Source of the DNA: Mesorhizobium sp. ZC-5
GTDB taxonomy: Bacteria > Pseudomonadota > Alphaproteobacteria > Rhizobiales > Rhizobiaceae
Assembly: GCF_025753855.1 (NCBI RefSeq)
Contig: NZ_JAOWPT010000008.1
Location: 169,589-233,588, forward strand
Length of the DNA stretch: 64,000 nucleotides
Reading direction: 5' to 3'
The position numbers were made by a program, and so were the translations under genes. How positions within the stretch are numbered: the first letter of the stretch is position 1; each line of letters opens with the position of its first letter. Shown piece after piece: positions 1 to 64,000 of this stretch. The notes beneath the pieces are model-generated. The model was not told the DNA's origin. It ran no database searches and was given only the letters and a program-made list of their open reading frames with translations.

Positions 1-248
1 TGTCCTACGTCGAGGCCAAGGCCGACGATGTTCACGATGGCGAGGTGACGTCCTTCCCGATGGCGGTGAAGAAGGAAGAAGGCGACACCATCGTCTTTTC
101 CTATGTAACCTACAAATCGCGTGAGCACCGCGACGAGGTTATAAAGAAAGTGATGGACGATCCGCGCATGAAGACGAGCATGGACAAGATGCCGGCCTAC
201 ATGAAACGATTGATCTATGGCGGCTTCCAGGTGTTCGTGGAAGCCTGA
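1..248 (+). CDS. DUF1428 (YbaA-like) protein, 5'-truncated
   Basis: The reading frame is open from base 3 with no start, so the N-terminus lies before the window. About 81 residues remain. They match the C-terminal half of the DUF1428/YbaA family, small cytoplasmic alpha/beta-barrel-type proteins of unknown function. The recognisable parts are DVHDGEVTSFPMAV, the segment around DDPRMKTSMDKMP, and the ending KRLIYGGFQVFVEA. A GTG at 45 could be read as a start but cuts into the conserved domain. The FAH-family gene follows 10 bases downstream on the same strand, suggesting cotranscription. Nothing shows what it does. Confidence 0.7.
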   Translation, partial: SYVEAKADDVHDGEVTSFPMAVKKEEGDTIVFSYVTYKSREHRDEVIKKVMDDPRMKTSMDKMPAYMKRLIYGGFQVFVEA

Positions 249-258
249 CGGAGGATGC

Positions 259-1278
259 ATGAAGCTTGCCAGCCTGAAGAACGGGACGCGCGATGGTCAA
301 CTGGTCGTCGTCTCGCGTGATCTGACGCGCTACACCGACGCCTCGTTCCTGGTCCCGACGCTTCAGGCGGCGCTCGATAACTGGGCGCGGGTCGCGCCGC
401 ATCTTGAGGCAATGGCCGAAGGCCAGGAGCACGGCTCCGTACCCTCGCTTCGTTTCCATGAGCATGATGCGGAATCGCCGCTGCCGCGCGCTTACCAGTG
501 GGCGGACGGCTCCGCCTACGTCAACCACGTCGAACTGGTGCGCAAGGCGCGCGGTGCCGAGATGCCGGAAAGCTTCTGGACCGACCCGCTGATGTATCAG
601 GGCGGCTCCGATTCCTTCACCGGTCCGCGCGATCCGATCCTAATGGCCGACGAGGGCTGGGGCATCGACATGGAAGGCGAGGTAGCGGTCGTCACCGACG
701 ATGTGCCGATGGGCGCGGCGGCCGGCGAGGCGCGCGAGGCGATCCGTCTGGTGATGCTGGTCAACGACGTGTCGCTGCGCGGCCTGATCCCGGCTGAACT
801 CGCCAAGGGCTTCGGCTTTTTTCAGGGCAAGCCGTCGTCGGCTTTTTCTCCGGTCGCGGTGACGCCCGACGAACTGGGCGATGCGTGGGACGGCGGCAAG
901 CTGCACCTGCCGCTTGCCGTCGATCTCAACGGCCAGCCGTTCGGACGCGCCAATGCCGGCATCGACATGACCTTCGACTTCCCTACGCTGATCGCCCATG
1001 CGGCAAAAACCCGCCCGCTCGCTGCCGGCTCGATCATCGGTTCGGGCACCGTGTCGAACAAACTGGACGGCGGACCGGGCAAGCCAGTGGGCGCCGGCGG
1101 CGCCGGCTATTCCTGCATCGCTGAGCTTCGCACCATCGAGACCATAGAACAGGGCGCGCCGAAAACGCCGTTCATGCGCTTCGGCGACACGGTACGCATC
1201 GAGATGAAGGACAAGGCCGGCCATTCGATCTTCGGCGCCATCGAGCAGACGGTCGAGAAATACGAGAAGGGCGCATGA
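259..1278 (+). CDS. Fumarylacetoacetate hydrolase (FAH) family protein
   Basis: This 339-residue protein of the FAH fold probably hydrolyses fumarylacetoacetate to fumarate and acetoacetate, the last step of tyrosine/homogentisate breakdown. The FAH core shows the metal-binding segment around DMEGEVAVVTDD (about residues 135-150), the following NDVSLRGLIP, and a GSIIGSGTVSN loop near residue 260. The ATG at 259 follows GGAGG at 251-254; an earlier in-frame start at 217 would overlap the preceding gene and add residues not expected for the family. It overlaps the next gene by four bases (ATGA). The hppD gene 4 kb away supports the role. Other FAH-family acylpyruvases or dioate hydratases are possible, so no symbol is given. 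Confidence 0.8.
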   Translation: MKLASLKNGTRDGQLVVVSRDLTRYTDASFLVPTLQAALDNWARVAPHLEAMAEGQEHGSVPSLRFHEHDAESPLPRAYQWADGSAYVNHVELVRKARGAEMPESFWTDPLMYQGGSDSFTGPRDPILMADEGWGIDMEGEVAVVTDDVPMGAAAGEAREAIRLVMLVNDVSLRGLIPAELAKGFGFFQGKPSSAFSPVAVTPDELGDAWDGGKLHLPLAVDLNGQPFGRANAGIDMTFDFPTLIAHAAKTRPLAAGSIIGSGTVSNKLDGGPGKPVGAGGAGYSCIAELRTIETIEQGAPKTPFMRFGDTVRIEMKDKAGHSIFGAIEQTVEKYEKGA

Positions 1279-2228
1279 TGGCCAAGGCGTTCGCCTCGCA
1301 GGGCGACCTGACCGAGAAGAAAATCTCCTTCACCGAAGTCGGGCGCGACCTATGGGCCTTCACGGCGGAGGGCGATCCCAACACCGGCGTCATCATTGGC
1401 GACGACAGCGTGATGATCGTCGATGCGCAGGCCACGCCCCGTCTGGCCGGCCAGGTGATCGAAAAGATACGTGGCGTCACCGACAAGCCGATAGATTATG
1501 TGGTGCTTTCGCATTACCACGCGGTCCGTGTGCTCGGCGCTTCGGCCTACGGCGCTTCCGAGATAGTCATGTCGGAAAAGGCGCGCGCCATGGTGGCGGA
1601 ACGCGGCCAGGAGGATTGGGATTCGGAATTCGGCCGCTTTCCGCGGCTCTTCCAGGGCCACGAGTCCATACCAGGGCTCACCTGGCCGACCCTGACCTTC
1701 AACGATCGTCTTACATTCTACCTCGGCAAGCGTCGCGTCGACCTGATGTTCCTCGGCCGGGCGCATACGGCAGGCGATATCGTTGCCCACGTGCCCGACG
1801 AGAATGTGATGTTCACCGGCGATATCGTCGAGTACCACTCCGCCTGTTATTGCGGCGACGGCCACTTCAACGATTGGCCGGACACGCTCGAGGCGATCCG
1901 CGCCTTCGACCTTGCGGCGATCGCGCCTGGCCGTGGCGATGCGCTGGTCGGCGAAAAGCTTGTCAACGAAGCACTGGACAACACCGTGGATTTCGTCCGG
2001 TCGACCTATCGTCCGGCCGCGCGGGTGGCAAAAGGCGGCGGTTCGCTGAAACAGGCATGGGAAGCGGTGCGGGCCGAATGCGATCCGAAATTCGCGTCGT
2101 ATGCGATCTATGAGCATTGCCTGCCGTTCAACGTCGCGCGCGCTTACGATGAAGCGCTCGGCATCGATACGCCACGCATCTGGACCGCCGAGCGGGATCG
2201 GGACATGTGGGAGCAACTGCAGGGCTGA
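1275..2228 (+). CDS. Metallo-beta-lactamase-fold hydrolase with incomplete metal motif
   Basis: This 317-residue MBL-fold protein has the expected N-terminal VIIGDDSVMIVDAQATP strand region, LSHYHAVRV near residue 80, GRAHTAGDIVAHV near 160 and MFTGDIVEY near 180. The usual HxHxDH signature reads HYHAVR, so the Asp and the final His that help hold the second zinc are absent. The first-site ligands (HxH and the later His) and the downstream Asp are present. A Cys-rich CYCGDGHFNDW stretch follows. The start ATG lies inside the stop of the FAH gene (ATGA overlap), implying translational coupling. It is probably a hydrolase or thioesterase-like accessory of aromatic catabolism; the substrate cannot be named. 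Confidence 0.72.
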   Translation: MMAKAFASQGDLTEKKISFTEVGRDLWAFTAEGDPNTGVIIGDDSVMIVDAQATPRLAGQVIEKIRGVTDKPIDYVVLSHYHAVRVLGASAYGASEIVMSEKARAMVAERGQEDWDSEFGRFPRLFQGHESIPGLTWPTLTFNDRLTFYLGKRRVDLMFLGRAHTAGDIVAHVPDENVMFTGDIVEYHSACYCGDGHFNDWPDTLEAIRAFDLAAIAPGRGDALVGEKLVNEALDNTVDFVRSTYRPAARVAKGGGSLKQAWEAVRAECDPKFASYAIYEHCLPFNVARAYDEALGIDTPRIWTAERDRDMWEQLQG

Positions 2229-2238
2229 AGGGGCGACG

Positions 2239-2526
2239 ATGGGCGTATACTGGTTTGCCGGTCTGTGGGGTGTCGCAATGGTTGCCGTCCTGATCTCGGC
2301 GATCCGGCTTTCCTACCGCATCGAGGCGCGCTCGGAAGGGCTGAAGAACACCAGCGGCGTGCCGCGCAAGGCGATGTGGATCCATACCATTTTGAACTGG
2401 CGCGTGGCCCGCGATGAAGAAACCCAGGCGCTGCGCCGCCGTATGAACTTGCGTTTTCTGATTATCCTTGTCGGCTTCGCACTTTTCGCTGTGGCATTGT
2501 GGTCTGCTGGCGCCTTCCAGAGGTGA
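2239..2526 (+). CDS. Small two-helix membrane protein, unknown
   Basis: This 95-residue protein has two hydrophobic helices, at about residues 3-23 (WFAGLWGVAMVAVLISAI) and 73-90 (FLIILVGFALFAVALW). Between them is a basic loop, including WRVARDEETQALRRRMN. It begins 10 bases after the MBL-fold gene and ends two bases before the DinB gene, so it is one cistron of the same operon. No catalytic motif is visible and I do not recognise the family. Confidence 0.6.
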   Translation: MGVYWFAGLWGVAMVAVLISAIRLSYRIEARSEGLKNTSGVPRKAMWIHTILNWRVARDEETQALRRRMNLRFLIILVGFALFAVALWSAGAFQR

Positions 2527-2528
2527 AC

Positions 2529-3077
2529 ATGGATCTTCTGACTCACAATCGCAGCATGGCGCGCAACAATCGCTGGTCGAACGACCGCCTTTACCGCGCT
2601 GTACTCGCATTGAAGCCCGGCGAGTTCGAAGCGCTGCGCACCAGCTTTTTCCCGTCGATCAAGGAGACGCTCAATCACATTCTCGGCGTTGACCACCTCT
2701 ATCTCGACTTCGTCGAGGAAGGCGGTCTCGGCGCCGCGGCCGCCGATGATTTCGTGGATTTCGACGACGCGGTTGAGTTGGCTGCGGCGCAGGCCGCTTC
2801 GGATCGCCGCCTGATCGCTTTCTGCGATCGATTGCAGCACCATGATCTCGAACGGCGGGTGATGACGGACCGCCGGGGCGACGGCATGATCCCGGAGCGC
2901 ATCGGCGATCTCCTCGCCCATCTTTTCATCCATCAGATCCATCATCGCGGCCAGGTTCACGCGATGCTGTCGGGCACGTCGGTCGAGCCGCCGCAACTGG
3001 ACGAATTCTTCCTCGACTACGACCTGCGGCTGAGGCGGAGCGAGGTCGAGCGGCTGGGGCTTGGCGGGGCAGACTGA
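2529..3077 (+). CDS. DinB family protein
   Basis: The 182-residue protein matches the DinB four-helix bundle family of putative metal-dependent enzymes, related to mycothiol/bacillithiol transferases. The N-terminal helix contains NRSMARNNRWSNDRLY. A first candidate ligand His occurs in LNHILGVDHLY (about residues 45-55), and the paired histidines occur in FIHQIHHRGQVHAML (about 138-152), together forming the usual three-His site. It lies in the operon, starting two bases after the membrane protein stop and sharing one base with the next gene (TGATG). DinB proteins near aromatic pathways sometimes act as thiol-dependent isomerases. A maleylpyruvate- or maleylacetoacetate-isomerase-like role would fit here but is only inference. 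Confidence 0.75.
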   Translation: MDLLTHNRSMARNNRWSNDRLYRAVLALKPGEFEALRTSFFPSIKETLNHILGVDHLYLDFVEEGGLGAAAADDFVDFDDAVELAAAQAASDRRLIAFCDRLQHHDLERRVMTDRRGDGMIPERIGDLLAHLFIHQIHHRGQVHAMLSGTSVEPPQLDEFFLDYDLRLRRSEVERLGLGGAD

Positions 3078-4696
3078 TGTCCCGCTATGCCTACGAGCCC
3101 TTCGCTTATACGCGGCCGCCCGAATTGCGGGGTGCCAAGGGGAAACGTCACCCGATCATCATCGTCGGCGCCGGGCCGGTCGGCCTGGCTGCGGTGATCG
3201 ACTGCGCGCTGCGCGGCGTGAAATGCGTTGTGCTCGACGACAATGACGTCGTCTCGCTGGGCAGCCGCGCAATCTGCTGGTCGAAGCGGACCCTCGAAAT
3301 AATGGACCGTCTCGGCGTCGGCGACCGCATGGTTGAGAAGGGCGTCACCTGGAAGGTCGGGCGGCTGTTCCATCGCGACCGCGAGGTCTGGAACTTCGAC
3401 CTGCAGCCGGAGCCCGGCCACAAGATGCCGGCCTTCGTCAATCTGCAGCAGTACTATGTCGAACAGTATCTGGTCGAGCGCGCCGGCGCGTTTCCGGGCC
3501 TGATCGACCTGCGCTGGAAGAACCGCGTCACCGCTGTCGAGCAGCTCGGCGACGGCGTGCGTGTTTCGGTAACGACTCCGGACGGTGACTATCGCATGGA
3601 GACCGATTGGCTGATCGCTTGCGACGGCGCGCGCTCTCCGGTCCGCGGCATGCTCGGGCTCGATTTCGAAGGCAAGGTGTTCGAGGAACGTTTCCTGATC
3701 GCCGATGTCGAGATGCAGGCGGATTTCCCGCCGGAGCGCTGGTTCTGGTTTGAACCGCCGTTTCATGCCGGCCAGTCGGCACTCCTGCACAAGCAGCCGG
3801 ACAATATTTATCGCATCGACCTGCAGCTTGGCTGGGATGCCGACCCGGACGAGGAAAAGAAGCCGGAAAACGTCATTCCGCGCATCGAGAGGGTGATCGG
3901 CCACCGCGACTTCACGCTCGACTGGGTGTCGGTCTACACCTTCCAGTGCCGGCGGCTGGAGCGTTTTGTGCACGACCGGGTCATCTTCGCCGGTGACAGC
4001 GCCCACATCGTTTCGCCGTTCGGGGCACGCGGCGGCAATGGCGGCATCCAGGACATCGACAATCTGATCTGGAAGCTGGCCATGGTCGTGAGGGGCGAAG
4101 CGCCAAAGGGCCTGATCGCGAGCTACGACGAGGAGCGCATTTTCGGCGCCGACGAGAACATTCGGCATTCGTCGCGCGCCACCGCGTTCATGACGCCAAA
4201 GACGGAAATGGAAAAGATCTTCCGCGACAGCGTGCTGGAACTGGCGGGAGAACACGATTTCGCGCGCAAGCTGGTGAATTCCGGGCGTCTTTCGCGGCCG
4301 TGTTCGCTGGCGGGGCTTTCGCTGCAGACCAAGGCAAGGACGGGGCCGGGATTCGAGGTTGGCGCGGCGATGGCCGACGCCCCGGTGGAGAACGGCGAGA
4401 CAGGCTGGCTGCTGAACCATGCCGGCAACGGCTTCACCGTCATGGCGGTGGAAAGCGATTTGCCGGACACCGTTCCGGATGGGGTGATGAAACTGTTCGT
4501 GACGCGTGACCGGTCGCGACGGGCCAATGGCGCAATGACCCTCATCGACAAAGACGGGATCGTCGCCGAGCGTTATGGTGCGGGGATGACCTATCTGATC
4601 CGTCCCGACCAGCATATCGCCGCACGGTTCAAAGCGGGGGAGAGCGCGGAAATTGCCGGCGCGTTCGGGCGTGCCACGGGAGGCGCTGATGGCTGA
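3077..4696 (+). CDS. FAD-dependent aromatic monooxygenase (MhpA-like)
   Basis: This 539-residue class A flavoprotein monooxygenase resembles 3-(3-hydroxyphenyl)propionate hydroxylases. Visible motifs are the N-terminal dinucleotide-binding IIIVGAGPVGLAAVIDCALRG (about residues 30-50), the middle DG-type LIACDGARSPVR (about 180), and the late GD motif VIFAGDSAHIVSPFGARGGN (about 305-325), where FAD ribityl contacts sit. Such enzymes use NAD(P)H and oxygen to hydroxylate a phenolic ring in the cytoplasm. The start shares a base with the DinB stop, and the 3' end overlaps the DUF2783 gene by eight bases, a pairing common for this subfamily. The substrate is unknown; a tyrosine- or homogentisate-related phenol would fit the neighbours. 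Confidence 0.8.
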   Translation: MSRYAYEPFAYTRPPELRGAKGKRHPIIIVGAGPVGLAAVIDCALRGVKCVVLDDNDVVSLGSRAICWSKRTLEIMDRLGVGDRMVEKGVTWKVGRLFHRDREVWNFDLQPEPGHKMPAFVNLQQYYVEQYLVERAGAFPGLIDLRWKNRVTAVEQLGDGVRVSVTTPDGDYRMETDWLIACDGARSPVRGMLGLDFEGKVFEERFLIADVEMQADFPPERWFWFEPPFHAGQSALLHKQPDNIYRIDLQLGWDADPDEEKKPENVIPRIERVIGHRDFTLDWVSVYTFQCRRLERFVHDRVIFAGDSAHIVSPFGARGGNGGIQDIDNLIWKLAMVVRGEAPKGLIASYDEERIFGADENIRHSSRATAFMTPKTEMEKIFRDSVLELAGEHDFARKLVNSGRLSRPCSLAGLSLQTKARTGPGFEVGAAMADAPVENGETGWLLNHAGNGFTVMAVESDLPDTVPDGVMKLFVTRDRSRRANGAMTLIDKDGIVAERYGAGMTYLIRPDQHIAARFKAGESAEIAGAFGRATGGADG

Positions 4697-4880
4697 CGAT
4701 ATCGGCCGCGACCGTTTCGGAGCGGATGGCGACGATTTTTATGCCGCGCTGATGGCGGCGCACGAAGGACTGACGCCGGAGGAAAGCGCCCGCCTCAACG
4801 CACGCCTCGTTCTGATCCTCGCCAACCTCGTCGACGACGTGAGCACGCTCGAGCAGGCGCTGGCGGCCGCCAAAAGGTAA
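4689..4880 (+). CDS. DUF2783 domain protein
   Basis: This 63-residue protein of the DUF2783 family has a short acidic N-terminus and two helices, with the signature GLTPEESARLNARLVLILAN followed by a leucine-rich DDVSTLEQALAAA. Its ATG overlaps the end of the monooxygenase gene by eight bases, so translation is probably coupled. The family usually sits beside MhpA-like monooxygenases and MBL-fold proteins, suggesting a small partner or stabilising subunit. No function is established that I can name. It ends 17 bases before the convergent hppD stop. Confidence 0.78.
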   Translation: MADDIGRDRFGADGDDFYAALMAAHEGLTPEESARLNARLVLILANLVDDVSTLEQALAAAKR

Positions 4881-4897
4881 ATGCGGCCTCGCTCCCG

Positions 4898-6010
4898 TTA
4901 TTCCGCCGCCTCGACCTTCAGCACCCCGCGGCGGATCTGATCTTCCTCGATGGATTCGAACAGCGCGCGGAAATTGCCTTCGCCGAAACCTTCGTCGCCC
5001 TTGCGCTGGATGAACTCGAAGAAGATCGGCCCGATCACCGTTTTCGAGAAAATCTGCAACAGGATCTTGGTCATGCCGCCGTCGACCACGCCTTCGCCGT
5101 CGATCAGTATGCCGTGCTGTTTCATACGCTCGACCGGTTCGTCATGGCCGTTTACGCGCGCGTGGCTCTTCTTATAATAGGTCTCCGGCGGGCCGGGCAT
5201 GAATTTCAGGCCGTTGGCGGCGAGCTTGTCGGTGGCGTCGTAGATGCCGTCCGTGCCGACCGCGATGTGCTGGATGCCCTCGCCCTTGTATTTTTTCAGG
5301 TACTCGACGATCTGGCTGGTTTCGTCCTTGGATTCGTTGAGCGGGATGCGAATCTTGCCGCAGGGCGAGGTGATGGCGCGGCTGACCAAGCCCGTGATGC
5401 GGCCGTCAATGTCGAAATAGTGGATCTGCTTGAAACCGAACAGGTTGCGGTAGAAATCCCACCACTTGTCCATGTTGCCGCGATAGACGTTATGGGTGAG
5501 GTGATCGAGATAATAGAAGCCGACGCCCGCGGGCTTCGGATCGCGCTCGCCGATCCAGTCGAATTCGGCATCGTAGGCCGAACCCTTCTTGCCATAGGTC
5601 TCGACGAAATAGAGCAGCGAACCGCCGATGCCGACGATGGCGGGCACGTCGAGCGCCTTGTCGTCGCCGTCGTAGGGCGTCGCGCCTTTCGCCACTGCGT
5701 GGTCGAAAGCATGTTGGGCGTCGACCGCCCGCCACGCCATGGACGACGCGCAAGGGCCATGCTGGTCGACGAACTTCATCGCGTGGGAGCCGGGTTCGGC
5801 ATTGACGACATAATTGATGTCGCCCTGCCGCCACACGGTGATGGCCTTGGTGCGGTGCTTGGCAACCGCCACGTAGCCCATGCGCGTGAAAAGCTCGGCG
5901 AGCTTTTGCGGCTCCGAATGAGCGAACTCGACGAATTCGAAGCCGTCGGTGCCGGCCGGGTTTGCGGCACTGATTTTCGTGGGCGGGGCGTTGTGCGGGA
6001 AGGGACCCAT
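4898..6010 (-). CDS. hppD: 4-hydroxyphenylpyruvate dioxygenase
   Basis: The 370-residue enzyme converts 4-hydroxyphenylpyruvate to homogentisate using Fe(II) and oxygen, the committed step of tyrosine catabolism. Two vicinal-oxygen-chelate halves are visible. The iron ligands fit His170 (YYLDHLTHNV), His248 (GEGIQHIAVGT) and Glu332 (IFFEFIQRKGD), with conserved FGEGNFRALFESIE near the C-terminus. Length and motif spacing are normal for bacterial enzymes. It is convergent with the DUF2783 operon and divergent from an Lrp/AsnC regulator 123 bases away, which probably controls it. AGGAGGACGCC lies just upstream of the ATG. Confidence 0.96.
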   Translation of the reverse strand: MGPFPHNAPPTKISAANPAGTDGFEFVEFAHSEPQKLAELFTRMGYVAVAKHRTKAITVWRQGDINYVVNAEPGSHAMKFVDQHGPCASSMAWRAVDAQHAFDHAVAKGATPYDGDDKALDVPAIVGIGGSLLYFVETYGKKGSAYDAEFDWIGERDPKPAGVGFYYLDHLTHNVYRGNMDKWWDFYRNLFGFKQIHYFDIDGRITGLVSRAITSPCGKIRIPLNESKDETSQIVEYLKKYKGEGIQHIAVGTDGIYDATDKLAANGLKFMPGPPETYYKKSHARVNGHDEPVERMKQHGILIDGEGVVDGGMTKILLQIFSKTVIGPIFFEFIQRKGDEGFGEGNFRALFESIEEDQIRRGVLKVEAAE

Positions 6011-6133
6011 GGCGTCCTCCTGAGGCGCTGATTGTTCCTGGAATCATACGCCTCCAGACGCGCAAGGTGCTTGCAATGAGCTGCCTGCAATGCTCAGATC
6101 ATGCATAATTCGTGTGAGATTCTTGGAGAAGGA
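6011..6133. promoter_or_regulatory. hppD / Lrp divergent control region
   Basis: This 123-base gap separates divergent hppD and the Lrp-family gene. It holds a directly repeated TGCAATG at 6072-6078 and 6086-6092, spaced 14 bases start to start, in a moderately AT-rich stretch. Lrp/AsnC proteins commonly bind repeated sites in the promoter they share with their target. That this is the operator is inferred from position. Confidence 0.35.
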
Positions 6134-6601
6134 ATGGATACCGCGCAGTTTGACCAGTTTGACCGCAAGATAATGGCGTGTCTTCAGGAGGATGGGAGGC
6201 TGACCAACAATGACCTTTCTGAACGGGTCAACCTGTCGCCATCGCAATGCTCGCGCCGACGCCAGAGACTGGAGGAGGAGGGGTTCATTCGCGGCTACCG
6301 CGCGGTTCTCGATCGCGACCGCCTGGGCTTTTCGCTGGTCAACGTGATCTCGGTGACGCTCGCCACCCACAATCGCGACAATGCGCGGCGCTTCGCCGAT
6401 CTGTTGTCGCGGCTGCCGGAGGTGCAGGAGGCGCATGCGCTGACGGGCGAGATGGATTACATTCTCAAAGTCGTCACGCCGGACCTCAAATCCGTGTCCG
6501 AATTCGTCAACGGTGTTCTTCTGCCGCATGAATCGGTGCAGCATGTGAAGACGGCAATCGTGCTGGAAACGCTGAAGGAGACGGGATCGCTGCCGCTTTG
6601 A
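6134..6601 (+). CDS. Lrp/AsnC family transcriptional regulator
   Basis: The 155-residue protein has an N-terminal helix-turn-helix (about residues 8-55, including GRLTNNDLSERVNLSPSQCS) and a C-terminal RAM ligand-binding domain with LPEVQEAHALTGEMDYILKV. Lrp-family regulators form octamers of dimers and respond to amino acids. I chose the ATG at 6134 because AGAAGG precedes it and the family normally starts a few residues before the DRKIMACLQEDGR helix; a start at 6101 would add 11 residues. It is divergent from hppD, so a tyrosine- or 4-hydroxyphenylpyruvate-responsive activator is the likely role. Confidence 0.9.
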   Translation: MDTAQFDQFDRKIMACLQEDGRLTNNDLSERVNLSPSQCSRRRQRLEEEGFIRGYRAVLDRDRLGFSLVNVISVTLATHNRDNARRFADLLSRLPEVQEAHALTGEMDYILKVVTPDLKSVSEFVNGVLLPHESVQHVKTAIVLETLKETGSLPL

Positions 6602-6732
6602 TTGGAGAATGTTACAAATTTCAGCAGTCAGAGGGCTTTATTGTTACATAAACCGCTGGCACGATGGAGATTGAAGCCGGTATTTCGATGAGGGTCGGAT
6701 ACCGGTTCAGGGAGAAGAACGGGAGGAAGTTC

Positions 6733-7782
6733 ATGAAGCACTTTTCATTGAAGTCGCTGGCGTTAGCCGGTGCTCTGACGGCTGTCGGCCTGATGGCCGG
6801 AGCCGGTACGACCTTTGCGCAGGAAGTGACGCTCAGGCTGCATCAATTCCTGCCGGCGCAGGCCAATGTGCCGAAATTTGTGCTCGACCCATGGGCGGAC
6901 AAGGTCGAGAAGGACTCCGGCGGCCGTATCAAGATCGAGCGCTACCCGGCGATGCAGCTTGGCGGCAAGCCGCCGGAACTGATGGACCAGGCCATCGACG
7001 GGTCGGTCGATATCGTCTGGACGCTGCCCGGCTCGACGCCTGGCCGCTTTCCCTCGACCGAAGTGTTCGAGCTGCCGTTCATCATGACCAATGCGGAAGC
7101 CACCTCGCGCGCCTATTGGGACATCTTCGAAAGCAAGATGAAGGACACCGAGTTCAAGGATGTCCACGTCATCGCCGCCTGGGTGCATGGGCCGGGCGTC
7201 ATCCACTCGCGCGAGCCGATTGCCACGATGGACGACATGAAGGGCAAGAAGCTGCGCGCCCCGACCCGCATCGTCAACGCGCTGCTCGGCCAGCTCGGCG
7301 CGACGCCGGTGGGCATGCCGGTGCCGGCAATCACCGAAAACCTCTCCAAGGGCGTTATCGACGGCGCCGTCATCCCGTGGGAGGTCACCACCTCGCTGAA
7401 GGTCCCGGAACTGGTCAAGAACCATACCGAATTCGGCGGCGACCATGCGCTCTACACGACGACCTTTGTGCTCGCCATGAACAAGGCGCGTTATGATGCC
7501 TTGCCGGATGATCTCAAGAAGGTCATCGACGATAACTCCGGCCAGGATGTGTCGGCCCTGTTCGGCAAGACGCAGGCTGGAACCGACGCGCCGAGCCGCC
7601 AGATCGCCGTCGATGCCGGCAACAACATCATCGAACTGAGCGCCGCCGACGTGGAAGCCTGGAAGACGGCCGCCCAGCCTGTGATCGACAACTGGGTCGG
7701 CGAAATGAAAGGCAAGGACATCGACGGGCAGGCGTTGCTCGACGAGGCGCGCGCGCTGATCGACAAATACACCGCGAAGTGA
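6733..7782 (+). CDS. dctP: TRAP transporter substrate-binding protein (DctP)
   Basis: This 349-residue periplasmic DctP-type protein captures an organic acid for a TRAP transporter. The signal peptide covers about residues 1-27 (SLKSLALAGALTAVGLMAG core, cleavage after TFAQ or AFA-like site). The mature part shows the DctP hallmarks LRLHQFLPAQ, KLRAPTRIVNALLGQLGATPVGMP with its ligand-binding Arg, and GVIDGAVIPWEV. The ATG at 6733 follows GGAGGAAG and directly precedes the signal peptide; longer in-frame starts add a non-signal extension. dctQ and dctM follow. The substrate is not deducible; keto acids or aromatic acids would match the tyrosine genes upstream. Confidence 0.92.
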   Translation: MKHFSLKSLALAGALTAVGLMAGAGTTFAQEVTLRLHQFLPAQANVPKFVLDPWADKVEKDSGGRIKIERYPAMQLGGKPPELMDQAIDGSVDIVWTLPGSTPGRFPSTEVFELPFIMTNAEATSRAYWDIFESKMKDTEFKDVHVIAAWVHGPGVIHSREPIATMDDMKGKKLRAPTRIVNALLGQLGATPVGMPVPAITENLSKGVIDGAVIPWEVTTSLKVPELVKNHTEFGGDHALYTTTFVLAMNKARYDALPDDLKKVIDDNSGQDVSALFGKTQAGTDAPSRQIAVDAGNNIIELSAADVEAWKTAAQPVIDNWVGEMKGKDIDGQALLDEARALIDKYTAK

Positions 7783-7829
7783 ATCTTCTGCCGTCCGGCC
7801 GCCAGGGTGGATATCCAATCTGTCCTGGC

Positions 7830-7861
7830 AATTGCGGTTGCGATGCATCGCGGCCGCAATT
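7830..7861. terminator. Intercistronic hairpin between dctP and dctQ
   Basis: A 32-base near-perfect dyad has outer arms AATTGCGG/CCGCAATT and an inner palindrome GCGATGCATCGC. No long T-run follows. Its position just after dctP suggests a hairpin that protects or partly terminates the dctP message, giving more binding protein than membrane subunits. This role is inferred from position. Confidence 0.5.
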
Positions 7862-7900
7862 AGCGTGACGTCTGTATTGTCTCATCGGGGGAGGGTGGGC

Positions 7901-8437
7901 ATGAATTTACCGCGGATCGTTGAAGGTCTGGCACGTCTCTTGGCTATTGCCGGAGGTATCGTGCTGGTGGCGTTGACCGCGCTGGTGGTGGTCAGCATAA
8001 CCGGTCGCGCCTTGCTGACCTTCGGCTTTGGCTTCGGACCGGTGCCTGGCGACTTCGAACTTGTGGAGGCAGGCACCGGATTTGCCGTGTTCGCATTCCT
8101 GCCGTGGTGTCAGTTGAAACGCGGGCACGCGACGGTCGACCTGTTCACAAACATGCTCTCGCCGGGCGCCAACCGGATCATCGACCTTGTGACTGAGATC
8201 CTGATGACGCTAGTTCTCGGCCTGATCGCCTGGCGTCTGTATGCGGGAACCGTGGACAAGTTCAATTACGGCGAGACGACCTTCATCCTGCAGTTTCCGG
8301 TCTGGTGGCCGCTGGCGGCGGCACTCGTGGCGGCGGCGATCGCGGTGGTGGTGTCGTTCTACCTGACGGTTATCCGGGTCGTCGAGGTCAAGACCGGAAG
8401 AGCGATCCTGGCACCGGCCGAAGGGGTTATCCATTGA
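7901..8437 (+). CDS. dctQ: TRAP transporter small permease (DctQ)
   Basis: The 178-residue inner-membrane subunit has four hydrophobic helices (about residues 12-35, 52-68, 90-110 and 130-155). It carries the DctQ-typical CQLKRGHATVDLF loop between helices two and three. It bridges the binding protein to the large channel subunit in sodium-driven TRAP uptake. The ATG at 7901 follows GGGGGAGGG. The gene is 118 bases after dctP, with a hairpin in the gap, and its stop overlaps the TTG start of dctM. Confidence 0.9.
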   Translation: MNLPRIVEGLARLLAIAGGIVLVALTALVVVSITGRALLTFGFGFGPVPGDFELVEAGTGFAVFAFLPWCQLKRGHATVDLFTNMLSPGANRIIDLVTEILMTLVLGLIAWRLYAGTVDKFNYGETTFILQFPVWWPLAAALVAAAIAVVVSFYLTVIRVVEVKTGRAILAPAEGVIH

Positions 8438-9756
8438 CCAACCTCGAGATCGGCATCGCTTCCTTTCCTGTCCTACTTGCCCTGATCTTCCTCAGGATCC
8501 CGATCGGGCTTGCCATGCTGCTTTGTGGTCTGGTCGGCATGTGGTTGGTGACCGGCAGCACCGTGCCGATGCTGTCGAAGCTGAAGAGCGAGACGTTCTC
8601 GACCTTCTCCAGCTATTCGCTGTCGATCATCCCGCTCTTCCTGCTCATGGGTCAATTCGCGTCGCTGGGTGGCATGTCGCAGTCGCTGTTCAAGGCGGCG
8701 CAGACCTGGCTCGGCCACCGGCGCGGCGGCGTCGCCATGGCGGCGATCGGTGCCTGCGCCGGATTTGGCGCGATCTGCGGTTCGTCGCTGGCGACGGCGG
8801 CGACGATGGCGCAGGTGGCGTTGCCGGAGTTGCGCCGCTACGGCTATTCCGGCGCCCTGGCGACCGGCACGCTGGCCGCGGGCGGTACGCTCGGCATCCT
8901 GATCCCGCCTTCGGTGGTGCTGGTGATCTACGCCATCCTTGCTGAACAGAACATCGCCAAGCTTTTCCTCGCCGCTTTCGTGCCGGGTATTCTCGCGGCA
9001 ATCGGCTACATGATCGCGATCTCGATCTACGTGCGGCTCAACCCCGAATCGGCCGGGTCGAGCGCGCGCGCGCCGTACGGGGAACGGTTCCGGGCGCTCG
9101 CGGATGTCTGGCCGGTGGTCCTTATTTTCCTGGCGGTTGTGGGCGGCATCTATTTCGGCTGGTTCACACCGACGGAAGGTGCCGCCGTCGGAGCCGCCGG
9201 TACGGGACTGGTCGCCTGGTTCAACGGGGGGCTGAACCGCAGCACGTTCATTCAATCCATTCTGGCGACAGCCAGCGCCACGGGGATGATTTTTTTCATC
9301 GTCTTCGGCGCCGCCTTCTACAATTCCTTCCTGGCGCTGTCGCAACTGCCACAGGAAGCCGCCGCCTATATTTCCGGCCAGGGCTTCAACCCGTGGATCG
9401 TCATGGTGGCGATCCTGATTCTCTACCTCCTGCTCGGCTGCGTGATGGATTCGCTGTCGATGATCTTGCTGACCATCCCGATCTTCTATCCGATCGTCAT
9501 CACGCTGGATTACGGGCTCAGCCCGGAGGAGTTCTCGATCTGGTTCGGCATCCTGGTGCTGATCGTCGTCGAGGTCGGGCTGATCACACCGCCGGTCGGC
9601 ATGAACCTTTTCGTCATCAACTCGATGGACCGCTCGACGCCGATCATCCAGACCTATCGCGGCGTCGTGCCCTTCGTGATCAGCGATATCATCCGCACCA
9701 TCGTCCTGACCGCGTTTCCGGTCATCTCGCTGTTCATGGTGCGCTGGCTTTACTGA
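8434..9756 (+). CDS. dctM: TRAP transporter large permease (DctM), TTG start
   Basis: This 440-residue polytopic protein, with about 11-12 hydrophobic helices, forms the channel of the TRAP transporter. Family motifs include PIGLAMLLCGLVGMW near the start, GGTLGILIPPSVVLVIYAI in the first half and VGLITPPVGMNLFVINS near the end. The best start is TTG at 8434, overlapping the dctQ stop as TTGA and giving the usual N-terminus MTNLEIGIASFP. An ATG at 8305 would lie inside dctQ and add about 43 hydrophilic residues. It ends nine bases before the convergent DUF442 gene. Confidence 0.92.
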   Translation: MTNLEIGIASFPVLLALIFLRIPIGLAMLLCGLVGMWLVTGSTVPMLSKLKSETFSTFSSYSLSIIPLFLLMGQFASLGGMSQSLFKAAQTWLGHRRGGVAMAAIGACAGFGAICGSSLATAATMAQVALPELRRYGYSGALATGTLAAGGTLGILIPPSVVLVIYAILAEQNIAKLFLAAFVPGILAAIGYMIAISIYVRLNPESAGSSARAPYGERFRALADVWPVVLIFLAVVGGIYFGWFTPTEGAAVGAAGTGLVAWFNGGLNRSTFIQSILATASATGMIFFIVFGAAFYNSFLALSQLPQEAAAYISGQGFNPWIVMVAILILYLLLGCVMDSLSMILLTIPIFYPIVITLDYGLSPEEFSIWFGILVLIVVEVGLITPPVGMNLFVINSMDRSTPIIQTYRGVVPFVISDIIRTIVLTAFPVISLFMVRWLY

Positions 9757-9765
9757 GCCGGTTCG

Positions 9766-10104
9766 TCAGTCGAGAGATTTCGCCGGCCCGTAAATGTTTG
9801 CCGAACGGGTTCCGGAGCGGCAATAAGCGAACACCGGCCCTTCGACTTCGCCGAGCGCCTGGTGCATGCGCTCGGCGTCGTCCGGGGTGATCGGCTGGCC
9901 GCTGTTGACCGGGACATGACGGAACTTCATGCCGGCCGCCTCGACCGCCGCCTTGATCTCGGCGACCGTCGGCTGGCCCGGATCCTCGCCGTCCGGCCGG
10001 TTGCAGATGACGCTCTTGAATCCCGCCGCCTTTATTTCCGCCACCTGATCGACGGTGATCTGTTTCGAAACCGCATAGTCGTTGTCGATCTGACGAAATT
10101 CCAT
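9766..10104 (-). CDS. DUF442 / Blh phosphatase-like sulfurtransferase domain protein
   Basis: This 112-residue protein is the TIGR01244/DUF442 domain with a tyrosine-phosphatase-like fold. The candidate catalytic loop is YCRSGTRSA (Cys near residue 93), preceded by KSVICNRPDGEDPGQP. The same domain forms the N-terminal half of Blh, a bifunctional sulfurtransferase/persulfide dioxygenase in some proteobacteria. Here it is a separate gene 31 bases downstream of the dioxygenase gene on the same strand, so the two halves of Blh appear split and in reverse order. A role in persulfide handling is inferred from this pairing. Confidence 0.83.
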   Translation of the reverse strand: MEFRQIDNDYAVSKQITVDQVAEIKAAGFKSVICNRPDGEDPGQPTVAEIKAAVEAAGMKFRHVPVNSGQPITPDDAERMHQALGEVEGPVFAYCRSGTRSANIYGPAKSLD

Positions 10105-10135
10105 TCTGTGGTCCTTCTTTTCGCGGGCTTGCCGG

Positions 10136-11032
10136 TCAGAGCGTGTTGACCGGTACTTTGAGGAACGTCTTGCCATCCTCGTCCTTCGGCGGCAACTGGC
10201 CGGCGCGCATATTGCACTGGAGCGAGGGGATGATGAGGCGCGGCATGGCGAGCGTCCTGTCGCGCGCCTCGCGCATTTCGACGAACTCATCCTCGCTGAC
10301 GCCGTCCTTGACGTGGATGTTGTGGGCGCGCTCGTCGGCGACGGTGGTCTCCCATTTGATCTCGCGGCCGTTCGGTCCGTAATCGTGGCAGATGAACAGC
10401 CGCGTTGGACCGGGAAGTTCCAACACCCGCTTGATCGAACGGTAGAGCGCGCGGGCATCGCCACCAGGGAAATCGGCGCGTGCGGAGCCACCGTCCGGCA
10501 TGAACAGCGTGTCGCCGATGAAGGCGGCGTCGCCGATCACATGCGTCATGCAAGCCGGCGTATGGCCGGGCGTGTGCATGACATGCGCGGTCATGAAACC
10601 GATCTGGTAAAAATCGCCGTCGCCGAACAATTGGTCGAACTGCGAGCCGTCGCGCTGGAACTCGGTGCCTTCGTTGAAAATCTTCCCAAACGTGTCCTGC
10701 ACGATGATGATGTTTTCGCCGATGCCGAGCTTGCCGCCCAGCTGGTCCTGGATGTAGGGGGCCGCGGACAGGTGGTCGGCATGCACATGGGTTTCGATGA
10801 TCCATTCGAGCTCGAGGCCATGCTCGCGGATATGGGCGATGATCCTGTCGGCGCCCTCATGGGTGATGCGCCCGGCGGCATAGTCGATGTCCATCACCGA
10901 ATCGACCACGGCGCAGGCGTCGGAAACGGGATCCTTCACGACATAGGAAATCGTGTTGGTCTGGGCGTCGAAGAAGCCGGTAACCTCGGGCTTGACCGAA
11001 AGGTCGGGGCTGAAGGGGATGGTTTTCGTCAT
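10136..11032 (-). CDS. Persulfide dioxygenase-like MBL-fold protein (ETHE1/Blh type)
   Basis: The 298-residue MBL-fold protein resembles ETHE1/SdoA persulfide dioxygenases, which oxidise glutathione persulfide to sulfite with mononuclear iron. Metal motifs are intact: THVHADHLSAAPY near residue 115, HTPGHTPACMTHVIGD near 170 and DTLFMPDGGSARADFPGG near 200, the last highly typical of this family. FICHDY follows, holding the last His and Asp. The ATG at 11032 is the natural start. The DUF442 gene follows 31 bases downstream. No ArsR-type BigR repressor is visible nearby. Glyoxalase II is the main alternative, but the SARADFPGG motif favours persulfide dioxygenase. Confidence 0.86.
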   Translation of the reverse strand: MTKTIPFSPDLSVKPEVTGFFDAQTNTISYVVKDPVSDACAVVDSVMDIDYAAGRITHEGADRIIAHIREHGLELEWIIETHVHADHLSAAPYIQDQLGGKLGIGENIIIVQDTFGKIFNEGTEFQRDGSQFDQLFGDGDFYQIGFMTAHVMHTPGHTPACMTHVIGDAAFIGDTLFMPDGGSARADFPGGDARALYRSIKRVLELPGPTRLFICHDYGPNGREIKWETTVADERAHNIHVKDGVSEDEFVEMREARDRTLAMPRLIIPSLQCNMRAGQLPPKDEDGKTFLKVPVNTL

Positions 11033-11094
11033 GGCGTGCTCCGGTTGGGAACGTCGCTTGTCATATGGGGCATGATAGTCCTGTCGGCCACCGC

Positions 11095-11295
11095 GGCAAA
11101 GGGGGATGGCGGGTGCGGTGCCTTTCTCTCCGCCTTGAGGGGAGGGTCGTGCGGAAGGCGGTGGGGTGCGTCGTGCGACTGGACACGACTTGTCGGCCCG
11201 CCGCAGCAAAGATGCGACGAGCACTGCCGAGGGCGACCCCACCCGTCGAGCCGCCTTCGGCGGCTGTCCACCCTCCCCTCAAGGAGGAGGGATAT
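11095..11295. repeat. Imperfect palindromic intergenic repeat
   Basis: The gap upstream of the persulfide dioxygenase gene carries inverted arms of the type CCTTGAGGGGAGGGT (about 11127-11150) and ACCCTCCCCTCAAGGAGGAG (about 11273-11292). A GC-rich core between them has a smaller CCGCCTTCGGCGG hairpin. It looks like one of the GC-rich palindromic element families found repeatedly between operons in this window. No gene is supported within it. Confidence 0.6.
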
Positions 11296-11297
11296 CG

Positions 11298-12200
11298 TCA
11301 GGAGGTGTCGCGGCGCTCCTCCAGCACGTCGAAGGCGAGGCCGTGGAGGTCTTTCAGGATTTCGTGGACCTCGTGCCGGGATTTTTTCCGGCCCTGCCTC
11401 GGGTGCTGGCCAGGCGGCCTGCCGGGGCGCAGCGGCCATATGCGGTGCGGCTTGCTGCGGCGCGGTTCTCCGGTTGGCGCGGCGGCATCGCCGTTTCTTT
11501 CCTGCGCGATGATCGCATCGCGGCGCGCGCGCCAGCGGGCGAAGCGTTTTGCCTGGCGCGGCAGGTCGTCGAGGGCCGAGGCAAGCGTGGCGAGCCGGCG
11601 GCCAAGCCGCGTGGCGTCGACCGGGTCGTCGGGCGATGGCAGACGGCGGGGCACGATGGGAGACGGCGTGGTGTAGCCGGGGACCGAGATGCGCGGCACG
11701 CTGGTTGCGACTGGATGCCTGGGGCGGATATTCCAGCGCTGCAGCGTATCGAACACGGGCAGGGCGAGCGGGCGGGCGGCGGAGGATTCCGCGATGCCCC
11801 CTCCACCGCCTTCGGCGGTCCCCCTCCCCCGTGAACGGGGGAGGATCCAGGTGGTGCAGGCGGTGCCGCTGCGGATCCTCCCCTGCGAAGCGGGGGAGGG
11901 GGACCACGCGGAGCGTGGTGGAGGGGGCGGGACGACAACGCCACGCGAAGCCACGATGATCAGCCGGCGTGTGGCCGCCTCGGCGGGCCGCAGCAGGCGC
12001 AGCACGGCGGTGTGGAGATGGCGGGGAAGGGTGGATGCCGGGGACAGTTTACTTTTTTCCGCCAGCACTGAACCTTGAGGCAGCGCGCTTTTCTGCGGAA
12101 AGAAAGTAAACTGTCCCCCGAGTTCCGCCATGGCGACGAGCGCGGCCACGATGCGCTTCAGCGCCTCCGTGTTCCGCTCGATTGCCAGGTTCCAGTCCAT
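11298..12200 (-). CDS. Unknown protein with two repeat elements inserted in frame
   Basis: The frame from ATG 12200 gives 300 residues beginning MDWNLAIERNTEALKRIVAA. The flanking parts, such as LPRHLHTAVLRLLRPAEAA, IVASRGVVV, and the C-terminal ALDDLPRQAKRFARWRARRD, look like one coherent basic protein. Two foreign-looking stretches interrupt it. One is encoded by an inverted-repeat element at 12039-12120; the other is Pro/Ser/Gly-rich and encoded by a 133-base repeat at 11796-11928. Both leave the frame open. I do not recognise the family or function. Whether the protein is still made, or is a decaying gene, cannot be told from sequence alone. Confidence 0.55.
   Translation of the reverse strand: MDWNLAIERNTEALKRIVAALVAMAELGGQFTFFPQKSALPQGSVLAEKSKLSPASTLPRHLHTAVLRLLRPAEAATRRLIIVASRGVVVPPPPPRSAWSPSPASQGRIRSGTACTTWILPRSRGRGTAEGGGGGIAESSAARPLALPVFDTLQRWNIRPRHPVATSVPRISVPGYTTPSPIVPRRLPSPDDPVDATRLGRRLATLASALDDLPRQAKRFARWRARRDAIIAQERNGDAAAPTGEPRRSKPHRIWPLRPGRPPGQHPRQGRKKSRHEVHEILKDLHGLAFDVLEERRDTS
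11796..11928. repeat. 133-bp palindromic element, copy A (inside a gene)
   Basis: The element is bounded by perfect inverted termini GCCCCCTCCACC / GGTGGAGGGGGC, with internal hairpins CCGCCTTCGGCGG and CCTCCCCCGTGAACGGGGGAGG. A second copy of exactly 133 bases lies at 15323-15455 and differs mainly in the centre. This copy interrupts the coding frame of the unknown gene 11298-12200. It carries no coding sequence of its own and resembles a mobile palindromic element rather than an insertion sequence. Confidence 0.85.
12039..12120. repeat. 82-bp element with long inverted termini
   Basis: Left end CGGGGACAGTTTACTTTTTT (from 12039) is the near-perfect reverse complement of AAGAAAGTAAACTGTCCCCC (to 12119). 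The centre is about 35 bases. The AT-rich termini contrast with the GC-rich gene around them. It lies inside the frame 11298-12200 and adds about 27 codons without a stop. It is probably a small non-autonomous element. Confidence 0.75.
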
Positions 12201-12329
12201 CGCCGTTCCTTCCAAGCTGATGGAAAGGATTATGCGGGGCGGCTGGAGGGGGTGGATAAAGGGACGGGAAAGATTGCTGACAGATGGTGACAAAGTGGGC
12301 GCAGCGACGTGCAGGCTGAGAAGATGTGC

Positions 12330-12522
12330 CCCCTCTCCGTCTCGCTGCGCTCGACACCTCTCCCCCACATTCGTGGGGGCGAGGAACCCAGGCTGGAGAA
12401 GCGCTGCACTCAAGCTTGGAGAAACGCTGCACCCAAGCGGGAGAAGCGTCGACATCGCGGGAGCAGTTCCTCGCCCCGCTTGCGGGGAGAGGTGGCGAGG
12501 CGAAGCCGAGACGGAGAGGGGG
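12330..12522. repeat. Palindromic element with short tandem repeats inside
   Basis: Termini CCCCCTCTCCGT / ACGGAGAGGGGG are inverted, followed inward by CACCTCTCCCC and GGGGAGAGGTG arms. The core holds three imperfect units of 22-23 bases beginning GGAGAA at 12395, 12418 and 12440. A related element is at 22908-23052. The whole 568-base gap 12201-12768 contains this element and other GC-rich imperfect palindromes; no gene is supported there. Confidence 0.75.
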
Positions 12523-12768
12523 TGTTGCGTGGCGTGCGATATCTCGAGTTACCGGCACCATCGGCGCGCCGGTTTTTGCATTGCCCCGCTCCGTCCAGCA
12601 TCCCTCATCTGTCCTCGCCGTCGCTTCGCTAGGCTCGGCCACCCGGCCCTCCGCTAAGGCTCCGGGCGTTCGTCGCTGAAAAAGCCAAATCGTTGGCTTT
12701 TTCTCGGCCTTCGGCCGCCGCTCCTCACCCCACAAGGGGAGAAGGGAGGTGCGGACGTTCTGCGCCGC

Positions 12769-13917
12769 CTAAGCCGCCATCAGCCCGCCGGCTTCCGCCA
12801 GCGCGCGCAGGTGATAATCATGGTCGCCGAAGGTGAGGTCGATCATGGTCATGCGCTTGAAGTAGTGGCCGACCGCATATTCCATGGTCATGCCGACGCC
12901 GCCGTGGAGCTGGATCGCGTGTTCGCCGACCAGGCGGCCGCCGCGGCCGATCTCGGTCTTGGCCGCATGCGCGGCCCGCGCCCGCTCGGCATCGTCGTCG
13001 CTGTCGGCCATCATGGTGGCGTAAAGCGTGATCGAGCGAGCCTGTTCGAGCGCGACATACATGTCGACCGCCTTGTGCTGGAGCACCTGGAAAGCGCCGA
13101 TCGGCACGCCGAACTGTTTTCTCACCTTCAGGTAATCCACGGTGAGCGCGTTCATGGCGGACATGACGCCGACCGATTCCGCCGCAAGTGCGGCGATTGC
13201 CTGGTCGACCACGCGGCGCACCAAGGGCAGGGCGTTTTCCGGGTCGCCGAATGCCGCACTCGCCGGCACGCGCACATTATCGAAGGAGATTTCGGCGGCG
13301 CGCTGGCCGTCCTGCGTGACGTAACCCCTGCGGCTGACACCGGCCGCATCCGCGTCGACCAGGAAGACGCCGATGCCGTTCTCGTCGCGAGGACCGCCCG
13401 CGGTGCGGGCCGTGACGAAAAGCTTGCCGGCGCTGTCGCCGCCGAGCACGACGTTCTTGGCGCCGGTGACGACAAAGTCGCCGCCGTCTTTCCTGGCCGT
13501 GGTCTCGACGTGGTGGAGATCGTAGCGGGAGTTGCGTTCGACCTGGGCGAAGGCAAGCTTGAGCGAACCGTCGGCCGCCTGCGGGATGAGTTGGGCCTTC
13601 TGTTCGGCGCTGCCGCCGAGCCGGAGAAAGCCGCCGCCGAGCACGACCGTCGGGAAATAAGGCTCCAATGCCAGTGCCTTGCCGAGCGCTTCCATGACGA
13701 TCATCGTTTCGACCGGTCCGCCGCCGATGCCGCCGTCCTCCTCGGAGAAGGGCAGGGCCATCAGCCCCATCTCGGCATAGTGGCTCCACATGTCGGAGCT
13801 CCAGCCTTCCGGCGCGGCCATGTGGCGCTTGCGCTCCTCGAAACCGTATTTGTCGGCCAGCAGCCGTTCGAGCGAGTCCTTCAGGATCGACTGTTCTTCG
13901 GTGAGATCAAAGTCCAT
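12769..13917 (-). CDS. pimD: Pimeloyl-CoA dehydrogenase small subunit
   Basis: The 382-residue acyl-CoA dehydrogenase-fold subunit has an N-terminal helical domain (EEQSILKDSLERLLADKYGF), a middle beta domain around residues 120-230 and a C-terminal helical domain with YLKVRKQFGVPIGAFQVLQH and AIQLHGGVGMTMEYAVGHYF. Its place as last gene of pimF-A-B-C-D identifies it as the small partner of PimC. Together they would dehydrogenate dicarboxyl-CoA esters such as pimeloyl-CoA using FAD and electron-transferring flavoprotein. It lies 171 bases after pimC, with a palindromic repeat in the gap. Confidence 0.88.
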   Translation of the reverse strand: MDFDLTEEQSILKDSLERLLADKYGFEERKRHMAAPEGWSSDMWSHYAEMGLMALPFSEEDGGIGGGPVETMIVMEALGKALALEPYFPTVVLGGGFLRLGGSAEQKAQLIPQAADGSLKLAFAQVERNSRYDLHHVETTARKDGGDFVVTGAKNVVLGGDSAGKLFVTARTAGGPRDENGIGVFLVDADAAGVSRRGYVTQDGQRAAEISFDNVRVPASAAFGDPENALPLVRRVVDQAIAALAAESVGVMSAMNALTVDYLKVRKQFGVPIGAFQVLQHKAVDMYVALEQARSITLYATMMADSDDDAERARAAHAAKTEIGRGGRLVGEHAIQLHGGVGMTMEYAVGHYFKRMTMIDLTFGDHDYHLRALAEAGGLMAA

Positions 13918-13944
13918 TTACACTCCCTCGCACTTCGATGATCA

Positions 13945-14069
13945 CGCTGCCCCTCACCTGCCTGCCGGCATCCTCTCCCCGTAAAAACGGGGAGAGGATG
14001 AGCAGCTTCGGCGTCGACGACCTCCCTCTCCCCGTCCTTACGGGGAGAGGGTAAGGGTGAGGGGCAGCG
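13945..14069. repeat. Palindromic repeat between pimC and pimD
   Basis: This 125-base element has inverted termini (CGCTGCCCCTCACC / GGTGAGGGGCAGCG) and two internal hairpins, TCCTCTCCCCGT / ACGGGGAGAGGA and CTCCCTCTCCCCGT / ACGGGGAGAGGG. It sits within the pim operon transcript and may form a strong RNA structure between pimC and pimD. Confidence 0.8.
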
Positions 14070-14088
14070 CCAACGCTGATGATCGTGC

Positions 14089-15291
14089 TCACAGCCCCAG
14101 AACCGCCTTGGCGATGATGTTCTTCTGGATCTCGTTGGAACCGCCGTAGATCGACACCTTGCGGAAGTTGAAATAGCCTGGCGCGGCCGAGGCGGCATGG
14201 GCCGGTTCGATCGGCGGTTCGTTGGAGCCATCATCCGGGTCGCTATGGTATGGCATGGCGTGCGGTCCCATCACCTCCATCAGAAGGTGCGTGGTCGCCT
14301 GCTGGATCTCCGATCCCTTGATCTTCAGATAGGAGGAAGCCGGGTCCGGCTTGCCGGTGTTGCCGCGCTTGGCGTCGGCGGCGACGACGCGAAGCTGGGT
14401 CAGTTCCAGCGCCTTCAGGTCGATCTCCACCGAAGCCAGCCGCTCGCGGAAACGCGGATCTTCGAGCAGCGGCCGGCCGCCTGAAAATTCCGTGGCGGCG
14501 AGTTCGCGGATGCGGGCGATGCGCTGTTTCGACATGCCGACGCGGGCAATGTTGACGCGCTCGTTGCCGAGCAGGAATTTGGCGTAGTCCCAGCCCTTGT
14601 TTTCCTCGCCGACGAGGTTTTCCACCGGCACCTTCACGTCGGTCAGGAAGACCTCGTTGATCTCGCGGCCGCCGTCGATCGTGACGATCGGGCGAACCTC
14701 GATGCCGGGCGTCTTCATGTCGATCAGCAGGAAAGAGATGCCCTGTTGCTTCTTGACCTCCGTATCGGTGCGCACGAGGCAGAAGATCCAGTCGGCATAT
14801 TGCGCGAGCGTCGTCCAGGTCTTCTGGCCGTTGACGATGTAATGATCGCCTTCGCGCACCGCGCGGGTCTTCAGCGAGGCAAGGTCTGAACCGGCGCCGG
14901 GCTCGGAAAAGCCCTGGCACCACCAGTCGTCGAGATTGGCGATGCGCGGCAGATAGTGCTTCTTCTGCGCTTCGCTGCCGAAGGTGTAGATGACCGGGCC
15001 GACCATGTTGACGCCGAAGGGCAGCGGCTGCGGCGCCGGGAATTTCTGCAATTCTTCCAGGAAGATGTACTGCCGCATCGGGTCCCAGCCGGTGCCGCCA
15101 TGTTCCTTGGGCCAATGGGCGACCGCCCAGCCTTTTTCGTTGAGCGTGCGCGTCCACTGGACGAGATCGTCCTTGTCCATGTGCTCGCCGTCGACAAGCT
15201 TGCGGCGGGTCTCAGTGGGAAGGTGGTCGCGGAAGAAGGCGCGCACCTCCTCGCGGAAGGCGTTTTCCTCGGGCGTGAAACGCAGGTCCAT
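14089..15291 (-). CDS. pimC: Pimeloyl-CoA dehydrogenase large subunit
   Basis: The 400-residue acyl-CoA dehydrogenase carries the standard elements: N-terminal helices (TPEENAFREEVRAFFRDHLP), a FAD/substrate loop WCQGFSEPGAGSDLASL (about residues 125-140), NGQKTWTTLAQYADW and the C-terminal YGGSNEIQKNIIAKAVLGL. The ATG at 15291 follows an AGGAGAG site; a start at 15333 would fall in the upstream repeat. With PimD it forms the heteromeric dicarboxyl-CoA dehydrogenase of the pim pathway. pimB is upstream, separated by a 133-base palindromic repeat. Confidence 0.9.
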   Translation of the reverse strand: MDLRFTPEENAFREEVRAFFRDHLPTETRRKLVDGEHMDKDDLVQWTRTLNEKGWAVAHWPKEHGGTGWDPMRQYIFLEELQKFPAPQPLPFGVNMVGPVIYTFGSEAQKKHYLPRIANLDDWWCQGFSEPGAGSDLASLKTRAVREGDHYIVNGQKTWTTLAQYADWIFCLVRTDTEVKKQQGISFLLIDMKTPGIEVRPIVTIDGGREINEVFLTDVKVPVENLVGEENKGWDYAKFLLGNERVNIARVGMSKQRIARIRELAATEFSGGRPLLEDPRFRERLASVEIDLKALELTQLRVVAADAKRGNTGKPDPASSYLKIKGSEIQQATTHLLMEVMGPHAMPYHSDPDDGSNEPPIEPAHAASAAPGYFNFRKVSIYGGSNEIQKNIIAKAVLGL

Positions 15292-15322
15292 TTTTCTCTC
15301 CTCAGATGCCGGCGCCCGCAGC

Positions 15323-15455
15323 GCCCCCTCCACCGCCTCCGGCGGTCCCCCTCCCCCGTGAACGGGGAAGGATCCAGGTCGCGCGAGCTTCGCCGCCGCG
15401 GATCCTCCTCTGCGAAGCGGGGGAGGGGGACCATGCGAAGCATGGTGGAGGGGGC
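15323..15455. repeat. 133-bp palindromic element, copy B (pimB-pimC gap)
   Basis: This is the second 133-base copy of the element at 11796-11928, with the same termini (GCCCCCTCCACC / GGTGGAGGGGGC) and nearly identical outer thirds; the central third diverges. It fills most of the gap between pimB and pimC. Equal length and closely matching ends indicate a true repeat family. Confidence 0.87.
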
Positions 15456-15463
15456 ATCTGCAT

Positions 15464-16648
15464 CTAGTTGATCTCGAACAGCCCGGCCGCGCCCATGCCG
15501 CCGCCGATGCACATGGTGACGACGGCGTATTTGACGCCGCGCCGCTTGCCTTCGATCAGCGCGTGGCCGGCCAGCCGCGAGCCGCTCATGCCGTAGGGGT
15601 GGCCGACAGCGATGGCGCCGCCGTCGACGTTGAGTTTTGCGGGGTCGATGCCGAGCCGGTCGCGGCAGTAGATGACCTGCACGGCGAAGGCTTCGTTGAG
15701 CTCCCACAGGCCGATGTCGTCGACTTTCAGGCCGTGGCGCTCGAGCAGGCGCGGCACCGCAAAGACCGGGCCGATGCCCATCTCGTCGGGCTCGCAGCCG
15801 GCGACGGCGAAGCCGCGCAAGGTCCCGAGCGGGGCGAGGCCGCGCCGCGACGCCTCCTTGTCGCTCATCATGACAGCAGCCGAAGCGCCGTCGGAGAGCT
15901 GGCTGGCATTGCCGGCGGTGATGCAGAAGCCTTCGCCGCGCACGGGTTTCAGCGCGGCGAGGCCCTCGGCCGTGGTGTCGGCGCGCGGGCCCTCGTCATG
16001 GACGAGCTCGACCGCCTTGTGGGAAACCTCCTTGGTCTCCTTGTCGACGACGGCCATCGTCGCCTTGACCGGCACGATCTCGGCGGCGAAACGGCCGGCC
16101 TCGCGGGCGGCGGCGACACGACGCTGGCTTTCCAGCGCATATTCGTCCTGGCGCTCGCGCGAGATGCCGTAGCGCTTGGCGACCACTTCGGCGGTGTCGA
16201 TCATCGGCATCAGGGTTTCGGGCTTGATGCTGAGGAGCAGGTCGTCCTTGATGCGGAACAGGTTGCGGTGGTCGTTCTGGACGAGACTGATCGATTCCAG
16301 CCCGCCGGCGATGCCGACCGGCACGCCGTCGTTGCGGATGGCATTGGCGAGCACCGCCATCGACTGCAGGCCGGACGAGCACTGGCGGTCGATCGTGGTG
16401 CCGGCCGTGGTGACCGGCAGGCCGGCCGCGAGCAGCGCCCGGCGCGCGACGTTGAGGCCGGTGGTGCCCTCCTGCATGGCGCAGCCCATGACGACGTCCT
16501 CGACCTCGGCGCCGTCTATCTTTGCACGCTCGAGTGCCGCCCGGATGGCGTGTGCCCCGAGCGTGGCGCCGGTGGTGTCGTTGAGGGCGCCGCGATAGGC
16601 CTTGCCGATCGGCGTGCGGGCGGTGGATACGATGACGGCGTCGACCAT
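15464..16648 (-). CDS. pimB: Acetyl-CoA acyltransferase (thiolase), dicarboxylate type
   Basis: This 394-residue thiolase cleaves beta-ketoacyl-CoA to acetyl-CoA and a shortened acyl-CoA. The nucleophile is Cys90 in [13 protein letters not shown]. The catalytic His is in [17 protein letters not shown] (about residue 350), and the second Cys is in [16 protein letters not shown] near the C-terminus. Length and motif order are normal. It lies between pimA (20 bases upstream) and pimC, matching the pimFABCD arrangement. Confidence 0.9.
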
Positions 16649-16668
16649 TTTCTTCTCCTGGGATCTGC

Positions 16669-18348
16669 TTACGAGGCCTTGGCGGCGAGCTGCCGCGCCG
16701 CCTCTTCCTGCTTCAATTCGAGTTTGGACAGTTTGCCGACCGGCGTGCGCGGCAGGCTGGCGCGGATCTCCAGCGCCTTCGGCAGTTCATGCGGGCCGAC
16801 GCGGCCCTTGAGGAAGTCGCGCAGGGCTTCGAGCGTGAGCGTGGCTGCGCCGTTGCGCAGCTTGACAAAGGCTTTCGCGGCCTCGCCCCGGTAGCCGTCG
16901 GCGATGCCGATGACCAGCACCTCCTCGATGTCGGGATGCTCGTAGATCGCCTGCTCGATCAGTTGCGGATAGACGTTGTAGCCGCCGGAAATGATCAGGT
17001 CCTTCTTGCGGTCGACGATGGTGAAGAAGCCTTCGTCGTCCATGAAGCCGATGTCGCCGGTCAGGAAGCCGCCTTCGCTGAACGCCGCTCGCGTTTCGTC
17101 GGGCCGGTTGAGGTAAGCGGACATGACATTTCGGCCGAAGATGCGCAATTCGCCGATTTCGTTGGGGCCGAGAATCCGGCCGGGGTCGGCGAGCGCGACG
17201 ACGTCGACATAGATGCCGGGCAGGGGGACGCCGATGGTGCCGACCTTGTCGGGCCTGGCCTTGGGGATGTTGGTGCCGGCGGGCGCCGTCTCGGTCATGC
17301 CCCAGCCGCCGAGGATGTCGTGGCCCGTAGCCGCCTTCAGCTTGCGGGCGATCTCGACCGGCAGGGGCGCGCCGCCCGAGGCGCAGTAGCGCAGGCTGGA
17401 GAAATCGCGCTTCTCGAAGCCGGGAACGGACGAGACCGCGATCCACATGGTCGGCACGCCGGGGAAACTGGTGACGCCGCGCTCGATTTCACGAAGCGCC
17501 GCTTCCGCGTCGAAGCGGGTATGCATCACCAGTGTCTGGCCGTTGTTGAGGCCGCGCAGCAGGACCGTGGTCAGCGCGTAGATATGGAACAGCGGCAGCA
17601 CCAGGAGGATGCGGTCATTGGCCGGAATGGAGAGCCGCTGCGCGGTGAACCACAGATCGTAGCTGGAGACGGCGGCGGAAAGGTTGCGGTGCGACAGCAT
17701 GGCGGCTTTCGGCAGGCCGGTGGTTCCGCCGGTGTATTGCAGCAGCGCGAGGTCGTCGAGGCCGACGGGGGTGGACGATGTGGCGGGGCTGCCCTTACCT
17801 ATAAAATTGGACCAGAGCAGGATGCCGGCGCCTTGCGGCAGCAGGCCGGCGAGCGGCGAGGGACCGAAAGCTGCGTCGTCGCCGACGACGATGCGGTCGG
17901 CGGCGCCGGCGGCCAAGAGTTCCACGGCTTTCAGCGCCATGTCGCCGATATTGGTTGTGACGATGATACGCGCGCCGCTGTCGGCGAGCTTGTGGCGCAG
18001 TACGCGGTCCCCGTCGAGCGGCGACAGATGCACCACGGTGGCGCCGGCCTTCAGGGCGCCGAAGAAGGCGAACGGGTGGTAGAGCGTGTTGGGCAGGTAG
18101 AGCGCGACGCGCGCGCCGGGGCCGATGCCGGCGCGCTGGAACGCGGCGGCGGCCGCGTCCACCTGTCGCTTGAGGCCGTCATAGCTCACCGCCGCCTCGC
18201 GAAAGACGATCGCGTCCTTGGCGCCGAAGCGTTCGGCGGCACGGTCGATCAGCGACGGCACCGGCCACGCGTCGAGGCCGGTTTCGGGCGACAGGCCCGC
18301 AGGATAGGATTTCGCCCAGGGCCAGGGGCCCGGCGGCAACCTTGTCAC
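16669..18348 (-). CDS. pimA: Dicarboxylate/long-chain acid CoA ligase, GTG start
   Basis: The 559-residue AMP-forming acyl-CoA synthetase has the ATP/AMP motif [20 protein letters not shown] (about residues 205-225), [10 protein letters not shown] (about 345), the [20 protein letters not shown] hinge region and the C-terminal catalytic Lys in GKLSKLEL. It would activate pimelate or related fatty/dicarboxylic acids to CoA esters in the cytoplasm. The start is GTG at 18348, overlapping the pimF stop as GTGA, so translation is coupled. Sequence alone cannot say whether dicarboxylates or monocarboxylates are preferred; the operon favours dicarboxylates. Confidence 0.9.
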
Positions 18349-20432
18349 GCGGCCGCCTCCTTGGGGTCCGAGAAGGAGCCGCCGGACGCGGCGAGTTTCT
18401 TCAGGAGGGCCGACGGCTTGAAGATGTCCTTGCCGGTGCGGCCATGCCAGTATTCGAGACGTTCGACGATCTTGCCGATGCCTTCCAGTTCAGCAAAGAA
18501 CATCGGGCCGCCCTTGCCGATTGGGAAGCCGTAGCCGTTGGTCCAGACGATGTCGACGTCGGAAGCGCGCGCCGCAATGCCTTCCTCGAGGATCTTCGCG
18601 CCTTCGTTGATCATCGGGTAGAGCGTGCGCTCGGCGATCTCCTCGGCCGAGATGGTGCGGCGGTTGATGCCGCGCTCGCGCGCCTTGTCGTCGATCAGCT
18701 TTTCGACTTCGGGGTCGGGTGTCGGCGTGCGCGAACCGTTTTCATAAAGATAGAACCCCTTGCCGGTCTTCTGGCCGAAACGGCCCTGCTCGCAGAGCGG
18801 ATCGGCGATGATGGCGGTCTTGCCGAGTGATTTGCGGTTGCGCCAGCCGATGTCGAGGCCGGCGAGATCGTACATCTGGAACGGTCCCATCGGCCAGCCG
18901 AAATCAGCGAACACCTTGTCGACCTGGCTCGGCGTGGCGCCTTCGAGCAGCAGGCTTTCCGATTCCTCCGAACGCGAGGCAAGCATGCGGTTGCCGACGA
19001 AGCCGTGGCAGACGCCGACGACCACCGGGACCTTGCCGATCTTCTTGGCGAGGGAAAGCAGGGTGGCGAGAACGTCGGGCGCGGTCTTTTTGCCGCGCAC
19101 GATCTCCAGGAGTTTCATGACATTGGCCGGCGAGAAGAAATGCGTGCCGACGACATCCTGGGGGCGGCCGGTCGACGTGGCGATCTCGTCGACATCGAGG
19201 TAGGAAGTGTTGGTGGCGAGGATGGCGCCGGGTTTCGCCACCTTGTCGAGCTTGCCGAAGACCTCCTTCTTCACCGCCATCTCCTCGAACACCGCCTCGA
19301 TGACGATGTCGCAATCGGCAAGGTCGGCGTAGTCGGTCGAGCGTGTGAACAGCGCCATGCGCCTGGCCTTTGCTTCCTCGCTGAGCGAGCCGCGCGAGAC
19401 GGAAATGGCATAGTTCTTCTCGATGGTGGCAAGGCCCCGGTCGAGCGCCTCCGAGTTCATTTCCAGCAGGGTTACCGGGATGCCGCCATTGACGAACGAC
19501 ATGGCGATGCCGCCGCCCATGGTACCGGCGCCGATGACGCCGGCGCGGCGGATTTCGCGCGGCGCGACGTCCTTGCCGACGCCCGGCACTTTCGCGGCTT
19601 CGCGCTCGGCGAAGAACAGATGGCGCTGTGCCCGCGACTGGTCGCCGGAGACGAGCTTGACGAAATATTCGCGCTCCTTGGCCAGCGCTTCGTCGAAGGT
19701 GAGCGTGATGGCGTTGCGGACCGACTGTGCGCAGGCGACCGGGGCTTCCAGGCCACGCGCCTTCTTGGCGAGTTCGGCGGCGTCCTTGTCGAAGGCGGCG
19801 AGGTCGGCCTGTTCGACCTTGTCGCGACGGTCGCGCACGGCGGGGAATTTTTTGCCCTCGGCGGCCCTGGCACGCGCGAATTCGATCGCCGCGGCGACCA
19901 GTTCGCCGTCGGCGATCGCATCGACCAGGCCGCCGTCAAGTGCTTCCGCAACTCCGATCGGCGTGCCGGAAACGATGATCTTCAAGGCTTTCTGCGGGCC
20001 GAGCAGGTAGGGCAGGCGGATGGTGCCGCCGGCGCCGGGCAGGAGGCCGAGCTTGACTTCCGGCAGGCCGAGCCTGGCCGCCTTGTCGGCAACGCGGAAA
20101 TGGCAGCCAAGCGCCAGTTCGAGCCCGCCGCCGAGCGCGGTGCCGTGGATTGCCGCGACCGTCGGCTTCTCGATCTTCTCGAGCGTGGCGATGAGAGCGC
20201 GCAGGTCCGGCTGCTGCATCGGCTTGCCGAACTCGGTGATGTCGGCGCCGGCGACGAAGGTGCGGCCGGCGCAGGCGAGCACGATAGCCGCGACCGACGC
20301 ATCGTCACGCAATGCCTCGAACGCCTCCATCAGCGGTTCGCGCACATGGAAGCTCAACGCGTTGACCGGCGGGTTGTCGATGGTGATGACGGCGACATCG
20401 CCATTGCGGGTGGTGGTCACGGATTTCGTCAT
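18345..20432 (-). CDS. pimF: Enoyl-CoA hydratase / 3-hydroxyacyl-CoA dehydrogenase
   Basis: The 695-residue fusion protein has an N-terminal crotonase domain (residues about 1-190, with the oxyanion region IHGTALGGGLELALGCHFR and LPEVKLGLLPGAGGT). A 3-hydroxyacyl-CoA dehydrogenase half follows, with NAD-binding GVIGAGTMGGGIAMSFVNGG near residue 300, THFFSPANVMKLLEIV, and the catalytic His-containing VCHGFVGNRML. It performs hydration and NAD-dependent oxidation in dicarboxyl-CoA beta-oxidation. FadB/FadJ-type proteins look alike, but the A-B-C-D genes downstream support pimF. The pcaD-like gene ends 47 bases upstream. Confidence 0.9.
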   Translation of the reverse strand: MTKSVTTTRNGDVAVITIDNPPVNALSFHVREPLMEAFEALRDDASVAAIVLACAGRTFVAGADITEFGKPMQQPDLRALIATLEKIEKPTVAAIHGTALGGGLELALGCHFRVADKAARLGLPEVKLGLLPGAGGTIRLPYLLGPQKALKIIVSGTPIGVAEALDGGLVDAIADGELVAAAIEFARARAAEGKKFPAVRDRRDKVEQADLAAFDKDAAELAKKARGLEAPVACAQSVRNAITLTFDEALAKEREYFVKLVSGDQSRAQRHLFFAEREAAKVPGVGKDVAPREIRRAGVIGAGTMGGGIAMSFVNGGIPVTLLEMNSEALDRGLATIEKNYAISVSRGSLSEEAKARRMALFTRSTDYADLADCDIVIEAVFEEMAVKKEVFGKLDKVAKPGAILATNTSYLDVDEIATSTGRPQDVVGTHFFSPANVMKLLEIVRGKKTAPDVLATLLSLAKKIGKVPVVVGVCHGFVGNRMLASRSEESESLLLEGATPSQVDKVFADFGWPMGPFQMYDLAGLDIGWRNRKSLGKTAIIADPLCEQGRFGQKTGKGFYLYENGSRTPTPDPEVEKLIDDKARERGINRRTISAEEIAERTLYPMINEGAKILEEGIAARASDVDIVWTNGYGFPIGKGGPMFFAELEGIGKIVERLEYWHGRTGKDIFKPSALLKKLAASGGSFSDPKEAAA

Positions 20433-20479
20433 GGCAACTCCTTCAGGCGTCGTGTGTTCCCACCGACCGCCTGTTCAAT

Positions 20480-21274
20480 TCAAACGTATCTAGCGCTTTT
20501 GAGGAACGCGGCCATCAGATCGGCGACCGCGGCGGGCTGTTCGACGCACGGTATATGCCCGGCGTCGGCGATGATGCGGAATTCGGCGCCGGAGATCAGG
20601 TCGGCCGCCGAGCGGACGAGGTCGGGCGGCGTCGAGCCGTCCTGGTCGCCGACGATGCAGAGGACCGGGATCTTCAGCGCGCGGGTGGATTCGGTGAGAT
20701 CGGCACCGCGCAGCGCCGCGCAGGTGCCGGCATAACCTTCGACCGGCGAGCGGACGAGCATGTTCCGGTAGCCGATGTAGTCCGCATTGTCGGGCGAACG
20801 GTAGGCGGGGGTGAACCAGCGCTGCAGGATGCCGTCGGAAATGGCTTCGATGCCGTTTTCCAGCACCGCATTGATGCGCGCGTTCCAGAACTCCTCGGTG
20901 CCAATTCTGTGCGCGGTGTCGCAAAGCACGAGTGCCGCGACCAGATCGGGCCGCAGCGCGGCCAGGCCCTGGGCGATCATGCCGCCGACGGAAAGCCCGA
21001 CAACGGCCGCCTTCTCGATACCGTGATGGTCGAGCAGCGCGGCGAGATCATTGACGTGATCGGCCATCCCGTACGGCGCCGGCGTCGCTTCGGAAAGTCC
21101 GTGGCCGCGCTTGTCGTATAAAAGCACGCGATAGCGGTCGCCGAGACGGGCGACGACATCGTTCCAGATGCGGAAATCGGTGCCGAGCGAATTGGCGAAC
21201 ACCAGCACCGGCCTCTCGGCCACGCCGCGAAGTTCGTGATGCAGGACAACGCCGTTTACGCGTGAAAACGCCAA
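20480..21274 (-). CDS. Alpha/beta hydrolase, 3-oxoadipate enol-lactonase-like
   Basis: The 264-residue alpha/beta hydrolase closely resembles PcaD enol-lactonases. The nucleophile elbow is GLSVGG (Ser95), the acid is in IVGDQDGSTPP (about residue 215), and the His is in DAGHIPCVEQP (about 243). An HG-like oxyanion segment is FANSLGTDFRIW. PcaD opens 3-oxoadipate enol-lactone to 3-oxoadipate, itself a dicarboxylate, so placement as first gene before pimFABCD is chemically sensible. No other pca gene is present, so the true substrate may be another lactone or ester. A perfect 8-bp-arm palindrome lies 20 bases upstream of its start. Confidence 0.8.
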   Translation of the reverse strand: MAFSRVNGVVLHHELRGVAERPVLVFANSLGTDFRIWNDVVARLGDRYRVLLYDKRGHGLSEATPAPYGMADHVNDLAALLDHHGIEKAAVVGLSVGGMIAQGLAALRPDLVAALVLCDTAHRIGTEEFWNARINAVLENGIEAISDGILQRWFTPAYRSPDNADYIGYRNMLVRSPVEGYAGTCAALRGADLTESTRALKIPVLCIVGDQDGSTPPDLVRSAADLISGAEFRIIADAGHIPCVEQPAAVADLMAAFLKSARYV

Positions 21275-21294
21275 TCCGAACCTCCCTTCAGAGA

Positions 21295-21314
21295 AACATA
21301 CTACCGAGTATGTT
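21295..21314. promoter_or_regulatory. Candidate operator of the pcaD-pimFABCD operon
   Basis: AACATACT-ACCG-AGTATGTT is a perfect inverted repeat with 8-base arms and a 4-base spacer, 20 bases upstream of the first gene. The size and symmetry suit a TetR- or MarR-family repressor controlling the operon. No regulator gene is adjacent. Confidence 0.6.
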
Positions 21315-21437
21315 GCAAAGCGGAAGCGGGGTCAATCGGGTTGGGAGGGTTTTCGCGCGGTGGCAGGTTCGGAGATGGAGTCGCTTCACCTGATTGCTGG
21401 GGGACCGAGCGGCAGGTTGGCAATCGGATATGGAAGA

Positions 21438-21551
21438 ACCCCCACCCCTAACCCCTCCCCCTCAAGGGGGAGGGGAACTTTTGATACCGCTGCGTCAGAC
21501 AGCAGCGAGTTCGTCCCATCCCCCTTGAGGGGAGGGGTTAAGGGTGGGGGT
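21438..21551. repeat. Palindromic repeat (CCCCACCCCTAACCCCTCC family)
   Basis: Inverted ends ACCCCCACCCCTAACCCCTC / GAGGGGTTAAGGGTGGGGGT enclose hairpins CCCCTCAAGGGGGAGGGG and CCCCCTTGAGGGGAGGGG. A related copy is at 35920-36025. With the operator at 21295 this accounts for the recognisable content of the 342-base gap 21275-21616; no gene is supported there. Confidence 0.8.
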
Positions 21552-21616
21552 ATGCAGCAGAAATCCCTTAGCGTCTCCGGAAGCGGTAGCCCCAGGCAGA
21601 ACCGGTCCGGAATCGC

Positions 21617-22816
21617 TTAATGCGTTTCGCCGGAACCGCCGACGGCGACGATGTTGAACGGCTTGCCGTCTACCGGGATGTCGCGGGCCTTGGCGAAGCT
21701 TGCCGCGTCGACGACGTGGATCGTGCTCTTCAGCGGGTCGGTGACGAAGATGGAGTCGCCGCCAACCGCGATGCGCGGGCGCGGATCGCTCCAGTGGCCG
21801 TCCATGCTGTAGGGCTCCGTCAGGGAAAGCGATTGCGCGATCGTGCCCGCAAGCACGTCGACCTGGTGCAGCCTGCCGTCTTCGGTGAAGACATAGGCGA
21901 ATTTCGGCCGCACCGGATCGACGGCGAAATGCACGCGGCGTGCCGGCAGTTCGATCAGGCGAAAGGCGTCTTCCGCTTCGGGATCGATCAGTACGACGGC
22001 GCTCGGGCCGAAATTGCCGAGGAAATATTGCAGGCCGCGTCCACCGGCGAGCGTGGTCGATTTGCCTTCCGGCAGGCTGTCCGGATAGGCGAGGAAATCG
22101 ATCCGGGGGCTATTCTTGTCTGACTTGGCGATCAGCAGTCCCTTGGCGCAGGCAATTGCGGTGATGTTGCCGGAGGTGGCTTCACCGTGCAGGTCCGGAC
22201 ATTCATGCAGGTCGCCGACCCTGGCGCCGGAACTGTCGAGCACGTTGATGCCGACCGGCAGCTCTTCCACCGGCTTTTCGGGGTGCGGCTCGGTCATCAG
22301 CGTGTGGCTGCCGAAGGCGATGGCGACGCCGTGATGCGGCGAAGCGGTCCTGATTTCCCGCGCGGAAGGCCGGCCGTCCAGCACGGCTTTTTCCGAGACG
22401 ATGCGGGCGATGCCTTCGTCGTCGAAGAACAGCGCGATCTCGCCGTGATGATCGACGAAATGCACCGGCTTCTTGCCCGTGACATCGGCGTCGAGCAGTT
22501 TCGGCGCTTCCACCTCGATGTCGCCGTGGTCGCCGTGATCGTCGACCGAAATGCCGGTGGAGATCGCCGAGACGACATTGCCGTCGCGCTGCACGGCGAA
22601 GACCGTCCGGCCGCTGTCGCTGGTGTAGAGACCGGCCGGGCTCTTCAGGTCGAAGCTGCCGAGCTTTTCGCCGGTCGCGGCGTCCATGGCGCTGACGACC
22701 GGCGCTGCATGGTCGGAGACGAACAGCCGCCGTGCGGATCTTTCGTCGGCGCGTGAGGGGGATGCGGCACAGGCGATGACAAGCGCGAGCGCCGGAGCGG
22801 TTCTGGATAGAAGCAT
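21617..22816 (-). CDS. aztD: Zinc metallochaperone AztD
   Basis: The 399-residue periplasmic protein has a signal peptide (about residues 1-24, MLLSRTAPALALVIACAASP, cleaved near SRA-DE) and a beta-propeller-like repeat body with motifs such as RRLFVSDHAAPVVSAMDAAT. His/Asp-rich segments (VDDHGDHGDIEVEAP, FVDHHGEIALFFDDEG, ASPHHGVAIAFGSH) suit metal binding. AztD delivers zinc to the AztC binding protein. The ATG at 22816 follows GGAGAAAA; a longer frame extends into a repeat element and is not the start. It lies about 300 bases after aztC on the same strand and has its own upstream zinc-box-like site, so it may be expressed separately. Confidence 0.9.
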   Translation of the reverse strand: MLLSRTAPALALVIACAASPSRADERSARRLFVSDHAAPVVSAMDAATGEKLGSFDLKSPAGLYTSDSGRTVFAVQRDGNVVSAISTGISVDDHGDHGDIEVEAPKLLDADVTGKKPVHFVDHHGEIALFFDDEGIARIVSEKAVLDGRPSAREIRTASPHHGVAIAFGSHTLMTEPHPEKPVEELPVGINVLDSSGARVGDLHECPDLHGEATSGNITAIACAKGLLIAKSDKNSPRIDFLAYPDSLPEGKSTTLAGGRGLQYFLGNFGPSAVVLIDPEAEDAFRLIELPARRVHFAVDPVRPKFAYVFTEDGRLHQVDVLAGTIAQSLSLTEPYSMDGHWSDPRPRIAVGGDSIFVTDPLKSTIHVVDAASFAKARDIPVDGKPFNIVAVGGSGETH

Positions 22817-22829
22817 GTTTTTCTCCTTT

Positions 22830-22842
22830 GTAATGTTATTAC
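22830..22842. promoter_or_regulatory. Candidate Zur box upstream of aztD
   Basis: GTAATGTTATTAC lies 14 bases before the aztD start. Nearly the same 13-mer occurs twice between divergent aztA and zur. An AT-rich dyad repeated at zinc-uptake promoters in otherwise GC-rich DNA is typical of Zur operators. It supports separate zinc control of aztD. Confidence 0.7.
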
Positions 22843-22907
22843 GTAACAAGTAGTGAGTAAAGAAAAGGCGGAGTCCGGCGCCGTTCCCTGAGGGCAATTG
22901 CCTATGT

Positions 22908-23052
22908 CCCCTCTCCGCCTCGCTGCGCTCGGCACCTCTCCCCCATTTCAGGGGGGCGAGGAACCGCTGCCGAGATGTCGACGCCACTCCAGCCTTGGTT
23001 CCTCGCCCCCTCAAAGCGGGCGAGAGGTGTTTGCGAAGCAAACCGGAGAGGA
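22908..23052. repeat. Palindromic element between aztC and aztD
   Basis: This copy is related to 12330-12522: outer arms CCCCTCTCCGCCTCGCTGCG and, inverted, TTGCGAAGCAAACCGGAGAGG; inner arms CACCTCTCCCC and GGGCGAGAGGTG, each next to GGCGAGGAACC-type sequence. It fills much of the 297-base gap between aztD and aztC and may separate the two transcripts. Confidence 0.75.
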
Positions 23053-23113
23053 GCTATTTCAAGTGCGATTGAACGGGATTTCCGCCGTTTCGCCCCTTCC
23101 CCAGGGCTCGCGC

Positions 23114-24055
23114 CTAGCTGCCGAGGATGGCGCCGCGGATCGTTGCGATGTTGCTGCGCATCATGTCGATATAGGTCGACGCCGGGCCGCTTTCGTCCGA
23201 GAGAGCGTCGGAGAACAGGGTGCCGCCGACCTTGAGACCGGTCTCGGCGGCGATCTGCTCGACGAGGCGCGGATTGGTGACGTTCTCGACGAAGATCGCC
23301 GAGGCCTTGTCGTCCCTGACCTGCCGGATCAGCGCGGCGACGTCGGCGGCCGACGCTTCCGCCTCGGTGGAAATGCCTTCCGGCGCCAGGAAGGCGACGC
23401 CGTACTGGTGGGCGAAATAGCCGAAGGCGTCATGCGAGGTGATGATGGTGCGCTTGTCGGCCGGGATCGACGCGACCGCCGCCTTGACCTCCTCGTCCAG
23501 CGCCTTGAGCTTTGCCGTGTAGGCCATGGCGTTGGCCTGATAGGTCTGGCAGCCGCCGGCATCGGCGGCGCAGAAGGCATCGGCGATGTTCTTCACATAG
23601 ATCTCGGCGTTGGGGACCGACTGGAAGGCATGGGGGTCGATGTCGCCATGGTGATGGTGGGCCTCTTCGGAGGCCTCTTCCTCGCCCTCGTGATGTTCCT
23701 CCTGCATCTTGATCGTCTCGACGCCTTTCGCCAGCTCGACGATGGAAGCCTTGGTGGCGCTGGCGTCGACCAGGCGCTGCAGGAAGCCCTCGAACTGCAG
23801 GCCGTTGACCAGCACGACATCGGCGCCGGCCATGGCGACAGCGTCGGCGGGCTTCGGCTCGTAGACATGCGCGTCGCCGTCGGGGCCGACCAGCGTGGTG
23901 AGTTCGATGCGGTCGCCGCCGACATTTTGGGCGAAGTCGCCGATGATCGAGAAGCTGGCGACGACTTTGAGCTCGGCGGCCGAGGCGGGGAGGGCTGTAG
24001 CGGACATCAAGGTTGCGGCACCGAGTAATGCGGCGATGCGGAATTTCCTGTTCAT
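23114..24055 (-). CDS. aztC: Zinc ABC transporter substrate-binding protein AztC
   Basis: The 313-residue cluster A-I (ZnuA-like) periplasmic protein has a signal peptide (about residues 1-27, ending ALPASAA). First zinc ligand His lies in GDAHVYEPKP (about 62), followed by a flexible His/Glu-rich loop including EEHHEGEEEASEEAHHHHGD (about 116-137). Further ligands fall in IDPHAFQSVPNAE, TSHDAFGYFAHQYG and a C-terminal Asp/Glu region. It captures zinc, probably received from AztD. The ATG at 24055 has AGGAG nine bases upstream; a TTG at 24061 is less likely. aztB lies 25 bases upstream. Confidence 0.93.
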   Translation of the reverse strand: MNRKFRIAALLGAATLMSATALPASAAELKVVASFSIIGDFAQNVGGDRIELTTLVGPDGDAHVYEPKPADAVAMAGADVVLVNGLQFEGFLQRLVDASATKASIVELAKGVETIKMQEEHHEGEEEASEEAHHHHGDIDPHAFQSVPNAEIYVKNIADAFCAADAGGCQTYQANAMAYTAKLKALDEEVKAAVASIPADKRTIITSHDAFGYFAHQYGVAFLAPEGISTEAEASAADVAALIRQVRDDKASAIFVENVTNPRLVEQIAAETGLKVGGTLFSDALSDESGPASTYIDMMRSNIATIRGAILGS

Positions 24056-24080
24056 GGACAAAATCTCCTGGCTGGAAAAA

Positions 24081-24947
24081 TCAGGCGGTGCGGTGCCGGT
24101 GATGGCGCACGCGCGAACTGAGGATGCCGCGGGTGCCGGCGACGATGGAAGCGAGGTAGACGGCGCCCGCCGACAGGATGATGGCGGGTCCGGATGGCAG
24201 CGAGAAATGGTAGGAGAGAAGCAGACCGGCGACGCAGGAGACGGCGCCGATGACGACCGCCAGCGCGATCATCGGTTCGAGCCGCACCGTCCAGAAGCGC
24301 GCGGCGGCGGCCGGCAGCATCATCAGCCCGACGGAAAGCAGCGTTCCCAGCGCCTGGAAGCCGCCGACCAGATTGAGCACGACCAGCGCCAGGAAGATGA
24401 AATGCACCGGCGTGCCGAAACGGCTGACCGAGCGCAGGAACAGCGGGTCGAGGCATTCGGCGACCAGCGCGCGCCAGAAGATCGCCAGCGTGACCAGCGT
24501 TATCGCGGCAATGACGCCGATCAGGGTGAGCGCGGCATCGTTCAGCGCCAGCACGGTGCCGAACAGAACGTGCATCAGGTCGACGCTGGAGCCGCGTATC
24601 GACACCATCAGGACGCCGAGCGCCAGCGAGATCAGGTAGAAGGCGGCCATCGAGGCGTCTTCCTTCTGGATGGTGAAGCGGGAGACCGCGCCCGCGCCGA
24701 GCGCCACCACGACGCCGGCGATAAGGCCGCCGATGGTCATCGGCACGATGTTGAGGCCGAACAGCAGGAAGCCGGTCGCCGCTCCCGGCAGGATGGCGTG
24801 CGCCATCGCGTCGCCGGTGAGGCTCATGCGGCGCAGCATCAGGAAGACGCCGACCGGGCAGGAACTCAGCGCCAACGCCAGCGAGCCGTAGAGCGCGCTG
24901 CGCATGAAGGCGAAATCGGCGAACGGGGCGATCAGGAAATCATACAT
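24081..24947 (-). CDS. aztB: Zinc ABC transporter permease AztB
   Basis: The 288-residue inner-membrane permease of the ABC-3 (ZnuB) type has about eight hydrophobic helices. The conserved start includes FMRSALYGSLALALSSCPVG, then MRRMSLTGDAMAHAILPGAA, the signature of the family. It forms the channel of the AztABC importer. It follows aztA after three bases and precedes aztC. Confidence 0.92.
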   Translation of the reverse strand: MYDFLIAPFADFAFMRSALYGSLALALSSCPVGVFLMLRRMSLTGDAMAHAILPGAATGFLLFGLNIVPMTIGGLIAGVVVALGAGAVSRFTIQKEDASMAAFYLISLALGVLMVSIRGSSVDLMHVLFGTVLALNDAALTLIGVIAAITLVTLAIFWRALVAECLDPLFLRSVSRFGTPVHFIFLALVVLNLVGGFQALGTLLSVGLMMLPAAAARFWTVRLEPMIALAVVIGAVSCVAGLLLSYHFSLPSGPAIILSAGAVYLASIVAGTRGILSSRVRHHRHRTA

Positions 24948-24950
24948 GGT

Positions 24951-25811
24951 TCAGGCCTTGCCGCTGCCGGTGTGGAGATGCTCGGCGGGGCCGTCGTGAT
25001 GGTGATGGTCGTGATGGGAATGATCGTGGCCGTCATGGGCGTGGTCATGACTATGCGCATGCGCGTGATCGCCGGTCTCGGGCGCGTCGCACCATGGCGC
25101 GTCGTCGCTCCATGCCTCGTTGAAGCGGCGTGCCTTGAGCAGGTTTTCCGGGAGCAAGGTTTCCCGGGTCTCGCCCCACGCGACGGGATGGCGCGCCAGA
25201 AGCAGGGTTTCGGGGAAATGCGCCCGCACCAGGTCGAGGTCGTGGACGACGACCATCACCGTGCGGCTCTCGCCGTGCCAGCGTTTGATCAGCTCGATCA
25301 GGTCGCCGACGGTCTTGGCGTCGACCGCGTTGAACGGCTCGTCGAGCAGGATCAGGTCGGCGTCCTGCACCAGGACGCGGGCAAACAGGGCGCGCTGCAA
25401 CTGGCCGCCGGACAGCGTGTCGATGGGGCGGGCTTCGAAGCCTTCCATACCGACCGCCATCAGCGCTTTCGACACGCTGGCGCGGTCCTCGGCGGTGAAG
25501 CGGCCGAGCAGGCCGCGCTTCGGCCACAGGCCTAGCGAGACGAGATCGACCACGCGGGCGGGAAAGCTGCGGTCGATCTCGGATTGCTGCGGCAGGTAGG
25601 CGACGCGCGCGCCGTTGCGGCGCAGGACCTCGCCGGACATCGGCTCGAGCACGCCGACGATGCCCTTCATCAGCGTCGACTTGCCGGAGCCGTTGGGACC
25701 GACGATGGCCGTCAGCGAACCACGCGCGACGGTGCCGTCGAGGTGGTGCACCGCCGGGTGGCTGTAATAGCCGAGCGTCAGGTCGCGGAAGGTCAGGCTG
25801 GCTTCGGTCAT
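24951..25811 (-). CDS. aztA: Zinc ABC transporter ATPase AztA with His-rich tail
   Basis: The 286-residue ABC ATPase has Walker A GPNGSGKS (residues 38-45), a Q-loop in YLPQQSEID, signature LSGGQLQR, Walker B LILLDEPF and the H-loop Asp-His in VVVHDLD. The last 45 or so residues are extremely His/Asp-rich, with runs such as HAHSHDHAHDGHDHSHHDHH, a likely cytoplasmic zinc buffer or sensor. It powers zinc import by AztBC. It is the first gene of aztABC and divergent from zur, with two matching zinc-box-like sites in the shared gap. Confidence 0.94.
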   Translation of the reverse strand: MTEASLTFRDLTLGYYSHPAVHHLDGTVARGSLTAIVGPNGSGKSTLMKGIVGVLEPMSGEVLRRNGARVAYLPQQSEIDRSFPARVVDLVSLGLWPKRGLLGRFTAEDRASVSKALMAVGMEGFEARPIDTLSGGQLQRALFARVLVQDADLILLDEPFNAVDAKTVGDLIELIKRWHGESRTVMVVVHDLDLVRAHFPETLLLARHPVAWGETRETLLPENLLKARRFNEAWSDDAPWCDAPETGDHAHAHSHDHAHDGHDHSHHDHHHHDGPAEHLHTGSGKA

Positions 25812-25865
25812 GCGGCGTCCGGTAGATTTCGGGACGCAATGTCGCGCCCGGCTGGAACTGGATAT

Positions 25866-25908
25866 GTAACGTTATTACATATGTCAATCGAAAACGTAAT
25901 GTTATTGT
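25866..25908. promoter_or_regulatory. Paired candidate Zur boxes between aztA and zur
   Basis: GTAACGTTATTAC (25866-25878) and GTAATGTTATTGT (25896-25908) lie 30 bases apart, about three DNA turns, in the shared control region of aztABC and zur. They match the site upstream of aztD at 22830 in 11-12 of 13 positions. Zinc-loaded Zur would repress both directions. Confidence 0.75.
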
Positions 25909-25956
25909 GTATCGCCGCTGAGAAGGTTATGCAGAGGCAGCCGGGAGCCGAATGAT

Positions 25957-26346
25957 TTGAGTACCGTCGACCTGACCAAAAACCAGACGCTGGTGCTGAA
26001 CGCGCTGTCGCGCGCCGGCGGCCCGCTCAGCGCCTACACGATCCTCGACCAGCTGCGCGACGAGGGGTTCCGCGCACCGCTGCAGGTCTACCGGGCGCTG
26101 GAGAAGCTTTTGGAGCGCGGTCTTGTGCATCGGCTGGAAAGCCTCAACGCCTTTGTCGCCTGTGCGCACGACCATGACCACGCGCACGGGCTGACCGCCT
26201 TCGCGATCTGCGAAAAATGCGGCCAGGTTTCGGAGTTTTCCGACGAGGTGGTGGAGAAGCGGCTGAAGGACTGGGCGGGCAAGAGCGGCTTCCACGCCAC
26301 CAAGACGACGATCGAAATCCGCGGCGACTGCGCGAACTGCGCCTAG
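25957..26346 (+). CDS. zur: Zinc uptake regulator Zur (Fur family), TTG start
   Basis: The 129-residue Fur-family repressor has an N-terminal winged helix (GGPLSAYTILDQLRDEGF, PLQVYRALEKLLERGLVHRL). A metal-binding domain follows, with ACAHDHDHAHG, the CEKCG pair and the CANCA pair at the C-terminus that hold structural zinc. The only fitting start is TTG at 25957, with GGGAG about nine bases upstream. Divergence from aztABC and three matching AT-rich dyads identify it as Zur rather than Fur or PerR. Confidence 0.92.
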   Translation: MSTVDLTKNQTLVLNALSRAGGPLSAYTILDQLRDEGFRAPLQVYRALEKLLERGLVHRLESLNAFVACAHDHDHAHGLTAFAICEKCGQVSEFSDEVVEKRLKDWAGKSGFHATKTTIEIRGDCANCA

Positions 26347-26356
26347 GTTTTCAAAA

Positions 26357-28393
26357 TTATCCTTGAAGCACGGTCCCTTCCGAAGGAATGGTGCCCTGAG
26401 AACCCGGAAGTCCCGCTCTCGACAGCATTTCAAGGAACCGTGAGTGATGATGGTCTTTCACGTAGCGTGGCACAAAACCGGGTGAGACATTGCTCATATT
26501 GAGATGCGGGAGTTGCGTCAGGCAGTGATGGATGGCTCGCGAGGCCTCTGCACTGTTTCCTGTTGCCGATGCCGCCGCAGCCCAATGCAGGGCGCCCCGA
26601 ACGAAACCTGGTTTCATCCGCACCACTTTGCGAGCAACTTCGAGAGCCCGTTGATCGCTCCCGCCGGCGAAGTGGGCCAATGCCATGCTGTGGTGACGCC
26701 AGAAGTCGGTGACATCAGGGGCTCCAAGCCGGATTGACTCATTGGCCTCGTGCAGTGCCTCGTTTACCTGCCCGCGCAAGGCGTAGAGTTCCGCGAGATC
26801 CCCGTGAGCAATGGGATAGCTTGGATTGAGGCTGATTGCGTGGCGGCATTCGACAATCGCTTCGTCTATGCGGCCGTCACATTCGAGAGCGAACGACAAT
26901 ACGCAGCGGGCGATCTCGTCGTCAGGCACCGCCTGCACCGAAGCTTCCGCGAGCCGTAAGGCAAGGTCGATGTGCTCCTGCCCTGCCGGAAGCGCCCCGA
27001 GGGCAAGACCCACGGATGTTGCGACAGACAGCGTCCGCATGGCGCGTGCGTTGCCCGGCGCAATCGCAATTGCCTCCTCGGCAAGCTTTATGGCGATCGA
27101 TGCCGAGTCCCGGTTCATTTCATAAAGCTTGGTGAGGGCTTCGTTCACCAACCTGCGGACCTCGGGGCTGCCGGGCGGGCTCCTGTCGTGAACTCTTCTG
27201 CGGCTCAGGTGCAACTCGATACTGAGCGCGGACACGACAGACTGTGCGATCCCGTCCTGGAATTCGAGCCCTTCCTGGGACCGACCGTCGAACCTTTGCG
27301 CCCAGACATTTTGACCGTTGCCGGCATCGTTGAGCTGGATGTTCACCCTCAGTTCGCTGCCGGATCGCTGCACGGTGCCGTTCAGGATATAGCGACCCGC
27401 GCTTGTGCCCCATATTCTCGCGGTGTCCAGGGTTCCACCATCCTGCCCGATGGGCGGCAGGCCTGAAATCACGACATAGTTGCGCTGCTGGGAAAGCGCC
27501 GTGGTGATGTCCTGAACGAGCCCCTTAGCGAAATAGTCGTCGCTTCGCTCTCCCGTCAGATTGACAAAGTCGGCGACGCCGATGGACGGGCGCCCGAAGC
27601 GCTGGCCAGCCGGAACGCCAATTGCCGGCTGCCCTTGGATGGAATTTGAACCCGCATCGGCAGCCGAATGCAGGGATTGCCACAAAGCTCGCGTCTCCGG
27701 GCTTACATCGACGTCAAATTCCTTCTTCAGCATGCTCCTGCAAGTCTCGTATGTCCGCAAAGCCCTGTCGCGCCTACCGCAAGCAACCAGCAATTCCATC
27801 TTGAGCCGGTAGGATGCTTCCCTCGTCGGTTCCATTGCCAGAAGCCGATCGGCCAAGACCAGCCCGGCTTCCACGTCTACGAGACGGGCAAGTCTTTCGA
27901 AGGATTCAAGCGCGCAGTCCAGCAGCCTGTCGCGTTCCAGGGCTGCCCAGTCGTCGAACATGTTGCTTCCCAGATAGAAGCCGTCGAGAAACGGCCCGCT
28001 GTAAACCGCCAGAGCCGTTTCGAGTTCTTGCGCAGCGCGGCCAACTAACCCCGCTTCAAAGTCGTCAACATCAACTGCAACCGCATCCGCCCTCAGGTGG
28101 ATCATATCCTTCCGGGATTCGACGATATCCACGCCTGCCCGCATCAGGTCCCGGCGCAGAACGCTGAGGGTCTGCCGCAGGCTGTTGCGCGAATGTTCGC
28201 CATCGCTGTCGCCCCAGAGCAAGTCGGCCAGCTTTTCCCTCGGCGCCGCCATGCCCGGACATCGGGCAAGGTATGCGATGATGGCAGGGCCCCTCTTGCC
28301 GGCCAGCCAGATCTGACCGTCCCGTTCTCTTTCGACTCGGAAGCCGCCGAAAAGAAAAATTCTGAGTCCGGCAATGCGGTCGTCAGTCGGCAT
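26357..28393 (-). CDS. BTAD/TPR transcriptional regulator (SARP-like)
   Basis: This 678-residue protein starts with an OmpR-like winged helix (about residues 8-105: LRIFLFGGFRVERE, REKLADLLWGDSDGEHSRNS). A bacterial transcriptional activation domain follows (about 110-245: FEAGLVGRAAQELETALAVYSGPFLDGFY, CRRDRALRTYETCRSML-like segment). The second half has a RPSIGVADFVNLTGERSDDY domain, common in TPR-containing signalling proteins, then TPR-like helices to the end. There is no cyclase or kinase domain. It probably senses a signal through the TPR part and activates transcription. It is divergent from the DUF1194 gene, a plausible target, and convergent with zur. Confidence 0.75.
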   Translation of the reverse strand: MPTDDRIAGLRIFLFGGFRVERERDGQIWLAGKRGPAIIAYLARCPGMAAPREKLADLLWGDSDGEHSRNSLRQTLSVLRRDLMRAGVDIVESRKDMIHLRADAVAVDVDDFEAGLVGRAAQELETALAVYSGPFLDGFYLGSNMFDDWAALERDRLLDCALESFERLARLVDVEAGLVLADRLLAMEPTREASYRLKMELLVACGRRDRALRTYETCRSMLKKEFDVDVSPETRALWQSLHSAADAGSNSIQGQPAIGVPAGQRFGRPSIGVADFVNLTGERSDDYFAKGLVQDITTALSQQRNYVVISGLPPIGQDGGTLDTARIWGTSAGRYILNGTVQRSGSELRVNIQLNDAGNGQNVWAQRFDGRSQEGLEFQDGIAQSVVSALSIELHLSRRRVHDRSPPGSPEVRRLVNEALTKLYEMNRDSASIAIKLAEEAIAIAPGNARAMRTLSVATSVGLALGALPAGQEHIDLALRLAEASVQAVPDDEIARCVLSFALECDGRIDEAIVECRHAISLNPSYPIAHGDLAELYALRGQVNEALHEANESIRLGAPDVTDFWRHHSMALAHFAGGSDQRALEVARKVVRMKPGFVRGALHWAAAASATGNSAEASRAIHHCLTQLPHLNMSNVSPGFVPRYVKDHHHSRFLEMLSRAGLPGSQGTIPSEGTVLQG

Positions 28394-28553
28394 TTGGGCT
28401 TGGGACCATTGTATTAGCGAAATACTAATTCAAAAATAACGCCGCACAAGCCATGCCGTCCAGTGTCCAAGCGCCGTCGTGACGGCAGTTCAACTAAAAT
28501 TCCGAAAGAATAACCGGGCAGAACGCTGACAGAACAACCGGTCGGAGCCAGCA

Positions 28554-29288
28554 ATGGGGGCAAATCTACTCTCGGTAGCAGCGAGGACACTTGCGGCTTC
28601 AGTGTTTTGGGGTTTGCAGGCACATGCCACCGAGGTCGATGTCGCGATCGTGTTCGCGGTCGATATCTCGTCCTCGATCGATCCAGCCCTAGCCGATCTG
28701 CAGCGCGAGGGACATGCCGCGGCACTCACTTCGCCCGAAATCGTTTCGGCCATTGCCCGCAACTATCTAGGTTGCATCAGCGTGGCTTATTTTGAGTGGT
28801 CGAGCCCCGGACGCGGACAGAACGTGTTGCCCTGGACAAGAATCTGCGGGCCTGAGGATGCCGAAGCTGCCGCATTGGTGATCAGGGACAAGGGCGACAC
28901 CGGCTTCAGCCGCAGGGGCCGGGGTGGAACATCCGTTTCCTCAGCCATCGACGTCGGAAGCCTGCTCCTTGACCAGTTTCCCGGAAAAGCGGCCCAAAAG
29001 GTGATCGACATCTCTGCCAACGGCGAGAACAATGACGGGCTGCCCGTTCACGAGAGCAGGTTGAAGGCGATAGCCAAAGGATACACGATCAACGCGATCG
29101 CGATTCCGGCGCAAGACGAGAACCCTGACTATCGGTTGGCAACCTACTTCACCGACAATGTCATCGGCGGCCCTCAGGCCTTCGTGATAACGCCGAGAGA
29201 CACAGGCGACTACGTTGCGGCCCTCCGCCGGAAACTGGTGACCGAAATAAGCCTGAACGCTGATCCATATCCCCCATCCGAGAACTGA
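28554..29288 (+). CDS. DUF1194 (von Willebrand A-like) secreted protein
   Basis: The 244-residue protein has a weak signal sequence (residues about 1-25, cleaved near AHA-TE). A DUF1194 domain follows, a von Willebrand A-like fold. The metal-ion-dependent adhesion site fits AVDISSSID (DxSxS, about residue 37), GRGGTSVSSAID (Thr, about 122) and IDISANGEN (Asp, about 148). These proteins are expected in the periplasm or outside; no substrate is known to me. A GGAG lies a few bases before the ATG. It is divergent from the BTAD/TPR regulator gene, which may control it. Confidence 0.8.
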   Translation: MGANLLSVAARTLAASVFWGLQAHATEVDVAIVFAVDISSSIDPALADLQREGHAAALTSPEIVSAIARNYLGCISVAYFEWSSPGRGQNVLPWTRICGPEDAEAAALVIRDKGDTGFSRRGRGGTSVSSAIDVGSLLLDQFPGKAAQKVIDISANGENNDGLPVHESRLKAIAKGYTINAIAIPAQDENPDYRLATYFTDNVIGGPQAFVITPRDTGDYVAALRRKLVTEISLNADPYPPSEN

Positions 29289-29311
29289 CGGATAACTTTG
29301 GCGAAGGGCTG

Positions 29312-29376
29312 ATGGCCTGTCCAAGCACGCGGAATTGCTGGCCTCCGCCGACGGGTTGCGCCGCATCCGGGCCGAT
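29312..29376 (+). pseudogene. Relic of a DAO-type oxidoreductase gene
   Basis: Bases 29312-29360 match 34670-34718, inside the DAO-type oxidoreductase gene, in 45 of 49 positions. Bases 29361-29376 match 34941-34956 in all 16. The two segments adjoin here but are separated by 222 bases (74 codons) in the intact gene. Read in frame, the relic begins DGLSKHAELLASADGL and then reaches a stop. It is therefore a fragment of a paralogous or transferred gene with an internal deletion, stranded before the ABC exporter. Confidence 0.7.
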
Positions 29377-29453
29377 GGCTTTCGAGTTTTTCCCGCCGAG
29401 CGGTGATCCGTGTTTAACTACCGGCGATTCCCTTCCGTCGCCCGGTCCACGCC

Positions 29454-31313
29454 ATGTCGTTGTCAGACTTCGTCTACCGTCCGTTCGAGACGCTCATCCG
29501 TCCGCTGGACATTCCCTATGCGCCGCTGCCGGCAAGCGGACCATTCGCGCTGGTTCTGCATTTCTCGCGGATGTTCCGCGGCGTGCTCGTCGCCATTGCC
29601 GTCCTCATGATGGCGGTCGAGGGCGTCAACCTCGCGACCATCTGGGGCACGTCCTTCATCGTGGACGGGGTGACCGCGAAGGGCGCGGCGACCTTCCTTG
29701 CGGAAGACTGGCCGACACTCGCGATTCTCGGCGTGCTGATTTTCCCCGTGCTGCCGCTGCTCATCTTCCTCGGCAATACGCTGGCCTCGCAGGTCGTGGC
29801 GGTCTGCATGCCGGCGGCCATGCAATGGCAGGGCCACAAGGCGGTGGAGCGCCAGGACCTTGCTTTCTTCCACGACCTGTTCGCCGGCCAGGTGGCGACG
29901 CGCATCTCGCAGGTCGCCTCCGCGGTGCAGCAGCAGATCGTCGTCGCCTTCTACAGCGTGCCGCTTTTCCTGGTGCAGTTTGTCGGGTCGCTCACATTGC
30001 TTGCAGCACTGTCCTGGCCGCTGGCGCTGCCGGTGCTGGTCTGGATCGCGGCGAACGTCACGCTCGCAGTGGTGGCGGTGCCGCAATATTCCTCACGGTC
30101 GCGCCGGACGGCGCGGGCGCGCAGCCTTGTCGTCGGCGCCATGACCGACCTCTACAGCAACATACAGATGGTCAAGCTGTTCGCGGCGGAGGACAGCGAG
30201 GCGGGCACCATGCGCAGCTTCATGGGCGACGTCATCGAGACCCAGCAACGCGAGAGGCGTATCCATCTGACGACCGACAGCGCCGTCGTCTTCTTCAACG
30301 TCATGCTGGTGCTTAGCAACGCGGCCGTCGGTCTATGGGGCCTCGTCGCCGGCTTCGTCACGATCGGCCAGTTCGTCGCCTCGATCGCCATCGTCGGGCG
30401 CCTCAACGCCAATTCCCGCACCTTCCTGCAGATGGGGCAGCAGATATTCCAGGCAGTGGGCACGATCCGCGACGCGATGCCGGTGGTGACGACGCCTCCG
30501 ACCATAACCGACGCGCCGAACGCCAGGCCGCTCTCTGTGTCGGCCGGAGAGGTCGAGTTCGAAAACATTGCCTTTGAATACCGGCAGGGCCAGGGAGTGA
30601 TTGAAGGCCTGTCGCTCACCGTGCAGGCGGGCGAGAAGGTAGGGCTCGTCGGCCTGTCCGGGGCCGGCAAGTCGACGCTGGTCAGCCTGCTCTTGAGGTT
30701 CTTCGATCTGAAGGGGGGAGCGATCCGCATCGACGGTCAGGATATAAGCAGCGTGACCCAGGCCAGCCTCAGGGAAAGCATCGGCGTCGTCACCCAGGAT
30801 GTGTCTCTGCTGCACCGCTCCGTCGGCGACAACATCCGCTACGGCAAACCCGACGCCTCGCAGCAGGAGATAGAACGCGCCGCAGCACTTGCCGAAGCCG
30901 ATGGCTTCATCGCCGGCCTCAAGGACGGCGAAGGCCGCAGCGGTTACGACGCTTTCGTCGGCGACCGCGGGGTGAAACTTTCCGGCGGCCAGCGCCAGCG
31001 CGTGGCGATTGCCCGGGTGCTGCTGAAGGATGCGCCGATCCTTGTTCTCGACGAGGCGACATCCGCGCTGGACAGCGAAGCCGAGGCGGCGGTGCAGGAC
31101 AAGCTCGCACTCCTGATGGAGGGCAAGACGGTCATCGCGATCGCCCACCGTCTCTCGACGATTGCCAGCATGGACCGAATCGTCGTGCTCGACGAAGGCC
31201 GCATCGTCGAGGAGGGAACGCCGTCCGCGCTGCTCGAACGCGACGGGCTCTACGCCCGGCTGTGGAAGCGGCAGACCGGCGGCTACATCGCAGACGCCGT
31301 CGAAGAGACATGA
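29454..31313 (+). CDS. ABC exporter, fused permease-ATPase
   Basis: This 619-residue half-transporter has an N-terminal six-helix type I exporter domain (about residues 40-330) and a C-terminal ATPase with Walker A GLSGAGKST (about 400), Q-loop VVTQDVSLLH, signature LSGGQRQR, Walker B ILVLDEATSALD and H-loop AIAHRLSTI. It would act as a dimer exporting lipid, drug or peptide from the cytoplasm. The MsbA/MdlB-like sequence gives no firm substrate. The upstream 165 bases hold only the oxidoreductase relic. The start ATG has no strong ribosome-binding site. Confidence 0.88.
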   Translation: MSLSDFVYRPFETLIRPLDIPYAPLPASGPFALVLHFSRMFRGVLVAIAVLMMAVEGVNLATIWGTSFIVDGVTAKGAATFLAEDWPTLAILGVLIFPVLPLLIFLGNTLASQVVAVCMPAAMQWQGHKAVERQDLAFFHDLFAGQVATRISQVASAVQQQIVVAFYSVPLFLVQFVGSLTLLAALSWPLALPVLVWIAANVTLAVVAVPQYSSRSRRTARARSLVVGAMTDLYSNIQMVKLFAAEDSEAGTMRSFMGDVIETQQRERRIHLTTDSAVVFFNVMLVLSNAAVGLWGLVAGFVTIGQFVASIAIVGRLNANSRTFLQMGQQIFQAVGTIRDAMPVVTTPPTITDAPNARPLSVSAGEVEFENIAFEYRQGQGVIEGLSLTVQAGEKVGLVGLSGAGKSTLVSLLLRFFDLKGGAIRIDGQDISSVTQASLRESIGVVTQDVSLLHRSVGDNIRYGKPDASQQEIERAAALAEADGFIAGLKDGEGRSGYDAFVGDRGVKLSGGQRQRVAIARVLLKDAPILVLDEATSALDSEAEAAVQDKLALLMEGKTVIAIAHRLSTIASMDRIVVLDEGRIVEEGTPSALLERDGLYARLWKRQTGGYIADAVEET

Positions 31314-31372
31314 GCCATCTCACGTGCGCCGGAGGTCCTTGCCGCCGTGCGACGGCTCGGAAGGCGCTGCCG

Positions 31373-32731
31373 TCATTTCATCAGATATCTGGCTACAGCC
31401 TCGTAAGCCGGCAATGAGGTCGGGTCGTTGGCGGCGTTGCTGGCCAGGGGGTTGGATGCGAACCGCGCGATCACCATGCGGGCGGTCGGGTCAATGTAGA
31501 TCGCCTGTCCGTGCACGCCGCGCGCCATGAACGCGCCGTGCGCGTTGTGGGAAATCCACCACATGCCACGGTAGCTCCAGCCCTTGAGCAGGGGATATCC
31601 GCCCTTCGCGAATGCAACCTTGTCGCCGCCGGCCCGAATGCGCTCGATCGCGGCTTCCGGTACCAGCCGCTGGCCGTTGATCGTGCCGCCGTCGAGCAGC
31701 AACTGGCCGATCCGCGCCATGTCGCGCAACCCGGCATTGAGGCCGCCGCCCGCGTAGGGTGTGCCAATGGAATCGACTGTGAGATAGGCATCCTGCTCGG
31801 CGCCCATCCTGCTCCAGATACGCTCCGAAAGGAGGTCTGAAACCGGTTTGCCGGCGACCCGCGCGATGATCCAGCCGAGCGCGTCGGTGTTGATTGTCTT
31901 GTAGCCGAACGCCGCGCCGTGCTCGCCTTGCTTGCGAACGGTCTGGAGATATTCGAAATAGCTGCGCGGACCGGTGTAGTCGGCCGGCTTTGGCAGCGGG
32001 TTGCCGGCAGCGCCATATTTCCAGACATCGGCTTCCGGATCGGCATAATCCTCGCTGTATTTCAGCCCGGTGGTCATTTCGAGCACCTGCCGGACGGTTG
32101 CGTCGCCGAAAGCGCTGGCTGCCAGTTCCGGAACGATGGTGGCGACCTCGGCATTTTCGTCCAGAGCGCCTTCCGCAACGAGCATCTCGCCGAGCAGCCC
32201 GGTCAGCGATTTGGTCACCGACATGGCGCCATGCTGGCCGGCATCATCGAGGCATCCGGAGTAACGTTCATAGACCACGACGCCCTCATGCAGGACGACA
32301 ATGCCGTCGGTATAATTGGCCGCGAGCGACTGCGCCCATGTCATCGGCTTGTCGCTGCCGAGCGGGGTGAATGTCAGACCGTCGATGGTGTCGTCGATCT
32401 GTCGCGGCAGGGGCGTCGGCGCCCCCAGCCCGCGACTGACATTGACCGTCGGCATCAACTGGCGGAAATGGCAGACGGTCCAGCGCATCTTTGGAAAGCT
32501 GAAATAATCGGGATCAGTGAAGCGGATGATCTTGTCGGGCGGCGGCGGCGAACCGGCCATCCAGCCGAGTTTCATGGGATCGGACTCTTCCGCGGTCATC
32601 GTCTTCCCCTCCTGCGCATGAGACATCGTGGGCAGCATCGCTGCCCCGAAGGCAAGAGCGGCCAGCATGGATCTCCCCCACCGTGCCACCCGACGGGCCG
32701 TTGCGCCGGCTTCAGAAATTGACGACGACAT
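31373..32731 (-). CDS. Serine hydrolase of the beta-lactamase class C family
   Basis: This 452-residue exported hydrolase has a long basic n-region, then a hydrophobic LAALAFGAAMLP core and likely cleavage after SHA (about residue 39). The catalytic SxxK is SVTKS (about residue 172); a Tyr motif candidate is FGYKTINTD (about 290); RGVHGQAIYIDP near 415 sits where the KTG-like motif falls. Family members include esterases, D-aminoacylases and nylon-oligomer hydrolases. I chose ATG 32731 because AGGAGGG lies eight bases upstream; TTG 32737 and ATG 32668 are alternatives. Its 5' end overlaps the porin gene by 20 bases, so the two are probably translated together. Confidence 0.82.
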   Translation of the reverse strand: MSSSISEAGATARRVARWGRSMLAALAFGAAMLPTMSHAQEGKTMTAEESDPMKLGWMAGSPPPPDKIIRFTDPDYFSFPKMRWTVCHFRQLMPTVNVSRGLGAPTPLPRQIDDTIDGLTFTPLGSDKPMTWAQSLAANYTDGIVVLHEGVVVYERYSGCLDDAGQHGAMSVTKSLTGLLGEMLVAEGALDENAEVATIVPELAASAFGDATVRQVLEMTTGLKYSEDYADPEADVWKYGAAGNPLPKPADYTGPRSYFEYLQTVRKQGEHGAAFGYKTINTDALGWIIARVAGKPVSDLLSERIWSRMGAEQDAYLTVDSIGTPYAGGGLNAGLRDMARIGQLLLDGGTINGQRLVPEAAIERIRAGGDKVAFAKGGYPLLKGWSYRGMWWISHNAHGAFMARGVHGQAIYIDPTARMVIARFASNPLASNAANDPTSLPAYEAVARYLMK

Positions 32732-34157
32732 TGGCAAACCCTCCTGTCCAGGTTGGGGCGTCGGCTTGGACGACAGAGTCGATACCCGGTCCGGGAAACG
32801 AAGCGCTCAGCCCGACCGTGAGATAGGTATTCGGGTTCAGTACGCGGTTGTATTCGAGAAAGATGTCATCCGAGAGATGATGGTTGGTGACCCCCGCAAC
32901 AGGGCTTGGCACGCCGCCGGACGTCTCGACGCGCGTGCCCTGGCCGAACTGGATCGGGCTGAGCAACTCGTTGGCGCGAATATGCGCGTAGCGCAACGTG
33001 AAGGTATCGCGTTCCGTTGGGGTGACACGTAAGCTGACCTGATATGAACTCACATTGGAGTTGATGAACACCATCGATGACTTCGATCCGGTCGACCAGT
33101 TGCTTGGGCTGCCTTCATAGAAAAGCGGATCGAAGCGCTCGAGCCTGGCGGTGGAGGGATCGTCACCCGAAAATGTCTGATACGAGAGGGCAAGCGTCGG
33201 CGACCACGCAATATCCGCAAAGACGTATCCCACATGGGCGCGTCCGGCCCAGGCCGACATGTCAATGCGGTCGTTCCATTCATAGGCGAATTCGGCGCCG
33301 GCGAAGAAATTTTCGGAAATTTCCGGGAATGGCGTCCCGATGGCGTAGGCATTGACGAAGTTCAGGCCGTCGCGGCCGTCGGGCAGGATAGTCGGCGGCC
33401 CGATCCCGTCCGGTGCCGCTTGCGGATAGGGCGAGGTCGATTTCAAGACGTGGCCGAAGGTGACGCCGGTAAAACTGTCGGGCGTCCAGTCGTATCGCAG
33501 ATCGGTGCCGATCAGCGTCGTGCCGCTGCTGCTGCCGGGCAGTTCGTTGGGCCGCAGGTAAAATACGGTTCCGTTGAGATCGTCGTAGGAGAGCGTTCCA
33601 AGCGCGGCCATTTCCCAGGCCTTGCGCGGTCCGAATTTGAGCGCTCCACGCTCGAACCCGCTGTTGCCGCCGTTGGCGATCAGCATGCCGGTGCCGGCCT
33701 TGAATTCGCGCGGACCGAGCGAAACGTCGAATGACAGGTCCTTGTCCGCGGTCGAGCGAAAGCCGAGATAGCCTTCCTCGAGTGTGATGCGGCCGGTGTT
33801 GCCGATGTCGTAGGCATCGATGCCGAGCGTGCCGGAAACGACGATCGATCCCTTGCCATATCCGGTGAGATTGCCGCCAAGATCCGTGGTGAAGCTGAGG
33901 CCGGGTTTCAGGTAACCCTCCAGCCACTGCTTGTTGGGGTCGAAATCCGACGACGGCGCGAACGTGTCGGCGAAATTCCAGAACAGGTTGTTTTCGGCCA
34001 CTGCGTTCAGTCCGGCCTGCAAATGCGCGCGCACGGTCAGCCTGTCATTGTCGAGCAGGAGCATCCGGTCTTCGGCGCGCGAAGCAGTGGACGCGAGCAG
34101 GATAGCCGCAAGAAGCACTACCCTTGTTGTCGATGGATGGCGGCGTCGCATCATCAT
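32712..34157 (-). CDS. AlgE-like outer-membrane porin
   Basis: The 481-residue protein begins MMMRRRHPSTTRVVLLAAIL with a signal peptide cleaved near SRA-ED. The rest is predicted beta-barrel, with alternating hydrophobic/aromatic strands and a C-terminal Phe (GGFANVVVNF), the outer-membrane assembly signal. Features such as DRLTVRAHLQAGLNAVAENNLFW and RITLEEGYLGFRSTADKD match the alginate-export (AlgE-type) porin family. It could pass anionic or bulky hydrophobic substrates. The ATG at 34157 is the first of three consecutive Met codons. Coupling to the serine hydrolase suggests the two handle one substrate: the porin admits it and the hydrolase cleaves it. No alginate biosynthesis gene is nearby. 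Confidence 0.78.
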   Translation of the reverse strand: MMMRRRHPSTTRVVLLAAILLASTASRAEDRMLLLDNDRLTVRAHLQAGLNAVAENNLFWNFADTFAPSSDFDPNKQWLEGYLKPGLSFTTDLGGNLTGYGKGSIVVSGTLGIDAYDIGNTGRITLEEGYLGFRSTADKDLSFDVSLGPREFKAGTGMLIANGGNSGFERGALKFGPRKAWEMAALGTLSYDDLNGTVFYLRPNELPGSSSGTTLIGTDLRYDWTPDSFTGVTFGHVLKSTSPYPQAAPDGIGPPTILPDGRDGLNFVNAYAIGTPFPEISENFFAGAEFAYEWNDRIDMSAWAGRAHVGYVFADIAWSPTLALSYQTFSGDDPSTARLERFDPLFYEGSPSNWSTGSKSSMVFINSNVSSYQVSLRVTPTERDTFTLRYAHIRANELLSPIQFGQGTRVETSGGVPSPVAGVTNHHLSDDIFLEYNRVLNPNTYLTVGLSASFPGPGIDSVVQADAPTWTGGFANVVVNF

Positions 34158-34384
34158 CCAGGGTTGAGATTGCAATTCCTGCCGGACCGCCTGAGCGGGT
34201 AGGCTCCCGCCACCATACACGGGAACCGGTGCGAAAGAGGCTCTTTCTTTTGAACTGGCCAGGATTGACGCGAGGGATGCGAACCAGCTTCCGCTGACGG
34301 AAAGCTTCCCACCGCTCTGGACCATGGGAAAAATGCGCCGAAGCCGCTAGGAGAGGGCCGTTCTTCAACAGCGGCGGCTTCAGC

Positions 34385-35497
34385 ATGCGATATATCGACA
34401 CCGACATTGCGATCATTGGGGCGGGCATTGCCGGCGCCGGCGTTGCGGCGGAACTGGCTGGCGATTTCAAGGTCGTGCTGATCGAGCAGGAAGACCGGCC
34501 GGGTTATCATTCGACCGGGCGTTCGGCGGCGACCTTCATTCGCAATTACGGCAATGCCACGATCAGGGCGCTGAGCCGCGCCAGCGCGCCGCTGTTCGAA
34601 GGCGCCGACCGGACGCTGTTTCCGCAGCCGCTGCTCGTCCAGCGCGGCCTGCTCTATGTCGCCGACGCCGATGGCCTGTCCAAGCAGGCCGAACTGCTGG
34701 CTTCCGCCGACGGGTTGCTTGAGATCAGCGCCGCGGAGGCGGTGGCGAAGGTGCCGGTGCTGCGGCCCGAAAAAATCGCGGCGGCCGCCTATGAGGAAGA
34801 CGCACAGGACATCGATGTCGCGGCATTGCACGAGGGCTGGCTGCGCAAGGCGCGCGGCGGCGGCGCCGAAGTGCTGACCAAAGCGCCGCTGCTGCGGGCA
34901 TTGCGGGAAGGCGGCAAGTGGGAAATCGAAACGCCGACAAGCCGCATCCGGGCCGACATCCTGGTCAATGCGGCAGGCGCCTGGGCCGATCGTGTCGCCA
35001 GGGAGAGCGGGGTCGAGCCGCTCGGTCTGACGCCGATGCGGCGCTCGATCGCCGTGGTGCCGGCGCCGCAGGGGCTGGATATAATGGGCTGGCCGCTGGT
35101 CGCCGACGCCGCCGAAGGCTGGTATTTCAAGCCGGATGCCGGGAAACTGTTCATCTCTCCGGCGGAGGAAATTCCGGTCGAACCGCACGATGCCTTCGTC
35201 GACGACATGGTGATGGCCGAAGGGCTCTACCGGTTCGAGCAGGCGGTGGATGTGCCGGTAACGCGGGTAGAGCGCAGCTGGGCGGGGTTGCGCACATTCG
35301 CCCCGGATCGCACTCCGGTGGCGGGTTTCGATAGCACGGCGGAGAACTTTTTCTGGCTTGCCGGACACGGCGGCTATGGAATCCAGACGGCGCCGGCCTT
35401 GTCACATCTGGCCGGACAGTCGATAAGGCGCACGAACCTGCCGGACGATCTTGCGGCGCTGGTTCCGGCGCTGTCGCCGGACCGGTTCCGCAGTTGA
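34385..35497 (+). CDS. FAD-dependent DAO-type oxidoreductase
   Basis: The 370-residue flavoprotein of the D-amino acid oxidase/glycine oxidase superfamily has its N-terminal FAD-binding motif in DIAIIGAGIAGAGVAAELAG (residues 7-26), followed by IEQEDRPGYHSTGRSAATFIRNYG. ILVNAAGAWADRVA (about residue 190) and LAGHGGYGIQTAPALSHLAG (about 325-345) complete the fold. It oxidises an amine or 2-hydroxy acid in the cytoplasm. A RidA gene follows 42 bases downstream, which fits an enzyme producing reactive imines. A fragment of a close paralog is at 29312-29376. Confidence 0.85.
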   Translation: MRYIDTDIAIIGAGIAGAGVAAELAGDFKVVLIEQEDRPGYHSTGRSAATFIRNYGNATIRALSRASAPLFEGADRTLFPQPLLVQRGLLYVADADGLSKQAELLASADGLLEISAAEAVAKVPVLRPEKIAAAAYEEDAQDIDVAALHEGWLRKARGGGAEVLTKAPLLRALREGGKWEIETPTSRIRADILVNAAGAWADRVARESGVEPLGLTPMRRSIAVVPAPQGLDIMGWPLVADAAEGWYFKPDAGKLFISPAEEIPVEPHDAFVDDMVMAEGLYRFEQAVDVPVTRVERSWAGLRTFAPDRTPVAGFDSTAENFFWLAGHGGYGIQTAPALSHLAGQSIRRTNLPDDLAALVPALSPDRFRS

Positions 35498-35539
35498 ACA
35501 CCTTATAGTTAAACACCAAAGCAGAGAAGGAAATTGCCC

Positions 35540-35884
35540 ATGAGCATCCGCCGCATCGAAGCCGGTCCCCGCATGAGCCAGGCCGTCATCCACGGCAACA
35601 CCGTCTACCTGGCCGGACAGGTAGGCACGCCGGGCAAGAGCGTCGCCGAGCAGACCGGGGATGTCCTGGCGTCGGTCGACCGCCTGCTGAAGGAGGCCGG
35701 CTCGGACAAGTCGAAGATCCTGCAGGCGATCATCTGGCTGGCCGACATGGCCGATTTCGCCGAGATGAACTCGGTCTGGGACAAGTGGGTCGACGGCCCG
35801 AACGCGCCCGCCCGCGCCACTGGCGAAGCCAAGCTGGCGACGCCGGAGTACAAGGTCGAGATCATCATTACCGCTGCGGTGTGA
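35540..35884 (+). CDS. RidA family protein
   Basis: This 114-residue trimer-forming RidA/YjgF/UK114 protein shows the family segments VYLAGQVG, QTGDVLASVDRLLKEAGSDKS and the active-site Arg in NAPARATGEAKLATPEYKVEI. RidA proteins hydrolyse enamine/imine intermediates to ketones and ammonia. Its position right after an amine/amino-acid oxidase gene suggests it deals with the imine made there. The ATG at 35540 follows GAAGGAAA; TTG at 35534 is possible but less likely. Confidence 0.88.
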   Translation: MSIRRIEAGPRMSQAVIHGNTVYLAGQVGTPGKSVAEQTGDVLASVDRLLKEAGSDKSKILQAIIWLADMADFAEMNSVWDKWVDGPNAPARATGEAKLATPEYKVEIIITAAV

Positions 35885-35919
35885 TTTCTTCTCGCTGAGA
35901 ACGGAGCGCGACGTTGCCG

Positions 35920-36025
35920 CCTCCCTCTCCCTTGTGGGGAGGGATATAGGGTGGGGGTAGATGCCCGAACACTTGCGCTTCAAGGTACCCCCACCCCTAA
36001 CCCCTCCCCACAAGGGGGAGGGGGA
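35920..36025. repeat. Palindromic repeat between ridA and hutC
   Basis: A copy related to 21438-21551: arms CTCCCTCTCCCTTGTGGGGA and TCCCCACAAGGGGGAGGGG surround an inner pair TATAGGGTGGGGGTA / TACCCCCACCCCTA. It sits between convergent genes (ridA and hutC), where it could also act as a bidirectional terminator. Confidence 0.78.
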
Positions 36026-36051
36026 CAAAGTCCTTGCTCGGGAGAGGAAAG

Positions 36052-36804
36052 CTAACCCTGCGAGGGCGTGAATCGCGCCACCAGCGCGTGGCTGTCGCCG
36101 GCGTAGGTCAGGCGCACATGCGTGACCGGTTGGTCGGCGCTCCACGTCCGGCGCTCGATGACCAGGCAGGCGGTGCCGGCCGCGATGCCAAGGGCGGCGG
36201 CGGTGGCGGCATCGGCGCCGACGGCGCGGATCGCGTGCTCGGCCGCGTTCCATGGCACGCGGCTGACCAGCCACGGTCCCGGTGCCATCTCGGCAAAGCT
36301 TTCGTCCGCAACCTCCGGCACCGCCGCCAGGCTTATCAGCCGATCTTCCAGACAAAAGGGGCGGTCGCCCGCGAAATGCCGGCAGGAAAGCTCCAGCACG
36401 GTGCTCGGCAGCGGCACGTCGAGACGGACCAGATCGGCGCGCGTCGCCTTTCTCTGCAGCCGGGTGGCGAGTTCGTAGCGATAGGGCAGGCCGAGCGCGT
36501 CGACCTCAGCCTTGATGTCGTGGATTTCCAGGATAGCCGACTGCAATTGCGGCCGCCGCACGAAGCTGCCGGAGCGTCGGCGGCGCTCGATGAGGCCGGC
36601 ATTCGCCAGTTGCGACAGCGCCTTGTTCACGGTCATGCGCGAGCAGCCGTACTGGGTGGTCAGTTCGTGCTCGAACGGGATGCGGTAGCCGGGCGGCCAC
36701 TCGCCCGACAGGATGCGGTCGCGGATATCGCCGAGAATGCGCTGGTAGAGCGATACCGGCTCGCCGCCTGCTTCCTCCTCCCGCAACGTTTCCATGTCGG
36801 CCAT
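36052..36804 (-). CDS. hutC: Histidine utilisation repressor HutC (GntR family)
   Basis: This 250-residue GntR/HutC-family repressor has an N-terminal winged helix (SLYQRILGDIRDRILSGEWPPGYRIPFEHEL, TQYGCSRMTVNKALSQLANAGLIERRR, quoted in part) and a C-terminal UTRA ligand domain ending HVRLTYAGDSHALVARFTP. In the family, urocanate releases the repressor from DNA. The ATG at 36804 has AGGA upstream; TTG at 36837 would add 11 residues. It follows hutF on the same strand and presumably binds the palindrome at 38259-38272 between hutF and hutI. Confidence 0.92.
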   Translation of the reverse strand: MADMETLREEEAGGEPVSLYQRILGDIRDRILSGEWPPGYRIPFEHELTTQYGCSRMTVNKALSQLANAGLIERRRRSGSFVRRPQLQSAILEIHDIKAEVDALGLPYRYELATRLQRKATRADLVRLDVPLPSTVLELSCRHFAGDRPFCLEDRLISLAAVPEVADESFAEMAPGPWLVSRVPWNAAEHAIRAVGADAATAAALGIAAGTACLVIERRTWSADQPVTHVRLTYAGDSHALVARFTPSQG

Positions 36805-36845
36805 ATCATCCGTCCTGACGCGGCGCGTCTCAGGCAACCCTTATC

Positions 36846-38201
36846 TCATGAGCCGGCGAGTTCCAGCATGGTCGCGCGGAATTTCGCGGCGATGGCGTCG
36901 CGCCGGTGGTGGCGACCGGCTTCGACCAGCTTCCTGCCGCGCACCCAGGCGCAGTCGACGCCGGTGCCGTTGGCGAAAATCCACGCGTCGAGGACGGCGT
37001 CGCCGGATTTGCCGGCGAGCGACGGCCGCGTGGCATCCAGCGAGATGAAATCGGCCGGCGCGCCGGCCATCAGTGCCGGCAGGCCGGTGCCGAGGGCCGC
37101 GCCTCCGCCTTCCAGCGCCGCCTCGAAAAGCGCCCTGCCGGTCGAGCCGCCGGCTACCGACAACACGTTGCGGGCGCGCAATGCGAGGCGCTGCGAATAT
37201 TCGAGCTGACGCAGCTCGTCGGGCAGACCGATGAGCACATTGGAGTCCGAGCCGATACCGAAACGGCCGCCATGCGCGATGAAGGCGGGCGCGGCAAAAG
37301 TGCCGTCGCCGAGATTGGCCTCGGTGATGGGGCAGAGCCCGGCGATCGCGCCGCTCTCGCCCATCTGCCGTGTTTCGGCGTCGGTCATGTGGGTGGCATG
37401 GATAAGGCACCAGCGGGCACCGACATCGGCGTGCGACAGCAGCCATTCGACCGGCCGCACACCCGACCAGGCAAGGCAGTCGTCGACCTCCTTCACCTGT
37501 TCTGCGATATGGATATGGATCGGGGCATCGCCGGCCATCCCGGTGACGGCGGCAAGCTCTTCCGGCGTCACCGCGCGAAGACTGTGCGGGGCGACGCCGA
37601 CGACGGCGCCTGCGAGGCCGGTCGCGGCGGCGCGGCAGCCGTCGAGCAGGTGCGCAAAACTGTCGAGGCTGTTGATGAAGCGGCGCTGGCCTTCATTGGG
37701 AGCGGCGCCGCCGAAGGTGGAATGGGCATAAAATACGGGCAGAAGCGTGAGGCCGATGCCGGTCGTGGATGCGGCAGCCGCGATGCGCTCGCCCATCTCG
37801 GCGATGTTCGCGTAAGGCTTTCCGTCACGGTCGTGGTGCAGGTAGTGAAATTCGCCGACACGGCTGAAGCCTGCTTCAAGCATCTCCACGTAGAGCTGGG
37901 CCGCGACGGCCTCGACCTGGCCGGGTGTCATCGACAGGGCGAACCGGTACATCACCTCGCGCCACGACCAGAAACTGTCAGCCGACGGCCCGCGCACTTC
38001 TGCCAGTCCCGCCATGCCGCGCTGGAAGGAGTGGCTGTGGAGATTGGGCATGCCGGGCAGCAGGATGGCGTGGCGTTCATCGCCGGACCGGGGCGCGACG
38101 CCGGTTTCGATCGTGGCGATGCGGCCGGCCTCCGCCGTCAGCCGCACGTCGCGCTGCCATCCGTTCGGCAGCAGGGCCTGGTCCGCGAAAACCGCTGTCA
38201 C
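36846..38201 (-). CDS. hutF: Formimidoylglutamate deiminase, GTG start
   Basis: The 451-residue amidohydrolase removes ammonia from N-formimino-L-glutamate to give N-formylglutamate, which HutG then hydrolyses. Metal motifs are [18 protein letters not shown] (HxH, about residue 57), IHIHIAEQ (about 195-250 region), [10 protein letters not shown] and FGIGSDSNV with the metal-binding Asp. The start is GTG at 38201, with GGAGG about eight bases upstream; earlier in-frame starts lie in the control region. It is divergent from hutI across the HutC palindrome. Its presence with hutG defines the five-step pathway variant without direct formamide release. Confidence 0.93.
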
Positions 38202-38258
38202 TGGCTTTTCCTCCGTACCGTCAATGCCGCAGCATAAAGCCCTTGCGTCATGCGTTGA

Positions 38259-38272
38259 TATGTATATACATA
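38259..38272. promoter_or_regulatory. HutC-type operator between hutF and hutI
   Basis: TATGTATATACATA is a perfect 14-base palindrome around TGTATATACA, which matches the classical HutC core seen in other proteobacteria. It lies 57 bases upstream of hutF and about 29 upstream of hutI, so one site could repress both directions. Confidence 0.82.
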
Positions 38273-38301
38273 AAAGCAACGGGATGGAAACGGAAAAGAT
38301 C

Positions 38302-39531
38302 ATGCCGCAAGAGGAAAAGGGTGCGCGGAACCGCCTTTGGCGCAACGCCCGCCTTGCCACTCTGGCCGAGGGCGCGGAGGGGCTGGGTGTCGTCGAGAAC
38401 GGCGCCGTGGTCGCCAGCCAGGGCCGCATCGTCTATGCCGGGCCGGAAGCAGAAATGCCGGCCGCCTTGCTCGCGGGATCGGAACAGATCGATTGCGAGG
38501 GCCGCTGGATCACACCCGGCCTGATCGATTGCCACACCCATCTGGTGCATGCCGGCAACCGCGCCAACGAGTTCGAGATGCGGCTTGCCGGCGCGACCTA
38601 CGAAGAGGTGGCGCGGGCGGGCGGCGGCATCGTTTCCTCGGTCAAGGCGCTGCGCGCCGCGAGCGAAGAGCAGCTGGTGGCCGAGTCGCTGCCGCGCCTC
38701 GACGCGCTGATCGCCGAAGGCGTCACCACGGTCGAGATCAAGTCGGGCTACGGGCTCGACCTGGAGAATGAATCGAAATCGCTGGCTGCCGCACGGCGCC
38801 TTGGCGAACAGCGGCCGGTCACGGTGCGGACGACCTTCCTTGGCGCGCATGCGCTGCCACCGGAAGCAAATGGCGACAAGGGCGCCTACATCGCCAAGGT
38901 CGTCGACGAGATGCTGCCGGCGATCGCGGCAACGGGACTTGCCGACGCCGTCGATGGCTTCTGCGAAGGCATCGCCTTCTCGACCGACGAGATTTCCCGC
39001 GTCTTCACGGCGGCAAAGGCGCTTGGCCTGCCGGTGAAACTGCATGCCGATCAGCTTTCCAACCTGCATGGCGCAGCACTTGCCGCCAGTTTCGGGGCGC
39101 TGTCGGCGGACCACCTCGAATACACTGACGAAGACGGTGCGGCGGCGATGGCAAAAGCCGGCACGGTCGCGGTGATCCTGCCCGGCGCCTTTTATTTCAT
39201 CCGCGAGACGAAGAAGCCGCCGCTCGCCCTGTTCCGCCGGTATGGCGTGAGGATGGCTGTCGCCACCGACAACAATCCGGGAACCTCGCCGCTCACCTCG
39301 CTGCTTCTGACCATGAATATGGCGGCGACGCTGTTCGGCATGACGGTGGACGAGTGCATCGCCGGCACGACGCGCGAGGCCGCGCGCGCGCTTGGATTGC
39401 TGGGCGAGACCGGCACGCTGGAAGCCGGCAAATGGGCCGACCTGGCCATCTGGGACGTCGAGCGCCCGGCCGAGCTTGTCTATCGCATGGGTTACAACCC
39501 GCTGCATCAGCGGGTGTGGAGGGGAAGATGA
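38302..39531 (+). CDS. hutI: Imidazolonepropionase
   Basis: The 409-residue amidohydrolase opens 4-imidazolone-5-propionate to formiminoglutamate, step three of histidine breakdown. Conserved features: [12 protein letters not shown] near the start, metal motif [17 protein letters not shown] (HxH, about residue 78), [19 protein letters not shown] and [11 protein letters not shown]. Starts at 38284 (METEKI) and 38302 (MPQEEK) are both possible; the later one is used because GGAAAAG precedes it. The stop overlaps the hutH start as ATGA. Confidence 0.93.
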
Positions 39532-41072
39532 ATGAACTGGTCCTGAAGCCCGGCAGCGCGACGCTGGCCGACTGGCGCGCCATCTATCGCGGCGCCGTGC
39601 CCAAACTTGATGAAAGCTGCAAGCCGCGCGTCAAGGCGAGCGCCGACGCCGTCGCCCGCATCGTTGCCAAGGGCGAGCCGGTCTACGGCATCAACACCGG
39701 CTTCGGCAAACTGGCAAGCGTGCGCATCGAGGCGGCCGATCTGGCGACCCTGCAGAAGAACATCGTGCTTTCGCACGCCGCCGGCGTCGGCGAACCGATG
39801 CCGGAAAAGATCGCGCGGCTGATGATGGCGCTGAAGCTGGCGAGCCTGGCTCAGGGCGCTTCCGGCGTGCAGCCGAAGACGCTGGAATTGCTGGAGGCGA
39901 TGATTGCCGCCGAAGTCATTCCGGTGGTGCCGGCGCAAGGCTCGGTCGGCGCTTCCGGCGATCTCGCACCGCTGTCGCACATGACCGCGGCGATGATCGG
40001 CGTCGGCGACTGTTATACGCCGCACGGCATTTTCCCGGCCAAGGTCGCTTTCGTGTCGCATGGGCTGGAGCCGGTGACGCTCAGCCCGAAGGAAGGTCTG
40101 GCGCTGCTCAACGGGACCCAGTTTTCCACAGCCTATGCACTGGCCGGGCTGTTCGAGGCGGAGGTGCTTTATCGTTCGGCACTGGTCACCGGCGCGCTGT
40201 CGACAGATGCCGCCAAGGGTTCCGACGCGCCGTTCGATCCGCGCATCCATGCGTTGCGCAAACACCGCGGCCAGATCGAGACGGCCGATGCGTTGCGCGA
40301 CTTGATGGCGGGCAGCGCCATCAGGGAATCGCATCGGGTCGGCGACGAGCGCGTGCAGGATCCATACTGCCTGCGCTGCCAGCCGCAGGTGATGGGCGCG
40401 GCACTCGATGTGCTGCGCCAGGCAGCGGCGACGCTGGAGACCGAAGCCAACGGCGTTTCCGACAATCCGTTGATCTTCGCCGAGGACGATACAGCACTTT
40501 CGGGCGGCAACTTCCATGCCGAGCCGGTGGCGTTCGCCGCCGACATGATCGCGCTCGCCGTCTGCGAAATCGGCTCGATCGCCGAACGGCGCATCGCCAT
40601 GCTGGTCGATCCGGCGCTGTCGGGCATGCCGGCTTTCCTGACGCCGAAGCCGGGGCTGAACTCGGGCTTCATGATTCCGCAGGTGACGGCGGCCGCACTC
40701 GTTTCCGAAAACAAGCAGAAGGCCTATCCGGCGAGCGTCGATTCGATCCCGACCTCCGCCAACCAGGAGGACCATGTGTCGATGGCAGCGCACGGGGCGC
40801 GGCGGCTGATCGGCATGGTCGAGAACGCGACCGCCGTGGTCGGCATCGAACTGCTGGCAGCCGCGCAAGGCTGCGATTTCCACCAGCCGCTGAAATCCAG
40901 CGATGCGCTGGAAGCGGTGCGCGACGCGATACGGGCGCAGGTGCGGCATCTCGACAATGACCGGCATTTCCACCCCGACATGGACAAGGCGATCACGCTG
41001 GTGAGAAGCGGGGCGATTGTCCATGCGGCGGGGGCGATTGCGCTGCCGAGGATTTCGGGAGAAGGCGCATGA
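39528..41072 (+). CDS. hutH: Histidine ammonia-lyase
   Basis: The 514-residue enzyme removes ammonia from L-histidine to give urocanate. The self-forming MIO cofactor comes from Ala142-Ser143-Gly144 in [15 protein letters not shown]. Other family marks are [13 protein letters not shown] (about 51-63), [11 protein letters not shown], and [19 protein letters not shown]. Length and motif order are normal. The ATG overlaps the hutI stop, and the stop overlaps the hutG start by four bases, giving one tight operon. Confidence 0.97.
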
Positions 41073-41887
41073 CCCATCCTTCCTGGCTCACCGTTCATCA
41101 GGGTGACACGCCGCTGCTGGTCAGCCTGCCGCACACCGGCATCGATCTTGCCGAATTCGAGCCGCGGCTGACCTCCCGCTGGCTCGGCCAGCGCGACTGC
41201 GACTGGTGGATCGACAAGCTCTACGACTTTGCCGCAGGGCTTGGTGCGACGGTCGTGCACACGGCGATCTCGCGCACCATCATCGACGTCAACCGCGACC
41301 CGTCCGGCGCCTCGCTCTATCCCGGCCAGACCACGACCGGCCTGTGCCCGACCGAGACCTTCGATGGCGACCCGCTCTACCGCGGCGGCGAAGAGCCGGG
41401 GCCGGCGGACATCGACCGGCGGCGGAAAACCTATTTCGAGCCGTATCATGCGGCACTGCAGGGCGAACTCCATCGCCTGCGCGGCCTGCATCCGAAGGTC
41501 GTGCTCTACGATTGCCACTCGATCCGCTCGGTGATCCCGAGACTGTTCGAGGGCACGTTGCCGGTGTTCAACCTCGGTACCAATGACGGCAAGAGCGCCG
41601 ATCCCGCTTTGCAGGCACAGGTCACGCAGATCATGGCCGAGAGCGGCGAGACGCATGTCGTCAATGGCCGTTTCAAGGGCGGCTGGATCACCCGGCATTA
41701 CGGCGACCCCGCCAAGGGCGTGCATGCCCTGCAGATGGAATTGTCCAACCGCGGCTACATGCGCGAGCCGATCGGTCCGGTCGGACCGGAGAACTGGCCG
41801 ACGCAATACGATCCGGAGTTCGCGGCGCCGATGCGCGCGACGCTGGAGAAGATTTTGACGACCGCGCGCGACTGGGCGCGCGGCTGA
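41069..41887 (+). CDS. hutG: N-formylglutamate amidohydrolase
   Basis: The 272-residue enzyme hydrolyses N-formylglutamate to glutamate and formate, the last step of the HutF pathway. Family marks are [44 protein letters not shown] with a metal-type His, and [20 protein letters not shown]. It belongs to the FGase (DUF/PF05013) fold, not the ureohydrolase HutG type. It overlaps hutH by four bases; hutU follows 26 bases later. Confidence 0.93.
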
Positions 41888-41913
41888 CGCCACCCAATTC
41901 ACCGGAGGTTATC

Positions 41914-43602
41914 ATGACCACGCACACCCGCATCGACAATGCGCGCACGATCCGCGCAGCAACCGGCACCGAACTTTCCGCCAAGAGCTGGCTGACCGAG
42001 GCGCCGCTCCGCATGCTGATGAACAATCTCGATCCCGACGTGGCCGAGAACCCGCAAGAGCTGGTCGTCTATGGCGGCATCGGCCGCGCGGCCCGCACGT
42101 GGAACGACTTCGACCGCATCGTCGCTGCACTTCGCGACCTCGACGAAGACCAGACACTGCTCGTCCAGTCGGGCAAGCCGGTCGGTGTCTTCCGTACCCA
42201 CGCCGACGCGCCGCGCGTGCTCATCGCGAATTCCAACCTGGTTCCGCATTGGGCAACCTGGGAACATTTCAACGAACTCGACCGCAAGGGTCTTGCCATG
42301 TACGGCCAGATGACGGCGGGCTCGTGGATCTATATCGGCACGCAGGGCATCGTGCAGGGCACCTACGAAACCTTCGCCGAGGCGGGTCGCCAGCATTACG
42401 ACGGCAACCTCAGGGGTCGCTGGATCCTGACCGGCGGGCTCGGCGGCATGGGCGGTGCGCAGCCTTTGGCCGCGGTTTTCGCCGGCGCCTGCTGCCTCGC
42501 GGTCGAGTGCGACGAGACCCGCATCGATTTCCGCATCCGCACCCGCTATCTCGACGAGAAGGCCTTGAGCCTCGACGAGGCGCTGGAGAAGATCGACCGC
42601 TGGACGAAGGCCGGAGAAGCGAAGTCTGTCGGCCTGCTCGGCAATGCCGCGGACATCTTCCCCGAACTGGTGAAGCGTATGAAGGCCGGCGGCCCGCGCC
42701 CCGACATCGTCACCGACCAGACCTCCGCGCATGACCCGATCAACGGCTACCTGCCAGTCGGCTGGACCGTCGCGGAATGGCGCGAGAAGCGTGAGCGTGA
42801 TCCGAAATCCGTCGAAAAGGCCGCCCGTGCGTCGATGAAGACGCACGTCGCCGCCATGGTCGACTTCTGGAACGCCGACGTGCCGACACTCGACTACGGC
42901 AACAACATCCGCCAGGTGGCCAAGGAAGAGGGGCTGGAAAATGCCTTCGCCTTCCCGGGCTTCGTGCCGGCCTACATCCGACCGCTTTTCTGTCGCGGCA
43001 TCGGTCCGTTCCGCTGGGCCGCGCTTTCGGGCGATCCGGAGGATATCCGCAAGACCGACGCCAAGATGAAGGAGCTGTTCCCGGAGAACGAACACCTTCA
43101 CCGCTGGCTGGACATGGCGGCCGAGCGCATCGCCTTCCAGGGCCTGCCGGCGCGCATCTGCTGGATCGGGCTCGGCGACCGCCACAAGGCCGGCCTCGCC
43201 TTCAACGAAATGGTGGCAAGCGGCGAACTGAAGGCACCGGTGGTCATCGGTCGCGACCATCTCGATTCCGGCTCGGTCGCCTCGCCGAACCGCGAGACGG
43301 AAGCGATGCAGGACGGGTCGGACGCGGTCTCCGACTGGCCGCTGCTCAACGCGCTGCTCAACACCGCGTCCGGCGCGACCTGGGTATCGCTGCACCATGG
43401 CGGCGGCGTCGGCATGGGATTCTCGCAGCATTCCGGCATGGTGATCGTCGCCGACGGCACGGCGGACTCGGCGCGCCGGCTGGAGCGGGTGCTGTGGAAT
43501 GACCCCGCGACAGGCGTGATGCGCCATGCCGATGCCGGCTACGACATTGCCATCGATTGCGCGAAGGAACACGGGCTGAACCTGCCGGGCATTCTCGGCT
43601 GA
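41914..43602 (+). CDS. hutU: Urocanate hydratase
   Basis: The 562-residue enzyme converts urocanate to imidazolone propionate using tightly bound NAD. Typical segments are [34 protein letters not shown], the glycine-rich [23 protein letters not shown] loop (about residues 175-195), and [20 protein letters not shown] near residue 490. Length is normal. CCGGAGG lies seven bases before the ATG. It sits fourth in hutIHGU. Confidence 0.97.
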
Positions 43603-43633
43603 TCTGTCACCGCCGAAAAGTTTTGGAGGAAAA

Positions 43634-44959
43634 ATGACTGACGTTTCTTATGGCACGCGCGGTTCGCGCGGCGCCTCGCTGTTCAAGCTGGTCGCCTACA
43701 GCCTGATCGGCATCTTCGTCTTCTTTGTGCCGGTGACGATCGCCGGCAAGTCGACGATCCCGCTCGACCATGCGGCGACCGCGCTTTCGACCTATGCGCG
43801 GCCCGCGGCGGTAGTTTTCGTTTGCATGCTAATCCTTTACGGCGCATTTGCGCCGTTCGTGCAGGGAACATGGCGGACGAACACGACACAGATGATTTTT
43901 TCGCTGCTGCGCGTTCTCGGCGTGGTGCTGACGGCGATGTATCTGTTTAACGTCGGCCCGGCTGCGCTGTTTGCACCCGACATGCTGCCGTTCCTGTTCG
44001 ACAAACTCGTCCTGTCGGTCGGGCTGATCGTTCCGGTCGGCGCGCTGGCGCTGGGCTTCCTCATCGGCTACGGCCTGCTCGAATTCACCGGCGTGCTCGT
44101 GCAGCCGGTGATGCGGCCGATCTGGCGCACGCCCGGCTGGTCGGCCATCGACGCGGTCGCATCGTTCGTCGGCAGCTATTCACTGGCGCTGCTGATTACC
44201 GACCGGGTGTTTCGCGAAGGCAAATACACGGTGCGCGAGGCGGCCATCATCGCCACCGGCTTTTCGACCGTTTCCGCGACCTTCATGGTGATCGTCGCCA
44301 GGACGCTCGGTCTGATGGGCTCTTGGAATCTCTACTTCTGGACGACGCTGGTCGTCACCTTCATCGTCTCCGCGATCACCGCACGCCTTTGGCCGCTGGC
44401 CGGAATGGAGCATCCTGGTGACCGCGACCAACCGCTGCCCACGGGCCGCAACCGTTTCCAGGCCGCGATCGATGCCGGCGTCGAGCAAGCCGCCGCGGCG
44501 AAGAGTTTGCCTGAAACACTGCGGGAGAACTTCATGGACGGGCTGCGCATGGCCGCGATGATTCTCCCCTCGATCATGGCGGTAGGTCTTCTCGGGCTGC
44601 TCACTGCGAAATATACGCCGATCTTCGACTGGCTCGGCCTGACGCTCTATCCGTTTACCTGGATTGCCCAGTTTGACGACCCGATGCTGGCGGCGAAGTC
44701 GATGGCAGCCGGCCTCGCCGAGATGTTCCTGCCGGCGATCCTGCTGACGGAAGCCGATGTCGCACTGAAGTTCACCGCCGCCGTCGTCTCGGTCAGCCAG
44801 GTGCTGTTCCTGTCGGCATCGATTCCGTGTGTACTCGCAACATCGATCCCGTTCCGCTTCCGCGATCTGCTGGTCATCTGGTACGCCCGCACTGCGCTCA
44901 GCATACTGATCACCGCGCCCATCGCGTGGCTGGCGGTGTCGATGGGCTGGCTGGGCTAG
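43634..44959 (+). CDS. YjiH-family membrane protein in the hut operon
   Basis: This 441-residue polytopic membrane protein (about 10-11 helices) of the YjiH/nucleoside-recognition (Gate) family begins FKLVAYSLIGIFVFFVPVTI. It contains FVGSYSLALLITDRVFREGKYTVREAAIIATGFSTVSATF, the Gate-type core (quoted here in two parts: FVGSYSLALLITDRV and GFSTVSATF). It lies 31 bases after hutU and four before hutD. Position suggests transport of histidine, urocanate or a pathway product, but no transport activity is established for this family that I can name. Confidence 0.78.
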   Translation: MTDVSYGTRGSRGASLFKLVAYSLIGIFVFFVPVTIAGKSTIPLDHAATALSTYARPAAVVFVCMLILYGAFAPFVQGTWRTNTTQMIFSLLRVLGVVLTAMYLFNVGPAALFAPDMLPFLFDKLVLSVGLIVPVGALALGFLIGYGLLEFTGVLVQPVMRPIWRTPGWSAIDAVASFVGSYSLALLITDRVFREGKYTVREAAIIATGFSTVSATFMVIVARTLGLMGSWNLYFWTTLVVTFIVSAITARLWPLAGMEHPGDRDQPLPTGRNRFQAAIDAGVEQAAAAKSLPETLRENFMDGLRMAAMILPSIMAVGLLGLLTAKYTPIFDWLGLTLYPFTWIAQFDDPMLAAKSMAAGLAEMFLPAILLTEADVALKFTAAVVSVSQVLFLSASIPCVLATSIPFRFRDLLVIWYARTALSILITAPIAWLAVSMGWLG

Positions 44960-44963
44960 CACG

Positions 44964-45542
44964 ATGCGCATCCTGCGTGCCGCCGACTATCGCCGCATGC
45001 CGTGGAAGAACGGCGGCGGCGAGACCACCGAGATCGCCGTCTGGCCGGAAAATGCCGGCCTCGATGATTTCGGCTGGCGGGTCTCGATGGCACGGGTGGA
45101 ACGCGACGGGCCGTTTTCGGCTTTTTCGGGCATCGACCGCACGCTGAGCATTCTCGAGGGCGAGGGGCTGCGGCTGGCGATTGCCGGTCAGCCGGCGGTC
45201 GAACTTCGCGGTGAGGGCGATCCTTTCGCTTTTCCAGCCGACCAGCCGACCGATTCAGTTTTGCTGGGTGGACCCGTCACGGACCTGAACGTGATGACGC
45301 GGCGCGGCCGTTTCAAGCATGCCGTGCGGCGGGTCGAGGCTTTGGAGAAAACGGAAATCCCTTCCGATGCGAAAGTCACGATGCTGCTTTGCCATCGCGG
45401 TGCGGTCGACATCGCCGTGGGAACTGAAGCTGGCAGGCTCGGCGAACTCGATTGCCTGGTTCTGGAAGGCTCAGAGAGCGTGTCGGCGAGGGCTGGGCGT
45501 AACGCATCGCTGTTTCTGATCGAGATATACGAAGCCGGCTAA
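44964..45542 (+). CDS. hutD: HutD/Ves family protein
   Basis: The 192-residue cupin-fold HutD protein shows YRRMPWKNGGGETTEIAVWP near the start, FGWRVSMARVERDGPFSAFSGIDRTL and LNVMTRRGRFKHAVRR. HutD is thought to modulate hut expression or protect from overload, binding urocanate or formylglutamate in a pocket. It is the last gene of the hut operon, starting four bases after the YjiH-family stop, and convergent with the sugar kinase gene. Confidence 0.9.
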   Translation: MRILRAADYRRMPWKNGGGETTEIAVWPENAGLDDFGWRVSMARVERDGPFSAFSGIDRTLSILEGEGLRLAIAGQPAVELRGEGDPFAFPADQPTDSVLLGGPVTDLNVMTRRGRFKHAVRRVEALEKTEIPSDAKVTMLLCHRGAVDIAVGTEAGRLGELDCLVLEGSESVSARAGRNASLFLIEIYEAG

Positions 45543-45564
45543 CTGCCCGGCGTCCGATGATCTG

Positions 45565-47148
45565 CTAGCGGATGTCGTCGAGCGCCTTGCGGTCCTCGTG
45601 CATCTGCAGGAAGATCCGGTAGTCGCGATCGTAGGCGGCGCGCCTGGCTGTATCCGGCTGGCGGGCCTTGCCACCCTGCTGCATGCCGGCGCAGGCTGCC
45701 GGCAGATCGGGATAGAGCCCGGCGGCCGTGGCCGCGACCATGCCGGTGCCGAGCAGCACGGCATCCTCCGCCGCAGGTTCGATGACGGTGCAGCCGGTTG
45801 CGTCGGCATAGAGTTCCATCAGCAGCGGGTTCTTGGTGTGCCCGCCGGTCACGTGCAGCGTGTCGATCGCATAGCCCTGCTTTGCCTGGGCGTCGAGGAT
45901 GTGGCGGACGCCGAGCGCAATGCCGACGCAGGTGCGCCAGTAGAGCTGGCACAGGCTGTCGAATGAGGCGTCGAGCGTGAGGCCGCTGATGACGCCTGTG
46001 GCGCGCGGATCGGCGAGCGGCGAACGGTTGCCGTTGAAGTCCGGCAGGACATAAAGCCTTTCGGCGAAGCGGTCGCCTTCTTCCCCGCGCAGCGCCTGGA
46101 TGCGCTCGACGATCTTTTTATGTTCTGCCGCATTGGGCTCGCCGCCTGCGCCATGCCAGCGGATGATATGGTCGAGCAGCGCGCCGGTTGCCGACTGGCC
46201 GCCTTCGTTCAGCCAGAGTTCAGGCAGCACCGCGCCGAAATAGGGACCCCAGACGCCGGGCACGGGGCGGGGTCCGCGCGATAGCGCCATGGTGCAGGTC
46301 GAGGTGCCGCCGATGAGACCGAGATGCCGTTCGATGTCCTGGCCGGCGGAGGCGAAAGCGCCGATGACGCCGAGCGCGCCGGCGTGGGCGTCGATCAGGC
46401 CGATGCCGACATGGCAGTCTGTGGTGAGGCCGAGCTGGCTCGCCGCCTCGTTGCCAAGCCGGCTAACGCTTTGACCGATCGGCGAGGCTTTCTCCGGAAG
46501 ATTGCCGCGAGACAGCATGTCCGGAATGCCGACCGTTTCGAAAAAATCGCGCTGCCAGCTTTCCTTCTCGTGGGCGAGATAGGTCCATTTGCAGGTGAGC
46601 GTGCATTGCGAGCGTTCGAGCGAGCCGGACGCTTTCCAGGTCAGGAAATCGGCGAGGTCAAAGAAATATCCAGCCCTGTCCCAGCTTTGCGGCAGGTTGC
46701 GCTTCAGCCACATCAGCTTCGGCGTTTCCATTTCCGGCGACATCACCCCGCCGATGAAATCGAGCACCTTGTGGCCGGTCGCGGTGCATTCCTCGGCTTC
46801 CGCCACGGCGCGATGGTCGAGCCAGACGATGGTGTCCCAGCGCTGCTCTCCGGATGTCGAGACGCTGACCCGGCCGCCATCCTTGCCGCGCACCACCAGC
46901 GAGCAGGTGGCGTCGAACGAGATGCCGCTCACGTCCTCCGGCGCCGCCGAGGCTTTTGCCAAGGCCGCCCGGACCGACGTGCAGACGGCGCGCCAGATTT
47001 CTTCCGAATCGTGCTCGGCGTGATCGTGGCGAGGGCGGTTGATGGCGATCGGCTGTTCGGCACGCGCGAGCAACCGGCCGCCGCGGTCAAGCACGCCGGC
47101 ACGCGCGCTTCCGGTTCCAACATCGACGGCGACGACAAGTTCGGTCAT
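45565..47148 (-). CDS. FGGY-family pentulose kinase
   Basis: The 527-residue carbohydrate kinase of the FGGY family matches the pentulose (D-ribulose-type) subgroup. N-terminal phosphate motif VAVDVGTGSARAGVLD (residues 6-21), DHAEHDSEEIWRAV, SGISFDATCSLVV, TIVWLDHRAV and the late adenosine motif HVTGGHTKNPLLMELYADATG are visible. It would phosphorylate a ketopentose or similar ketose using ATP. It lies nine bases after the isomerase gene, so the isomerase product is the likely substrate. The exact sugar is not deducible. Confidence 0.87.
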   Translation of the reverse strand: MTELVVAVDVGTGSARAGVLDRGGRLLARAEQPIAINRPRHDHAEHDSEEIWRAVCTSVRAALAKASAAPEDVSGISFDATCSLVVRGKDGGRVSVSTSGEQRWDTIVWLDHRAVAEAEECTATGHKVLDFIGGVMSPEMETPKLMWLKRNLPQSWDRAGYFFDLADFLTWKASGSLERSQCTLTCKWTYLAHEKESWQRDFFETVGIPDMLSRGNLPEKASPIGQSVSRLGNEAASQLGLTTDCHVGIGLIDAHAGALGVIGAFASAGQDIERHLGLIGGTSTCTMALSRGPRPVPGVWGPYFGAVLPELWLNEGGQSATGALLDHIIRWHGAGGEPNAAEHKKIVERIQALRGEEGDRFAERLYVLPDFNGNRSPLADPRATGVISGLTLDASFDSLCQLYWRTCVGIALGVRHILDAQAKQGYAIDTLHVTGGHTKNPLLMELYADATGCTVIEPAAEDAVLLGTGMVAATAAGLYPDLPAACAGMQQGGKARQPDTARRAAYDRDYRIFLQMHEDRKALDDIR

Positions 47149-47157
47149 GCACTGCTT

Positions 47158-48672
47158 TCAATCTGCGAGGTAACGGACACGATAGCCGCAGAGTTTGCTC
47201 AATGCCGCCATTTCTTCAAGGATGTCCCCATAAGAAACCGCGACATGGTTGCTCATGTAGTGCGCCATCAGCGTATCGCGGCCGATGCCGAGGTCGGCGA
47301 TCATGATCGGCCATTCGGGCGTGGTGCCATTCCACCATTCGGCGAGCTTGTCCTTCGGCAGTTCGACCACCTTGCCCTTGCCGATGTCCATCACCGGTTC
47401 GCCATTGTCGAGCCAGGCCCGCGACCAGGTCATCCCGCCGGCCAGGCTGGCGCCGGTGAAGGTGCCGCCGGGCACCGGGAAATATTGCTGCGGCTGACGC
47501 CAGGAATGCACTCCCTTCAGCGTGTCCGGGTCGAGCGAGAAGGCATAGGCGCCAGCCGAGCCCGAATTGAGCAGCAGCCAGAGGAAGCGGCCGTCGTGCT
47601 CGCCGCCCCAGCGCACGTCGTGGAAGGCGACGCTCTGGTGCAGGCCCTTGGCTTTCAGCAGCCGCTTCATCATCTCCATGGGCAGGAGATTGCCCTGGTC
47701 AGCCTCGGTCGAATCGACGATGGTGTCGCCGTTGGTTTCTGGGCGGCAAGTTGAGTTGAGCAGGCCTTCGGCGAAATCGGATGGCGGCCGGAGCTTGATC
47801 AGGCCGAGCTGGTATTGCCAGCCGACGCAGTCGGCCTTGAACTCGTCGACGATGTCGAGCACCGCGAGATAGTCGCGCAGCTGCTCGCGGGTGCCGTTGG
47901 CATCGAAATCCTCGGCGCCGGCGCCGCCATAATGGAACTCGATGCCCTTGGCGTTGACGAAGGCCAATGCGTCGTCGAGGCGCTTGTCGGAGACACGCTT
48001 GCCGTAGTCGATGATCCAGGCCTGGTCGACCTTGTGCTCGGCAAAGCCGAGCTTGTGCAGCAGTCGGGCGCCGAAGCAGCCGTTAGTCATGCCCATGGAA
48101 GTGTCGCCCAGCATCAGCGCGATCGGCCGGCGGCGTTTCATTTCGGCGTGCACGCCCTCGGCGATCTTCGCAGCCGCGGCCGAGACTTTCGGGGCAGGGC
48201 GGATGCTTGCCTCGTCATAGGCGATGACGCCCTTGGCGCACCATTGCTCGAGGCCTTCGAGAAATTTCGCGTCGGCGCTCCAGTCGGTGGCCTCGGTCCA
48301 CAGGCGGCTGGTCTTGCGGCCTTCCGCGGCGAGGCAGGCGCCGGTGTTCAGGAGCCCGACAAGACCCGGCCATTTGCCGGAAAAGTTGCTGACCATCAGG
48401 AGCGGGTTGTCGTGGCCGATGACGCCATCGACCGTATGCGGCCCGTAGACCCAATGCGTGTAGAGGCCGATGATCGGCCCGTCGAGCTGGCCAAGCTTCT
48501 CGATCGCCTCATGCGGCTTGGTCATGAAACCTTCGACGCGGCGATATTTGCGGCCGAGCCGGGTCAGGCTTTTTTCGAGCTGGGCGGTGGCTTCCCGCAC
48601 GCCGGGGAGCGCGGTCTTGTTGGGCATGTCGCGATAGTCGCCCGGCCAGAAAATATTGATCGTTTCGCTCAT
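47158..48672 (-). CDS. L-fucose/L-arabinose isomerase family protein
   Basis: The 504-residue protein belongs to the fucose/arabinose isomerase superfamily, which interconverts aldoses and ketoses with Mn2+. The N-terminal domain has INIFWPGDYRDMPN and GLYTHWVYGPHTVDGVIGHD. Candidate metal ligands lie in VDSTEADQGNLLPMEMM (Glu/Asp), FHDVRWGGEHDGRFLW (His) and the region around MAHYMSNHVAVSYGD. It is longer than L-arabinose isomerases and closest to the fucose-type group. It sits between the sugar-binding protein gene and the kinase gene, so it acts on the imported sugar. Confidence 0.82.
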   Translation of the reverse strand: MSETINIFWPGDYRDMPNKTALPGVREATAQLEKSLTRLGRKYRRVEGFMTKPHEAIEKLGQLDGPIIGLYTHWVYGPHTVDGVIGHDNPLLMVSNFSGKWPGLVGLLNTGACLAAEGRKTSRLWTEATDWSADAKFLEGLEQWCAKGVIAYDEASIRPAPKVSAAAAKIAEGVHAEMKRRRPIALMLGDTSMGMTNGCFGARLLHKLGFAEHKVDQAWIIDYGKRVSDKRLDDALAFVNAKGIEFHYGGAGAEDFDANGTREQLRDYLAVLDIVDEFKADCVGWQYQLGLIKLRPPSDFAEGLLNSTCRPETNGDTIVDSTEADQGNLLPMEMMKRLLKAKGLHQSVAFHDVRWGGEHDGRFLWLLLNSGSAGAYAFSLDPDTLKGVHSWRQPQQYFPVPGGTFTGASLAGGMTWSRAWLDNGEPVMDIGKGKVVELPKDKLAEWWNGTTPEWPIMIADLGIGRDTLMAHYMSNHVAVSYGDILEEMAALSKLCGYRVRYLAD

Positions 48673-48783
48673 GTCCGCACCTTCCGTCTGTCGTGCATCA
48701 CGGCTTGCCGCCCATCGGGCAGCCCGCCGGCTTCGATATGGGAAAGGCCGGGCGGCAAGGAGAGCCGCCCGGCGTCCTGAGTG

Positions 48784-49752
48784 TCAGAGCCCGTTGTCCT
48801 TCATGATCTGGGCAGCGTTTTCCTTGGTCACCTTCATGGTGTCGAGCGTGATGGTCTTCTCGACCTTCTCGCCGTTGAGGAACTTGATCGCTTGCCGCAA
48901 GCCTTCCGCGCCCGGCGTGGCATAGAGGAAGGTAGCCGTCAGTTCGCCGTTGTTGACCCAGGTCACGCCCTCCGGCGGCAGCGCGTCGATGCCGATGAAC
49001 TTGATGTCCTTCTCGCGGCCGACGTCCTTGGCGGCAAGGTAGGCGCCGTAGGCCATCGGGTCGTTATGGCCGTAGACGAGATCGATCTTCTCGTTGTTGC
49101 GGAGCGCCGTGGCCATCAGGTTGTAGGCCTGGTCCTGCTTCCAGTCGCCCGACTGCTGGTCGAGCAGGTTCTTGATGCCCGGCTCCTTGTCGGTGAATTC
49201 GTGGAAGCCGTCATGGCGGTCATGCGCGGGCTGCGTGCCCATGCCGCCCCAGATCTCGACGACATTGCCGGTGGCCTTGCCGGCGCCGCCAAGCAGCTCG
49301 ACTGCGTATTCGCCGGCCGCGCGGCCGATCAGCTTGTTGTCGCCGCCAACGAACTGCGTGTACTGGTCGGTCTCGACGTTGCGGTCGAGCACGAAGACCG
49401 GAATCTTGGCGTCGATGGCCTGCTGGACGACGCCGGTAAGGCCGGCCGACTCCTTCGGCGAGACGAGCAGCGCGTCGACTTCCTGGCGGATCAGGTTCTC
49501 GACGTCGGCGACCTGCTTCTCCGTCTTGTCCTCGCCGTCGGTGACGATCAGCTCGACGTTCGGATGCTTGGCGGCCTCGGCGATGATGTCCTTGTTGAAC
49601 TGCGCGCGCCACGGCTCGATCGTGGTCACCTGGCTGAAGCCGATCTTGAATTTCTTGTCCTGGGCGAAGGCGCTCCCGCCCTGCAGAAGCATGGTCGATG
49701 CGACGAGTGCGGCCGTAATGGCGGCGAGCCTCGTGAATTCACGGCGTTTCAT
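48784..49752 (-). CDS. Sugar ABC transporter substrate-binding protein
   Basis: The 322-residue periplasmic protein of the ribose/galactose-binding type 1 family has a signal peptide (MKRREFTRLAAITAALVAST, cleaved near AFA-QD). The body shows FKIGFSQVTTIEPWRAQFN, VDALLVSPKESAGLTGVVQQ, IPVFVLDRNVETDQYTQFVG and YGHNDPMAYGAYLAAKDVG, the last matching hinge/ligand motifs. The ATG at 49752 follows GGAGGAAAC. Its start overlaps the permease stop by 14 bases. Substrate: a pentose or hexose, unknown. Confidence 0.92.
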   Translation of the reverse strand: MKRREFTRLAAITAALVASTMLLQGGSAFAQDKKFKIGFSQVTTIEPWRAQFNKDIIAEAAKHPNVELIVTDGEDKTEKQVADVENLIRQEVDALLVSPKESAGLTGVVQQAIDAKIPVFVLDRNVETDQYTQFVGGDNKLIGRAAGEYAVELLGGAGKATGNVVEIWGGMGTQPAHDRHDGFHEFTDKEPGIKNLLDQQSGDWKQDQAYNLMATALRNNEKIDLVYGHNDPMAYGAYLAAKDVGREKDIKFIGIDALPPEGVTWVNNGELTATFLYATPGAEGLRQAIKFLNGEKVEKTITLDTMKVTKENAAQIMKDNGL

Positions 49753-51057
49753 TTGCGTTTCCTCCAAGGTTTCGAGACTGGGTCTCTTCCGACGTTCGCT
49801 CTTCGGCGGACGTTTTCTGATGCGCCTGCCGCCAGAAGGGCAGGCGCAAATAGGCAAACAGGTCGGCGGCATTGCGCTCCTGGACAAGCACGGTGCCGAT
49901 GATGATCAGGCCTTTCAGCACCAACTGAAGGTTCGAGTTGATGTTGTGGAGCTGCAGGATGTTGGACAGCAGCCCGAAGATGAGCACGCCGCAGAAGGTG
50001 CCGGCGAGGCTGCCGCGCCCGCCCATCAGGCTGGTGCCGCCGATGACGACGGCGGCGATGGCGTCGAGTTCCAGCCCGGCGCCGGCGTCCGGCTTGCCCT
50101 GACGGTATTGCGCCACGTAAAGCACGGCGGCGACACCGGCGAGCAGGCCGGAAATCGCGTAGGTGACGATCTTGACGCGTCCGGCGTCGATGCCGGACAG
50201 GCGCGCGGCTTCCTCGTTGCCGCCGATGGCGTAGACATAACGGCCGAACGGGGTGAAGCGCAGCACCGCGCCATAGATGACGATCGCCGCGATGAAGAAC
50301 AGGCCGGGCATCGGTATGATGCCGAACACCAGCGAACGCAAAATGTCGAATTCGGCGACAGCGTTGGAGCCGGTGTAGACCGGCAGCACCGCGTTGTTCT
50401 GGCCGGCGGTGAGCCGGGCCACGCCAAGCGCCGTCACCATCATCGCCAGCGTCACGATGAAAGGCTGCAGCCTGCCGGCGACGATGATGAAGCCGTTGAT
50501 CGAGCCGAAGACGAGGCCGACACAGGGCGCGACGATGAGGACCCCGAGCACGCCGAACTTGGTCTGGATCTGCGGCAGCAGGAACCACAGCGCCAGTGCA
50601 CACAAAAGCACGCCGACGATGGCCGGCGCGACGATGCCGCGGATCGGATCGAGCTGGATGTCCCGCCTCACGTCGCCCTGGCGGGATTTTTCAAGGTTGA
50701 GGAGGACGAACCGGGTGAGCATGACGCCGATGAGCAGCGCCACCAGCCCGACCGCCGGCACGCCCATGATTGCCGCCGGCGTGTAGCCGGGCATTGTCAA
50801 GAGCATGGCGCAGACCACCGAGCAGATCGCCATCAGCGAGCCGACCGACAGGTCGATGCCCGCGGTGATGATGACCGCGGTCATTCCCGTCGCGATCAGT
50901 CCGGTGGTCGACACCTGCCGCAGCACGTCGAGCAGGTTGCCGTAGGACAGGAAGATGTTCTTGCCGGACGAACTGACCGGAGAGGAGAGCACGCCGATCA
51001 GGAAGATGGCGAGCAGGCCCCAGTAGAGCTTGGTGCGGGAGACAAGTTTCAATGCGC

Positions 51058-51061
<4 letters not shown>
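49739..51061 (-). CDS. Sugar ABC transporter permease (RbsC-like)
   Basis: The 440-residue permease of the ribose/xylose BPD_transp_2 family has about 10-12 hydrophobic helices, TGMTAVIITAGIDLSVGSLM (about residues 58-77, the family signature), and a late YAIGGNEEAARLSGIDAGRV. A hydrophilic insert after NLEKSRQGDVRRDIQLDP (about 130) makes it longer than RbsC. The ATG at 51061 overlaps the ATPase stop by four bases. Confidence 0.92.
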
Positions 51062-52647
<1,586 letters not shown>

Positions 52648-52700
52648 GACAATGGCGGCCTCCCTTCCGACCTCGTCAATTCTCGATCTTGAAAAGCTAA

Positions 52701-52714
52701 TCTAAACGTTTCGA
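52701..52714. promoter_or_regulatory. Candidate LacI-family operator O1
   Basis: TCTAAACGTTTCGA is a near-palindrome centred on a CG step, the hallmark of LacI/GalR operators. It lies 54 bases upstream of the ABC transporter operon and matches a perfect site at 52808. Confidence 0.65.
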
Positions 52715-52807
52715 ACGAGTCAAGGGCGACATCGGCGCTTTGTGAAAAATCCGGGCGCAATTGTTGCGTGGAGCAACGAAATACGCAATTACTGGCCGAG
52801 GGCTCGA

Positions 52808-52821
52808 TCAAAACGTTTTGA
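52808..52821. promoter_or_regulatory. Candidate LacI-family operator O2
   Basis: TCAAAACGTTTTGA is a perfect 14-base palindrome centred on CG, five bases before the ATG of the LacI-type gene. With O1 it flanks the divergent promoters, 107 bases centre to centre, which would allow looping and autoregulation. Confidence 0.72.
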
Positions 52822-52825
52822 AGAA

Positions 52826-53905
52826 ATGACCAAAAGCAAGCGCACGCGGCCGCGCAAATCGACAGCTCCGACAATGCTCCACGTCGCCGAGGCGGCGCGC
52901 GTTTCGGTGGCGACGGTTTCGGCTGTCGTCAACGGCACCGCGGTCGTCAGCCCCGCGCTCACCGCCAGGATAGAAGCCGCGATCAAGGATATCGGCTACA
53001 AGCGCAATGCGATCGCGCGCAGCCTCAAGCTCGGCAAGACGCGCACCATCGGACTGACCGTCGCCGATATCACCAATCCGTTCTTCACCGATGTCGTTTC
53101 CGTCATCCAGGAGGTGCTGCATCGCGCCGGCTATGCCGTCATGCTGTGCTGCAACGACGAGGATATCGAAACGCAGGACGACCAGATCCAACTGCTACTC
53201 GACCGCATGGTCGACGGGCTGATCATCGCGCCGGCCGGCGACGACGCCAATCTCAAGCGCATCCTGGAGGGCACCAATGTCCCCGTCGTGCTCATCGATC
53301 GCATCTGCGACGGCGTCGATACCGATGCGGTGGTGCTCGACAACCAGCGCGCCGTGTTCGATGCAACCACCTACATGCTGCATCTCGGACATCGCCGCAT
53401 CGGCTATATCTCGGGTTCGCTCGACACCTCGACAGGACGGGACCGGCTTGCCGGGTACCACGAGGCGCTCGATTCGGCCGGCATCGCGTTCGACGACGAA
53501 CTGGTCAGGCTCGGCAATTTCCGCGAGGCCGATGCCTACAAGGCAGCGATGCAACTGCTGACGCAGCCTGACCGGCCGACCGCGATATTCTCGGCCAACA
53601 ACCTGATGGTTATCGGCGTGATGAAGGCGATCCGCGACATCGGGCTTTCGTGCCCGGAAGACATTTCCGTCGCCTGCTTCGACGATTTTCCCTGGGCGGA
53701 TGTGTTCCGGCCGCAACTGACGACCGTCGCCCAGCCGGTGCGGGCGATCGGCGAACAGGCCGCGCAACTGGTACTCGACCGGTTGGCCGGCAAGACCGAG
53801 AACGGCCCGCGGCGGCTGGTGCTGCAAGGCCGGCTGATGGTGCGCAATTCCTGCCGGCCGCATGCGTCGCTGGTGCAGGGTGCGCGAGAGCATGGCGCCC
53901 TGTAG
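52826..53905 (+). CDS. LacI-family transcriptional regulator
   Basis: The 359-residue repressor has a LacI helix-turn-helix (about residues 18-65: VAEAARVSVATVSAVVNGTA, hinge helix IARSLKLGKTRTIG) and a periplasmic-binding-like sugar domain with TVADITNPFFTDVVSVIQEV, LGHRRIGYISG and DISVACFDDFPWADVFRPQL. The ATG at 52826 is chosen because the basic arm KSKRTRPRKS precedes the DNA-binding domain; an upstream start at 52742 would read across the operator. It is divergent from the sugar transporter operon and presumably represses it until the sugar appears. Confidence 0.92.
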   Translation: MTKSKRTRPRKSTAPTMLHVAEAARVSVATVSAVVNGTAVVSPALTARIEAAIKDIGYKRNAIARSLKLGKTRTIGLTVADITNPFFTDVVSVIQEVLHRAGYAVMLCCNDEDIETQDDQIQLLLDRMVDGLIIAPAGDDANLKRILEGTNVPVVLIDRICDGVDTDAVVLDNQRAVFDATTYMLHLGHRRIGYISGSLDTSTGRDRLAGYHEALDSAGIAFDDELVRLGNFREADAYKAAMQLLTQPDRPTAIFSANNLMVIGVMKAIRDIGLSCPEDISVACFDDFPWADVFRPQLTTVAQPVRAIGEQAAQLVLDRLAGKTENGPRRLVLQGRLMVRNSCRPHASLVQGAREHGAL

Positions 53906-53923
53906 GCCCAAGGTTCCGCTCCC

Positions 53924-54502
53924 TCAATCCTCGTGCAGCTTGCGGGCGATCGGCGGCCCGACGGTGATGTTCTTGAATACGGCATGAAAGCCGGACCGTT
54001 CCGGCGAGCAGGCCATGACCCCGATTGCCGCGTCTTTATCGGGAAACGGGCAGAGCCGGGCCATCTGCCAGTGCGCATTGCCGACACAAAACTGGACGCG
54101 GACGGCATCGCCGTGGCGGGTGAGCCGGACGAAAACCTCGTCGCTCGGCTTCGCGTCGGGGAGCGGAATGACCGACCAGTCGGAGACGCCGCGCGTGACC
54201 ACCACGCTGAAATGCATCAGCCCGTCGGTATATTCAATGCCGGTCTTGATCCAGTGGCTTTCGTCGATCCGAAGCATCAGCCCGGCCTGGTCGTAGAGCT
54301 GCTCGTAATCGCCAAGGATCGTTGCGGTCGCGGTGAAATCGCCCGATACGCCGCGCAGATAGGCATGGCCGTTGTCGCGGACGAACCCGTAGAACGTCTC
54401 GCGCCAGAAGTCGGTCTTTGCGTCGGTCCGCAATTCCAGTCTGCCGGCATCGCCGCTCCAGTCCGCGGGCGGTTTCAACCAGTGGAATTCGTCGGACATC
54501 AT
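53924..54502 (-). CDS. DUF1349 domain protein
   Basis: The 192-residue protein matches DUF1349, a concanavalin-like beta-sandwich fold found in carbohydrate-related proteins. It shows LELRTDAKTDFWRETFYGF, FTATATILGDYEQLYDQAGL, HWIKTGIEYTDGLMHFSVVVTRG and IGVMACSPERSGFHAVF. No signal peptide is present, so it is cytoplasmic. The ATG at 54502 has GGGAG eight bases upstream; a second ATG follows at once. It is convergent with the lacI-type gene and may belong to the sugar system. Confidence 0.82.
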   Translation of the reverse strand: MMSDEFHWLKPPADWSGDAGRLELRTDAKTDFWRETFYGFVRDNGHAYLRGVSGDFTATATILGDYEQLYDQAGLMLRIDESHWIKTGIEYTDGLMHFSVVVTRGVSDWSVIPLPDAKPSDEVFVRLTRHGDAVRVQFCVGNAHWQMARLCPFPDKDAAIGVMACSPERSGFHAVFKNITVGPPIARKLHED

Positions 54503-54572
54503 TGCGGCTCCCGGATCATGCTCGCCGGTTGGATAACACATAACCCGGCGGGCGGGCATGGGCGGGATTGCG

Positions 54573-55613
54573 TCAGGTGAGACCGAGCCGCACGAGGTGG
54601 CGCACGACCGGCGTGAACAACTCCGAGCCGACATAGGAGCCAACGCCGGCATGTTCGAAGAGTGATTCGACCAGTTCGGCATCCTCGACCACCGGAATGC
54701 CGAGCCGCCGCGCTTCGGCGAGCATCGTGTCGGCGACATGGCCCTGGCCCTTGCCGACGATCACCGGCACGGGGGTATCGTCGCGGACGTAGCGCAACGC
54801 GACCATGCGGTCTCCCGCGGCGAAAACGAGGACGGCGTTCTTCACGCCGAGCCGGATCGGCCGCGTCACCGCTTCGCGGCGCTGGCGCTGAAATTCCTGC
54901 TGGATCAACGGGTCGCCTTCGAGATCCTTGAATTCGCGCCTGTATTCGGTCTTGGTCATGCGCATGTCGCGCAGAAACAGCCAGCGCTGCAGCGGAACGT
55001 CGATCAGTCCGATCAGAATGAAACCCAGCACGGCCGCGATGCCCAGCGGCGTCAGCACCGCCTTGATCATCGGCGCGATGCAGGTTTCGCCGCAGCCGGG
55101 CGCGTCGAAAAGCGGCTGCATCCAAGCCAGAAGGATGACGACGAACAGGCCGGCCAGGAAAACCACCTTCGCCACCCCCTTGGCGAACTCGACGACGTTT
55201 CGCAGCGAGATGATTTTCATGAGCCCCTTGGCGGGATTTATGTGATCGAACTGCGGCTTGATCGGCTCGAAGGAAAAGACCGGTCCGTAACTCGCAACGA
55301 AGCCGAAGAGCACCGTGAAGACGACAACGATGCCAACCAGAGGGGCTGTGACCAGAAACATCAGAGAGACGGTATGACGAATTGCACGCATGCTGATTTC
55401 GTCGAACGAGGCGCCTGAAGCCGTAACCGTCTGCATCAGCTGGGAAAGGTGTTCCGAGACGGTCGGCCAGATGAAATACAGGTAGGCAAGTGCCGCAAAA
55501 AGCGTGAAACCGGCAATCAGGTCGCGGCTTTGCGAGACCTGTCCTTTGCGTCGCGAATCGCGCAGCTTCTTGTCGGAAGCGGGTAACTGTTTTTCTTCGG
55601 CTTCCTGCGTCAT
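54573..55613 (-). CDS. sctU: Type III secretion export switch SctU, no NPTH motif
   Basis: The 346-residue FlhB/SctU-family protein has four hydrophobic helices (about residues 32-50, 80-110, 146-166 and 184-206), a linker with TKTEYRREFKDLEGDPLIQQE and a cytoplasmic domain. In the family, a conserved Asn-Pro-Thr-His undergoes self-cleavage to switch substrates. Aligning ...NAVLVFA / MVALRYV with the usual strand on each side puts Ala266-Gly267-Asp268-Arg269 at that place, so the motif is absent. The rest of the domain, VIVGKGQGHVADTMLAEARR and IPVVEDAELVESLF, is well kept. Flagellar FlhB is unlikely given the sctD-X-Y-V genes nearby. It is divergent from the TadD-like gene. Confidence 0.88.
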   Translation of the reverse strand: MTQEAEEKQLPASDKKLRDSRRKGQVSQSRDLIAGFTLFAALAYLYFIWPTVSEHLSQLMQTVTASGASFDEISMRAIRHTVSLMFLVTAPLVGIVVVFTVLFGFVASYGPVFSFEPIKPQFDHINPAKGLMKIISLRNVVEFAKGVAKVVFLAGLFVVILLAWMQPLFDAPGCGETCIAPMIKAVLTPLGIAAVLGFILIGLIDVPLQRWLFLRDMRMTKTEYRREFKDLEGDPLIQQEFQRQRREAVTRPIRLGVKNAVLVFAAGDRMVALRYVRDDTPVPVIVGKGQGHVADTMLAEARRLGIPVVEDAELVESLFEHAGVGSYVGSELFTPVVRHLVRLGLT

Positions 55614-55696
55614 TTCTGTATCTTAGCGCAAGCTTGTGGTTCCAGTGAGCGCCGCCATGTGTATGATGCGGCGGGCTTGAATACGGAGAGGTGGAT

Positions 55697-56506
55697 ATGC
55701 GGCTGCGTATCTTGTTCTTGCCTGCGGTTGCAGTTCTGGCGCTTTCCGGCTGCCAGACGGCGAAATCCAAGGCCGACGCCAAGGCCGCGGAAACGCAGGC
55801 GGCGTCGACGCAGTCGGACAGGCTGATGAAGCTTGCGGCCGACATCGAAGCCCGTGGCGAATCGGAGACCGCGATCGCGCTCTACCAGAAGGCAACGGCA
55901 ATGCCGGATGCGAAGCCGACGGCATTCGTGAAAGCCGGCGAGGCTTACATGCGCGCCGGCTATTCCACCGAGGCGGTCCAGGCCTACCGGGCGGCGTTGT
56001 CCAAGGCTCCGAACGACGGCTCTGCCATGCTCGGCCTGGGTTCCGCGATGATCGAAACCGGCGACGTCGAGGCAGGTATCCGCGCATTGTCGCAGGCGGC
56101 GCCGATCGTCAACACGAGCCGCGCCTACAACCGGCTGGGCGTCGCGCAGACCTTTGCCGGCCAGGTCGACCAAGCGCAGGTCACTTTCGGCCAGGCACTC
56201 AGACTGGAGCCGGGCGATCTCGACATCCAGACCAACATGGCGCTGGCCGCCGCCCTGGGGGGCAATGCCGCCGCCGCCATTCCGCTCGTCCAGAAAGTCG
56301 AGGCAGCTCCCGGCGCGCAACTGCACCACAAGCGCAACGTCGTGGTCGTCTACGGCCTGCTTGGCCAGGCCGATCACATCAAGGCATCGCCGCCGACAGG
56401 CCTGTCGACCAAGGAGATCAACACGCTGCTGGCCCGTGCCAAATCGATCCGCGCCAAGGGCAGCACGCAGGCAAAGGCGAAGGCGCTCGGTTCGATCGTC
56501 GGCTGA
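55697..56506 (+). CDS. TadD-like TPR lipoprotein
   Basis: The 269-residue lipoprotein has a lipobox LALSGC (Cys18, type II signal peptide) and about five TPR-like helical repeats (RGESETAIALYQKATAMP, GYSTEAVQAYRAALSKAP, GQVDQAQVTFGQALRLEPGD). It resembles TadD, the TPR lipoprotein of Tad pili that helps place the secretin. GAGAGG precedes the ATG at 55697. It lies on the opposite strand between sctU and the CpaD/CpaC-like genes. A role as pilotin-like helper for the nearby secretin is inferred. Confidence 0.78.
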   Translation: MRLRILFLPAVAVLALSGCQTAKSKADAKAAETQAASTQSDRLMKLAADIEARGESETAIALYQKATAMPDAKPTAFVKAGEAYMRAGYSTEAVQAYRAALSKAPNDGSAMLGLGSAMIETGDVEAGIRALSQAAPIVNTSRAYNRLGVAQTFAGQVDQAQVTFGQALRLEPGDLDIQTNMALAAALGGNAAAAIPLVQKVEAAPGAQLHHKRNVVVVYGLLGQADHIKASPPTGLSTKEINTLLARAKSIRAKGSTQAKAKALGSIVG

Positions 56507-56563
56507 CTTCCGACCGGGAAAGTCGCCGCGACGAACCAGGCAGCCGGGCAGCGGGAACATCCG

Positions 56564-57025
56564 TCAGTTGGTTGCAGGTTGCGTCGTCGACGTGTCGTCC
56601 GCACCCTCGTTGGCGCCGCCTATCGGCGCTTCATCGCCGTAGAGGTAGCGCCGCGCCGCCCTTGCAGTCGGAGCCCCGGCGGCCGGCCCCATTTGCCGTC
56701 CTTCAACCAGATCGCGCTGGCTCTCGGCCATGCGCTGGAGGTTGTAGGCATTGGCGCAACCGGGCGGCAGATGGGTGCCCACTCCGGAGACGATCGTGAG
56801 ACCGGTCGAGGCCGCCGAAAGATCGTCGTCGGCCGGTTCCGCAAGGCAGGCGTTGGGCGCCAGAACGCTACCGCCGACACTCTTTTCGGAGCCGGATGAA
56901 TTGGTGGCGACATAGCTGTAGCCCGGCGAATAGTCCTGGGGCTCCGGCTTTTCGTTGTTCGCACAGCCGACAAGCATGGCGAGCGGAAGGGCGAGCGCAG
57001 CACGGAAAACAATGGGAAAGGTCAT
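56564..57025 (-). CDS. CpaD-like lipoprotein
   Basis: This 153-residue lipoprotein has lipobox MLVGC (Cys21). The C-terminal half carries the CpaD-type signature HLPPGCANAYNLQRMAESQR DL (split here), then a basic ARAARRYLYGDEAP. CpaD is the outer-membrane lipoprotein partner of the Tad/Cpa secretin. The N-terminal part is short and low in complexity compared with true CpaD (about 200-240 residues). It follows the secretin gene by 13 bases, with GGAGG before its ATG, so the pair is likely cotranslated. Confidence 0.75.
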   Translation of the reverse strand: MTFPIVFRAALALPLAMLVGCANNEKPEPQDYSPGYSYVATNSSGSEKSVGGSVLAPNACLAEPADDDLSAASTGLTIVSGVGTHLPPGCANAYNLQRMAESQRDLVEGRQMGPAAGAPTARAARRYLYGDEAPIGGANEGADDTSTTQPATN

Positions 57026-57038
57026 TTGTCGTCCTCCG

Positions 57039-58400
57039 CTACTTGATGATCAGGCCCATCGCCGATGGGTCCTTCGAATGTTTCCGGGTGGCGCGCTTGC
57101 CGGCGGGACGGTCGGTGGGCGCCGCGAGGCTGTCCCGCACCGGTTCGACCAGATAGGGGGTGATCAGGATGACCAGCTCGGTCTCCTCCTTCTGGAAACG
57201 CTGCGACTGGAACAGCGCTCCGAGCACTGGAACGTCCCCCAGCACGGGGAATTTCTCGAGGTTCCGGGTGAAATTCTGCTGGAACAGACCGGCGATCGCG
57301 AAGGTCTGCCCGCTGCCCACTTCGACAATGGTATCGGCCTTGCGGACGACGAAGCTCGGCAGGTTGAAACCGTTGGCGCTGACGGTGGCCCCGCTCTGCG
57401 CTATGGAGCTGACCTCGGGCCTGACGTGGAGGCCGATGCGATTGCGTCCGATCAGGGTCGGCGTGAAGGTGAGGGAAACGCCGAACGGCTTGTATTCCAC
57501 CGTCGTGGTATCCTGGCTCTGCGGAATCGGAACCGGGATTTCGCCGCCAGCGAGGAAACTCGCGGTCTGGCCGGTCACCGCGGTCAGGTTGGGTTCCGCC
57601 AGGATCTTGACGATGCCGTTGCGCTGCAGCGCCTCGATGACGACTTCGAAATTGAGCCCGTTGCCGCCGCCGCCGATTCCCAGATTCCCTTCCCCCGGAG
57701 AGGGGACACCGTTGTCGCCGAACATGCTGAACTCGAAGCCGCTCGATTCGTAGCTCGCCGCCCAGTCCACTCCGTACGACTGCAGCTCGGTCCGCGACAC
57801 CTCTGCGAAGCGCACGCGGATGTTGACCTGCTGCGATCCCTGCACCGTCGTGTTGTTGATCGGCGGCTGTTCCGGCGGTGAATAGGTCCGCGCGACATTG
57901 TCGACATCGACCGCTTCCTCGACGCTCTGCGCGTCACCGGTCGCCACGATGCGGTTTCCGAAGATCGACAGATCGGTTGACGTCGTCGGCTGCAACGAAC
58001 GCTTGGCCTGGTTCGCGGGGGCGGCGTCCGGCGTAACACTGAATTGCGCCGTCGCCTCGATCCTTTGGTCGGTGGTGATGGCAATCAGGTTCGTGATGCC
58101 GGGTTTCAGGCCGAAGACATAGACGATGTCCGGCGACACCACCTGGATATCGGCGATCGTGGTATCCGCCACGAGAACCGACTCGACCGGCTCGTTGAAC
58201 CGCAGGATACGGCCCTGACCGACCGGCAGTTCGATCGTGGGCCTGCTTGGCAGGGGCGACACTTCCTGTGCCCGCAAGCCTGCGATCATGCCGAAAAGCG
58301 CTACAAAAAACAAAAACGCCGCGATAGCCCACGAGCGATGGATCAGCCGCCCTCCGCCGGCGGCCGGTCGAACGCTTGTTGCGATATCGTGGATTGTCAT
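57039..58400 (-). CDS. CpaC/RcpA-like secretin of the T3SS cluster
   Basis: This 453-residue outer-membrane secretin has a signal/hydrophobic segment (about residues 24-45, cleaved near RAQ-EV). An N-terminal pilus-formation domain follows (IELPVGQGRILRFNEPVESV, about 55-75), then a BON-like strand region and the secretin domain (about 240-440) with EVGSGQTFAIAGLF and FPVLGDVPVLGALFQSQRFQ. This is the Tad/Cpa secretin type, not the SctC/YscC type with extra N1 domains and a pilotin tail. It lies 53 bases after sctV in the same operon. It probably serves as the outer ring of the T3SS here. Confidence 0.85.
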   Translation of the reverse strand: MTIHDIATSVRPAAGGGRLIHRSWAIAAFLFFVALFGMIAGLRAQEVSPLPSRPTIELPVGQGRILRFNEPVESVLVADTTIADIQVVSPDIVYVFGLKPGITNLIAITTDQRIEATAQFSVTPDAAPANQAKRSLQPTTSTDLSIFGNRIVATGDAQSVEEAVDVDNVARTYSPPEQPPINNTTVQGSQQVNIRVRFAEVSRTELQSYGVDWAASYESSGFEFSMFGDNGVPSPGEGNLGIGGGGNGLNFEVVIEALQRNGIVKILAEPNLTAVTGQTASFLAGGEIPVPIPQSQDTTTVEYKPFGVSLTFTPTLIGRNRIGLHVRPEVSSIAQSGATVSANGFNLPSFVVRKADTIVEVGSGQTFAIAGLFQQNFTRNLEKFPVLGDVPVLGALFQSQRFQKEETELVILITPYLVEPVRDSLAAPTDRPAGKRATRKHSKDPSAMGLIIK

Positions 58401-58453
58401 ACTGTCCCTCTCTCGCCCATTTTATGTCTTCCCCACCTAGCCGCTTGACGGCG

Positions 58454-60610
58454 TCAAGAAGCGGCCTCTTGTCCTGTTGCCGCCCGTCCCGTGGGCAGCG
58501 ATCGCGAAGCCGGCCGCGCCCCCTGCCGGGCAGCGATCGTCGCCAGCGGCTGCACGTTGAATTCGGGAGCGAGCTCCTGATAGGAAAGCACCGGCAACTC
58601 GATGCCGCTGTGCACCAGCAGACTGCGCATGTGCCGGCGCACATCCATCGCGGCCAGCACTACCGGCAGGACGCCCGCCGAGGTTTCCGACAGAGCCTTC
58701 TGGATCTGCGCCACCAGTGACTGTGCCTCGTCGTCGGACAGGTTCACGAACGAGCCCGAGGAGGTTTCCTGGACCGCGGCTCTCAATATCTCTTCAGCCG
58801 ACCGTTGCAGAACATAGGCGGCGATGATGTTGTTGCGGTCGGCCGCGCGAAAGCTGATCTGGCGCTTCAGGGCGGTGCGTACGTATTCGGTGAGAAGCAC
58901 TACATCCTGCTCGCGCTGGCCCCATTCGATGAGCGCTTCCAGCACAAGCCGCAGGTTGCGGATAGGCACGTTTTCGGCGACCAGCCGACGAAGCACCTCG
59001 GCGATCTTCTGCAGCGGAACGGTTTCCTGCGCTTCCTTGACGAGGTCGGCATAGTCCGGCTCGATGTCCGACAGAAGCCGGCGTGTTTCCTGGATACCGA
59101 CGAAGTGGCCGGCATAAAGCCTGAGCGCGTGGGCGAGCCACTTGGCCGAGGTTTCGACGGGTGTGAAAAAGCTGACGCCCGCCTCCTGCAAGGCGCCGCT
59201 GTGGCGTGCTTCGGCCCATATCGTCCTGGTCTTGTGCCCGGCAACCGGCGGACCGTCTTCATGGGCGACACCGAGCAGATCGAGATGTGTTCCGTCCTCC
59301 TCGACCAGCACGCGGTCGGCTGGAATTTCCGCGTCCAGGATGGGCGCACCCTCAAGATCTATGCGCAGATGCCGGGGTGCCAGCGCCGGGTCGACATGCA
59401 GGCCGATCGCCGGCACATCGACGCCGAGGTCCCCGAACAGTTCGCGCCGGATACGCGTTGCCTGCTGGCTGAATTCAGGTTCGGGAATCGCCTGCCCGAG
59501 TTCGGGTCCGAGCCGGACGACGATCCGGGACGAGGATTGCGAGGCGTCGACTTCTCCGACCGAGGTCGCCGGCGAAACGGCGCGCTGTTCCGGGATCTCG
59601 ACAAGCCCTGTCGCCTCGCTTTTGTCGGCAGCCGCCGTGCGCCGGTGGATTGCGTAGGCACCCGCGCCGAAAGCTGCTCCGAGAACCAGAAACACGACAG
59701 TGGGGAAACCCGGCACCATGCCGAGGCCGATCATGATTACCGCGGCGAGACCCAGGGCGCGTGAATCGCGCAGAAGCTGCCCGGTGATCTGCCGGCCGAG
59801 GTCGCCGTCGCCATCGGCACTTGCCACCCGCGTCACCATCGTGCCCGAGGCGACGGCCACGAGAAGGGCAGGGATCTGCGCAACCAGCCCGTCGCCGACG
59901 GTGAGCAGGGAGTAGGTCGCAGCGGCCTCGCCCAGCGACATGCCGTGCTGCAGCGTGCCGATCGCAAATCCGCCGATCAGGTTGACGAGAATGATGACGA
60001 TGCCGGCGATGACGTCGCCCTTGACGAATTTCATGGCGCCGTCCATCGCGCCGAACAGCTGGCTTTCGCGCTCGAGCTGATGGCGCAGGCGGCGCGCTTC
60101 GGCCTGGTCGATGTCGCCGTTGCGCAGCTCCGCGTCGATGCTCATCTGCTTGCCGGGCAAGGCGTCCAGCGTGAAGCGCGCAGCCACTTCGGCGACGCGC
60201 TCGGCGCCTTTCGCCACCACGATGAACTGCGCGATGGTGATGATCAGGAAGACGACCATGCCGACGGCGATGCTGCCACCCACCACGAATGTGCCGAATG
60301 CGGTGACGACTTCGCCGGCGTCCGCCTGCAACAGGATCAATCGTGTCGTGGTGATGGTGATTGCCAGCCGGAATAGCGTGGCGACGAGAATGACCGACGG
60401 CAGCGACGAAAATTCCAGTGGGTGCGTGACGTAGAACGACACCAGCAGGATGAGCACGCTGATCGCGATGTTTGCGGTGATGAGGATGTCGACGAGGAAA
60501 GTCGGCAGCGGGATGAGCATCATCACCACCGCCGTCAGCATCAGGATAGCGATGACCAGGTCGCCGCGGTTCGAGAGTTTCGCAAGCAGCTGTGTCAGCC
60601 GGTCGATCAT
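58454..60610 (-). CDS. sctV: Type III secretion export gate SctV
   Basis: The 718-residue FlhA/SctV-family protein has eight hydrophobic helices in residues 1-310, then a large cytoplasmic domain that forms a nonameric ring. The FHIPEP-family signature lies around residues 125-170 (QFIVVAKGAERVAEVAARFT, LDALPGKQMSIDAELRNGDI). DIDQAEARRLRHQLERESQL follows. It selects and passes substrates for export. Two bases separate it from the sctY stop. Neighbouring sctD, sctX and sctY exclude a flagellar FlhA. Confidence 0.93.
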   Translation of the reverse strand: MIDRLTQLLAKLSNRGDLVIAILMLTAVVMMLIPLPTFLVDILITANIAISVLILLVSFYVTHPLEFSSLPSVILVATLFRLAITITTTRLILLQADAGEVVTAFGTFVVGGSIAVGMVVFLIITIAQFIVVAKGAERVAEVAARFTLDALPGKQMSIDAELRNGDIDQAEARRLRHQLERESQLFGAMDGAMKFVKGDVIAGIVIILVNLIGGFAIGTLQHGMSLGEAAATYSLLTVGDGLVAQIPALLVAVASGTMVTRVASADGDGDLGRQITGQLLRDSRALGLAAVIMIGLGMVPGFPTVVFLVLGAAFGAGAYAIHRRTAAADKSEATGLVEIPEQRAVSPATSVGEVDASQSSSRIVVRLGPELGQAIPEPEFSQQATRIRRELFGDLGVDVPAIGLHVDPALAPRHLRIDLEGAPILDAEIPADRVLVEEDGTHLDLLGVAHEDGPPVAGHKTRTIWAEARHSGALQEAGVSFFTPVETSAKWLAHALRLYAGHFVGIQETRRLLSDIEPDYADLVKEAQETVPLQKIAEVLRRLVAENVPIRNLRLVLEALIEWGQREQDVVLLTEYVRTALKRQISFRAADRNNIIAAYVLQRSAEEILRAAVQETSSGSFVNLSDDEAQSLVAQIQKALSETSAGVLPVVLAAMDVRRHMRSLLVHSGIELPVLSYQELAPEFNVQPLATIAARQGARPASRSLPTGRAATGQEAAS

Positions 60611-60612
60611 GG

Positions 60613-60945
60613 TCAGCCGTCATCCCGTTGCACGAGGAAGTCGCGGAATGCGTGCCGCGCTTCCGCCGTGCGGCCCGCAGCCAGCAGCGCCCGGCTCTTC
60701 AGAAGTGCAAGCGTTGGATGGTCCATTCCGTCCAGGGTCTCCAGTCGTGCGATGGTTGCGAGTGCCTTGTCCGCCTCGCCGTCGAGCGTCAGGACATGGG
60801 CGAGTGTTCGCAGGACGCCGGCGTTGCCGGGAGCAAGTTGCGCGGCGATAAGCAGATACGCGGCACCGCGCTTCACCTGCCCATGACACCCGTAGAGATA
60901 GCCGAGTACATGGAGCAGCTGCACCGTGTCGTGCGCATCGGTCAG
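60613..60945 (-). CDS. sctY: SctY-like TPR chaperone, probable CTG start
   Basis: The 110-residue TPR protein has helices VQLLHVLGYLYGCHGQVKRG, AAYLLIAAQLAPGNAGVLRT, VLTLDGEADKALATIARLET and a C-terminal SRALLAAGRTAEARHAFRDF. YscY/SctY proteins are TPR chaperones that bind SctX and the SctV ring. No ATG lies in frame. GTG at 60924 lacks a ribosome-binding site and drops the plausible first helix TDAHDTVQLL. A CTG at 60945 has GGGAGG nine bases upstream and overlaps the sctX stop as CTGA, like other junctions here. It sits between sctX and sctV, the yscX-yscY-lcrD order. Confidence 0.68.
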   Translation of the reverse strand: MTDAHDTVQLLHVLGYLYGCHGQVKRGAAYLLIAAQLAPGNAGVLRTLAHVLTLDGEADKALATIARLETLDGMDHPTLALLKSRALLAAGRTAEARHAFRDFLVQRDDG

Positions 60946-61382
60946 GTCTCGATACCTCCCTGCAACCGGCCGAGCAGTTCCCGATGGCGCTCTATCTCGT
61001 CCTGCATCAGCGTCCTGGCGAGGTTTTTGAGCTGCTCGCCGCCCTCAAGCTCCGGAACAAGATCGGTAACGCAATGCTGGAGGATGGAGGCGGATCGGCG
61101 CAGAATCGCGGGGTCCGGGATACGCGGCATGATGAAGTCGATGAGCGCATCGTCGAGAGATTTTCCGGTACTGCCCGACGGTGGTTGAAAATCGGTGGTT
61201 TCGGGGCGCTCGGAGCGCGCAGCCCCGTTCGCTTCCCGTGTGCGCGCGGCCGCCTTCTCGACATTGTTCAGCCGCCGCCTGTTGATCGTCTGGCCGCGCG
61301 CGCCGTCAGCCTGCTGCGCTTCGCGCCCCGATGTGTCCAGTCTTCCCGCGTCGAGTCCCGGCCCCTCCAGACGACGGTTCAT
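60942..61382 (-). CDS. sctX: SctX-like secretion component
   Basis: The 146-residue protein has a basic, disordered N-terminal half and a helical C-terminus (about residues 75-146) with SLDDALIDFIMPRIPDPAIL, then LARTLMQDEIERHRELLGRL. The ending resembles YscX, an early substrate that binds YscY and the SctV ring. Gene order sctD-sctX-sctY-sctV supports it strongly. The ATG overlaps the sctD stop by four bases, and the stop overlaps the sctY start. Sequence similarity is low, as is usual for this family. Confidence 0.68.
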   Translation of the reverse strand: MNRRLEGPGLDAGRLDTSGREAQQADGARGQTINRRRLNNVEKAAARTREANGAARSERPETTDFQPPSGSTGKSLDDALIDFIMPRIPDPAILRRSASILQHCVTDLVPELEGGEQLKNLARTLMQDEIERHRELLGRLQGGIET

Positions 61383-62401
61383 GGGTAGTTCAGAGCGACC
61401 GTCGAGCCGCCTTTCGTCAACAGAAGTTGCTTTTCGCCGATCTCTTTGATCGCCCAGCCATCGCTCACGAAGGCGCCCTCATAGTAGCGCGCGCCGTCGC
61501 TCGTGATGATGTATGGCCGCTGGCCGTACCAGATCGCCTGCAGCGGCAGCCGCGGCGCCTGCGCGACACCTCCGGCCACGACGTCGGAGACGAGCGGAAC
61601 ATGGCCGCCATAGGTCTGGTCGAACCACGACTGGATTCCGGTCCAGGCTTCATTCTGCTGTTCTGCGATCGTCCCGGAGACGGTCAGCCTGCCATGGCTT
61701 TCTTCCACGCCAAGCGTGCCGATTCCTGCCTCGGCGAGGCGAAGTTTGAGCTGCGCCCCGGCGTTGGCGATGCTCACCGGGCCTTGCGCGAGACCGGCCT
61801 CCTGCGTGGCATCGAGAAGCGAATATTGCTGAACTCCGTCGGCGAAGGCGAGCTTGGTCAGCTTCGCATCCCCGGCGCCTTGTTGCGCGGATGGATCGGA
61901 ACCGGCCAGCGACAAGCCATTGGCCGCAATGGATATGGCGAAGGCGACCGCGACCAGTCCGGCCGCCACCAGAATCGGCCGGCTGGGGGTATTCCGGCTG
62001 GGCAGCGATTGTTCGGGACCGGTCAAAAGGACCTGAGCTTCGCCGAAAACAACCTCCAGCGGCAGCTCGCAGCGGCGGCCATGGCCTTTCGGCACGATGT
62101 CGCCATTCGCCAGAACGATGTCGCCGCCGACCGCTTCAACCTCGACCTGCCCGCCTTTGCGGCGCAGGCGCGCATGGATGGGCGCGATGCCGGTATCTCT
62201 CAGGACGATGTCGGATTCGGTGCTCGAGCCGACCGTATAAAGCGGCTCGGCCAGGTCCAGAGTGGCGCCGGCATGCAGCCCGCGCGTGACCTGCAATGCG
62301 ACCTCGCGCCCAGCCGTCTTGCCGAGGATATCAGGAGCACTCAGCCGGAACGGACGCATGAGCGCCGTGTCCAACAATCTGTTGATCGATCCTGCGGACA
62401 T
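61379..62401 (-). CDS. sctD: Type III secretion inner-ring protein SctD
   Basis: The 340-residue protein has an N-terminal forkhead-associated-like domain (about residues 35-125: LQVTRGLHAGATLDLAEPLY, GSSTESDIVLRDTGIAPIHA). One transmembrane helix (about 145-163: ILVAAGLVAVAFAISIA) and a periplasmic part with BON-like folds (LAEAGIGTLGVEESHGRLTV) follow. This is the SctD/YscD layout, the outer part of the inner-membrane ring. GGAG lies just before the ATG. It begins the tightly overlapped sctD-X-Y run. Confidence 0.82.
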   Translation of the reverse strand: MSAGSINRLLDTALMRPFRLSAPDILGKTAGREVALQVTRGLHAGATLDLAEPLYTVGSSTESDIVLRDTGIAPIHARLRRKGGQVEVEAVGGDIVLANGDIVPKGHGRRCELPLEVVFGEAQVLLTGPEQSLPSRNTPSRPILVAAGLVAVAFAISIAANGLSLAGSDPSAQQGAGDAKLTKLAFADGVQQYSLLDATQEAGLAQGPVSIANAGAQLKLRLAEAGIGTLGVEESHGRLTVSGTIAEQQNEAWTGIQSWFDQTYGGHVPLVSDVVAGGVAQAPRLPLQAIWYGQRPYIITSDGARYYEGAFVSDGWAIKEIGEKQLLLTKGGSTVALNYP

Positions 62402-62471
62402 GCAACTCCACCTCCAGAAGGCAACGGCTCCCAGCCCGAATCAGAGCTGAACCGACCACTGCCGAAATGTT

Positions 62472-62500
62472 GCGCCGCCGGTGCATCTGTTCGGCGGCGC
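62472..62500. terminator. Strong stem-loop between the 58-residue gene and sctD
   Basis: GCGCCGCCG and CGGCGGCGC are perfect 9-base arms around an 11-base loop. It lies 23 bases after the stop of the small upstream gene and 71 before sctD on the transcribed strand. Without a clear T-run it may act as an attenuator or stabiliser, leaving more message for the small protein than for sctD. Confidence 0.6.
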
Positions 62501-62522
62501 GCAGATTTTGGGATCGCGGCCG

Positions 62523-62699
62523 TTAAGCCTTCTCGGCGGATTGGCCGAGCGTCCTTGCAGTGCTCATCATCATGTCGTGCTCGGACTTCGCGATCTCTTT
62601 CTTGATCTCCAGGGAGAACATGCGCTCCTGGTGTTTGATCATCTTGTCCAGATTCTGCTCTGGGCTTCCTCCGGTTGTCGGGGGTACGGGACCAGCCAT
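62523..62699 (-). CDS. 58-residue helical protein beside sctD, unknown
   Basis: This small protein starts MAGPVPPTTGGSPEQNLDKM and is followed by a long Met- and Lys-rich helix (IKHQERMFSLEIKKEIAKSE, then HDMMMSTARTLGQSAEKA). GGAGAG lies just before the ATG; an upstream extension to 62846 is not supported. Size and a flexible start plus single helix are the build of T3SS needle or inner-rod proteins (SctF, SctI), but no family signature is certain. The hairpin downstream would favour higher expression than sctD, as expected for a needle or rod subunit. Treat function as unknown. Confidence 0.6.
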   Translation of the reverse strand: MAGPVPPTTGGSPEQNLDKMIKHQERMFSLEIKKEIAKSEHDMMMSTARTLGQSAEKA

Positions 62700-62794
62700 C
62701 GATCTCTCCTCAGATGCGGTTGTATTCGCGAACATCCACGGAAGCTTGCAGCACCGAAGTTGTTCGCCAGTGCAGCTTAAGGTAGCGCGATTCA

Positions 62795-62824
62795 AAATGG
62801 AAGTCCATTTGGAATGCGGTTCCA
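62795..62824. promoter_or_regulatory. Paired palindromes in the T3SS / rpiR control region
   Basis: AAATGGA-AG-TCCATTT (62795-62810) is a perfect 7-base-arm inverted repeat, directly followed by TGGAATGCGGTTCCA (62810-62824), a second with 5-base arms. They lie between the 58-residue gene and the divergent RpiR-family gene. RpiR proteins often bind GGAA/TTCC-type inverted repeats, so these are candidate operators. Confidence 0.5.
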
Positions 62825-62897
62825 GCCAAAGTTCCAACTGTTGCATTCTGAGGAAGTCGGGAGTAGGTTGAAGGGGGGTGAATGGGGTAAGATTGAC

Positions 62898-63773
62898 ATG
62901 GAAAAAGGTCCGTTGGCGGAACTACTGGTCGAACGGTATGAGACGATGCCGCCGCAGCTCAGGGTAGCTGCCCGGTTTGTGCTCGATCATCCACAGGATG
63001 TCGCTCTGATGTCGATGCGTGAGCAGGCGCATCAGGCGGGAGTTTCGCACAGCACGATGATGCGCCTCGCGCGATGGCTCGGCCTCGATGGCTATGAGGA
63101 CATGCGCAGTCTCTACGCCAAGGCGATGCGCCAGCCGGGCAGTCTGTCCGGCACGTCCGCGCGCTTCCTGGAGACGCAGCCTGCCGGCGACGGCGGCTTC
63201 TCGACGGTGGGCGTCGTTGCCGACATGCTTGCCGCCCAAATCGCCAGCCTCGGCGAGTACAGCAACGCCACCCAGTTTATCGCCGCGGCGGATGTTCTCG
63301 CGGGCTCACGCACGTTATTCAGCCTCGGCCTGCGGTCGGAACAGGCTGTCGCGCAGCATTTCGCGCACACGCTTTCTTTCCTGGGCCGCGAGGTGAGACT
63401 CCTGGATGCTTCCGGCGCCATGGGTATCGATGCCTTGCGCGGTGCCGGCGACGGCGATGCAGTGCTGGCGATAAGTCTGGCGCCTTACTCCCGGGCGACG
63501 ATCGAAGTGGCGCGCCAGGCGGCGGAACGCCGGGTAGCGATCGTGGCCATCACGGACAGCAGCGTGTCGCCGCTGGCCAGGATGGCGCGCGAAAGCATCA
63601 TCGTCACCACGGGCTCGCAGTCATATTTCAGGAGCATGGCGCCGGCTCTCGCCGCAACCGAAATACTGGCTGCGCTGATCGCCGCCAAATCCGGCGCGAA
63701 CGCCGAAGGCAAGGCGAGGGAGGTCGAGGAAGAACTCGCCGCCCTTGATGTTTATTGGAAGCCGCCCCGGTAA
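62898..63773 (+). CDS. MurR/RpiR-family transcriptional regulator
   Basis: The 291-residue regulator has an N-terminal RpiR helix-turn-helix (about residues 1-75: PLAELLVERYETMPPQLRVA, REQAHQAGVSHSTMMRLARW) and a C-terminal SIS sugar-phosphate domain (TLFSLGLRSEQAVAQHFAHT, AVLAISLAPYSRATIEVARQ). The family usually senses phosphosugars. The ATG at 62898 places the HTH normally; upstream in-frame starts run into the palindromes. It is divergent from the sctD-side genes, suggesting metabolic control of secretion, though its target is not proven. Confidence 0.88.
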   Translation: MEKGPLAELLVERYETMPPQLRVAARFVLDHPQDVALMSMREQAHQAGVSHSTMMRLARWLGLDGYEDMRSLYAKAMRQPGSLSGTSARFLETQPAGDGGFSTVGVVADMLAAQIASLGEYSNATQFIAAADVLAGSRTLFSLGLRSEQAVAQHFAHTLSFLGREVRLLDASGAMGIDALRGAGDGDAVLAISLAPYSRATIEVARQAAERRVAIVAITDSSVSPLARMARESIIVTTGSQSYFRSMAPALAATEILAALIAAKSGANAEGKAREVEEELAALDVYWKPPR

Positions 63774-63858
63774 ACGGCCGGGGCTTCACTGTCGGGCGCG
63801 GGGGCGTTGACGGCAGCAAACTGCCTGAAGCAGGACTGGACCGGCTCCGGAGGTTTTG

Positions 63859-64000
63859 ATGATCCGCCCGATTACCACTCTCAAGCCCCCGCCGCCTCCC
63901 AAGGTCGATCCCAAGGCGAATGCCGAGCAGATCACGCGGCTGCAGGCCGAAGCCACGAAATTGCGCAATGAGATCCGGCTCGCCAACAAGATGGGCGAGT
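63859..64000 (+). CDS. Start of a proline-rich, coiled-coil protein (3' cut)
   Basis: From ATG 63859 the frame is open to the window end. GGAGG lies five bases upstream. The 47 visible residues begin MIRPITTLKPPPPPKVDPKA and continue as a heptad-like helix AEQITRLQAEATKLRNEIRL. No signal peptide is visible. It follows the rpiR-type gene by 85 bases. Position beside T3SS genes suggests a secreted or structural part of the system, but this is a guess. Confidence 0.6.
   Translation, partial: MIRPITTLKPPPPPKVDPKANAEQITRLQAEATKLRNEIRLANKMGE

What the first reader, a model, noticed from the sequence alone, without database searches (positions are those of the whole stretch)
54573..62699. Type III secretion system built with a Tad-pilus-type outer membrane module
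Seen: sctD, sctX, sctY, sctV and sctU lie among a CpaC-type secretin, a CpaD-like lipoprotein and a TadD-like TPR lipoprotein. Secretin, CpaD-like and sctV genes are closely spaced on one strand. No SctC-type secretin and no Tad ATPase, platform or pilin gene is in view. Known: secretins are shared among T3SS, T2SS and Tad systems, and TadD/CpaD assist Tad secretins. Inference: this T3SS took over a whole Tad outer-membrane module, including helper lipoproteins, rather than only the secretin. Three Tad-like parts in one T3SS locus make this the best candidate here for a little-described system.
Basis: partly seen in the sequence, partly recalled or inferred. Interest (0 to 1): 0.85.

Follow-up and report, generated by a model that had tools for sequence, protein, structure and literature searches.

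The report
Injection machine with borrowed pilus gate
A soil bacterium carries, beside its symbiosis-type protein-injection machine, a second one whose outer-membrane gate and two small lipoproteins that probably help build it come from a sticky-pilus system; such hybrids were already known in rhizobia, but here one helper was found in each of 25 related genomes that have the gate, and the likely contact between the two looks re-tuned.

Summary
Window 54573-62699 carries SctU, a TPR lipoprotein, a CpaD-like lipoprotein, a CpaC/RcpA-type secretin, SctV, SctY, an SctX-like protein, SctD and a 58-aa ORF. It is the right arm of a T3SS; the left arm, with RhcC1 (the N-terminal SctC remnant), is on contig C11. 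The genome also has an Rhc-I T3SS (C14/C22).

The kind is known: Tad origin of RhcC2 (PMC3459982), and a TadD-like pilotin candidate and CpaD-like neighbour in Rhc-I (PMC4311626), are in print. The window's clade is sister to Rhc-II.

The CpaD-like protein keeps only CpaD's C-terminus. The secretin keeps the tip that in Tad binds TadD, but here ends in Lys in 18 of 18 loci, against acid in 23 of 24 Rhc-I/II and 76 of 95 Tad or untyped loci. One versus two recruitments is unresolved (AU p 0.067-0.178).

The parts
54573..55613 (-). sctU, export switch protein (346 aa)
   Evidence: TIGR01404 E 1.6e-75 (under cut-off), PF01312 E 1.1e-74
55691..56506 (+). TadD-like TPR lipoprotein (271 aa, Cys21 invariant), proposed pilotin; opposite strand to its neighbours
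   Evidence: TPR models; hhalign to Tad TadD alignment prob 100, E 2.9e-40 over 266 columns; AlphaFold model pLDDT 88.4; same 25 of 395 genomes as the secretin
56564..57025 (-). CpaD-like lipoprotein (153 aa, Cys21 invariant), C-terminal part of CpaD only
   Evidence: PF09476 E 1.9e-4, under cut-off, profile 159-198 of 200; hhalign to Tad CpaD prob 97.8, E 1.1e-12 over 53 columns
57039..58400 (-). RhcC2/CpaC/RcpA-type secretin (453 aa)
   Evidence: PF00263 E 7.7e-43 and PF13629 E 1.5e-17; best solved relative is Tad RcpA 8odn E 5.5e-67, best entry named GspD/protein D E 1e-24; trees
57042..57056 (-). last five codons of the secretin, GLIIK: proposed pilotin-binding tip with Lys at the end
   Evidence: Lys end in 18 of 18 loci of this clade; the last four residues of Tad RcpA are needed to bind TadD (PMC10499894)
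58454..60610 (-). sctV, export gate (718 aa)
   Evidence: TIGR01399 832.5 bits, over cut-off
60613..60924 (-). sctY, TPR chaperone (103 aa)
   Evidence: NF052415 E 2.1e-14, under cut-off
60942..61382 (-). sctX-like protein (146 aa)
   Evidence: position, and profile built from ORFs in the same position of relatives, 52 bits; no Pfam or NCBIfam match
61379..62401 (-). sctD, inner ring with FHA domain (340 aa)
   Evidence: TIGR02500 E 7.3e-19 (under cut-off); PF23893 Y4YQ_C E 5.5e-23; PF21934 E 1.7e-15
62523..62699 (-). 58-aa ORF in front of sctD, possible needle subunit (inference from position only)
   Evidence: alike in L059 and L060, looser in L061, L065, L067; other small ORFs in L147, L148, L069; no Pfam match

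Best explanation
This is the outer-membrane and export-gate arm of a second Rhc-family T3SS whose other arm (SctT-S-R-Q-N-L-K-J, RhcC1) lies on another contig. Shown from sequence: the secretin, the CpaD-like and the TadD-like lipoproteins are relatives of Tad outer-membrane parts and are found with this T3SS. Inferred mechanism: (1) the lipidated TadD-like TPR protein binds the C-terminal tip of the secretin and brings it to the outer membrane so that it assembles there, as TadD does for RcpA; (2) the shortened CpaD-like lipoprotein sits round the secretin barrel, having lost the N-terminal part of CpaD; (3) RhcC1, the N-terminal remnant of the old SctC, links the Tad-type ring to SctD/SctJ (a link proposed by Abby and Rocha for Rhc systems); (4) the SctRSTUV gate and SctN ATPase export substrates through the joined channel. 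In this clade the contact of step 1 looks re-tuned: the terminal acid usual in Tad and Rhc-I/II tails is Lys.
For: Gene content and families. Two sets of SctR, J, V and U in the genome, set A on C14/C22 and set B on C11/C8; the C11 arm is nearest to loci of the window's clade (best seven rows, some of them the same genome twice: SctN 75-78%, SctR 81-84%) and far from the own C14 set (54%, 55%). Relatives with both arms together and the order D-X-Y-V-secretin-cpaD-TPR-sctU. TPR relatives on plasmids: 24 of 24 records also hold an SctV, at most 14.6 kb away; CpaD-like: 19 of 19. Same 25 of 395 genomes for secretin and TPR, including four where the TPR gene lies elsewhere. Homology to CpaD and TadD by profile. 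RhcC1 matches only SctC profile positions 2-158 of 463. Tail tally and the RcpA-TadD structure paper. A y4yS mutant of M. loti has less RhcC2 in membranes.
Confidence: 0.78

Rival explanations
1. Only the secretin works for the T3SS; the CpaD-like and TPR genes are hitch-hikers or do another job, for example as T3SS chaperones.
For: Gazi 2012 discussed TPR proteins of Rhc-II next to chaperones and regulators, and reports one P. syringae cluster without the TPR gene; CpaO is dispensable in Caulobacter; in four genomes of the clade the TPR gene is not beside the secretin.
Against: Invariant N-terminal Cys of lipoprotein type in both alignments; TadD homology over the full length; presence in the same 25 of 395 genomes; CpaD-like gene next to the secretin in the 44 T3SS loci counted (with hand check); y4yS mutant phenotype in M. 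loti.
Confidence: 0.13
2. The window locus is a relic of a dead T3SS (split over two contigs, TPR gene turned round).
For: Arms are not adjacent in this draft genome; little is known of Rhc-II function.
Against: Each listed gene is a full-length ORF; TPR turned round also in L061, L065, L076-L083, L147, L148; no left-arm gene in the fetched stretch (about 10 kb a side, less at contig ends) of 8 of the 17 other loci of the clade; the C11 arm holds SctT, R, Q and J over their cut-offs.
Confidence: 0.07
3. Two separate recruitments: Rhc-I and Rhc-II/window lineages each took a Tad outer-membrane module.
For: In three secretin trees Rhc-I RhcC2 sits with Tad L144 (support 96/76, 96/81, 92/64) apart from the Rhc-II/window clade; free tree better by 15.8, 20.0 and 9.95 log units. 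Rhc-I CpaD matches the full profile while the window's matches only its end.
Against: The AU test does not reject one clade (p 0.135, 0.067, 0.178); the trees carry long-branch warnings, and the three sets share many rows.
Confidence: 0.45

Closest known systems
Rhc-II (alpha-Rhc II) T3SS: S. fredii NGR234 pNGR234b, and by SctV tree S. meliloti LMB1 pB and E. adhaerens NER9 pD
   Same: Same right-arm order D-X-Y-V-secretin-cpaD-TPR-sctU; RhcC1 in the other arm; SctV and secretin clades are sisters.
   Different: Window clade is separate (100/100, 13 rows); secretin ends in Lys not acid; arms on two contigs here; the small protein before sctD, sctX, sctF and sctI score low or not at all with the Rhc-II profiles.
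Rhc-I T3SS of M. loti / NGR234 (RhcC2, y4xK/mlr8762, y4yS)
   Same: Tad-type RhcC2 with CpaD-like neighbour, TadD-like TPR lipoprotein, RhcC1.
   Different: Genes in separate regions; CpaD-like part full length; secretin groups elsewhere among Tad secretins; tail acid.
Tad pilus outer-membrane complex (RcpA-TadD; CpaC-CpaD)
   Same: Homologous secretin, TadD and CpaD C-terminus, secretin tail.
   Different: No CpaF, TadB, TadC, CpaB, CpaE or Flp in the window by profile; T3SS export gate instead.
M. alhagi T3SS1
   Same: Rhc-II system beside an Rhc-I system in one Mesorhizobium genome.
   Different: Its secretin and helpers do not occur in the passages seen; its place in the window's clade was not tested.

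Membership tests
Non-flagellar T3SS | SctR, S, T, U, V, J, N, Q present and of T3SS type | tested here: met
   SctV over and SctU under its cut-off in the window; on C11 SctT, SctR, SctQ, SctJ over T3SS cut-offs and SctN 603 bits (cut-off 657; over TIGR01026); SctS by profile only
Rhc T3SS family | Split secretin: RhcC1 N-terminal remnant plus Tad-type RhcC2 | tested here: met
   C11 ORF matches SctC profile 2-158 of 463 and PF21304 N0 E 5.5e-5, under cut-off; secretin 57039-58400
Rhc T3SS family | SctD of Y4yQ type | tested here: met
   PF23893 E 5.5e-23
Rhc-II subgroup | Core proteins inside the clade of pNGR234b | tested here: inconclusive
   SctV clade is sister to, not inside, the 19 Rhc-II rows; the join has support 89/83 in an unrooted tree with long-branch warnings
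Rhc-I subgroup | Core proteins inside the clade of pNGR234a | tested here: not met
   SctV tree; own Rhc-I set is on C14/C22
Tad pilus system | CpaF ATPase, TadB/TadC platform, Flp pilin in the locus | tested here: not met
   None in the window by profile; own Tad-like loci are on C2, C4, C5 with their own secretins
TadD pilotins | TPR lipoprotein homologous to TadD over its length | tested here: met
   hhalign prob 100, E 2.9e-40, 266 columns; no comparison with an unrelated TPR family was run as a control
TadD pilotins | Binds the secretin C-terminus and is needed for its assembly | not testable with these tools
   Tail conserved; needs biochemistry
CpaD | N-terminal periplasmic (OmpA-like) domain plus C-terminus | tested here: not met
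   Only the C-terminal 40-53 columns match

The most novel reading that the evidence does not exclude
T3SSs recruited a Tad outer-membrane set (secretin, CpaD, TadD) on two occasions, once in Rhc-I and once in the ancestor of Rhc-II and the window's lineage. In the window's lineage the secretin-pilotin address was then rewritten (terminal acid to Lys, CpaD cut to its C-terminal end), giving a dedicated pair kept apart from the other Tad-type secretins of the same cell.
Probability: 0.28. Interest if true: 0.58.

Novelty: new variant of a known kind. Interest (0 to 1): 0.42.

Why it matters
How a machine changes its outer-membrane gate is an open question, because a new secretin needs its own targeting factor and a fit to the inner rings. 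Rhc systems are natural cases in which the gate came with relatives of its helpers and kept a stub of the old gate, perhaps as an adaptor. The TadD tip contact is solved for Tad, so the tail and groove in this T3SS can be tested directly. It also bears on the printed remark that Rhc subgroup II has no y4yS-type gene (PMC4500985): all 19 Rhc-II loci examined here have a TadD-like gene.

Tried and rejected
Inverted TPR gene as a trace of the Tad locus: dropped. TPR orientation relative to the secretin is opposite/same/not found in 21/18/8 of 47 T3SS loci and 21/27/33 of 81 Tad loci (within 11 kb and over 60 bits), so it is not diagnostic (47 includes 6 loci fetched twice under two ids, L149-L154).

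Charge change in the TPR groove to match the Lys tail: column comparison gave several candidate positions but no safe mapping on P. aeruginosa TadD, whose sequence is not in the rows that the PDB searches listed; not claimed. TadD of 8odn is not among the fold-search rows listed.

One-origin test of T3SS secretins: not rejected in three sets. Rows left out of the second set: L016, L088, L091, L093, L127. The third set (56 rows) was picked by hand from the T3SS and Tad loci held. The C12 secretin fell under the entry limit of the first tree; it is GspD (TIGR02517 470.8 bits, over cut-off). My label Rhc-III for L087 (R. etli Mim1) was a guess; its SctV groups with Rhc-I.

Rfam scan at gathering threshold: nothing. 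The SctX-like and 58-aa ORFs match no Pfam family.

Full report
What is there. The ORFs listed under parts are full length. Families: SctU, SctV, SctY and SctD by T3SS models, of these only SctV over its NCBIfam cut-off; a secretin with PF00263 and PF13629; a TPR lipoprotein; a lipoprotein with a weak CpaD match confined to the C-terminus. The contig ends at window base 64000, so no gene can be followed to the right. The window is contig C8:169589-233588 of a 6.34 Mb genome in 68 contigs. The nearest secretins in named genomes are 79-80% identical and from Mesorhizobium sp. MAGs, so Mesorhizobium or a near relative is an inference.

The rest of the machine. Each of PF00813 (SctR/FliP), PF01514 (SctJ/FliF), PF00771 (SctV/FlhA) and PF01312 (SctU/FlhB) matches twice in the genome. 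Set A is on C14 (rhcC2, CpaD-like, U, T, S, R, Q, N, L, K, J, rhcC1) beside NifA, NifV and a FixC-like oxidoreductase, and on C22 (rhcV, a TPR lipoprotein, sctY- and sctD-like). Its SctV groups with NGR234a, so it is an Rhc-I system. Set B is C11 (T, S, R, Q, N, L, K, J, RhcC1, then an L,D-transpeptidase; S, L and K by profile only) plus the window. The C11 arm is closest to loci of the window's clade: SctN 75-78% and SctR 81-84% in the best seven rows (some genomes appear there twice), against 54% and 55% to the own C14 set. So set B is complete in core genes but split. No flagellar FlhA or FlhB was found in these searches. The six PF00263 matches of the genome are the two T3SS secretins (C8, C14), three beside CpaF, TadB and TadC (C2, C4, C5) and a GspD on C12; there is no full SctC among them.

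Relatives. E. adhaerens NER9 pD, Phyllobacterium zundukense and Phyllobacterium T1293 plasmids and S. meliloti LMB1 pB have both arms side by side; R. johnstonii pRlX5 has them in one direction. In each of these five the order is sctD, sctX, sctY, sctV, secretin, CpaD-like, TPR, sctU (X, Y, CpaD-like and some others are my reading of 'hypothetical' or 'type III secretion protein' rows, by position and profile). The TPR gene is turned round, as in the window, in R. johnstonii and Phyllobacterium T1293. In the SctV tree of 38 rows the window stands in a clade of 13 (100/100), sister to 19 rows holding pNGR234b (98/96 for the 19; the join of the two groups 89/83), away from Rhc-I; the tree is unrooted and warns of long branches (Paracoccus, Halomonas). 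The clade is thus not confined to nodule bacteria (their life style is recalled).

Tad origin of the secretin. The best solved relative of the secretin profile is Tad RcpA (8odn, E 5.5e-67), then 8jvb (E 1.6e-48, named only 'type II and III secretion system protein'); the best entry named secretion protein D is at E 1e-24. In trees of 65, 60 and 56 rows the Rhc-II and window secretins fall together with T3SS loci only (the 60-row tree then joins them to Tad L141, with a long-branch warning), and Rhc-I RhcC2 lies elsewhere, next to Tad L144. The trees are unrooted. The AU test for one T3SS clade gave p 0.135, 0.067 and 0.178, so two recruitments are favoured by likelihood but not shown.

The helpers belong to the T3SS. 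(a) tblastn on 72,556 plasmids: the TPR protein has relatives in 24 records (E up to 1e-5); all 24 are among the 60 listed records with an SctV, 14.6 kb away at most by the listed coordinates; the CpaD-like protein has 19 (E up to 0.01), all 19 likewise. (b) In 395 genomes of the family the secretin (E up to 1e-90) is found in 25 and the TPR protein (E up to 1e-12) in 25, and the two lists of handles are identical. The limits were set by me before each search, and the tool scored only the best 4 or 6 first-look candidates of a genome, so misses are possible. Four of these genomes lack the TPR gene in the stretch fetched round the secretin but have it 13-19 kb away (G255, G086, G221) or on another contig (G070). 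Against this, Gazi 2012 reports a P. syringae pv. oryzae Rhc-II cluster without the TPR gene. (c) A CpaD-like gene directly follows the secretin in 18 of 18 window-clade, 19 of 19 Rhc-II, 5 of 5 Rhc-I and 2 of 2 other T3SS loci. The script's strict rule counted 18, 13, 4 and 2; the remaining 7 have it there too, with longest-ORF starts overlapping the secretin by more than the rule allowed, as its printed coordinates show.

The tip. In P. aeruginosa the last four residues of RcpA are needed to bind TadD, and Arg79 of TadD holds the terminal Asp416 (PMC10499894, section 11). Tails: window clade 18 of 18 end in Lys (GLIVK 7, GLIIK 6, GMIVK 4, GLIFK 1); Rhc-II 18 of 19 in Asp or Glu (the other is a Gln in the broken Halomonas gene); Rhc-I 5 of 5 in Glu; other T3SS 1 acid and 1 Arg; 95 other loci, Tad or not typed and a few with broken frames, 76 acid, 5 basic. 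The own Tad locus on C2 also ends in Lys, which speaks against Lys being a private mark. That the tail is kept at all, including in the four genomes where the TPR gene has moved away, fits a continued pilotin contact. The charge change is an observation; its meaning is inference.

What was known. Abby and Rocha 2012 (PMC3459982, passages): RhcC2 from Tad, RhcC1 as remnant and possible linker to SctD; TadD occurs once, in the reference list. Mercante 2015 (PMC4311626, passages): Y4yS is TadD-like, its loss lowers RhcC2 in membranes, and mlr8762 is CpaD-like. [quoted passage not shown] Gazi 2012 (PMC3574062, passages): an opposite-facing TPR gene between hrcIIC1 and hrcIIC2 in two P. syringae T3SS-2 clusters and none in a third, TPR proteins compared with chaperones and regulators. 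Tampakaki 2014 (PMC3973906, passages): subgroups, and a GR4 Rhc-II system split by about 30 kb. Liu 2018 (PMC5826200, abstract and passages): M. alhagi has Rhc-II T3SS1 and Rhc-I T3SS2; T3SS1 is salt-induced and its rhcQ mutant is salt-sensitive. The listings of searches (15, 61 and 100 showed 20 of 26, 54 and 35 papers) hold no paper that by its title or abstract start names the Rhc-II TPR protein as a TadD pilotin or describes the secretin tail; most papers were not opened, and subscription papers and bioRxiv are not covered.

Verdict. The parts that look new are the close co-occurrence of the TadD-like gene with the secretin in Rhc-II-type systems, the cut-down CpaD, and the conserved but charge-changed tip.

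Noticed in passing
L018:15436-18966 (C11, beside the set B left arm): ORF of 1176 aa ending close to the end of the fetched stretch, with ALTTAQ repeats (PF20080 E 1.2e-15) and a bacterial SH3 domain (PF08239 E 8.1e-11); no NCBIfam match. A possible T3SS substrate by position only.
   Followed up: partly
window 62814-63773 and L030:7068-8165 (C22): Both T3SS sets have a MurR/RpiR-type regulator (window one) beside the sctD side (window) or the rhcV-TPR end (C22); the two look alike by eye.
   Followed up: no
whole genome G000: PF00813, PF01514, PF00771 and PF01312 each match only the two T3SS sets, so no flagellar export gate was found in this draft genome.
   Followed up: no
L018:13667-14434 (C11); also L027, L083-L085: An L,D-transpeptidase (YkuD, PF03734 E 1.6e-22) accompanies these T3SS loci, beside rhcC1 here and behind sctU in Rhc-II; possibly a wall-remodelling partner.
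   Followed up: no
L127 (G749:C2): A T3SS outside the family with RhcC1, an RhcC2-type secretin ending GFIID and a nearly full-length CpaD-like protein, branching next to the Rhc-II/window secretin clade: a possible intermediate.
   Followed up: partly
H81-H83, H112-H114 (Klebsiella plasmids, listing only) and L091 (Halomonas plasmid): SctV relatives with a TadD-like TPR gene at most 14.6 kb away also occur on plasmids of gammaproteobacteria.
   Followed up: no
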